This document shows, piece by piece, positions 1 to 34,160 of a stretch of 34,160 nt of DNA (position 1 is its first letter; each line of letters starts with the position of its first letter). The position numbers were made by a program, and so were the translations under genes. Below the pieces are notes generated by a model, which did not search any database, was not told the origin of the DNA, and saw only the letters and a list, made by a program, of their open reading frames with translations. The stretch is from assembly GCA_947649125.1 (NCBI GenBank), contig CANSQL010000027.1, forward strand, positions 1 through 34,160. The letters run 5' to 3'. The DNA is from an uncultured Erysipelotrichaceae bacterium (GTDB lineage: Bacteria > Bacillota_I > Bacilli_A > Erysipelotrichales > Erysipelotrichaceae).

Positions 1-72
1 ATATCTTTTGATATTTGAAATTGACGTTTCCTGTTTAGTTTTCAAAGACCGGTTCACACTCACAATGAGTGC
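1..72 (-). promoter_or_regulatory. rRNA leader with box-A-like antitermination motif
   Basis: Read on the minus strand, 36-50 gives GGTCTTTGAAAACTA, the TCTTTGAAAACT motif commonly found in Firmicutes rRNA leaders and spacers (NusB/S10 box-A region). A short hairpin with stem CACTCA/TGAGTG (57-62 with 66-71) lies at the predicted 5' end of the transcript. The assignment relies on the promoter just upstream plus this motif. Confidence 0.65.
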
Positions 73-78
73 TTCATA

Positions 79-107
79 ATGATACCAAAAGATTATTTTT
101 ATGTCAA
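79..107 (-). promoter_or_regulatory. rRNA-operon type sigma-A promoter, reading out of the left edge
   Basis: On the minus strand a perfect -35 TTGACA (102-107) is followed after exactly 17 bp by TATCAT (79-84). It sits just upstream of a leader with the box-A-like antitermination sequence typical of rrn operons, so transcription should start near position 72 and run left out of the window, presumably into 16S rRNA. The promoter is seen directly; the rRNA target is inferred because no rRNA gene is inside the window. Confidence 0.8.
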
Positions 108-461
108 CAACTTTTTTAATTTTTTTGTTATAATCCGTCTGATATCGTAATAACCTTTAAAACAAGGCCTACAGTATCGTTAAATACACCATACTGTTTG
201 CTGCAATTTTTATCAAAATACCATCATTTTGCGTAGACGGAGTACCGATTTATAACCACAATCTATTTTTATTACCGCATCGCCTCCCCTCTTATTACCT
301 CTCATCATAATATTATCCCCCACATTCATCCACTCACGCTTTCCATATATATTGTTAAGACCACTCTTTGTTAAGGCCACTCTTTGACAAATCGCAATAG
401 TTTATAAAACAAATACACAGTGCTTGCAGGAAATCGGCACTATATACCGGCTTAGCGCCAA
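108..461. other. Non-coding stretch between rRNA promoter and intron
   Basis: No credible coding frame is seen. It holds an inverted repeat ACAGTAT/ATACTGT (171-177 and 191-197) and a short tandem repeat at 352-386. Its right end is the 3' exon of the group II intron: the original sequence downstream of the XRE terminator resumes at 461 on the minus strand. Confidence 0.6.
352..386. repeat. 16-bp tandem repeat, about 2.2 copies
   Basis: TTGTTAAGACCACTCT (352-367) is followed at once by TTGTTAAGGCCACTCT (368-383), one mismatch, and by the first bases of a third unit (TTG, 384-386). It is non-coding and of unknown role; slipped-strand duplication is the simplest origin. Confidence 0.8.
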
Positions 462-464
462 ATC

Positions 465-515
465 GAGTAGGGTAAATTTAATTACCCTCTCACACCACCA
501 TGCATGCCGTTTTGC
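465..515 (-). ncRNA. Intron domain V/VI region
   Basis: On the minus strand the domain VI stem pairs GAG (491-489) with CTC (467-465) and GGGTAA (487-482) with TTACCC (475-470). This leaves A468 bulged 7 nt from the predicted intron 3' end, where the branch-point adenosine is expected. The preceding helix, CACCG against CATGGTG at roughly 492-519, is the likely catalytic domain V and overlaps the last codons of the maturase. Covariation has not been tested. Confidence 0.6.
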
Positions 516-1807
516 ACACGGTGTTCTATCAATTTCAAAGTATGTTGTTTCGTATAGTAATCTAGGCAACTGACTAATCCTTTTTGGGTTAGTTTTCTTT
601 TACTGATTGCTCTCACTACACATGTTTTCGTTACGACCCATTGATAGTGGTTTCCCATATAAGATGTCTGTCTTGCTAAATCTTTTCCGATTCCAAGTTT
701 CTGTAAGCCCCACTGCCTTTTGCTTGGCACTTTCCACTGCTTCCAGATTATCACTCGCAATCTTGTTCTCAAATGGGCATCTATCTTTTCCATATATGTT
801 TTCATATTACATATCGAAAAATAGTTTATCCACCCTCTGATTACTTGATTCAGCTTTCTGATTCTCTCTTCCATTTTCATAGAGTTTTTCCTTATCGTAA
901 GTCTTTTCAGTGCTTGTTTGAATTTCTTTACACTGCTTTCATGTGCTCGCAATTTCCATGTTTTCGTACTTTTATCGTAGTAGAATCCAAAGCCTAAATA
1001 CTTTAAATCATTAGGCTTCGTGATTCTCGTCTTTGTCATATTGACTTTTAATCCGAGTTTTCTTTCTATCCACGATGTTACACTGTACATCACTCGTTTG
1101 GCACTTGCTTCACTTTTTACTGTAATTACACAATCATCTGCGTATCTTGTGAAATGTAATCCTCGTCTTTCCAGTTCTTTATCCAATTCATTTAACAGAA
1201 TATTACTTAGCAGCGGTGATAAATTTCCACCTTGTGGTGTTCCTTTCTCGCTTTTTTCGTATTTTCCGTTTTCCATGATTCCCGCTTTCAAATATTTTCT
1301 GATTAACGATTCTGTATCTCCGTCATTTATGATGATGTGTACATAGCTCATCAGTTTGTCTTGCGGTATATTGTCAAAGAATTTCTCAAGGTCTATGTCT
1401 ACTATCCATAAATATCCATCATTGATATATTCTAATAGCTTCATGACTGCCATTTCACAACTTCTTTTTGGTCTAAATCCATAACTGCTTTCTGAAAAGT
1501 GTTCCTCACATATAGGACTTATTATCTGTACCATTGCTTGTTGAATAACTCTATCCATTACCGTTGGTATCCCTAGATTTCTTGTTCCGCCGTTCGGTTT
1601 TGGTATCTTTATTCTTTTCACCGGTTGTGGTCGATATGTCCTACTTACGATTTGTTTCTTGATACTTTTCCAGTTGTCTTTAATGTATTGATTCAGTTCC
1701 TCTACGCTCACTTCATCAATTCCTGCACTACCTTTATTGGCTTTTACCTTTTGGTATGCTTGGTTCATGTTTTCTCTGTCAAGTATCTTGTTTAATAACT
1801 CCGACAT
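482..1807 (-). CDS. ltrA: Group II intron reverse transcriptase/maturase (LtrA-like)
   Basis: The 441-residue protein splices its host intron and copies it into DNA at new sites. Reverse transcriptase motifs run from about residue 55 to 280: YGFRPKRSC near 109-117, GTPQGG at 189-194, and the catalytic YADD at 222-225. The maturase X domain follows, with GWINYF at 325-330 and a basic RLRVIIWKQWK segment. The chain ends without an HNH endonuclease domain, as in the endonuclease-less bacterial classes (C to F); mobility would then rely on nicked or single-stranded DNA targets. The start is supported by GGAGAGGAG upstream. The stop codon lies beside intron domain VI, so the gene's 3' end doubles as catalytic RNA. 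All key residues are intact and the frame is unbroken, so activity is plausible. Confidence 0.95.
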   Translation of the reverse strand: MSELLNKILDRENMNQAYQKVKANKGSAGIDEVSVEELNQYIKDNWKSIKKQIVSRTYRPQPVKRIKIPKPNGGTRNLGIPTVMDRVIQQAMVQIISPICEEHFSESSYGFRPKRSCEMAVMKLLEYINDGYLWIVDIDLEKFFDNIPQDKLMSYVHIIINDGDTESLIRKYLKAGIMENGKYEKSEKGTPQGGNLSPLLSNILLNELDKELERRGLHFTRYADDCVITVKSEASAKRVMYSVTSWIERKLGLKVNMTKTRITKPNDLKYLGFGFYYDKSTKTWKLRAHESSVKKFKQALKRLTIRKNSMKMEERIRKLNQVIRGWINYFSICNMKTYMEKIDAHLRTRLRVIIWKQWKVPSKRQWGLQKLGIGKDLARQTSYMGNHYQWVVTKTCVVRAISKRKLTQKGLVSCLDYYTKQHTLKLIEHRVQNGMHGGVRG

Positions 1808-2320
1808 ACTTTGTGTGCTCCTCTCCTTTCCGCTTTTCCATGATTTTTCCTACGTTTATGAGTTCTTGGCTTCATTTACGTTTCCGCTGTTTCTCTGTCG
1901 GACATTCATAGAAAACATACATTTGTGTTGCACGATTGATACGTTCGGTCCTTCAGTGCTTCCACCTACTATGACCTCTGCTGACTTCTCATTGTTCGTT
2001 GTTACTACTCCTCACTGCACGTCGTTCTACGTCTCGCTATTGAGCCAATGAGACCTCACGGGATAAGTCCGTATTCTTTCCTCGTCTACCCTCCTGATTT
2101 ACATACATGGGTTACGGCTATCTTTTGGGCTTCGTTGTTTCTTGCCAACTTGCCCGCCATATATGCCTTATTATCAGGTTTCTGTTCGTAGGGCTACGAT
2201 TTCGCTATGGCTTCTTCTCTCCCATACCTCGCGATATGAAACTTGCCAGTCGCTATTTAGTTCGTTGATAGCTACGCCTTTGTGGACTTCCACCACAGAA
2301 TACGGGCATGCCCGTCATAC

Positions 2321-2345
2321 AAGAAAAGGCAGCGATCCGCTGCCT
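2321..2345 (-). terminator. Rho-independent terminator of the XRE gene, interrupted by the intron
   Basis: On the minus strand AGGCAGCG/CGCTGCCT form a perfect 8-bp stem with a GAT loop (2345-2327), followed by TTTTCTT. It lies 54 nt past the stop of the XRE gene. The intron begins at the next base. Removing the intron would join TTTTCTT to TT at 461-460 and lengthen the T-tract. Confidence 0.85.
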
Positions 2346-2398
2346 GCATAAAACAACTCCATTCTCTGCCCTGTAACTGCCGGACAGCACAAGCCACC

Positions 2399-2737
2399 CT
2401 ACAACTCACGAAAGCACTGTGCCAAATAAAGCAATGCTCGTAAAAAGTACGGCCTTTTCGCTTCGGGTATCGTCCTGGCTATCCCATTCACCCTGGCCTG
2501 CAGTTCATCTGTCAACAATATTTGAATATCCTCTGTCGACAAATGAAACAGTTCATTGATATCAAGCTCCAGTACATCACTGAGCTCATAGAGCTCCTCT
2601 ATAGTAGCTCGCCCTTCTTTACTGATCAGCTTTTCAACCTCTGCCTCACTCTTATCAAGCTTTTCCGCAAGTTCCTTGACTGTCAGCCCCTTTTCCTCAA
2701 TAGCCTTCTTTACCGCATCATTCCATAAGTCGTCCAT
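2399..2737 (-). CDS. XRE-like helix-turn-helix regulator A
   Basis: This is a 112-residue DNA-binding protein. An HTH_3/XRE-like fold spans about residues 8-62, with LTVKELAEKLDKSEAEVEKL as helices 2-3 and the IEELYELSDVLELDINELF helix pair typical of the family. The C-terminal 45 residues (LTDELQARVNGIAR and FLRALLYLAQCF) match in pattern the tail of the neighbouring regulator at 2810-3160, so the two look like paralogues. GGGAGG lies 8 nt before the ATG. The genes are 72 bp apart on the same strand and may be co-transcribed. The target is unknown. The recognition helix is less typical than in the neighbour, so DNA binding is less certain. Confidence 0.8.
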   Translation of the reverse strand: MDDLWNDAVKKAIEEKGLTVKELAEKLDKSEAEVEKLISKEGRATIEELYELSDVLELDINELFHLSTEDIQILLTDELQARVNGIARTIPEAKRPYFLRALLYLAQCFREL

Positions 2738-2809
2738 AGTTCAAACCTCCCTTTAATGCTGCAATAATATCAGAGAAAAATGAACATGTAAACAACACCA
2801 AAGTATGAA

Positions 2810-3160
2810 TCATTGCTTTTTATTTTCATCCTTTAACAGGTCTGCCAAATACTCTACGCCCTTCAAAAATTTCGCATAGTTTTCTTTCTTTACCATACGA
2901 GCCGCTTTATTCACCTTGTATTCAAAGTCGTTATGCAAAATCATGTCCTCGTTATTATATTTCGATAAATCCAAAACCTGCGACAGATTAATCTTGAGCT
3001 TATGACATATCTTGATCATCGTATCAAAATCAGGCTGTCGTTTGTCATTACAGTAAGATGTTACTGTAGTTCTGGCAATATTTAAATCCTTTGCCAATAC
3101 CTCTTGTTTAATTCCCAGCTTTTCCATCTGAAGCTTCATCATTCCACCAAATGTTATCAT
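2810..3160 (-). CDS. XRE-family helix-turn-helix regulator B
   Basis: This is a 116-residue regulator. The XRE domain covers about residues 8-65: GIKQEVLAKDLNIARTTVTS is the helix-turn-helix, followed by PDFDTMIKICHKLKINLSQVL. The C-terminal segment (VNKAARMVKKENYAKFLKGVEYLADLL) resembles that of regulator A downstream and probably forms a small helical dimerisation region. GGAGG sits 6 nt before the ATG, supporting the start. A promoter TTAAAA-17-TATAAT lies about 30 bp upstream. It overlaps an imperfect inverted repeat (CCAAT...ATTGG, 3172-3199) that could be an autoregulatory operator. Function beyond regulation cannot be read from the sequence. Confidence 0.85.
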   Translation of the reverse strand: MITFGGMMKLQMEKLGIKQEVLAKDLNIARTTVTSYCNDKRQPDFDTMIKICHKLKINLSQVLDLSKYNNEDMILHNDFEYKVNKAARMVKKENYAKFLKGVEYLADLLKDENKKQ

Positions 3161-3189
3161 AGTAATCCTCCAATGTAAATATACCTCTA

Positions 3190-3218
3190 ATTATATTGGA
3201 AATTATTACCATTTTTAA
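3190..3218 (-). promoter_or_regulatory. Promoter of XRE regulator B (and probably A)
   Basis: On the minus strand TTAAAA (3213-3218) and TATAAT (3190-3195) are separated by 17 bp, 30 bp upstream of the start codon. The -10 is perfect; the -35 matches 4 of 6 consensus positions. Confidence 0.6.
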
Positions 3219-3515
3219 TCATTTGACGCAGTTTGCGACTATTAATGTTTTGACTCATGTGTTTATGACTGCTTTAAAGCTATTGAGATAGTAAAAACAG
3301 CCATTTTATGTTTGTTTTCTATCAAGCGCTGTCTGCATGTCATACATAACACGAAAGATACAATGCTCACTAGATAATTTCATCACCCGTCATTTTCATT
3401 TTCTCTGTCTCATACCGAATTTTTATGCCGTCGCTATATAAAAAATATCGATTTCATGGTATGATTGTAGCGGTAATGATATGCAGAAGCAATAAAAAAA
3501 GGAGGCAGCGAAGCT
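3219..3515. other. Intergenic region between divergent XRE and 84-aa genes
   Basis: Nearly 300 bp without a credible coding frame. It must hold the plus-strand promoter for the gene at 3516; a TATGAT hexamer at about 3460 is a possible -10, but no good -35 is seen. AAAGGAGG lies just upstream of the 3516 start. Confidence 0.5.
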
Positions 3516-3770
3516 ATGAATCGTGTATTTCATATCGTTGATGAGATTTCAAAGGATGTCAATGCCTATAAGGTGATGACAACAAAGGTTGATTTTCATT
3601 GTGAATCGGAAGCAGACGCCAAAAAGATTCAGGAAAATATCACAAGAGTAATGCTGAAGCATTTAGAGGATACTGCTTTAGCTAAAATCACCTATGATTA
3701 TCACGCAGCCGATAAGGTCGTTGAGGTCGTTGTTGACGAGCATGTAAAAAGTAGCGGAATGAGGTTTTAG
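3516..3770 (+). CDS. Small protein of unknown function, 84 aa
   Basis: I do not recognise this protein. It is real by context: AAAGGAGG 10 nt before the ATG, a continuous frame and a strong terminator 44 nt after the stop. The predicted order is a beta strand (VDFHCESE), a helix (EADAKKIQENITRVMLKHLEDT), then two strands (AKITYDYHA and KVVEVVVDEH). Such a beta-alpha-beta-beta pattern suggests a compact soluble alpha/beta fold. There is no signal peptide, membrane segment or cysteine pair. It stands alone, between divergent regulators and guaB, which faces it across a shared terminator. Charge is mixed and slightly acidic. It could be a small ligand-binding or regulatory protein, but nothing in the sequence settles this. 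Confidence 0.75.
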   Translation: MNRVFHIVDEISKDVNAYKVMTTKVDFHCESEADAKKIQENITRVMLKHLEDTALAKITYDYHAADKVVEVVVDEHVKSSGMRF

Positions 3771-3813
3771 TAACAACGGTAGTTTGATATTCATTCTATA
3801 TTTATCGTAAGCT

Positions 3814-3851
3814 AAAAACACGTATCTAATCATCTTAAGATACGTGTTTTT
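3814..3851. terminator. Bidirectional terminator between the 84-aa gene and guaB
   Basis: A perfect 14-bp inverted repeat (AAAAACACGTATCT at 3814-3827, AGATACGTGTTTTT at 3838-3851) has a 10-nt loop. Its flanking A and T runs provide a U-tract on both strands, so it can end both the plus-strand gene at 3516 and minus-strand guaB. Confidence 0.9.
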
Positions 3852-3959
3852 TTATGTTTGATTTTCTCTTAACAGTGAATCGGTGATTATCAATCTTTTT
3901 ATTTCCTATCTCGATTCGCTTATCGCTTAACACTCAAGAGCTTAAAACCCTATGTAGTA

Positions 3960-5474
3960 TTATTTTACTTTTGCGTCAATCGTTTCATCCTTTACGACAA
4001 CATCATGAGCGCCGCCTTCAACAATACTTGTTGATGATACTAAGGTCAGCTTGGCATTTTGCTGCAGTTCCTCGATCGTTAAACAGCCGCAGTTGCACAT
4101 TGTATGTTTGACCTTGCTCAATGTCATTTGAACATTATCTTTTAATGAGCCTGCATACGGCACATAGGAATCCACGCCTTCAACGAAGGAAAGCTTGTTG
4201 GAACCACCCATGTCATAGCGCTGCCAGTTACGTGCTCTGGCACTTCCTTCGCCCCAGTATTCCTTCATATAGGTTCCGTTGATCGTTACTTTTTTCGTCG
4301 GTGATTCATCAAAGCGAGAGAAGTATCTTCCCAGCATCACGAAATCAGCACCCATGGCCAATGCCAATGTAATATGATAATCATGAACAATACCGCCGTC
4401 TGAACAAATCGGAATATAGATTCCCGTTTCCTTATAATATGCATCACGTGCTTTCGCTACATCAATGGTTGCGGTTGCCTGTCCGCGCCCGATACCCTTT
4501 TGTTCTCTGGTGATACAAATGGAACCGCCGCCGATACCGATTTTAATAAAGTCCGCGCCTGCTTCGGCAAGAAAACGGAAGCCGTCCGCATCAACGACAT
4601 TTCCTGCACCTACCTTAACGCTGTCGCCGTATTTCTCACGAATCCATTTCAGCGTTCTCAACTGCCATTCGCTGTAGCCTTCACTGGAGTCGATACACAG
4701 CACATCTACGCCTGCCTCTACAAGCGCAGGCACACGCTGTTCATAATCTCTTGTATTGATTCCGGCACCTACGATATAACGTTTATCTTGATCCAACAGC
4801 TCATTCGGGTTTTCCTTATGTGAATCATAGTCCTTTCGGAATACGAAAGCGACCAAATGCTGATTGTCATCAACGATCGGCAGCTGATTTAATTTATGAT
4901 CCCAAATCAAGTCGTTGCACTCACTCAGGCTCATTCCTTCTTTTCCGCAGACCATTTTCTCAAACGGAGTCATGAATTCAGAAACCTTGGTGTTAGGGTC
5001 CATGCGTGATACACGATAATCTCGGCTTGTGACGATTCCGATCAGCTTACCGTTGGCAGTACCGTCCTCAGTTACCGCCATCGTTGAGTGACCGCTCATC
5101 TCTCTGATTGCCATAATATCCGATAAGGTCGCATCGGGTTTTACATTGGAATCACTGAATACGAAGCCTGCCTTTGTTGCCTTTACACGGCGCACCATTT
5201 CCGCTTCGTTTTCAATGCTTTGTGAGCCGTAAATAAAGGATACTCCGCCTTCTCTTGCCAAAGCACATGCCATTTGCTCGCCTGATACCGACTGCATAAT
5301 CGCCGATACCATCGGAATATGTAAAGACAGAGGGCATTCCTCCTCACCCTTGCGATATTTTACCAACGGGGTCTTTAATGATACGTTTTGCGGTGTTGCA
5401 TCTGCGGAGGAATATCCGGGCACCAACAAATATTCGCTGAAGGTGCGTGAAGGTTCTTCAAATATAAATGCCAT
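3960..5474 (-). CDS. guaB: IMP dehydrogenase
   Basis: This enzyme oxidises IMP to XMP with NAD+, the first committed step of GMP synthesis in the cytosol. The protein is about 504 residues. The catalytic loop [20 protein letters not shown] carries the nucleophilic cysteine at about residue 320. A tandem CBS-domain insert spans about 110-220, the SDGGI phosphate-binding motif follows, and the flap contains the RYD of the Arg-Tyr pair. The usual PMDTVTE stretch is replaced by [11 protein letters not shown] and the loop reads CITRE instead of CTTR, marking a divergent subgroup. The start is taken 9 nt inside the longest frame: the first ATG (5483) directly abuts AAAGGAG with no spacing, whereas the ATG at 5474 has a 9-nt gap. 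It has its own promoter at 5532-5560. Confidence 0.95.
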
Positions 5475-5531
5475 GCTTTCCATCTCCTTTTCTTTTCCCT
5501 GTTTTATGGAACTATTTGAATAGTTTTATTT

Positions 5532-5560
5532 ATTATAAAGATTTCATTATAAAAAATCAA
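5532..5560 (-). promoter_or_regulatory. guaB promoter
   Basis: On the minus strand TTGATT (5555-5560), a 17-bp spacer and a perfect TATAAT (5532-5537). The leader to the start codon is about 50 nt, and I see no purine-riboswitch-like fold in it. Confidence 0.75.
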
Positions 5561-5710
5561 GGACTTATGAAAATTTTTTCATCTTTCTGCCAGCGATACG
5601 TTTCGCATTTCAATTCTGCCGATTTATTCTACAGAATTATCTCTTAATGTTCCTATGATTAAGCTCGATTTTTATATCATTCTCTTTATATTTCTTCCTG
5701 TTTTATAATA

Positions 5711-5743
5711 AAAAAACCATAGAGCTTACATACTCTACGGTTT
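5711..5743 (-). terminator. Terminator of the glgCDA operon
   Basis: On the minus strand AAACCGTAGAG pairs with CTCTATGGTTT (11 bp, one G-U) around an 8-nt loop, followed by a T-run. It begins 5 nt past the glgA stop. Confidence 0.9.
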
Positions 5744-5748
5744 GATTT

Positions 5749-7188
5749 TTATAAATGAAGCTCCTTATACAATAAGCAATACGTATAAGCGCTCTTTTCC
5801 CAGCTGACATCGAGACTCATTGCGTTTCTTACCATCAGCTTCCAATCATCCTTACGGTCATAATAAACGCTTACTGCCATGCGTAAAACATCCATCATCT
5901 CGTTGGAGTTGTAATTGTAGAAGCTGAAGCCGGTGCCCTTCTTTTCAAATTCATTATAAGGCTCTACCGTATCCTTCAGACCGCCCGTCTCACGTACAAG
6001 CGGCAGGGTTCCGTAGCGCATACTGATAAGCTGTGATAAACCGCACGGTTCAAACAGGCTCGGCATAAAGAACAAGTCACATGCCGCATAAATGCGATGT
6101 GCCAATGATTCATTATAACCGCAATAGAATGCGATTTTACCGCGGTTGCCGTTCTGCAGCTGTTCCATTTTTTCTTCGATTGCCGCTTCGCCCGAACCGA
6201 GCACTACCAACTGAATCGGTAATGAACATAATGCATCAAGCTGCTCCAACAGTAAATAGAAGCCCTTTTGCCATGTCATACGTGATACCACGCCTACCAA
6301 CATGACATTTTCATCCTCGTTGAGCCCCATCTCTTTTTGAAGCGCTGTTTTGTTTTGCTTCTTGGCCTTTTCCACATTAACACGATTGTATTTATAAGGA
6401 ATTTCCGGATCAGTTTTCGGATTCCAGTATTCCACATCGATACCGTTGACAATACCCCATAAATCGTATTTGCGCATATTTAAGACCATTTCCAAATGCT
6501 CTCCGAACTGCGGTGTTAAAATCTCTTGAGAATAGGTCGGCGAAACCGTTGTTACCTTATCCGCATACAGAATACCGGATTTCATAAAGCTGATGCCGCC
6601 GTCATAACGCACATTTCCGTTGTCAAACAAGCGATAATCAAGCCCTAAGCAGCTATCCAGCATCTCAACGCCGAAATTGCCTTGGAAGGCTAAATTGTGT
6701 ATCGTATAAACATGCTTGATGCTGCGATAGCGTTCATCAAAGCTATGTCCTTCCTTACATAATACCGGAATCATGCCGGTGTGCCAATCATGAGAATGGA
6801 TGATTTCCGGCCAGTAATTCAGTTGGTTCAGCATTTCAATTACTGCCTTTTGGAAGTACGCGAAACGCTCTCCGTCATCCATATATCCATATAGACCGTC
6901 ACGTTCAAAATAACCCTGATGCTCAATAAAGTAATATTTTACATCTTTGACCATTTTGGACCACACATTGACCGGTACCTCGTGGTAGTTGATATTGACA
7001 CTGTAGGATACCTCATGGGTAAATTCATCATGGTATTTCTGTGCTATTTTTAAATACAGCGGAATGACTACTCTTACCTCATGTCCCTTTTTGGTGAGCT
7101 CAAAGGGAAGTGATCCGATTACATCTGCTAAGCCGCCGCTTTTAATGAAGGGAAGCCCTTCAGATGCGGCCATTAATATTCTTGCCAT
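5749..7188 (-). CDS. glgA: Glycogen synthase (ADP-glucose, GT5)
   Basis: GlgA adds glucose from ADP-glucose to the non-reducing end of an alpha-1,4-glucan. It has 479 residues, the normal bacterial length. The N-terminal KSGGLADV (residues 17-24) is the KxGGL nucleotide-sugar loop. The second Rossmann domain carries GVVSRMTWQKGF and the SLFEPCGLSQ motif, which contains the acceptor/ADP-binding glutamate of the GT-B fold. It is the last gene of a three-gene operon; its ATG shares one base with the glgD stop (TAATG), so translation is probably coupled. No branching enzyme (glgB) or phosphorylase (glgP) lies beside it; they must be elsewhere or absent. Confidence 0.97.
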   Translation of the reverse strand: MARILMAASEGLPFIKSGGLADVIGSLPFELTKKGHEVRVVIPLYLKIAQKYHDEFTHEVSYSVNINYHEVPVNVWSKMVKDVKYYFIEHQGYFERDGLYGYMDDGERFAYFQKAVIEMLNQLNYWPEIIHSHDWHTGMIPVLCKEGHSFDERYRSIKHVYTIHNLAFQGNFGVEMLDSCLGLDYRLFDNGNVRYDGGISFMKSGILYADKVTTVSPTYSQEILTPQFGEHLEMVLNMRKYDLWGIVNGIDVEYWNPKTDPEIPYKYNRVNVEKAKKQNKTALQKEMGLNEDENVMLVGVVSRMTWQKGFYLLLEQLDALCSLPIQLVVLGSGEAAIEEKMEQLQNGNRGKIAFYCGYNESLAHRIYAACDLFFMPSLFEPCGLSQLISMRYGTLPLVRETGGLKDTVEPYNEFEKKGTGFSFYNYNSNEMMDVLRMAVSVYYDRKDDWKLMVRNAMSLDVSWEKSAYTYCLLYKELHL

Positions 7189-8312
7189 TAGATGCGATCG
7201 TCTCTTTTCACATATAAAGGATTGCCTGCCTCACCGATCAGTTCCTTTTTACGTACGATTCTTGCGTTTTTATCTACAACGACATTTTCAATGTGTACGT
7301 CCTCACCGATCGTTACACCCGGTGAAATCACACAGTTTTTCACGACACTGCCCTTCTTTACCGTACAGCCACGTCCGATCACGCAGTTTTCTACACTGCC
7401 CTCGATCGTACAGCCGTTAGAAACAAAACTGTTGTTTACGCTGCTTGCCGGATAATATTGAGTCGGACAGGAATCATTGGTCCTTGTATACATCAGCCAT
7501 TCATCATCAAACAGATCCATTGCCTTATCGATATCCAAAAGACTCATATTAGCCTCAAAATAGCTCTTAAAATCATTGATACATGCGAAGAAGCCGCGAT
7601 GTGCCACCGCACGGATATCTAATTCGCTGCACTGGTCGTTGATAATATCTCTGAACCAATATAAGGAGCTTGTATTCGCCGCTTTACATACCAAATCGAT
7701 AAATAAGTCCTTCGCAAGTACATAGGTTTCTAAAGAAATGTTGCGTGATTTATAGTTACCGCGGTTTTTCTCGATTCCAAGCACCCCCTTTTGCTTATTC
7801 AGATTTAATACATCACATTCCATATAAGCTTCCTTGGCGTTATCCACGCTTTGGTATACCATCGTGATATCGGCACCGCTTTCCACATGCTTCTCTAACA
7901 GGTCGGCATAGTCCATACGATAAATCATATGGCTCGGAACTAAAATCACATACGGATAATTCACTTGTTCGATTGCATGCATATTGTACATGTAACAAGC
8001 GATATCATGATTGTAGAAATCGGATTCCACATCACTGCGGGCCGGTAAAATATGCAGCTTGCCGCGCTTAGAGTTGATATTGTAATGACGTCCCGTACCT
8101 AAGTGCTCAATCAATGATCGCGGTTTATTTTTGATATGCACCTGAATGTGGTTTACACCGCTGTTGCTGAGATTGGAAATCGGAAAGTCAATCAGACGAT
8201 AGCGGCCGAGAAACGATATGGCACCTGCCGGACGATAATCCGTAAGTCCCTTGATCTGTACATTTAATCCTTCAAAATTTACTATTCCAAATGCGTTGCA
8301 CATTTCAATCAC
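7188..8312 (-). CDS. glgD: Glucose-1-phosphate adenylyltransferase regulatory subunit
   Basis: GlgD is the 374-residue partner of GlgC in the heteromeric ADP-glucose pyrophosphorylase of Firmicutes. The fold is the same: a nucleotidyltransferase domain ([19 protein letters not shown]) and a C-terminal left-handed beta-helix of hexapeptide repeats ([19 protein letters not shown]). The GGRGTRL pyrophosphorylase signature is missing; the matching N-terminal stretch reads [17 protein letters not shown]. That loss is characteristic of the non-catalytic subunit, which in known systems modulates GlgC activity. The gene overlaps glgC by 4 nt and glgA by 1 nt, so all three should be made from one message. 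Confidence 0.95.
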
Positions 8313-9439
8313 CTCACTCGCTTCGAGATCAACTCGATATGTTCACTGTTTGGATCGCCGACAACTGCACCCGGATCAATTTTTACACCCTGCGCAATAA
8401 TGGCACGATGGATTACCGCACCCTCGCCGACAACGACATTCGGCATCAGCACAGCATCCTCAATACATGCATCCTTTGCGACCCTTACGCTTGTAAACAG
8501 CACGGAATTTTTAACATTGCCGTTCACAATACAGCCTTGATTAATATAGGAATTTTCCACAGTCGCATCCTTGCCGATATATTGCGGCACCGTTGCCACG
8601 TCCTCGGTATAGATTTTCCATGTGGAATCATTCAAATCCAATTCGTTGTTTTTGCTCAACAGATCCATGTTGGCTTCCCAAAGTGAGTCGATTGTGCCGA
8701 CATCCTTCCAATAGCCCTTGAATTGATAGGCAAACAGACGCTTGCCTTCCTCCAGCATCTTCGGAATGATATCCTTTCCGAAGTCGTGATTTGACTGCGG
8801 ATCGTCCATATCTGCCACAAGCATTTTTCTGAGCTGCTTCCAATCAAAGATATAAATACCCATGGAAGCCAAATTGCTTTTCGGATGCTCCGGCTTTTCT
8901 TCAAACTCAACGATACGTCCTTCTTCATCGGTGTTCATAATACCGAAGCGGCTTGCTTCCTTCATCGGCACCGGCAAAACGGCAATCGTTGCGTCGGCAT
9001 CGCTTTGACGATGATAGGACAGCATCTTTGAGTAATCCATTTTATAAATATGGTCGCCTGAAAGTATCAGCACATAATCGGGTGAATGACTGTCAATAAA
9101 GTCAATATTCTGCGAGATTGCGTCCGCAGTACCGCGATATACATCAAATGCTGCACCGTCTTTTTCACGAGGCGGCAATACGTATACACCGCTGTCGCGC
9201 GCATCCAGACCCCATCGGGAGCCTGCCGCCGCATAAGAATTCAACAGGACACTTTCATATTGTGTTAATACACCAACTACATTGATGTTGGAATTGGCAC
9301 AGTTACTAAGCGGGAAGTCGATAATACGGTATTTACCGCCGTAGTATACTGCTGGTTTTGCGATTTTTTTCGTGAGTGCCTCCAACCTGGTACCGCGCCC
9401 ACCGGCTAAAATCATAGCTAACATGTTATTTTGTCTCAT
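8309..9439 (-). CDS. glgC: Glucose-1-phosphate adenylyltransferase catalytic subunit
   Basis: GlgC makes ADP-glucose from glucose-1-phosphate and ATP, the committed step of glycogen synthesis. The 376-residue protein has the intact signature [20 protein letters not shown] (residues 11-30), the GTADAI motif, the sugar-phosphate motif EFEEKPEHP, the KDVGT loop, and a C-terminal beta-helix with hexapeptide repeats. AAAGGGGG lies 8 nt before the ATG. It is the first gene of the operon and overlaps glgD by 4 nt. A TATAAT lies about 35 bp upstream of the start, with no good -35, and a cre-like sequence lies some 80 bp before the expected transcription start, so carbon-source control is likely. Confidence 0.97.
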
Positions 9440-9473
9440 TCACAAATCCCCCTTTCAAGGATTTCGTAAGCTA

Positions 9474-9479
9474 ATTATA
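9474..9479 (-). promoter_or_regulatory. Likely -10 of the glgCDA promoter
   Basis: A perfect TATAAT on the minus strand, 35 bp before the glgC start. The -35 position (GGTATT/GTATTT at 16-17 bp) is poor, which would fit an activator-dependent promoter. Confidence 0.5.
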
Positions 9480-9538
9480 CTGTTTTTTCAACTGAAATAC
9501 CATCGTTTTGCGAATATTTTTATCGTTTTATCGAATTT

Positions 9539-9552
9539 TGTATGCGTTTTCA
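9539..9552 (-). promoter_or_regulatory. cre-like site upstream of glgC
   Basis: TGAAAACGCATACA on the minus strand matches the CcpA consensus TGWAARCGYTWNCW at 13 of 14 positions. It is centred about 80 bp upstream of the likely glgC transcription start. Such a distance is upstream of RNA polymerase, so activation is as possible as repression. The CcpA link is inferred. Confidence 0.4.
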
Positions 9553-9600
9553 ATCCTGCTTATGTAAAAGCGCTGAATATTCCAAACGAAGGTTTTGCTG

Positions 9601-9622
9601 CAGCGACAGCTCGCTGTTTTTT
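9601..9622 (+). terminator. Plus-strand terminator-like hairpin with no plus-strand gene
   Basis: CAGCGA (9601-9606) and TCGCTG (9611-9616) form a perfect 6-bp stem with loop CAGC, followed by TTTTTT (9617-9622) on the plus strand. Both neighbours (glgC, pta) are on the minus strand. It may stop antisense transcription heading into the 3' end of pta. On the minus strand the hairpin lacks a U-tract. Confidence 0.5.
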
Positions 9623-9661
9623 GTTCTTATCCTGTTTCTGCTGTGTTCTCGTGAAGCTTTT

Positions 9662-10630
9662 CTATTCGGCAAGCAGCTTTTGTGCTGCGGTCACAATCGC
9701 CATTTTATAGATTTCATCTTCATTAGCGCCGCGACTGAGATCGTTTAACGGCTTTCGCATCCCCTGAAGTATCGGGCCGACTGCTTCAAAGCCTCCGAAT
9801 CTCGCCATCAGCTTATAGCCGATGTTTCCGGCATCCAATGTCGGAAAGATAAATGTGTTTACCCTTCCTGCGATCGGGCTGTTGGGCGCTTTTAATTCCG
9901 CCACCTCCTGCGCCACTGCAGCATCCAGCTGCATTTCTCCGTCTACCTCATATGCCAACGGCAATCGCCGTAATCGCTTAATTGCTTCCTTGACCTTTTC
10001 TACGCTTTCTCCGGCACCGCTGCCGAAGGTACTGTACGACAACAGTCCGACTCGCGGCTCGATTCCGAATACCTGTGCCGTTTTCGCACACTGCATCGTG
10101 ATATCGACCAGTTCATCAACACTCGGATTGATATTCAGTGAACAATCGCCGAATATGTATTTGGTTGAGCCCTTTGTCATTAAAAAGCTGCTGGATACGA
10201 TATCGCACCCCTGTTTGGTCTTTATTAATTGTAGCGCAGCGCGAAGGGTTTCTCTTGTCGAAATGGTTGCACCGCCGACTAAACCGTCAACCTCATCCAT
10301 CGCCAAGCACATCGTCGCAAAGTATTGCTCCTTTTCCAACAGGTCGCAACACTCGAGTGCACTCAGCTTTCCCTTGCGAAGCTCTACCATTTTCAGTATC
10401 ATTTCATCCATCCGCCGATATTCATTTCGATCGCTGATTTCGACAGTGGACAGGTCAATATTGTTTTCCTTTGCCTTTTGGACTATTTTATCACGAGGAC
10501 CGTTTAACACCGGTATTAAGATATGCTCCTTTGCCAATGCGGCTGCGGCCTTTATTACGCGCAAATCCCAGCCTTCGGTAAACATAATGCGCACATCTTT
10601 CCCCTTGATTATTTTTTTTAATTGTTCCAT
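9662..10630 (-). CDS. pta: Phosphate acetyltransferase
   Basis: Pta interconverts acetyl-CoA and acetyl phosphate; with acetate kinase it yields ATP and acetate during fermentation. The 322-residue protein is the short single-domain type. Visible landmarks are VDGLVGGATISTRETLRAAL (CoA/substrate loop), GDCSLNINP, GLLSYSTFGSGAG, the conserved YEVDGEMQLDAA, and the NTFIFPTLDAGNIGYKL segment typical of PTA_PTB enzymes. AAAGGG lies 6 nt before the ATG. No ackA is adjacent. A TATAAT and a perfect cre match lie directly upstream, pointing to carbon catabolite control. No clear intrinsic terminator follows on its own strand. Confidence 0.96.
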   Translation of the reverse strand: MEQLKKIIKGKDVRIMFTEGWDLRVIKAAAALAKEHILIPVLNGPRDKIVQKAKENNIDLSTVEISDRNEYRRMDEMILKMVELRKGKLSALECCDLLEKEQYFATMCLAMDEVDGLVGGATISTRETLRAALQLIKTKQGCDIVSSSFLMTKGSTKYIFGDCSLNINPSVDELVDITMQCAKTAQVFGIEPRVGLLSYSTFGSGAGESVEKVKEAIKRLRRLPLAYEVDGEMQLDAAVAQEVAELKAPNSPIAGRVNTFIFPTLDAGNIGYKLMARFGGFEAVGPILQGMRKPLNDLSRGANEDEIYKMAIVTAAQKLLAE

Positions 10631-10645
10631 GCGTCGCCCTTTCTG

Positions 10646-10659
10646 TGTAAACGCTTACT
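10646..10659. promoter_or_regulatory. Catabolite-responsive element (cre) in the pta leader
   Basis: TGTAAACGCTTACT matches the Bacillus cre consensus TGWAARCGYTWNCW at all 14 positions. It lies 16 nt upstream of the pta start codon and just past the -10 hexamer, roughly +4 to +17. At that position CcpA would be expected to block transcription, unlike the upstream activating cre described for B. subtilis pta. Confidence 0.65.
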
Positions 10660-10669
10660 TATATCTTAT

Positions 10670-10675
10670 ATTATA
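10670..10675 (-). promoter_or_regulatory. Likely -10 of the pta promoter
   Basis: TATAAT on the minus strand, 40 bp before the start codon. The matching -35 position reads TTCCTT, which is weak. Confidence 0.5.
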
Positions 10676-11002
10676 CGATATTTTTTTCGGAAAAGGAAGC
10701 CTTTTCCTATTCTTTTCATAATTTATTACCTTGAAAATAATTTCACTGTATGTGCAGGCAGGTAAAGTTCCTTCATTTCGCAGGCAAAGAATGGATACTG
10801 CCCTCGGCAAAGAAAGGGTTTGTAATATATCGAAAAGATATCGGCCAATGAAACAATTTTTTTATGTATCGCTGCGGGAAAACAAGGGCAAATGTAGCGG
10901 CACATTCTATTGTATGTATGAAGCGCTGTGTTTATGTTGATTATTTAGGATAAATACAGCTTGTTGATGCCGATGTGCTTGAAGCCTTAGGGCATATCAC
11001 TG
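10676..11002. other. Non-coding stretch between pta and comFC
   Basis: About 325 bp without a gene I can support. A perfect hairpin, GGAAAAGG/CCTTTTCC, sits at about 10690-10709 upstream of pta. A 69-codon plus-strand frame (10731-10940) has no convincing ribosome binding site or family resemblance. No clear terminator is seen for comFC. Confidence 0.5.
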
Positions 11003-11635
11003 TTATTTCACACAGGGATTGCGCTCAATAAATAACGGATTTGCGCACAACACCAATGCTTCGGCTGTTTGATTTTGCTGCTGCAGCAGATGATAAGCGC
11101 TTGTAAGGGTTGAACCGCTTGTGCATACATCATCAAACAGAAGCAGTCTTCGTTTGGGCAGCGGTATCGTTCGATCAAGCTGTATAATATCACCGATGCT
11201 TAATCGCTGTTCATAGTTCAATGCAGATTGCTTACGATTTTCGCTTTTATAAAACGGCTGCAGCTTTTTCAGTTTTAATATATCGCTCATTTCCTTTAAT
11301 GCGTGAAAGCCGCGCTCCTGTGTCTTTTCTTTACTTGACGGCATCAGAAGCAGTGTGTGCTTTCTGTAGCGTTTTTCAATATAGCGCTTGTCCTCATAAA
11401 GAAAGCAGCTTCGAAGTACGACGTCTAACCCTTCCTTATATTGAAACAGCAGCCCTTCTATAAAATCATTGTATTCATACAGTACGTGTATCTTAAGCCG
11501 ATCGATCTGATAGCTTTTTCGAAGCGGTATCAGGTTGCCTAAGCATTCACCGCACAATAAGGAGTCACATTTCAGCCAGTGATAAAAATCCTGTTGTGCG
11601 TTGATGCTTTGTCCGCACACAAGACAGCGCTTCAT
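11003..11635 (-). CDS. comFC: ComF family protein (late competence, phosphoribosyltransferase-like)
   Basis: The 210-residue protein is required with ComFA for DNA uptake in naturally competent Firmicutes. An N-terminal zinc ribbon (C4, C7, C28, C31) precedes a phosphoribosyltransferase domain with the PRPP loop FDDVCTSGST at about 167-176. The start at 11635 is chosen because MKRCLVCGQ is the family's usual N-terminus and its ATG overlaps the comFA stop by 4 nt; the frame extends upstream to 11737 but that part lies inside comFA. It is the second gene of a comFA-comFC operon. No hpf, often the next gene in other Firmicutes, follows. Confidence 0.92.
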   Translation of the reverse strand: MKRCLVCGQSINAQQDFYHWLKCDSLLCGECLGNLIPLRKSYQIDRLKIHVLYEYNDFIEGLLFQYKEGLDVVLRSCFLYEDKRYIEKRYRKHTLLLMPSSKEKTQERGFHALKEMSDILKLKKLQPFYKSENRKQSALNYEQRLSIGDIIQLDRTIPLPKRRLLLFDDVCTSGSTLTSAYHLLQQQNQTAEALVLCANPLFIERNPCVK

Positions 11636-12822
11636 GCGTTCACCGCCAGCTTTACCGTCTGCTGCTGCGGTGCTGTTTCGTTCATTTTTTGAATTGCACG
11701 GATACAGCGTTTGATATCGGTGGTGATCCTGCGACATAATAACAGCGCCTCTCCCTGCGGCATTTCGATACTTCTGCCGACACGTCCGATTATTTGAATC
11801 AGGCTTGCTTCGTTGAATACGATATGATCGGCATGAAGCACTGCCACATAGATCCCCTTGATCGTGATACCGCGTTCCAATACGGTCGTTGTTACCAACA
11901 GATCGTAGCGCTTGGCATGAAAATCGGCAATCGTTTGATCCTTATTATCACTTTGCGAGGTCAAGTGAGTACAGCGAAACAAGGACCGCAGAGATTTTGC
12001 ATAGTGTTTGGCTTCAAGAATCGTCGGTACAAACAACAGCACTTGAATCTCGGCTTTTTTACAGCGCTTTAAGAAGCGAATCACAAGCAATAATTGTATC
12101 GTTTCATAGGTATGTATGACTCGCGGCACTACAAGCGGATAACCGTGCGGGCGCTGAAACAGCTCAACGATCGCCAGCTCTCCTCGTCTTGCCTGCTTCA
12201 GCATGGCTTCATCCGGTGTCGCACTCAAGTACAGCCGCTGTCCTTTACAGGCATGATTCGCTATCGTTTCCAACAGCTCATTACCGCGATACGGAAACGC
12301 ATCTATTTCATCCATAATCAATAAATCAAATACATCCGGATAGCGATACAACTGATGCATCGTACATATAATTAAATCCCCGTCGGTTTTTTCATGACAG
12401 CCCTCGCATACCGCAATCACCTCTAATGTCGGGAATGCCTTTGCCATTCGTTCTCTGATTTCAAGCACTACCTGCCTTCTCGAAATCGCAAAACCGACCT
12501 TTTTTCCTTCGTTGAGATAGCGCATAATACTGTCCATCACAAGCTCTGTTTTCCCTGCGCCGCATGCCGCATAAATAAGGATATCCTTTCCCTTTTGTTG
12601 ATTCATTTTTATTTCCGCCACTGCCAGCTCTTGTGCATAGGTCAACGGATATTTTAATTCATATCGGCATTGGTGCTTTTTTGTTTTATATGTCATCGGT
12701 TTTATTGCCTCATCTGCATTGATTCTCCCAAACGCAATGCATTTTCTGCAGTAGTATTTCTTTTGAAAGGGATCGTATGCGAACAGTGTCTTTTCTTTAT
12801 TTCCGCAGCGTTTACATTCCAT
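11632..12822 (-). CDS. comFA: Competence DNA-uptake helicase ComFA
   Basis: ComFA is a cytosolic DEAD-box-like ATPase that helps pull single-stranded DNA through the ComEC channel. In 396 residues it shows a four-cysteine zinc finger (C3, C6, C25, C28), Walker A AACGAGKT (85-92), the DEID Walker B at 170-173, motif III SATPDE, and motif VI QIIGRVGRS near the end. It starts with ATG behind AAAGGAGG at 6 nt. comFC overlaps its stop by 4 nt. A LytTR regulator gene diverges from its upstream region, which is a common layout for a local regulator. Whether the cell is transformable cannot be told from this window. Confidence 0.95.
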   Translation of the reverse strand: MECKRCGNKEKTLFAYDPFQKKYYCRKCIAFGRINADEAIKPMTYKTKKHQCRYELKYPLTYAQELAVAEIKMNQQKGKDILIYAACGAGKTELVMDSIMRYLNEGKKVGFAISRRQVVLEIRERMAKAFPTLEVIAVCEGCHEKTDGDLIICTMHQLYRYPDVFDLLIMDEIDAFPYRGNELLETIANHACKGQRLYLSATPDEAMLKQARRGELAIVELFQRPHGYPLVVPRVIHTYETIQLLLVIRFLKRCKKAEIQVLLFVPTILEAKHYAKSLRSLFRCTHLTSQSDNKDQTIADFHAKRYDLLVTTTVLERGITIKGIYVAVLHADHIVFNEASLIQIIGRVGRSIEMPQGEALLLCRRITTDIKRCIRAIQKMNETAPQQQTVKLAVNA

Positions 12823-13120
12823 ATAGTTCCTCCTTTGTATTCAGCTTTTATGCTCTCTTATTATTTATACAAAGGCGTTTGGCTTTTCCCCAAAAATTTT
12901 ATTGTTTTTTTCTTTTTTTATCGTTCTGTTTTTCTCGGTATCTGTTCCATTCTTATCGCTTATTTGTTCGTATGTCTTGTTTTTATTACAATATTGATTG
13001 TTGCTTCATCACGTGAGCTTTTATTTATTACGGCGGCAGAGCGGCAATCAAACAGTGGAACGATTGGATGATTGATTGTCTGCGGCGGCATCGGCTTTTT
13101 TTCTCTGTAGGAGATTGCTT
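12823..13120. other. Divergent intergenic region comFA / LytTR
   Basis: About 300 bp holding both upstream regions. For comFA the likely -10 is TATAAA at about 12862-12867 on the minus strand, with a poor -35. For the LytTR gene only TAGGAG before 13121 is clear. The T-rich plus strand opens long chance frames with no family resemblance. Confidence 0.5.
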
Positions 13121-13753
13121 ATGAGTAGTTGTAGTTATGTAGGTATCCTTTTAATTGAACGGAACGGCAAGGACTTGGCTTTTTTTCAGTCGCATTTCGA
13201 AAGACCGGTATTTTTTTATTCTTACGATCAGCTGATGATGAATTGTGATTCGCATTGCCGTTGTCTGTTGGTGCCGCTTTATGCGCTGAATTTGTCGGTG
13301 TTTATTCATCTGGCGCAGTCTTTACGGATTCCGATCGGTTTTTATGAGCAGCGCTGTCGTGAGTGGCAGTTTTATCGGCTGCAGGATATTTTACCGCATG
13401 AGCTGGCCTTGAAGCAGGGCGCGGATCATCGCATGGTGTTGTTGAAACGGGGATGCGAACAGCTACGGATTTTGAAGCAGGATATACTGTATATTGAGTC
13501 GGATAAAATGTATGCGTATGTGCATACGGCAAAAGGGACACTGCGATTTCGCATGCAGCTCAGGGAGCTGTCGGTGCGGCTGAATGATAAATGCTTTCAG
13601 CGCTGTCATCAGAGCTTTATCGTTAACATGAATTATATTTTTTCGCTGAAGCGCTATGAGATTACGCTGCGCAACGGAGTGTGCATACCGATTTCAAAGG
13701 CGTATTCGAAACAGGTTCGCAGTGCATTTCAGCAGCTTTGCGAAGTAGGGTAG
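13121..13753 (+). CDS. LytTR-family DNA-binding regulator without a normal receiver
   Basis: The 210-residue protein has a C-terminal LytTR domain (about 105-205): LKRGCEQLRILKQDILYIES, the FRMQLRELSVRL strand-helix, then FQRCHQSFIVNMNYI and ITLRNGVCIPISKAYSKQV. These are hallmark segments of AgrA/ComE/LytR-type proteins. The N-terminal 100 residues have the size of a receiver and a VGILLIE opening strand, but the acidic pocket and phosphorylatable Asp are not recognisable, so it may be a degenerate receiver. The start at 13121 is preferred: TAGGAG lies 7 nt upstream, while the earlier ATG at 13076 has no such site. No histidine kinase is adjacent. By position, and by analogy to streptococcal ComE, control of comFA-comFC is possible but unproven. 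Confidence 0.85.
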   Translation: MSSCSYVGILLIERNGKDLAFFQSHFERPVFFYSYDQLMMNCDSHCRCLLVPLYALNLSVFIHLAQSLRIPIGFYEQRCREWQFYRLQDILPHELALKQGADHRMVLLKRGCEQLRILKQDILYIESDKMYAYVHTAKGTLRFRMQLRELSVRLNDKCFQRCHQSFIVNMNYIFSLKRYEITLRNGVCIPISKAYSKQVRSAFQQLCEVG

Positions 13754-13780
13754 GCACACACAACAAAGATATTCTTGATA

Positions 13781-13812
13781 AAAAAAGACAATGCCGTCCA
13801 TAAGCATTGCCT
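13781..13812 (-). terminator. Terminator of purD-fhs
   Basis: On the minus strand AGGCAATGC pairs with GCATTGTCT (9 bp, one G-U), followed by TTTTTTT (13787-13781). It starts about 14 nt past the fhs stop. Confidence 0.85.
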
Positions 13813-13825
13813 GATTGAAATTGAT

Positions 13826-15496
13826 TTAAAATAAGCCCTTGATATGTCCTGCTTCATCAATGTCCATATTCAAGGCTGCCGGCTGCTTCGGAAGTCCCGG
13901 CATTGTCAGCACATTACCGGTCAACGCAACGATAAAGCCTGCGCCCAAAGAAGGACGAAGCTCTCTTACGGTAATCGTAAAATCCTTAGGAGCACCGTAC
14001 AGCTTATCCTGATCGCTTAATGAGGTCGGAGTCTTTGCCATACAGATCGGCATATGATCCCATCCCTGTTTTTCATAAAGCGCGATTTGTGCCTGCGCCT
14101 CGTCGCTGAATGCGACATCCTTTGCGCCGTAACAAGTTTGCGCAATCTTGGTGATTTTATCCTTGATTGATTCATTGACATCATAAATAGGAGCGTAGGT
14201 ATTCGGCTGTTCACAAAGCGCAACGACCTTTTGCGCTAAATCAAGCGCACCCTTTCCGCCCTTTGCCCAAACCTGCGATAAGGACATTTCATGATGGTTT
14301 TCTTTGCACCAATTCTGCAGGGCATCTACCTCAGCCTGTGTATCGGTCGCGAATTCATTGATCGCTACGATATAAGGAAGTCCGAAGGCTTTAATCGTTT
14401 CAATGTGCTTCGCAAGATTGGCACATCCCGTAAGCATAGCCTCTGTATTTTCATTTTTCAGTTCCTCAAACGCAACACCGCCATGCTGCTTCAGGGCACG
14501 AATCGTAGCTACGATCACAACGGCATTCGGCTTCAGATTGCCGAAGCGACATTTGATATCAAGGAATTTTTCAGCACCTAAATCGGCGCCGAAGCCTGCC
14601 TCGGTAACGACATAATCAGCCAGCTTTAAGCAGGTCTTGGTTGCCATAACGGAGTTACAGCCGTGTGCAATATTTGCGAACGGACCGCCGTGAACGATAA
14701 CCGGATTATGCTCCAGCGTTTGAACCAAATTCGGTTTGATCGCATCCTTCATGACCATTGCCAGTGCCCCTTCAATTTTTAAATCCTTGACATAAATCGG
14801 CTCTTGTTTGGTATTATACGCAATCAGCATATCTCCCAGACGTTTTTTCAGGTCCATCAAAGAATCTGCCAAACAAAGTACTGCCATAACCTCAGAGGCA
14901 ACAGTGATATTAAAGCCGTCCTTGCGCTCGGTACCGTTTGCCTTTGCGCCCTGTCCGATTGTAATGCTGCGTAAATTGCGGTCATTCATATCAAGACAGC
15001 GTTTCCATGTGATATTTTCAATATCGATATCTAATTCATTTCCTTGATGAATATGGTTATCGATACATGCGGAAATCAAATTATTTGCGGTTGTGATTGC
15101 GTGCATATCACCGGTAAAATGCAGATTCAAGTCTTCCATCGGAACGACCTGTGCATAGCCGCCGCCCGCAGCGCCGCCCTTTAAGCCGAATACGGGACCT
15201 AAGGAAGGCTCACGAAGTGCGATCATCGCTTTTTTGCCGATTTGGTTCAATCCGTCACCCAAGCCGACAGTCGTTGTTGATTTTCCTTCACCGGCCTTGG
15301 TCGGATTGATCGCTGTTACCAAAATCAGCTTGCCGTCCTTTTGATGCTGTCGTTCCTTCAGTACCTCTAAGGACAGCTTTGCCTTGTATTTTCCGTAATA
15401 TTCAAGCTCTGCTTCGGTAATGCCGACCTTTTGTGCTACCTGTTGAATCGGCTGCATCACGCATTCCTGTGCAATCTCTAAATCTGTTTTTGCCAT
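13826..15496 (-). CDS. fhs: Formate--tetrahydrofolate ligase
   Basis: Fhs joins formate to THF using ATP, giving 10-formyl-THF for purine synthesis, initiator tRNA formylation or acetogenic carbon flow. At 556 residues it is full length. The P-loop [19 protein letters not shown] begins at about residue 65, followed by [18 protein letters not shown] and the FTGDMHAI motif, all highly conserved. It overlaps the purD stop by 1 nt (TAATG) and is the second gene of a purD-fhs operon. That pairing fits supply of formyl-THF to the purine pathway (PurN/PurH steps) and does not by itself imply acetogenesis. A strong terminator follows. Confidence 0.98.
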
Positions 15497-16740
15497 TATT
15501 TGTCCTCCTGCATATCTTTTTTTCCGATATCGTGACGATAGAATAACGCATCACATTGTATGTTGGCGACATCCTGATAAGCAAGCCTGTAGGCTTCTTC
15601 CAGTGTGTCTGCTTTTGCGCTTACCAACAGTACACGTCCGCCGTCGGTTACGATTCCGCCGTCTTTTTCTGCGGTGCCCATATGGAACACTAAGCCGCTG
15701 CATGTATCCAAGCCTTGAATCAATGCTCCCTTGGTGGAAGAAGCCGGATAGCCTTCGGATGCCATTACGACACCGAGTGTTACTTGTTTGTCCCATGTAA
15801 GCTCACATTTTTTATGATTCATAACACTTTCGATTACATCGATAAAATCGCTCTGCAGGCGCGGCAATACTACCTCTGCCTCAGGATCGCCCAAGCGCGC
15901 GTTGAATTCGATTGTTTTCACACCCTGCTCTGTCAGCATCAAGCCGCCGTACAGGAAGCCGGTAAACGGATGTCCTTCCTTTACCATGGCTGCCGCCATC
16001 GGCTCCATAACATTTGTCATTGCTTCTGCTATGATTTCATCGGTGATTTTGCGTACCGGAGAATATACACCCATGCCGCCGGTGTTCGGACCCTTGTCAC
16101 CGTCATATGCACATTTATGATCCTGTGCGATCTGCATCGGTACTACGGTTTCATCGCTGACGAAACAAATCAAGGAGAATTCAAAGCCGACCAAGCATTC
16201 CTCGATAACGACCTTGTTGTCCTTTACTGCGAAGGCTGCCTGTAATGCCGCAAGTGCCTCGTCCATCGTGTATGCGACAACAACGCCCTTGCCTGCCTTT
16301 AAGCCGTCCTCTTTAATAACGATCGGAACGCCTTGTTTTTTTACATGATCACAGGCTTCCTCATAATTGTCAAAGGTTTGGTATGCGGCAGTCGGAATAC
16401 CGTATTTCATCATAATCTGCTTCGCAAAATCCTTGCTGGATTCAATCTGCGCCGCATCCTTGCTCGGTCCGAATATTTTTAAGCCTGCTTCCTGAAATAC
16501 ATCGACGATTCCCAAAGCCAAGGTAGCCTCAGGTCCGACAATCGTTAAATCGATTGCTTCATCCTTTGCGAACTTTAATAACCCGTTGACATCGCTGTCC
16601 GCAATTTTAACGCATTCCGCCAATGCCGCCATACCCGGATTACCCGGTGCCGCATAAATTTTTGATACTCGCTTACTGCGGCTTACCGCATGCACGATCG
16701 CATGCTCACGACCGCCCTTTCCAATCACAAGAACCTTCAT
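15496..16740 (-). CDS. purD: Phosphoribosylamine--glycine ligase
   Basis: PurD joins phosphoribosylamine and glycine with ATP, the second step of purine synthesis. The 414-residue protein has the N-terminal [11 protein letters not shown] motif and an ATP-grasp domain with the [13 protein letters not shown] nucleotide-binding strand. It also carries the family signature [12 protein letters not shown], and [17 protein letters not shown] with metal-binding residues. AGGAGG lies 7 nt before the ATG. It is separated from other pur genes and paired with fhs, which is unusual compared with the long purEKBCSQLFMNHD operon of Bacillus. Its promoter is at 16820-16848. Confidence 0.97.
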
Positions 16741-16819
16741 ATTTTTCCTCCTGTAAATCGCTGCTTATTTTTAAGCAGGCTGTTTTTCACACTGTTTATT
16801 TTTCTATGTACTACCGTAT

Positions 16820-16848
16820 ATTTTACTTTATTTTTGCCTTCTTTACAA
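16820..16848 (-). promoter_or_regulatory. purD-fhs promoter
   Basis: TTGTAA (16843-16848), 17 bp, TAAAAT (16820-16825) on the minus strand. A 7-bp inverted repeat TCGTATA/TATACGA (16882-16888, 16897-16903) lies about 35 bp further upstream and could be an operator. No PurR-box pair or purine riboswitch was recognised. Confidence 0.65.
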
Positions 16849-16941
16849 TAAGCAGTGCGGCCATTTTACGATAATTCACACTCGTATAAGGGTGAGTATA
16901 CGATATGGTGCATTACGTCAGTTTTACATCCTGCACAAGAA

Positions 16942-16975
16942 AAGGACAGCCCTTTTTGTATTAAGTACCGTCCTT
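16942..16975 (-). terminator. Terminator downstream of the CapD-like gene
   Basis: On the minus strand AAGGACGG (16975-16968) pairs with CTGTCCTT (16949-16942) with one G-U, followed by TTCTT. It lies about 90 nt past the stop. The long 18-nt loop makes it moderate in strength. Confidence 0.6.
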
Positions 16976-17063
16976 CCTTATTTATGTATTGTTTCAAGCT
17001 TTTCAACATCGTTGTTTTTCGAAGCATTTACGATTGCCGATTTATCACTCATTGATCAATGAC

Positions 17064-18962
17064 TCAGAGCGTACTCGCAACCGATTGCTTATCACTGCTG
17101 ATCAGCTCAAGCATCAGCGAACGATATTCCGCTCTTGCGCATTCTTCCTTCAATGCAGCACTTAAGCGTTCCAGCTTTTTCTCTAATTCTGCCTTTTCAA
17201 TTCCCATAACATTATTTCTGAATATCAAATCATTTTTCGTCTTTGTTCTTGTTTCACCGCTCAGATGCAGTTCTTCATACATTTTTTCACCCGGCCGCAA
17301 ACCGATTTCAATGATATCGATATCCTCGTACGGCTTATAGCCCGATAAGCGTATCATCTTTTCCGCCAAATCAAGAATCTTGACCGGCTCGCCCATATCC
17401 AAGACAAAGATTTCACCCTTATCTGCATAATAGCCTGCCTGTAACACAAGCTGTGCCGCCTCAGGAATCGTCATAAAATAACGAACGATATTCTTATCGG
17501 TAATCGTTACCGGACCGCCCTCCGCAATCTGTTGCTTAAAGATCGGAATTACCGAACCGTTAGAACCGAGCACATTACCGAAGCGCACCGCCGCCATTTT
17601 AGTAACGCTGTTATCGCCGTTAGCCTGCAGCAGCATCTCTGTCATACGCTTGGTCGCTCCCATAACATTGGTCGGATTGACTGCCTTGTCCGTGCTGATC
17701 ATAATGAAGCGTGAAACCTTGTTTTTTATACACGCTTGAATCACGTTATTTGTCCCGAACACATTGTTTTTGATTGCTTCCTGCGGTCGCGTTTCCATTA
17801 ACGGCACATGCTTATGCGCCGCCGCATGGAATACGACCTCCGGCTGATATTGCTTAAACACCTGATTCACGGCCGCATAATCGCGTATCGATACGATCAA
17901 GGATAAAATCTCGATATCCTTGTTCATTACCCCATGCACCTTATTGCGATTAAATTCCTGTTCCAGCATATACAAGGAATTCTCATTGATATCGATCATC
18001 ACAAGCTGCTTCGGTCTAAAGCGAACGATCTGTCGACACAATTCAGAGCCGATCGAACCGCCGGCTCCCGTAACCGCAATGACACGATTACCGATATAGG
18101 AACCGATTTCCTCTTGCTGCAGCTTGATTTCTCCGCGTCCCAATAAATCCTCGATCGATATATCCGCAATCGGCTGCTTGGCGGAAGCTCCCTCATCCTC
18201 TAACAGCGTATCTGCTTCCTTCATTATTTTTGTTTTCAGCTTTAAGGATTGACAAATATCATTGATACGACGAATCTCCGCCTTTGTTGCACTCGGTATC
18301 GCAATATATGCAGTATTGATTTGATATTTTGTTACAAGCTCCGGTAAATCATAGGTGCTGCCCAGTACCCGCTGTCCGTTGATTACCTTATTGACTCGCT
18401 TATCGTCCGCAAAGCCGACAACATTCACATTCATTTTATCATTTTGCGCAATTTCTTTTGATAAGATATAGCCGCCGTCTCCGGCTCCGACAATGATTAC
18501 ATTTTCCCTCGGTCCTTCATCGTTCAGCTTTGACGCATATTTTCGCAACAGGCGATATACCAAGCGCACATTAAACATCAGCAGTATCGTCAACAATCCC
18601 GCAATAAAAATAACACTGATATAAAAACCGTTCAATGAAGAAAACAGCACCGTCAAGGTCAGCACAAGACTTGCGCAAAATACTGATAATCCGATTCTGA
18701 AGGCCTCGACAAGACCGATATATTTCCATAGGCTTTTATGAATACGAAATATAAAAAAGCTCAGTGTATAAAGAATCAAAATCACAATCAGCGCAACTGC
18801 GATACTTACTGAATCAATCGTTCCTAACCGATATAAATTAAAATCAACCTTAGACCAATAGGCTAAAAAGAATGATATTAAAACAATACTTAAATCTATG
18901 GTACAAAGTATACCCTCACGACATTTCTTATAAATAGGATTAGCGAAAAACGCATCCAGCAT
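17064..18962 (-). CDS. Membrane-bound nucleotide-sugar 4,6-dehydratase/epimerase (CapD/PglF/WbpM type)
   Basis: The 632-residue protein has an N-terminal part with about four to five membrane helices, a first Rossmann/CoA-binding-like domain (NVIIVGAGDGGYIL), and a C-terminal extended SDR domain. The SDR shows the NAD-binding TGAGGSIGSEL and HAAAHKHVPLME. In MISTDKAVNPTNVMGATKRM the usual YxxxK tyrosine is replaced by Met, a known trait of the long UDP-GlcNAc 4,6-dehydratases PglF, WbpM and CapD. A likely product is a UDP-4-keto-6-deoxy sugar for surface glycans. The start at 18962 is chosen because GGGAG lies 7 nt upstream; the longer frame from 19013 lacks a site. No capsule cluster surrounds it, so it stands as an orphan between purD and rpmE. 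Confidence 0.9.
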   Translation of the reverse strand: MLDAFFANPIYKKCREGILCTIDLSIVLISFFLAYWSKVDFNLYRLGTIDSVSIAVALIVILILYTLSFFIFRIHKSLWKYIGLVEAFRIGLSVFCASLVLTLTVLFSSLNGFYISVIFIAGLLTILLMFNVRLVYRLLRKYASKLNDEGPRENVIIVGAGDGGYILSKEIAQNDKMNVNVVGFADDKRVNKVINGQRVLGSTYDLPELVTKYQINTAYIAIPSATKAEIRRINDICQSLKLKTKIMKEADTLLEDEGASAKQPIADISIEDLLGRGEIKLQQEEIGSYIGNRVIAVTGAGGSIGSELCRQIVRFRPKQLVMIDINENSLYMLEQEFNRNKVHGVMNKDIEILSLIVSIRDYAAVNQVFKQYQPEVVFHAAAHKHVPLMETRPQEAIKNNVFGTNNVIQACIKNKVSRFIMISTDKAVNPTNVMGATKRMTEMLLQANGDNSVTKMAAVRFGNVLGSNGSVIPIFKQQIAEGGPVTITDKNIVRYFMTIPEAAQLVLQAGYYADKGEIFVLDMGEPVKILDLAEKMIRLSGYKPYEDIDIIEIGLRPGEKMYEELHLSGETRTKTKNDLIFRNNVMGIEKAELEKKLERLSAALKEECARAEYRSLMLELISSDKQSVASTL

Positions 18963-19103
18963 ACACTCACTCCCTTTAATATATAAAGCAATTCCTCTGA
19001 TATAAATAATCAATGTTTGAGACAGCGTAATCCGTCATCGATCTGTCTCGCTTTCTTTTCTTACACACGCATTTATATAAAATTCTTGTTTCCCAATACA
19101 TTC

Positions 19104-19121
19104 ATAGCTTATGTAAGCTAT
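19104..19121. promoter_or_regulatory. Perfect 18-bp palindrome at the CapD-like gene's transcription start (candidate operator)
   Basis: ATAGCTTA-TG-TAAGCTAT is an 8+2+8 inverted repeat without mismatch. It begins about 9 bp past the -10 hexamer, so it should cover the transcription start, the usual place for a dimeric repressor. The binding protein is unknown. Confidence 0.6.
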
Positions 19122-19129
19122 CCGTTATA

Positions 19130-19158
19130 ACTATAATACTTTAGCCGCTAAATTGCAA
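19130..19158 (-). promoter_or_regulatory. Promoter of the CapD-like gene
   Basis: TTGCAA (19153-19158), 17 bp, TATAGT (19130-19135) on the minus strand. The leader is about 160 nt and contains a GAGACAG/CTGTCTC hairpin (19019-19025 with 19043-19049) before the start codon. Confidence 0.6.
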
Positions 19159-19168
19159 TATAAATAAG

Positions 19169-19186
19169 CCTGTAAATCCTGTAAAT
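19169..19186. repeat. Two head-to-tail copies of CCTGTAAAT upstream of the -35
   Basis: CCTGTAAAT at 19169-19177 is repeated without a gap at 19178-19186, 11 bp upstream of the -35 hexamer of the CapD-like gene's promoter. The position suits an activator site; the role is unknown. Confidence 0.5.
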
Positions 19187-19336
19187 GCCTTTATTACTCG
19201 AATATTTAACAATTATGTAACGCTTGAGAAATTGTTTCGGGCGAATGCTTCTTTTAAACAATGACTTTGACTTAGGGTTATTTTTCTCAAGCTGTCGGCT
19301 TTGTGCAGTTTTAGTTTTTCTTAATAAGTGTAAAAG
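19187..19336. other. Non-coding remainder between the CapD-like promoter and rpmE
   Basis: I see no gene or clear regulatory structure in this stretch apart from its borders: the tandem repeat on the left and the rpmE terminator on the right. Confidence 0.5.
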
Positions 19337-19364
19337 AAAAGCATCCTGTTGCCAAGATGCCTTT
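19337..19364 (-). terminator. rpmE terminator
   Basis: On the minus strand AAAGGCATC (19364-19356) pairs with GATGCTTTT (19345-19337) with one G-U, followed by CTTTT, immediately after the stop codon. Confidence 0.85.
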
Positions 19365-19366
19365 GC

Positions 19367-19573
19367 TTATTTGCCCATTCCGTATTTCTTGTTAAACTTC
19401 TCGATTCTACCCTGAGCAGCAGCGAAACGCTGACGTCCGGTATAGAAAGGATGACAGTTTGAACAAGTATCCACACGCAATTCGGTTGATGTAGAGCCTG
19501 TTTCAAATTCATGACCACAGGAAGTACATTTTACCATAATGCGGTGATATTCAGGATGAATACCTTTTTTCAT
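19367..19573 (-). CDS. rpmE: 50S ribosomal protein L31 (zinc-binding form)
   Basis: This 68-residue protein of the large ribosomal subunit bridges to the small subunit. It begins [10 protein letters not shown] and carries two CxxC pairs (CTSC at 16-19 and CSNC at 37-40), so it is the C-plus type that holds a zinc ion. The C-terminal FYTGRQRF is typical of the family. AAGGAG lies upstream of the ATG. It is a single-gene unit with its own promoter (19630-19657), a structured leader and a terminator. In genomes with a zinc-free L31 paralogue the C-plus copy is used when zinc is plentiful; no paralogue is in this window. Confidence 0.97.
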
Positions 19574-19593
19574 ATTTTTCGTCTCCTTCCGCC

Positions 19594-19614
19594 TTAGATT
19601 TCATGTGAATCTAA
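19594..19614 (-). promoter_or_regulatory. Hairpin in the rpmE leader (possible L31 autoregulatory element)
   Basis: TTAGATT (19594-19600) and AATCTAA (19608-19614) form a perfect 7-bp stem with a 7-nt loop, between the promoter and the ribosome binding site. Leader structures for L31 autoregulation are known in Firmicutes; this could be one, but I have not matched a specific consensus. Confidence 0.4.
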
Positions 19615-19629
19615 AGTAAGTGCTTAAGT

Positions 19630-19657
19630 ATTATAGCATATGTTTTATTATTCGCAA
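19630..19657 (-). promoter_or_regulatory. rpmE promoter
   Basis: TTGCGA (19652-19657), 16 bp, perfect TATAAT (19630-19635) on the minus strand. Confidence 0.65.
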
Positions 19658-19674
19658 AGGGAAATTTCATTTTT

Positions 19675-19830
19675 TTAATCGGAAATTGATGACCGGGGTG
19701 TTTGTCGGCTTTTTTGATTGAACGCTGTATGAGTGCATCTGCGTACCCCGGTAATGACTTTGATAATATCAGTCACATCAGAAAAGCCCCTGGTTTTCTT
19801 TAGATAATTTTCTCTTTTAAAAAGCTTCAT
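19675..19830 (-). pseudogene. Truncated N-terminus of an AAA ATPase (DUF4143-type), cut at the Walker A motif
   Basis: The 51-codon frame begins MKLFKRENYLKK and continues IIKVITGVRRC. This is the characteristic start of the DUF4143-containing AAA ATPases, in which GVRRCGKS forms the Walker A loop. Here the frame departs right after GVRRC into unrelated sequence (THTAFNQKS) and stops, so the ATP-binding Lys/Ser and all later domains are missing. It is a deletion remnant of an accessory gene of about 400 codons. A longer frame extends upstream to 19920, but the family start fits the ATG at 19830. The identification rests on remembered family consensus over about 32 residues. Confidence 0.6.
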
Positions 19831-19920
19831 GAATACCACCATACATATTTTACTAAGATAACAAAGATATATGCCGGTTATCAATACCAATCTTTGAATT
19901 TTATCATTTTTGGTATTCAT

Positions 19921-20244
19921 AACAACAATTTAACCGGCTATAAATAAAGTAACTTAGGATAATATGATACTTTTAATTTATGAGAAGGAAAAACCGTTGT
20001 GAAGACGATTTAATAGTAAAAGTTTAATGACCTTTAATTGACCGCATTATATTTTGAAATATAAATTTTATAGAAAATTTATGAATTGAGGAGAGTAGGA
20101 CTCATGTGTTAATTCAAAAAGGTAAGTAAATTCATATGAATTCAAGAAGTGAGAATTCCCTATATTTATAGGCTATTCTCAAGATTTAATCATTCCGGTG
20201 TCAAATTTGGAATTATATCACAAAAATTTATTCAATGAATATCT
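19921..20244. other. AT-rich non-coding stretch with two palindromic elements
   Basis: No gene is seen. There is a 14-bp perfect palindrome AATTCATATGAATT (20129-20142). A two-part hairpin follows at 20150-20181: TGAGAAT/ATTCTCA, a 2x2 internal loop, CCTATA/TATAGG and a 2-nt loop. The hairpin lies 64 bp past the stop of the AlbA-type gene but has no T-tract on that strand, so at best it is a weak terminator. Confidence 0.5.
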
Positions 20245-21620
20245 TTAATCTTTTATTTCCCATTTCCCATATCTTCTTCCACCGATACGAACTAGAATTC
20301 CTTTATCTTTTAAGTTCTTTATATTTCTTTGAATTGTTCTTTCTGCAACACCAAGTTTTTCTGATATTTGTTTTGTTGATGAGGTAGCATCTATTTTAAT
20401 TTGCTCTAAAATAGCGATTTCTGTTTCTGATTCCTTTACGACATCCTTTACGACACCCTTTACGACATCAGTGTCGTAATTTAAGTTTTTCAATTCTAAG
20501 TAAAATGATTCTCGTTCAGAATGAAATACCGGATGTTTATCTTCAGTATAAGTTGGCTGTCGTTTGTAATCTTCAATAATTTTCTTGAAGCCACTGCCTC
20601 TACGATCTACGTATTTTAGTCGACTGAAGATATCGGCAATAATTGGATTTCTTCTCATTGATGCGACATGAAGTACATCTATATTTTGTACTAAACTCCC
20701 ATCAATCATTCCCCCCGGCGAGTAAATTTCTAAACGATCATCGTACATATCAATATGCACTTCACTGCCGAGAATCATATAGTCACGATGGACTAAAGCA
20801 TTACAAAGCCCTTCAAATACAGCACGATTCGGATAGTCCGGCATATCCATTCTGCCTTGAGGTAATTTCATCCACTTGTTTTTTGAATTTCGTTTTATAA
20901 AATTTTCTTTAAAAGTTGAACCAGACCATCTGAATATTCAACGTCATCGATTGCATCGACGAGGCCTGAAGCCATAGTCAAACCATTCCATCGAGTACAA
21001 AATAAACGAGAATGACGGACCGGAGAGTCATCAGCAAGAAGTGCTCCTGCATTTGCTAAAGTTCCGTTTTGATCTACAATTCCAAAAGATACAAAATCCT
21101 CATCCGACATACTCGTACCGGCAGCTTGATAGAATGCTGCTCGCAATTGTGAGAAAGACAAATCTTTAAAACCGACATTTGCCGGCAAGCTGTCATAAGT
21201 AATTTTAGCTCCTTTCATAACTAACTTTTTCAATGTTAATCGATCAGCAGGAACGCTTTGATTACCTCTTCTTACAAAAGCAGTTCTCTCTTTATTCCCG
21301 ATGTAATAATAAGGAGTTTCATCTCCTGCATATACTTCAAGCACAATTAATATATATCCATCCACTTCTGCAAAATCTAAGTTGTAGTCAGGAATAGGAT
21401 CTAAATTTACTTTAATTTGCTCGCTTATAATTTCGGAATCCTTTTTAGCATCTTCAAGACCAACAATTCTATCATCATCAGTAATCCCAAAGATTAATGT
21501 ACCTCCTCTGCCATTCGCAAAAGCGCTGATGCACTTACACCAACTCTTTGGTTTCGTTACTTCAAGCATACCTTTTTTATCATATTCTGTTGTTTCACCT
21601 ATTAATTTCTTTATATCCAT
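20245..21620 (-). pseudogene. AlbA/Schlafen-domain ATP-binding transcriptional regulator, frame disrupted
   Basis: Two adjoining frames together make one protein of the AlbA_2/Schlafen plus HATPase_c_4 family, sometimes annotated as RecG-like or divergent AAA. The first part (21620-20895, 241 aa) has the AlbA_2 DNA-binding domain with ISAFANGRGGTLIFGITDDD. The second (20245-20871 and back to about 20907) has NALVHRDY, DDRLEIYSPGG and RRGSGFKKIIEDY, then a 12-residue-repeat linker and a C-terminal winged helix (SSTKQISEKLGVAERTIQRN). The first frame stops at 20895; the second continues the family consensus one frame over. AAAGGAG lies 6 nt before the ATG. Either a small deletion broke the gene, or a slippery U UUA AAG site allows read-on. 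The target is unknown. Confidence 0.8.
20435..20470 (-). repeat. Three tandem 12-bp units inside the AlbA-type gene
   Basis: TTTACGACATCC, TTTACGACACCC and TTTACGACATCA follow head to tail and encode the DVVKGVVKDVVK linker between the ATPase-like part and the winged helix. In-frame 12-bp units allow linker length to vary without breaking the gene. Confidence 0.85.
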
Positions 21621-21749
21621 AAATTCTCCTTTATTAGCAAACTGATTTAATAAGTATAGTCATTTTTTATTATTTTAACATAATTCAAATGCCCTGAGAA
21701 CTCCTCAAATTTCTTCATGAGTAATAAACATAAAAGTAAGGAGACTTAA

Positions 21750-21857
21750 ATGAAAGAAAAAAGAATTATAACAGGAACGATGATGTTACCATCGATCATA
21801 AAACTTTGTAATAACAACATTCACAAATATCTTGCAGATCTAGAAATGATTTTATAG
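21750..21857 (+). CDS. Possible 35-residue small protein
   Basis: ATG at 21750 is preceded by TAAGGAGACTTAA, a good ribosome binding site, and the frame runs 35 codons to TAG. The product starts MKEKRIITGTMMLPSIIKLC and is basic at the N-terminus with a mildly hydrophobic middle; I recognise no family. It lies alone on the plus strand between two minus-strand genes, beside other degraded material, so it may equally be a leftover fragment. No good promoter is seen. Confidence 0.35.
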   Translation: MKEKRIITGTMMLPSIIKLCNNNIHKYLADLEMIL

Positions 21858-21905
21858 AAGAGCACATACCGCAATCCCATCCATGCTTCTTACAACCGAT
21901 AACCC

Positions 21906-22463
21906 CTACTCGTCAATCTTTGCCTTAAGCTTCTCAATGCACCAGTTCGCCCATGTGATCTCATTCTTATAATACATCAGACCATAGGTGATCGTCATCC
22001 CCCAATAGAACGCCCCCTCATTTGTTTGGAATTCTTCCTCATAGGCAGAAATATTATGCGTATCCTCATTCATCGATTCAATGATTGCTTCACACTCTGT
22101 GATGTATTTCTCCAACAAACGCATCGTAGCGCCCAAATCGATATTTCCGGAAAAGAAAATCTTGATCAACAACGGATTTTTATACTTCATGATTTCGGTA
22201 ATATCCGCATCACCCAGCCAACGTGTCAGCTCAATCCTGCCTTCATCGGTAATTGAAAAAACCTTTTTATTCGGCTTTCCGCTTTGTACCTCAACTCTGC
22301 TTTCGACCCATTTATTTTTGGCAATCACATTCAGTTCCTTATAGACCTGTGAGGTCTGTGCGTGCCAAAAGAACGCAATCGGTTTTTGAAGCCAACGATC
22401 GATATCATATCCTGTCATATCCTGATAATTTAAAATCCCCAATATCGCATGTTTTAACGGCAT
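21906..22463 (-). CDS. PadR-family transcriptional regulator
   Basis: This 185-residue regulator belongs to the PadR subfamily with the Vir_act_alpha_C-like tail. The N-terminal winged helix includes KHAILGILNYQDMTGYDID and WHAQTSQVYKELNVIAKNKWVES, then the wing with KKVFSITDEGRIELTRWL. The C-terminal helices (about 95-185) mediate dimerisation and ligand sensing. The ATG at 22463 has a GGAGGAG site upstream. The -35 TTGACA on the minus strand (about 22504-22509) overlaps a TCAAC/GTTGA inverted repeat, where a PadR protein could repress itself. Efflux or membrane-protein genes are common PadR targets; here the nearest gene is a divergent glucosaminidase 418 bp away. Confidence 0.92.
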   Translation of the reverse strand: MPLKHAILGILNYQDMTGYDIDRWLQKPIAFFWHAQTSQVYKELNVIAKNKWVESRVEVQSGKPNKKVFSITDEGRIELTRWLGDADITEIMKYKNPLLIKIFFSGNIDLGATMRLLEKYITECEAIIESMNEDTHNISAYEEEFQTNEGAFYWGMTITYGLMYYKNEITWANWCIEKLKAKIDE

Positions 22464-22880
22464 TGTTTCATCTCCTCCTCAATGTATCCTTTATCTGTTT
22501 GAACCTTGTCAACACTGTTGAATGTATTGCACTACAGCTTCGCATATACGCTCGCTGGGCAATTCAGGCTCAAGACGGTAGGCTTTTATTCCACGAATAG
22601 AATACTATAAAATATGAACTTTGACAAGGGCGGGAGTGAAATTCCTTTTATAAATCATTGCTTCTGACACTTCCTGTTTGATTATTTCAATCCTTTTCCT
22701 TGCTTTGTCTGTGTCTGTAGGCCTGCCGTTATAATCAGTCAATCACTTAATCGCTCAATGATTCCGTTACCCGCATTATCATACGCCTGAAGTTAATTAT
22801 ATAAGAAAGAAATGATAAAAATTATCAATGATAGGTTTCATTCAACCGCATTTTCATGTAAAATAGATACAGAGGTAATT
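22464..22880. other. Divergent intergenic region padR / glucosaminidase
   Basis: About 417 bp without a gene. It holds the padR promoter region and, just before 22881, a possible promoter TTTCAT-17-TAAAAT with the -10 about 19 bp before the ATG. That -10 supports the start at 22881 over the earlier ATG at 22812. Confidence 0.5.
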
Positions 22881-24503
22881 ATGGCACAAAAAACAAGATC
22901 GACAAGAAAAAAGAAACCAAATTATTCCAAGCGGGCAAAGCGACTGCAACGAGAGCTGTTGTATTCCTTTTTTCTGTTGATGGGTGTGATAATTTTACTG
23001 GCGCAATTTCATTCGGCACCGGCACACTATCGACTTGTTGTATTTCAAGAGGACGGAGAAGTCGATACCGTTCAATATTACACAAGCTTTAAAACGGCAC
23101 AGCGAGAGATGAACAAACTGATTGAACGCGGTGAATTTAATCCTGCGGTATTAGATGAAGAGGAAAATATAATCGCAATCAAATACGGAATCGTGAATTT
23201 CCGTACAAAGACCTGCGGTGAAAACACATCATTTAAAAATGATTATAACGGAAGAAAAGGCTATACCAACGGCTGTTACGGCGCAGACGGCGCCTATTTG
23301 GAAACCGATGATAAGGGCAAACAGGTCAAATTTAAACAAAGCGGTGTTGTCGGATGGGTAAATCGCAGTGATGTTGAAATCTACAATTATTTCGATCAAA
23401 GTAAAGTTAAATCAGTTAATCACTATACGTCGGAACAGAAAAGCTTGGTTCATCATATATCGACGAATCTGAAAAAGAACAGCTATGCATCTGCGATAGA
23501 TATCGGAGAGCCGAGCACTAAATTAAAGGAAAAGAAGTATTACAGCTATGACGGAAATTACTTCTATCGCTCTTATACACAGATGATTGATGATTATCGA
23601 AGTGATACGTACGAAAACAGTGAGAACTATAAAGAACCATATTTCAACTACTATCAGTATTTATCCCATCGAGCGAAAACCTCTTATGTATCTAAGGATA
23701 TCAATGCTTATATCAATCAAACACTCGGCTTTACGGCCAAGCCGTCCGGCTATCCCTGTGCACAAAATGAAAGTCAGCTTTTTAACGAGGGCTATTCCTT
23801 TATCGAAGCACAGAATACTTACGGAGTAAATGCGATGATGATGCTTTCACTGGCAATCAATGAAAGCGGCTTTGGGAAAAGTCAAATTGCGATTGAAAAA
23901 AATAATTTATTCGGACATGCGGCGTATGACAATGCGCCTAATGCGAGCGCAAACGGTTATAAGGATATTGCAGCGGGAATTGCGACTCATGCATCAATAT
24001 TTTTAAACCAAGGCTATTTGAATCCGTGTGATCAAAGTGATCCTAATGAGACAGGAAGTCCGTCAAGCTGCTTCAATCAATCGGGCAATCGTTATTTGGG
24101 CGGTTATTTCGGAGATAAGGGCAGCGGAATGAATGTGAAATATGCTTCCGATCCTTATTGGGGAGAAAAGGCCGCACTGTATTATCGCACGATGGATGAA
24201 TTACTTGGTGAAAAGGATAAAACAAGATATACGATAAAGGTGCTCTCCGATCAACCGGAAACACCTTGCTACGGCCAGCCGGATACCGGCAGTAAGACAC
24301 TGTTCTATACACCGCCGAGTGAACATTATGCCGTTATTGTGCTTGGTGAGGTCAAAGGTGAGGAAGTAGACGGCAACAACGTGTGGTATAAAATTCAAAG
24401 CGACGCTGTTTTAACGAATGCACGAAATGCAGTCATTACCGCACCGAAAAATTATAATCACAACAGTGATATCATTTATCTGCCTGCGGCTTATTTTAAA
24501 TAG
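22881..24503 (+). CDS. Membrane-anchored glucosaminidase (GH73) with SH3-like region
   Basis: The 540-residue protein should cut the N-acetylglucosamine linkage in peptidoglycan outside the cell. A basic N-terminus (residues 1-27) is followed by one membrane segment (LLYSFFLLMGVIILLAQF, about 29-46) without a clear cleavage site, so it is probably a signal anchor. After an SH3-like part (GVVGWVNRSDVEIYN), the glucosaminidase domain lies at about 310-450 with AINESGFGKSQIAIEKNNLFG, where the glutamate of NES is the likely catalytic acid. The C-terminal 80 residues look like another SH3-type wall-binding region. AGAGG precedes the ATG at 22881; the longer frame from 22812 has a weaker site and would add an unlikely N-terminus. 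Confidence 0.88.
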   Translation: MAQKTRSTRKKKPNYSKRAKRLQRELLYSFFLLMGVIILLAQFHSAPAHYRLVVFQEDGEVDTVQYYTSFKTAQREMNKLIERGEFNPAVLDEEENIIAIKYGIVNFRTKTCGENTSFKNDYNGRKGYTNGCYGADGAYLETDDKGKQVKFKQSGVVGWVNRSDVEIYNYFDQSKVKSVNHYTSEQKSLVHHISTNLKKNSYASAIDIGEPSTKLKEKKYYSYDGNYFYRSYTQMIDDYRSDTYENSENYKEPYFNYYQYLSHRAKTSYVSKDINAYINQTLGFTAKPSGYPCAQNESQLFNEGYSFIEAQNTYGVNAMMMLSLAINESGFGKSQIAIEKNNLFGHAAYDNAPNASANGYKDIAAGIATHASIFLNQGYLNPCDQSDPNETGSPSSCFNQSGNRYLGGYFGDKGSGMNVKYASDPYWGEKAALYYRTMDELLGEKDKTRYTIKVLSDQPETPCYGQPDTGSKTLFYTPPSEHYAVIVLGEVKGEEVDGNNVWYKIQSDAVLTNARNAVITAPKNYNHNSDIIYLPAAYFK

Positions 24504-24512
24504 CGATTTCAT

Positions 24513-24537
24513 GAATATCTCCTTGTGTAAGATATTC
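24513..24537 (+). terminator. Hairpin after the glucosaminidase gene
   Basis: GAATATCT (24513-24520) and AGATATTC (24530-24537) form a perfect 8-bp stem 10 nt past the stop. There is no U-tract, so termination efficiency is doubtful. Confidence 0.4.
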
Positions 24538-24663
24538 CTATAAATAATCTATTATTCTTTACCATGTCTTTGTAATAATGTTCTCCGTTTTTAAACAGCC
24601 ACCTCACTATTCGTAGGTTTTGTACCATAGAGCGAGACCGGCTGCAATTCTATCAATCGGAAA

Positions 24664-24999
24664 TTACTTTAATAAATATTTTTCAAACGCTTTATGATTA
24701 TCAAAGCGGACTTCTTTAAAAAACAGGACTAACCAAATAACATAGGTTGGTATAGCCATATATGGGGTTAAAAAATAAGATAATAACGCTCCTGCCGACA
24801 TTATAACAGTCCATAGAAAGCACTGATTTCTTATATCACGAGAAATATGAGTTTTATTATACAATGTCTGTTCTTCTTTAGAAAACGAATTAAAGCCTGA
24901 AACAAATTTTGCTGCTTTTTCTTTAAAAATTGCGAATATCACACCGATAATCGCAAATAGGATAACCAAAATTATACATGACCAAAACCCTATATTCAT
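24664..24999 (-). CDS. Small membrane protein, DUF3784-like
   Basis: The 111-residue protein has three predicted membrane segments: IGFWSCIILVILFAIIGVIF near the N-terminus and two in the second half (FLWTVIMSAGALLSYFL and AIPTYVIWLVLFF). Between them lies KFVSGFNSFSKEEQTLYNK, which resembles the GFNTLSKEE signature of DUF3784 proteins of unknown function. The start at 24999 is chosen for AAGGGAG 6 nt upstream; the earlier ATG at 25032 lacks a site. It lies 39 bp downstream of ftsH on the same strand and may be co-transcribed. A link to FtsH, for example as substrate or partner, is only suggested by position. Confidence 0.75.
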   Translation of the reverse strand: MNIGFWSCIILVILFAIIGVIFAIFKEKAAKFVSGFNSFSKEEQTLYNKTHISRDIRNQCFLWTVIMSAGALLSYFLTPYMAIPTYVIWLVLFFKEVRFDNHKAFEKYLLK

Positions 25000-25038
25000 G
25001 ATAACTCCCTTCCTCAAATCCCGGTTTGTCATTACCTG

Positions 25039-26874
25039 TTATGCATTTGCATTCAGTACCTTCATAAATTCATCACCGGTAATCGTTTCTTTTTCATACA
25101 GATACTTCGCAAGCTCATGGAGTTTGTCTTTGTTTTCCTGTAATATCGTATATGCCCGCTCATGTGCTTCCTTAATCATACGCATCATCGCATCATCGAC
25201 CTTAGCCGCAGTATCCGAGGAGCACATCAGCGAGGTATCCTGTCCTAAATACTGATTATTCAGCGTTTCAAGCGCAACCATTCCGAATTCCTCACTCATA
25301 CCTAAGCGAGTAATCATTGCCCGAGCGATTTTCGTTGCCTGTTCGATATCGTTGGAAGCACCGCTTGTGATGCTGCGGAAAATCAGCTCCTCTGCCGCAC
25401 GTCCGCCGCAATAGGTAACGATACGCTCAAACGCTTCCTCTTTTGACATCAGATTGCTTTCCTGTTCCTCTACCTGCATCGTATAACCCAGTGCTCCCGA
25501 AGTTCTCGGGATAATTGTGATTTTATGCACCGGCGCAGTATTTTTCAGTTTTGCGGCAACAAGCGCATGACCGATCTCATGATAGGAAACGATCAGTTTT
25601 TCTCTTGTCGAAATGACCGCACCCTTGCGCTGATATCCGGCAATTACCGTTTCCACCGCCTCGTCAAAATCAGTTTGGGAAACAACACTGCGATCGTCCT
25701 TGACCGCCAACAGTGCCGCTTCATTCACAATATTCGCAAGCTCGGCACCACTGGCTCCCGCAGTCGCTCTCGCTATCGCATTAAAATCGATATTGGAACC
25801 GATTTTCACATCCTTCGCATGAACTCTTAAAATTGCCTCTCGCCCCTTTAAATCAGGCAGCTCTACAGGAATTCGACGATCAAAGCGCCCCGGCCTCAAC
25901 AATGCCGCATCCAAAGATTCCGGACGATTCGTTGCCGCTAATATCACAACACCTTTAGAACCGTCAAAGCCGTCCATTTCCGCCAACAGCTGATTTAACG
26001 TCTGTTCTCTTTCATCATTTCCGCTGAAACCGCCGCCGTCTCGCTTTTTACCGATCGTATCAATTTCATCGATAAATACGATACAAGGCGCTTTTTCTCG
26101 CGCCTGTTTAAACAGATCGCGCACTCTGGCAGCACCTCTGCCGACAAACATTTCCACGAATTCAGAGCCTGAAATGGAAAAAAACGGCACTCCGGCTTCT
26201 CCCGCCACTGCCTTCGCCAACAAGGTTTTACCGGTACCGGGAGGCCCTACCAAAAGCGCTCCCTTCGGCATCTGAGCACCTATTTTCTCATATTTCTTCG
26301 GATTCTTTAAAAAGTCGACCATTTCCAATAAGGCTTCCTTTGCCTCATCCTGTCCTGCCACATCGGAAAACCGCTTTCCGCTTTGCGGTTCCACATATAC
26401 CTGTGCATTTGCCTTTCCGAAGCTTCCCAAGCCTCCTCCGGTCCCAAACGTCATTCCGTCATTCCCCATTTTCTTTTGAATCCGTTTAAACATAAAATTG
26501 CCCAATCCCCACAACAACATCAACGGCAATAAAAATGTTAATAACGCACTGAAAAACGGATTGATTTCCTGCGGATAAATACGATTGAACCTTGCCTTTG
26601 CCTCAATCAGCTGTGAAGTCAAGCTCGGATCCTGCATATTCCCCGTATAATATTGACGTTTATTTTCATCATTCTTTAAGGTATAAGTAATCGTTTCATT
26701 TTCAACCTGTACCTCATCAATCTTTTTTTCCTTTAATGCGCTTTGAAACTCATTATAGCTTACCTCCTGCTGTCTTGTATGATACAAAAAGCCGGAAAAG
26801 AAGCTGTTTATCAAGATCATTACGATCATAATAATAAAATAGTAATAGTAAAGCGGTTTTTTCTTTTTATTCAT
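25039..26874 (-). CDS. ftsH: ATP-dependent zinc metalloprotease FtsH
   Basis: FtsH is a hexameric membrane AAA+ protease that removes damaged membrane proteins and some regulators. In 611 residues: two membrane helices (about 10-30 and 106-129) around an extracytoplasmic domain, Walker A GPPGTGKT at 210-217, Walker B FIDEID at 267-272, second region of homology with AATNRPESLDAALLRPGRFDRR about 314-335 (arginine fingers), and the zinc site HEIGH at 432-436. The C-terminal tail is short. AAAGG lies 8 nt before the ATG. In many Firmicutes ftsH follows tilS-hpt; here it stands alone with its own promoter and a small membrane gene behind it. Confidence 0.97.
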   Translation of the reverse strand: MNKKKKPLYYYYFIIMIVMILINSFFSGFLYHTRQQEVSYNEFQSALKEKKIDEVQVENETITYTLKNDENKRQYYTGNMQDPSLTSQLIEAKARFNRIYPQEINPFFSALLTFLLPLMLLWGLGNFMFKRIQKKMGNDGMTFGTGGGLGSFGKANAQVYVEPQSGKRFSDVAGQDEAKEALLEMVDFLKNPKKYEKIGAQMPKGALLVGPPGTGKTLLAKAVAGEAGVPFFSISGSEFVEMFVGRGAARVRDLFKQAREKAPCIVFIDEIDTIGKKRDGGGFSGNDEREQTLNQLLAEMDGFDGSKGVVILAATNRPESLDAALLRPGRFDRRIPVELPDLKGREAILRVHAKDVKIGSNIDFNAIARATAGASGAELANIVNEAALLAVKDDRSVVSQTDFDEAVETVIAGYQRKGAVISTREKLIVSYHEIGHALVAAKLKNTAPVHKITIIPRTSGALGYTMQVEEQESNLMSKEEAFERIVTYCGGRAAEELIFRSITSGASNDIEQATKIARAMITRLGMSEEFGMVALETLNNQYLGQDTSLMCSSDTAAKVDDAMMRMIKEAHERAYTILQENKDKLHELAKYLYEKETITGDEFMKVLNANA

Positions 26875-26990
26875 AAGTCAAGCCTTTCCTTTTCCCTGAT
26901 TGTTCAAATAATCATCGGGTTATTTTTTGACATCATTTGCTTCATAAGATGAAAGGATTTCATCATAAGTTTATATGCTGAATCCCGTTG

Positions 26991-27018
26991 ATTTTATTTC
27001 CTATCGTCAAGATATCAA
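26991..27018 (-). promoter_or_regulatory. ftsH promoter
   Basis: TTGATA (27013-27018), 16 bp, TAAAAT (26991-26996) on the minus strand, each 5 of 6 to consensus. The leader to the ATG is about 110 nt. Confidence 0.65.
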
Positions 27019-27034
27019 GGTATATCATATACCT
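27018..27034. promoter_or_regulatory. Perfect palindrome abutting the ftsH -35 (candidate operator)
   Basis: AGGTATAT-C-ATATACCT is an 8+1+8 inverted repeat touching the -35 hexamer. It is neither a CIRCE element (TTAGCACTC-N9-GAGTGCTAA) nor a CtsR heptad repeat, so a different regulator would be involved. Confidence 0.55.
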
Positions 27035-27129
27035 GTTAATTATGTTGTTCAAGTGGTTTTCATAAATACCATAATTTTACACATTCCCGTTATTATTACC
27101 TACACTGCTTTCATTAATTGATTGAAGCG

Positions 27130-27185
27130 CGCTTTGTAAAAGCGTATTACAGGTGAGTATCAGTGCCGTTACCGCTGATTCACCT
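27130..27185. other. Two adjacent hairpin-forming segments upstream of the small RNA
   Basis: CGCTTT/AAAGCG (27130-27135 with 27139-27144) is followed by a longer hairpin AGGTGA..ATCAG / CTGAT.TCACCT (27151-27185, 2-nt bulge). Neither has a U-tract on either strand. Together they could be part of a structured RNA or a protein-binding region; the role is unknown. Confidence 0.45.
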
Positions 27186-27236
27186 AACTGCATTAGCCAT
27201 TTTAGATAATTTATTAAAGTTTTTTCATAAAAAGGG

Positions 27237-27265
27237 TTGATTTTTTATCCAATATTAGCTATAAT
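27237..27265 (+). promoter_or_regulatory. Promoter of the small RNA
   Basis: TTGATT (27237-27242), 17 bp, perfect TATAAT (27260-27265) on the plus strand; transcription should start at about 27271-27273. Confidence 0.8.
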
Positions 27266-27270
27266 ATAAA

Positions 27271-27381
27271 ATGTCAATGGTCATCCTTGTATTTCCACCT
27301 CCATTGACGATTCATAGGTGGAAATCTATTTCTAATTATCCCAGGTGAAAGGCCCGATTCCAATCTCGGGCTTTTCATTTT
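27271..27381 (+). ncRNA. Unrecognised small RNA with H-type pseudoknot and anti-Shine-Dalgarno segment
   Basis: This is a free-standing transcription unit of about 110 nt with its own promoter and intrinsic terminator. Two perfect helices interleave. S1 is GTCAATGG (27273-27280) with CCATTGAC (27301-27308). S2 is ATTTCCACCT (27291-27300) with AGGTGGAAAT (27316-27325). Loop 1 is 10 nt, no base separates the stems at the junction, and loop 3 is 7 nt: a sterically reasonable H-type pseudoknot, or else two mutually exclusive hairpins. CACCTCC (27296-27302), complementary to a Shine-Dalgarno GGAGGTG, spans the stem junction. A second partial partner AGGTGAAA (27343-27350) could compete for S2. No plus-strand gene follows, so it is not an evident riboswitch. 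I do not recognise the family; it does not look like 6S, SRP, tmRNA or RNase P RNA. Confidence 0.7.
27348..27376 (+). terminator. Intrinsic terminator of the small RNA
   Basis: AAAGGCCCGA (27348-27357) pairs with TCGGGCTTTT (27366-27375) with one G-U, 8-nt loop, then CATTTTG. The GC-rich core plus T-run on the plus strand is convincing. Confidence 0.85.
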
Positions 27382-27486
27382 GTTTTATGGTTTTATTCCT
27401 TTTGTTACAGAGTGCTTATACATGATGAATACTTTATAAACGAATTTCTGACGATAGGAAACAGCGCTGACAAAAAACGCTGACAT
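27382..27486. other. Non-coding stretch between the small RNA and bactofilin terminators
   Basis: About 100 bp between two facing terminators. I see no coding or regulatory feature here. Confidence 0.5.
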
Positions 27487-27529
27487 AAAAAAACAAGGAA
27501 TCCTCACCGTAACGTAAGTAATTCCTTGT
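27487..27529 (-). terminator. Bactofilin gene terminator
   Basis: On the minus strand ACAAGGAAT (27529-27521) pairs with ATTCCTTGT (27501-27493), a perfect 9-bp stem with a 19-nt loop, followed by TTTTTT. Confidence 0.85.
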
Positions 27530-27552
27530 GCTTATCAACTCAATGCGGTTTA

Positions 27553-28116
27553 TTAATGCTCAGTATCGAAATAAACATCCTGACGGATATTTACACTTCC
27601 CTGAAGAACTGCACCCTTTTGAATTTCAATATCGCGCGCTGTCAAGTTTCCGACCAATGCGGCCTTATCCTCAAAGGTTGCGGATTCTGCGGCATTGACA
27701 TCACCCTTGATACGTCCACCGCATACGACATTCATCGCCTCACAATTTCCTGCGACAGTAGCTGTAACGCTTAGATGTAAATCACCGGTACAATTAATAT
27801 CGCCGGTTACGATTGCGTTATCTAAATCAACATCACACGTCGTGATATTTCCGTCTACCACACCGGTAACCTTGATTTTATTTTGGCAGGTGATATCACC
27901 CTGCACCTCACCCTGTATTACTAAATCACCGGCTACCTCAACCGTCCCGACAATTCTTGCGCCCTTACCGATTACCGTCGGCTCCAACGCTTCCTGCTGG
28001 TTCATTTGCGGTTCATAGCGATGCTGCTCATTGTTTACCACATTGCGCATACGCTCATTGGGATTGTTATAGCCTTGATTGCGATTGTAATATTCTCTGT
28101 CATCATTGTAGTTCAT
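27553..28116 (-). CDS. Bactofilin
   Basis: Bactofilins polymerise without nucleotides into cytoskeletal filaments that guide cell shape, wall synthesis or polarity. The 187-residue protein has an Asn/Tyr/Arg-rich disordered N-terminus (1-45). A right-handed beta-helix of hydrophobic repeats follows (about 47-180): VIGKGARIVGTVEVAGDLVI, VQGDITCQNKIKVTGVVDGN, then GNCEAMNVVCGGRIKGDVNA. The motif GxVxGxIxA recurs as in the DUF583 family. There is no membrane segment. GGAGG lies 7 nt before the ATG; promoter and terminator frame a single-gene unit. Its wall-enzyme partners elsewhere in the window (GH73, GH3) are not adjacent. Confidence 0.92.
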   Translation of the reverse strand: MNYNDDREYYNRNQGYNNPNERMRNVVNNEQHRYEPQMNQQEALEPTVIGKGARIVGTVEVAGDLVIQGEVQGDITCQNKIKVTGVVDGNITTCDVDLDNAIVTGDINCTGDLHLSVTATVAGNCEAMNVVCGGRIKGDVNAAESATFEDKAALVGNLTARDIEIQKGAVLQGSVNIRQDVYFDTEH

Positions 28117-28157
28117 GTTTCTACCTCCGGATCTAATTCCTAACCCTTAGTAGTATT

Positions 28158-28186
28158 ATTATACATGTATTTTATAGGTTATTCAA
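28158..28186 (-). promoter_or_regulatory. Bactofilin gene promoter
   Basis: TTGAAT (28181-28186), 17 bp, perfect TATAAT (28158-28163) on the minus strand, about 40 bp before the start codon. Confidence 0.75.
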
Positions 28187-28253
28187 TCTTACGAGGGCAA
28201 TTTCTTTTAAAAAAGCGCTTATATATGCCTATTTTTATCGTTTATCACGGCTG

Positions 28254-28736
28254 TCAGGCTGATTTTTTCTTTACCATCGTGATACACTGTGCCAAAACTC
28301 CCTCTTCACGACCGACAAAGCCCAGTCCCTCACCTCGCGTTGCCTTTACGCTTACCTGTGAAATATCACAGCTTAAGCAGTCGGCGATATTTTTGCGCAT
28401 CACTTCGATGTGCGGTGCCATTTTCGGCTTTTCGATCATAATCAGTGCATCAAGATTGTTTATGACATAACCGGCCGCATGCATCAATCCTGCGACTTCC
28501 TTCAACAGCACCATGGAACTGATTCCGGCATACTTCGGATCGGTATCGGGAAAATGCTTTCCCAAATCTCCCAGAGCTAATGCGCCCAAAATACTTTCCG
28601 CCACCGCATGAAGCAGTACATCTGCATCACTGTGCCCCAAGCAGCCTTTCTCATGTGCTATTTTCACTCCCCCCAGTATCAACTCTCTGCCTTGTGTCAA
28701 TCGATGAATATCACTGGATTGTCCGATTCGATACAT
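28254..28736 (-). CDS. ispF: 2-C-methyl-D-erythritol 2,4-cyclodiphosphate synthase
   Basis: IspF closes the cyclodiphosphate ring in the MEP (non-mevalonate) isoprenoid pathway, releasing CMP. The 160-residue protein has the zinc-site DIH near residues 9-11, GHSDADVLLHA with the third zinc ligand, HFPDTDPKYAGISS, and the C-terminal GEGLGFVGREEG CDP-binding motif (usually TTEKLGFTGREEG). AAGGAG lies 8 nt before the ATG. It is not fused to or adjacent to ispD. Its presence indicates that the organism makes isoprenoids by the MEP route. No clear intrinsic terminator separates it from the bactofilin promoter 45 bp past its stop. Confidence 0.97.
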   Translation of the reverse strand: MYRIGQSSDIHRLTQGRELILGGVKIAHEKGCLGHSDADVLLHAVAESILGALALGDLGKHFPDTDPKYAGISSMVLLKEVAGLMHAAGYVINNLDALIMIEKPKMAPHIEVMRKNIADCLSCDISQVSVKATRGEGLGFVGREEGVLAQCITMVKKKSA

Positions 28737-29223
28737 GCTCTCACTCCTTACAGACCTATCATCTTTCCCTGTTTATGTTTTTTTATCTTACTTCATTGTA
28801 TCATATTATAAGTCTTCTATCGCATTGAAATTATGAAATCTTGCGGATATCGTATTCAACAAAGAAAAGAAACACTTGTGAAATCACGTTATTAACGCAG
28901 CGGCATAGATTGTTAAGGAGACCTTATTGATACCGTAATGCACACCGCACTCATATTTCCCACAGTCAATTATCGGTTTCATTTCTTATTAACAGATACC
29001 GGTTGACAGCTTCCGACTCTGATAGCTGTTTATCATATACTCTGTTTATCATATATAACGAGAACAGCTGTAATGAGGAAAGCTTCAAGAACTTATGTCA
29101 TATCACCTATATGACTGCTATAAAACCCATGAAAGAAAATAGTTGAATTTCGGATTTCTTATAGTTATTTTCGATCATTTGTGTTATATTGTATGTAAGA
29201 GATTATCATAGGGAGGAAAATTT
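28737..29223. other. Non-coding 487-bp region between ispF and the lipoprotein pair
   Basis: No gene is seen. It contains two direct copies of CTGTTTATCATATA (29026-29039, 29042-29055) and an inverted pair AGCTGTT/AACAGCT enclosing them (29024-29030, 29063-29069). A consensus -35 TTGACA at 29003-29008 has no matching -10. The likely promoter of the next gene is an extended -10, TGTTATATT (29182-29190), with a weak -35. Confidence 0.5.
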
Positions 29224-29937
29224 ATGAAAAAACTGTTTCAATTATTTTTATGTGTCGGTGTATTAGTCACCATGTTCGGATGTTCAAAATCAAAGGTTGA
29301 TGATGAAGCAATCGATCGCATCGTTCCGGCAATACAAAAGTTTGCGGAGCTTGATTCATTTGATTATGAGGTCGGCTTTGAGTCCCCTGCCGCAAACGGT
29401 AAGCTTTACGGATCTTGTCTGTTGGAGAAAATGCAGCTTTCCTTGTTGGTGGATTTAAATGCACAGGGAATGAAAATTGAAAAATTCGCAGAGGTGTATA
29501 TCAAAGACAATATGCTTTATGGGAGCGCAATGGGTCAAAAGGAGAAACAAAACATCGAATTACCTGAAACATTAAACGTATCGTTTGATCCTGAAACGGT
29601 AAGTATTGACAAGAAAAGCTTAAAGGAAAATCTGGAAGTTGCTTCTATTGATTCCGGTAAGCTGCATTTTGAAGTGAAGGAAGAAACGGTAAAAGAAGCA
29701 ATCAAGAACGGTGAGCTTAATGTAAGTAATGCCGGTATTGACGAGGTGGAAAGCGTTATGTTTGATATTGAATTGGAAAATGACTTTATCAAGGCCATGT
29801 CGTTAACGATCGGCGGCAAGACAGATAATGAGGAAGTAAGTGTTACTGCTTATCTGAAGCTTGACAATATCAACCAAAAGAAAGCAATCGATTTCCCTAA
29901 GGGCATGGAAAAATGGCCGTCAGCGAAAAGCGAATAA
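29224..29937 (+). CDS. Lipoprotein of unknown function A
   Basis: This 237-residue exported lipoprotein begins with a basic start, a hydrophobic core (LFQLFLCVGVLVTMFGC) and a lipobox whose cysteine is residue 20. The mature part begins SKSKVDDEAID and looks like a beta-rich sheet with alternating hydrophobic residues (YIKDNMLYGSAMG, SVTAYLKLD), reminiscent of LolA/LppX-type sacs, though I cannot assign a family. It resembles the next gene's product in the DDxAI start and the YxKDNxxY segment, so the two are likely an old tandem duplication. GGGAGG lies 8 nt before the ATG. It is probably co-transcribed with the gene 30 bp downstream. Confidence 0.85.
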   Translation: MKKLFQLFLCVGVLVTMFGCSKSKVDDEAIDRIVPAIQKFAELDSFDYEVGFESPAANGKLYGSCLLEKMQLSLLVDLNAQGMKIEKFAEVYIKDNMLYGSAMGQKEKQNIELPETLNVSFDPETVSIDKKSLKENLEVASIDSGKLHFEVKEETVKEAIKNGELNVSNAGIDEVESVMFDIELENDFIKAMSLTIGGKTDNEEVSVTAYLKLDNINQKKAIDFPKGMEKWPSAKSE

Positions 29938-29967
29938 ATTAGGTTATAAGGAAAAGAGGATACAGGT

Positions 29968-30756
29968 ATGAAAAGATTCTTACTTATAACAGTGCTTTTG
30001 ATCGCTTGTCTGTCAGGCTGTTCCAGTCGTTATGACGATGATGCGATTCAGGCGTATTTAGATGCAACAGAGGAATTAAAGAATGTAGAGAGCCTTCACC
30101 TTGATGTATCGGGCGGTATATTCACTGACGAAAAAAAGGAAATGCGCAGTGCGAAGCTCAATCTGAGTTCTGATATGATACTTGCCGATCAACTGCAGAT
30201 CGCTGTTGATGTCGATTTATCGACGGTCGGTGTGGCGTTGGGTAAGATTGCATTTTATGTAAAAGACAATACCTTCTATATGAATTTCTTAGATAATAAA
30301 ACTAAGATTTCATTTCAAAGCTATTTAGACCAGTTCGCTGCGATGAACAGTGAGGACAGCTTGGGCTTCGGTGCAAAGGCTGACGCGGAATCCGTAAAAA
30401 GTGTTTTCAAGGAGTTTAAGTTTGAGGATAAGGATGCAGGAATTATCGCGTTTGCGTTTGACTTAAGCATATTCGACAGTCTGTACGGAGCTATGGAAAA
30501 CAGTGCTCAGACAAAGTATGTCATCAAAAGCTATACGGGTACTATGAAAGTTCAAAACAATCAAATTACAGAGTTGAATTTTGATTTGATTATTGATTAT
30601 GAAGGTAAGAGTTATCCGATTGAATTTACGATTTCATTATCTGAACAAAATCAGGTCAAGGATATCAAGTTCCCGAGCTTTAAGGATTATAAGGAACAAA
30701 GCACGCAGTTGGATGCGACGGCAGATTTATTGGGTGATGAAGAAACCGGTCTGTAG
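29968..30756 (+). CDS. Lipoprotein of unknown function B, paralogue of A
   Basis: This 262-residue lipoprotein has the signal MKRFLLITVLLIACLSGC with lipobox cysteine at 18. The mature protein starts SSRYDDDAIQAYLDATEEL. Beta-strand-like segments follow (LHLDVSGGIF, LQIAVDVDLS, IAFYVKDNTFYMNF), then a helix, then more strands ending in YPIEFTISL. The layout mirrors the preceding gene, especially DDxAI and YVKDNTFY. It is the second gene of a two-gene unit closed by a terminator at 30818. A role in binding a hydrophobic ligand or in envelope sensing is a guess from the shape only. Confidence 0.85.
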   Translation: MKRFLLITVLLIACLSGCSSRYDDDAIQAYLDATEELKNVESLHLDVSGGIFTDEKKEMRSAKLNLSSDMILADQLQIAVDVDLSTVGVALGKIAFYVKDNTFYMNFLDNKTKISFQSYLDQFAAMNSEDSLGFGAKADAESVKSVFKEFKFEDKDAGIIAFAFDLSIFDSLYGAMENSAQTKYVIKSYTGTMKVQNNQITELNFDLIIDYEGKSYPIEFTISLSEQNQVKDIKFPSFKDYKEQSTQLDATADLLGDEETGL

Positions 30757-30817
30757 GATGCAGGGCGTTTCGTAGTATAAACGCTTAGCGGCCAATCGGA
30801 TCGGGTCATATAAAAAG

Positions 30818-30854
30818 AATCCTATTCCTCATTGATTGAGCGGTAGGATTTTTT
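30818..30854 (+). terminator. Terminator of the lipoprotein pair
   Basis: AATCCTA (30818-30824) pairs with TAGGATT (30844-30850), with an inner CTCA/TGAG helix, followed by a T-run to 30854. Confidence 0.85.
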
Positions 30855-30985
30855 GTTTGGATGAATGTATTTCTTGGTAAGCAATCGTTCCTGCAATATT
30901 AAAAATATCGTTTGGCATATATGATATGTTTAATTGGGGTTAGAGTGAATACCCTCTTTCATTTATTACAAATAATTATTTTCAG

Positions 30986-31013
30986 TTTACTTTTTGTCAT
31001 GTTGTGATATAAT
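30986..31013 (+). promoter_or_regulatory. Promoter of XRE regulator C
   Basis: TTTACT (30986-30991), 16 bp, perfect TATAAT (31008-31013), 27 bp before the start codon. Confidence 0.65.
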
Positions 31014-31040
31014 TGGCTTACAGATAAGTGAGGTATTTCT

Positions 31041-31466
31041 ATGGCTACAATATTCAGTAAAAATCTGCGTTTTTTGCGGAAACAAAAGGGCTGGGGTCAA
31101 GACGAGCTGGCAAAACGGACGAATCGCTCTCAGCCTACCATACAGCTTTGGGAAAGTGATAAACGATCACCGACAATGGAAATGGTAACTGAGCTGGCTG
31201 ATATTTTTCATGTGGATGTCAATACCTTGATCTACAAAGATATAGAGTCGGGAAACTACAGTAAAAACGGTTATACCACAGACAATAATTTAGTCCCTTC
31301 CGACATCACCTCTTTAGAAGATGCGATGCAGGTTATTGTGAATAATCCGAGTGTTGCCTTTTACGGGGGCTATGATATCGATAAGCTGTCTGATGAGGAA
31401 AAAATAGAATTTGCGAACTGGATTGCCGACAGTATCAAGCTGTATGCGCGAAAGTTTGGTAAGTAA
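31041..31466 (+). CDS. XRE-family helix-turn-helix regulator C
   Basis: This 141-residue regulator has a classic XRE domain at residues 5-62: NLRFLRKQKGWGQDELAKRT, then SQPTIQLWESDKRSPTMEMV and the closing ADIFHVDVNTLIYK. The C-terminal half (about 85-141) has acidic helices (LSDEEKIEFANWIADSIKLY) that may mediate dimerisation or ligand sensing. GTGAGG lies 7 nt before the ATG. It is a single-gene unit with its own promoter and terminator. The target is unknown; the lipoprotein pair upstream and the GH3 gene downstream are the nearest candidates. Confidence 0.9.
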   Translation: MATIFSKNLRFLRKQKGWGQDELAKRTNRSQPTIQLWESDKRSPTMEMVTELADIFHVDVNTLIYKDIESGNYSKNGYTTDNNLVPSDITSLEDAMQVIVNNPSVAFYGGYDIDKLSDEEKIEFANWIADSIKLYARKFGK

Positions 31467-31483
31467 CGCTTTATAACTTCATA

Positions 31484-31520
31484 AGATATCAATACGCAGT
31501 TGATATCTCTGTCTTTATTT
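31484..31520 (+). terminator. Terminator of XRE regulator C
   Basis: AGATATCAA (31484-31492) and TTGATATCT (31500-31508) form a perfect 9-bp stem followed by CTGTCTTTATTT. Confidence 0.7.
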
Positions 31521-31683
31521 AGCATTCAATTAATTGTAAAGCCTTTAACTTATTAAGAGCATAGGAAGCTGTTATAGTCAATGATATACGTACGTTATAT
31601 CTTGTATCATTCAGTCTGTTCGCATCTGTTTTTGTTATCCATTGACATCGATTGTATTTCCATCCATGATAAAAATATAAGAA

Positions 31684-31736
31684 AAAAAGGCGGTAACGTC
31701 CATAGCAATCACTATGCCGTTATAGCCTCTTTTTTC
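31684..31736. terminator. Bidirectional terminator next to the GH3 gene
   Basis: A long imperfect hairpin (AGGC/GCCT, AACG/CGTT and CATAG/CTATG helices) is flanked by an A-run on the left and a T-run on the right, so a U-tract is made on both strands. It starts 14 bp past the GH3 stop on the minus strand. Confidence 0.8.
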
Positions 31737-31749
31737 TTGTATAAATCAA

Positions 31750-34097
31750 TTATTCAGAAATACGATCCATCTTTTTGAAAAATATGAATATCGCACCCAA
31801 TAACAGATAAATAACAATATTGCTGCCGGATTCCCGTGCACCGGTATTGGTGATCGGATTATTTTTATCTTTCTTTGTTGTCTCATCATTACCCTGATTA
31901 TTGTCCGTTTCGTCTTTTGGAGGTTTGTTTGGATTGTTATCGGTATCATCTTTTTTGTTGCTTACCAATGCTTTGATTGCCTGATTCAACAGATCCACCT
32001 GATGATTAATTTCAGCTTGAGTAACGTTCATATCCGACAACAGCGCTTCGGCCTTTTCCACTTCAGCCATGAGCAACTGATAACTTTCAGCAGTATAATC
32101 ATCAGCAGAAATTGCCTTTGCCTCTTCTATTTTGTTTTTCAATACAGTAAAGTCTAATGTTTTGGAATGATAGGTCAGACCATATCCTCGTTTATACACA
32201 ATTTGATCGGAATAGCTGGTACCTTCTAATTTCGGTATGCTGACCGGAAGTTTTCCGCTTGCCCCAAATACACCTAGAGTAACTTCAATACCTGCAATGA
32301 TATTCGGACCATAGGCAGCTTCAGAACCTGTAACACCGCCCACTATAGCCTCTGTTACATCAACAGAAGATCCTTTACATCCATACACCGCCATAATTGC
32401 ATCAGCTTTGTCATAAAATTGAACATCGTATGGTTTGTCCACAGAAATTACGATTGCAGTTTTACCATTGTCTTTTGCATAGTTTACAAATGTATCCGGA
32501 CCTGCATAGAGCCAATGATTGCCTGTTACTCTGGAAACATTTGATATTTCTGAATGGACAATGATGGTATCTGCCCAATCAATATCAGCCTGCACAGCTG
32601 CCGGATCTGCCAGATCTGCATTTGAGAAGCGAACAACCTTTACTTCTGCACCTGCCGGAATCAAGCCGGCTTCTTTGGCTCTGTTCCATCCCATGATCAT
32701 TTGTGCTTTTTCATTATCATAAGGACACATCATTAATACTTTACTATTTTCTGTAACGTTTAAAGGAAGTACTTCATTTTCATTTTTTACAACTGTAACT
32801 GCCTTTGCTGCGATTTCTCTTTCCAGCTCACGATTTGCTTGACTGCCGACAACAGCTTTTGCTTGATCAAGAGAATAGTTCTTTTCATTCCAATCAAGAA
32901 TACCGCGATTTTCTTTTACAGTTAAGATTCTCCTTACCGCGTCATTCAAACGTTCTTCAGAGATTTCGCCGTTGTTCACTGCAGTTTCTACACCGTTAAT
33001 AATCGCATCCAAATCCTGCAAATCGTCTAAATCATACAATACGCAAGGCATACAAATCATATCCACACCTGCGTTGATTGCCAATTTTACAGCCTGTACC
33101 TGATCATATGCAGCGGATACGCCCGCCATATTCATCGCATCGGTACATACGATACCCTCAAAGCCCATTTCACCTTTCAGTAAGTCGGTAATAATTGCTT
33201 TGGACATCGTTGCCGGCAGTTTTTCCTGATTTCCTGTTTTATCAGATAACACAGTACTGTTATCTAACTGCGGGTATAGAATATGAGCGGTCATAATCAT
33301 TTCAATTCCTTGATCGATCGCAACTTCATATGGTTTCAATTCGTTCTGCAGTAAAACATCTTTTGATTTATCTACAGAAGGAAGCCCATAATGAGAATCT
33401 GTGGCAGTATCTCCATGTCCGGGGAAATGCTTTGCACATCCGATAACATTATATTCTGCAAGACCCTGAATAGTCTTAGATGCCATTTCACCGACCATGG
33501 CAGCATCATCACCATAAGATCTTAAACCAATCACCGGATTATTCGCATTGTTATTTACATCCACCACCGGTGCCAAATTGGTATTAATACCAAGAACGCT
33601 TAATTCACTGCCGATGATCTGACCGGCATTTCTGGCATATTCGCTGTTCCATGTCGCACCCAATGCCATATTACCCGGAAGCGCCGTTCCTGAGCCTAAG
33701 CGGTATACAGAGCCTCCTTCTTGATCTGCTGAGATAAGCAATGGAATACCGTTGTCTTTTGTAGCAGCTTTTTGAAGATCCATTGATAATTGAAACGTAT
33801 CTTCCGTTGTTTGAATATTTTGGGCAAAATAAATAATTGCGCCGAAATCATAATCTTCGACTATTTTTGAACCTGCGCATTCATTTTGGTGAACGGCTGC
33901 TTCTCCACACTATCAGTGGTATCTTCATCCCAATAACGGAAATCCACCATTAACATTTGCGTGATTTTCTGACGCAAAGTCATGCGATTTAGCATGTCCT
34001 CAACACGATTACTTGCTTTTACATTGACTGTAACAACTGTTGAACACATGGCAAAGGCCATCATCAGCAATCCTGCTTTTTTACATAGATTTTTCAT
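31750..34097 (-). pseudogene. Wall-anchored GH3 beta-N-acetylhexosaminidase, disrupted by a 1-nt frameshift
   Basis: Two frames (34097-33861 and 33870-31750) make one secreted glycosidase of about 780 residues. The first has a signal peptide (KKAGLLMMAFAMCSTVVTV) and the GH3 opening MTLRQKITQMLMVDFRYWDED. It stops at a TAG after an A5 run, while the next frame reads on as IVEDYDFGAIIYFAQNIQ. The GH3 core shows KHFPGHGDTATDSHYGLPS, the NagZ-type His/Asp general acid-base loop, and CTDAMNMAG with the nucleophile Asp. A FIVAR-like helical repeat, a disordered Asn/Asp/Lys/Pro spacer, and a sorting signal (PITNTGARES, hydrophobic stretch, KK tail) follow. The expected LPxTG is instead ITNTG. AGGAAG precedes the ATG. 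It probably acts on peptidoglycan or host N-acetylglucosamine glycans if intact. Confidence 0.85.
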
Positions 34098-34151
34098 TTA
34101 AATATCTTCCTGGTATATTATAAATGGCTCATCAAACAGTCATTTAAATAT
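34094..34151. repeat. 12-bp direct repeat flanking the GH3 upstream region
   Basis: TCATTTAAATAT occurs at 34094-34105 (including the start codon) and again at 34140-34151. The 46-bp period could be a small duplication; a TATAAT lies between the copies on the minus strand. Confidence 0.6.
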
Positions 34152-34160
34152 ACCTTATCC

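Follow-up and report, generated by a model that had tools for sequence, protein, structure and literature searches.

A probable C-rich small RNA gene beside ftsH in one Erysipelotrichaceae genus, with a predicted H-type pseudoknot in two species

We sought to determine whether the gap between an ftsH gene and a bactofilin gene in a draft Erysipelotrichaceae genome (G000) encodes a small RNA (sRNA) of its own, and what the two interleaved stems found there might do. The window, i.e., the whole stretch of DNA analysed, is contig 27 of this genome (34,160 nucleotides). A preliminary description of it had proposed a free-standing sRNA with an H-type pseudoknot and an anti-Shine-Dalgarno segment. 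The elements on which that proposal rested (TTGATT-17-TATAAT, interleaved stems of 8 and 10 bp, CACCTCC at their junction, and an intrinsic terminator) were recomputed and are all present (Table 1). Since ftsH is divergent from the sRNA gene and the bactofilin gene is convergent with it, the sRNA is not the leader of a downstream gene, in agreement with the gene-free context noted earlier. The sRNA gene has one copy in G000, and relatives of the bactofilin gene are found in Erysipelotrichales isolates and metagenome-assembled genomes. Six relatives (G001–G006) were compared at the locus. The sRNA unit was found in G002, G003, G005, and G006 as well as in G000; in G001 it was not judgeable because the contig begins inside ftsH. 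On the ftsH side of the gap, the blocks GGTATATCATATACCTGTTA and AAATACCATAATTTTACACATTCCC are near-identical in G000, G002, G005, and G006, and are perhaps a regulatory site of ftsH.

Table 1. Features of the putative sRNA gene and of other parts of the window
Feature	Position	Strand	Remarks
Promoter match, sigma-70-type, TTGATT-17-TATAAT	27237-27265	+	TTGATT 27237-27242, TATAAT 27260-27265; similar hexamers at the equivalent place in G002, G003, G005, and G006
Predicted small RNA, ~110 nt	27272-27381	+	97% identity in G002; diverged units at the equivalent locus in G003, G005, and G006
S1 5' strand, GUCAAUGG (DNA GTCAATGG)	27273-27280	+	5'-end stem recurs in all five RNAs with other sequences
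Loop 1, UCAUCCUUGU	27281-27290	+	One G000/G002 difference, C27282T
S2 5' strand, AUUUCCACCU (DNA ATTTCCACCT)	27291-27300	+	G000 and G002 only
CACCUCC, anti-Shine-Dalgarno-like	27296-27302	+	Every base pairs in the predicted pseudoknot; G003, G005, and G006 do not conserve it
S1 3' strand, CCAUUGAC (DNA CCATTGAC)	27301-27308	+	S1 has 8 bp, perfect
Loop 3, GAUUCAU	27309-27315	+	Predicted fold
S2 3' strand, AGGUGGAAAU (DNA AGGTGGAAAT)	27316-27325	+	S2 has 10 bp, perfect
Single-stranded linker (predicted)	27326-27342	+	3' end UCCC 27339-27342; CCC and UCCC excess over three lineages
Intrinsic terminator, 15 pairs	27343-27380	+	Loop 27358-27365; in G005/G006 both partners are changed in two pairs
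ftsH	25039-26874	-	Divergent from sRNA gene
ftsH promoter, TTGAAC-17-TATGAT	27052-27024	-
ftsH promoter/leader with near-identical blocks	26990-27100
Bactofilin gene	27553-28116	-	Convergent with sRNA gene
Group II intron	482-2238	-	Reverse transcriptase/maturase ORF at 482-1807; Rfam group-II D1D4 matches at 1948-2024 and 2068-2238
Glycoside-hydrolase-like (beta-N-acetylhexosaminidase-like) gene	31750-34097	-	ORFs 31750-33783 and 33861-34097 read as one gene, the split of which would be a frameshift or assembly error, with no stop between the two frames

The promoter match is weak on its own, because the scan found seven promoter-like sites where 5.4 were expected. The RNA would start near 27272, which places the end of the terminator ~108 nt downstream. 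Conservation between G000 and G002 follows these boundaries: the sRNA is identical at 107 of 110 positions, while identity is 80% in the upstream flank and 55-75% in the downstream flank. Expressed as substitutions, there are 3 in the 110 bases of the sRNA, 63 in 345 aligned bases upstream, and 36 in 141 downstream (Fisher p = 9e-6 and 3e-7 for the sRNA against its flanks), and these counts support purifying selection on the sRNA. All three changes fall on unpaired positions, one in loop 1 and two in the terminator loop (T27359A and A27363T); as 40% of positions are unpaired, this placement alone has p = 0.06. The sRNA has a folding z of -4.6 with the pseudoknot not counted, and no ORF is conserved. 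We regard it as highly probable, from these sequence data, that the locus holds a real sRNA gene. The earlier claim of a free-standing gene thus stands: it has its own promoter and terminator, lacks an Rfam match, and is under purifying selection.

Next, we evaluated the two interleaved stems by searching for H-type pseudoknots that form at least 16 perfect pairs in no more than 60 nt. Only one exists in the 34-kb window (the minus-strand match is the same site), and no match was obtained in shuffles of either the 70-nt core (0/3000) or the intergenic region (0/300), so the description of the two stems as unlikely by chance is borne out. The inner strands of S1 and S2 directly adjoin, leaving no intervening base, and the interleaved stems span 53 nt. 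The best nested fold of the G000 5' region contains S2 without S1 (-13.5 kcal/mol), and S1 alone reaches -10.0. The stacking energies are -14.1 kcal/mol for S1 and -18.3 kcal/mol for S2, a total of -32.4, and the penalty for a pseudoknot is ~9-10 kcal/mol; thus the closed pseudoknot is expected to be the stable form in G000. In this predicted closed form CACCUCC is paired throughout, and loop 1, loop 3, and the linker with its UCCC are single-stranded. The hiding and exposing of CACCUCC, as first proposed, would therefore require something that opens S2. The sequences of S1 and S2 are the same in G000 and G002, and because of this identity S2 lies beyond a covariation test. It is likely that the pseudoknot forms in this species pair.

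A sequence-diverged RNA gene lies at the equivalent place, divergent from ftsH, in G003, G005, and G006. In G005 and G006 the unit is in the ftsH-bactofilin gap and has promoter-like hexamers. Its 5'-end stem has 12 bp (UUGUUAAAUGGY/GCCAUUUAACAG), the C-rich loop of G006 reads UUAUCCCUAUCCCUAAACC, and its terminator combines a shared outer sequence (GAAAGGCC/GGCUUUUC) with two swapped inner pairs, which is covariation. The G003 unit is shorter, with the promoter TTGATA-17-TACAAT, a stem UGUCGAUG/CAUCGACA followed by a T run, an inner stem UACUGCC/GGCAGUA, and the loop UUUCUUCCCCCACCCAAUU; the only bactofilin-like match in G003 is a distant paralogue. No RNA unit was found beside ftsH in G004, which has a different gene upstream of ftsH. 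In that genome, bactofilin and ftsH lie ~10 kb apart on one contig (C42; L048/L066), and rubrerythrin-like and Fur-like genes adjoin bactofilin.

All five RNAs have a stem from the first transcribed bases, unpaired C-rich stretches, and a 3' stem followed by T. The 5'-end stem has shuffle p values of ~0.013, 1e-4, and 0.011 in the three lineages, and the stems GUCAAUGG, GUCGAUG, and GUUAAAUGG share their position and resemble one another in sequence. Since their arms cannot be aligned base by base, we note this stem as a recurring feature and do not count it as covariation. The C-rich unpaired stretches, present in 5/5 RNAs, show an excess of CCC (p = 0.002) and of UCCC (p = 0.014), and the single UCCC of G000 could by itself be due to chance. 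S2, the pseudoknot, and CACCTCC are absent from G003, G005, and G006 and are found in G000 and G002 only. The part of the preliminary description that concerned the pseudoknot and CACCTCC consequently holds for one species pair and fails in the other three species, in which the 5'-terminal stem, the C-rich loops, and the terminator persist.

Searches were then extended beyond the genus. An Rfam 15 scan of the G000 RNA, a check proposed along with the original description, gave no match at the gathering threshold, and relaxed thresholds gave nothing near the gathering score for G003 or G006 (both strands for G006). Phage, plasmid, and viral collections returned short AT-rich matches or none. 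BLAST and a covariance model built from G005/G006, applied to up to 273 genomes of the family, gave notable matches in the same genus only; in G000 and G002 the model matches only the terminator part. The regions upstream of ftsH in eleven species outside the genus showed no comparable unit. As read from these sequences, the unit is tied to ftsH, genus-limited as far as seen, and fast-evolving, and very likely a real sRNA gene. The idea of a new regulatory RNA family survives as a genus-limited family at one locus, of which the pseudoknot and CACCTCC are not general features. In a search of the literature, essentially no studies of sRNAs in Erysipelotrichaceae turned up.

For the function, we favour a trans-acting base-pairing regulator of the C-rich, UCCC type with a protected 5' end, to which we assign a probability of about 0.6. 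Transcription would run from ~27272 to the terminator at ~27380, and the 5' end would be locked in S1 at its first nucleotides, reinforced in G000 and G002 by S2 into the H-type pseudoknot. Such a locked end should shield the RNA from 5'-3' exonuclease. The UCCC of the linker, in the modelled fold the likeliest exposed seed, and perhaps AUCCUU in loop 1 would start pairing with the Shine-Dalgarno regions of targets, whereupon ribosome loading would be blocked or mRNA stability altered. CACCUCC would join this pairing only if S2 opens.

This reading has parallels in other Gram-positive bacteria. Gram-positive sRNAs, those of staphylococci among them, usually bind Shine-Dalgarno sequences through unpaired C-rich (UCCC) motifs (PMC3961350, PMC9410917, PMC5826253, PMC8383071), RNAIII depends on its first stem-loop for stability (PMC8383071), and RoxS uses several C-rich regions (PMC5419742). 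The RNA described here resembles RsaA and IsrR of Staphylococcus and RoxS of Bacillus in being free-standing, in ending at an intrinsic terminator, and in its unpaired C-rich stretches, for which Shine-Dalgarno or other G-rich sequences of mRNAs are the proposed or demonstrated partners in those RNAs (PMC3961350, PMC9410917, PMC5419742). It differs from them in its locus, in the lack of a sequence or Rfam match, and in that its most anti-Shine-Dalgarno-like stretch is buried in the predicted pseudoknot. The streptococcal csRNAs, found through CiaR promoters, are likewise short, sequence-diverse, intergenic RNAs with stem-loops (PMC3091779). They carry stretches complementary to translation starts. 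Here, CACCUCC is complementary to a Shine-Dalgarno sequence but paired in the predicted fold, and the linker UCCC is unpaired. Streptococci have two to six such genes and G000 has one. Membership in the csRNAs was rejected: the CiaR promoter repeat TTTAAG-N5-TTTAAG is absent within 3 mismatches in G000 and G002, and the matches elsewhere are no more than degenerate. Pseudoknots are known or predicted in the trans-encoded sRNAs RydC of Salmonella, where the pseudoknot is located at the 5' end together with the seed, and RsaOG/RsaI of S. aureus (PMC8383071, PMC5826253), which this RNA resembles in outline. RsaOG is tied to a CcpA site; the present RNA has no convincing cre site and no Rfam match. 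Nor was any convincing cre, Fur, Rex, CtsR, PerR, or CiaR box found at the sRNA promoter.

To look for targets, a duplex model that ignores accessibility was applied to 358 gene starts (the window and 400 kb more of G000). Perfect and one-mismatch matches to GGAGGTGGAAAT were not above the reversed control, and few lay at ribosome-binding sites; dedicated targets with long anti-Shine-Dalgarno pairing were accordingly rejected. A cold-shock mRNA tried as partner of the G005/G006 RNA did no better than shuffles, and no target conserved between lineages was found in the screened gene starts. A 16S-tail pattern had no match in the G000 draft genome.

These results bear on two other ways in which the RNA could work. 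If the pseudoknot is a conditional switch, the closed S2 hides CACCUCC until a protein, an mRNA, or changed conditions open it, and the freed segment acts as a 16S mimic or as a blocker of Shine-Dalgarno sequences. That CACCUCC belongs both to the end of S2 and to the start of S1 fits this proposal, and the order of the strands implies that S1 can precede S2 during transcription and leave the site briefly open. However, the closed form is stable by the stacking energies of both stems, three of the five species lack the site as well as S2, and long matches at ribosome-binding sites are not in excess; we therefore consider a switch unlikely. If true, a locked CACCUCC released on a signal would make an ordinary C-rich sRNA a conditional blocker of translation initiation. 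Silencing of one or a few specific genes, such as an IS1182-like transposase or the neighbouring bactofilin, is doubtful as well. The linker region 27326-27344 pairs with the transposase mRNA from the Shine-Dalgarno sequence to the start codon at -24.6 kcal/mol, and the second-best of the 358 gene starts reaches -17.3, but the gene is absent from G002 even though the G002 linker is identical, and shuffled linkers reach -24.6 in 1/150 trials, with several segments tried. We rejected this candidate as a strong but unconserved pairing. The bactofilin start pairs with 27281-27302 (20 pairs, one 7-nt bulge) and is the best of the 28 window genes, yet its rank with the longer segments is no better than 5-11 among the 358 starts of G000. 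In G006 its rank is 9-33 among 165, and this candidate was likewise rejected. The transposase itself has two copies in G000 and one in G003 that is 96% identical (L132:36-974, G000:C17:45096-45587, and G003:C26:19866-20357, all on the minus strand), and none was found in G001, G002, G004, G005, or G006; this patchy presence and high identity suggest recent movement.

Two further explanations dispense with a regulatory RNA. Inverted repeats look alike in DNA and RNA, and the interleaved repeats could be protein-binding sites with no functional RNA. Their position between a promoter and a conserved, covarying terminator argues against this, as does the persistence of the unit with different stem sequences in other species, which a fixed binding site would not show; such a DNA element is very improbable. 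A short peptide gene would be a leaderless frame of 25 codons from 27271 (MSMVILVFPPPLTIHRWKSISNYPR), whose ATG coincides with the putative RNA start and whose one G000/G002 change is silent. The frame has no ribosome-binding site, stops after ~10-12 codons in G005 and G006, and is unrelated in G003, so that we give this explanation hardly any credence.

In conclusion, the RNA probably belongs to the well-known C-rich regulatory RNAs, as a member confined to this genus, and the predicted pseudoknot is its own variation on that known kind. The locus provides a well-delimited sRNA gene in common gut bacteria, whose position next to ftsH persists as its sequence and fold change between species. 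It thus offers a natural series for how C-rich sRNAs may gain or lose a seed-masking pseudoknot.
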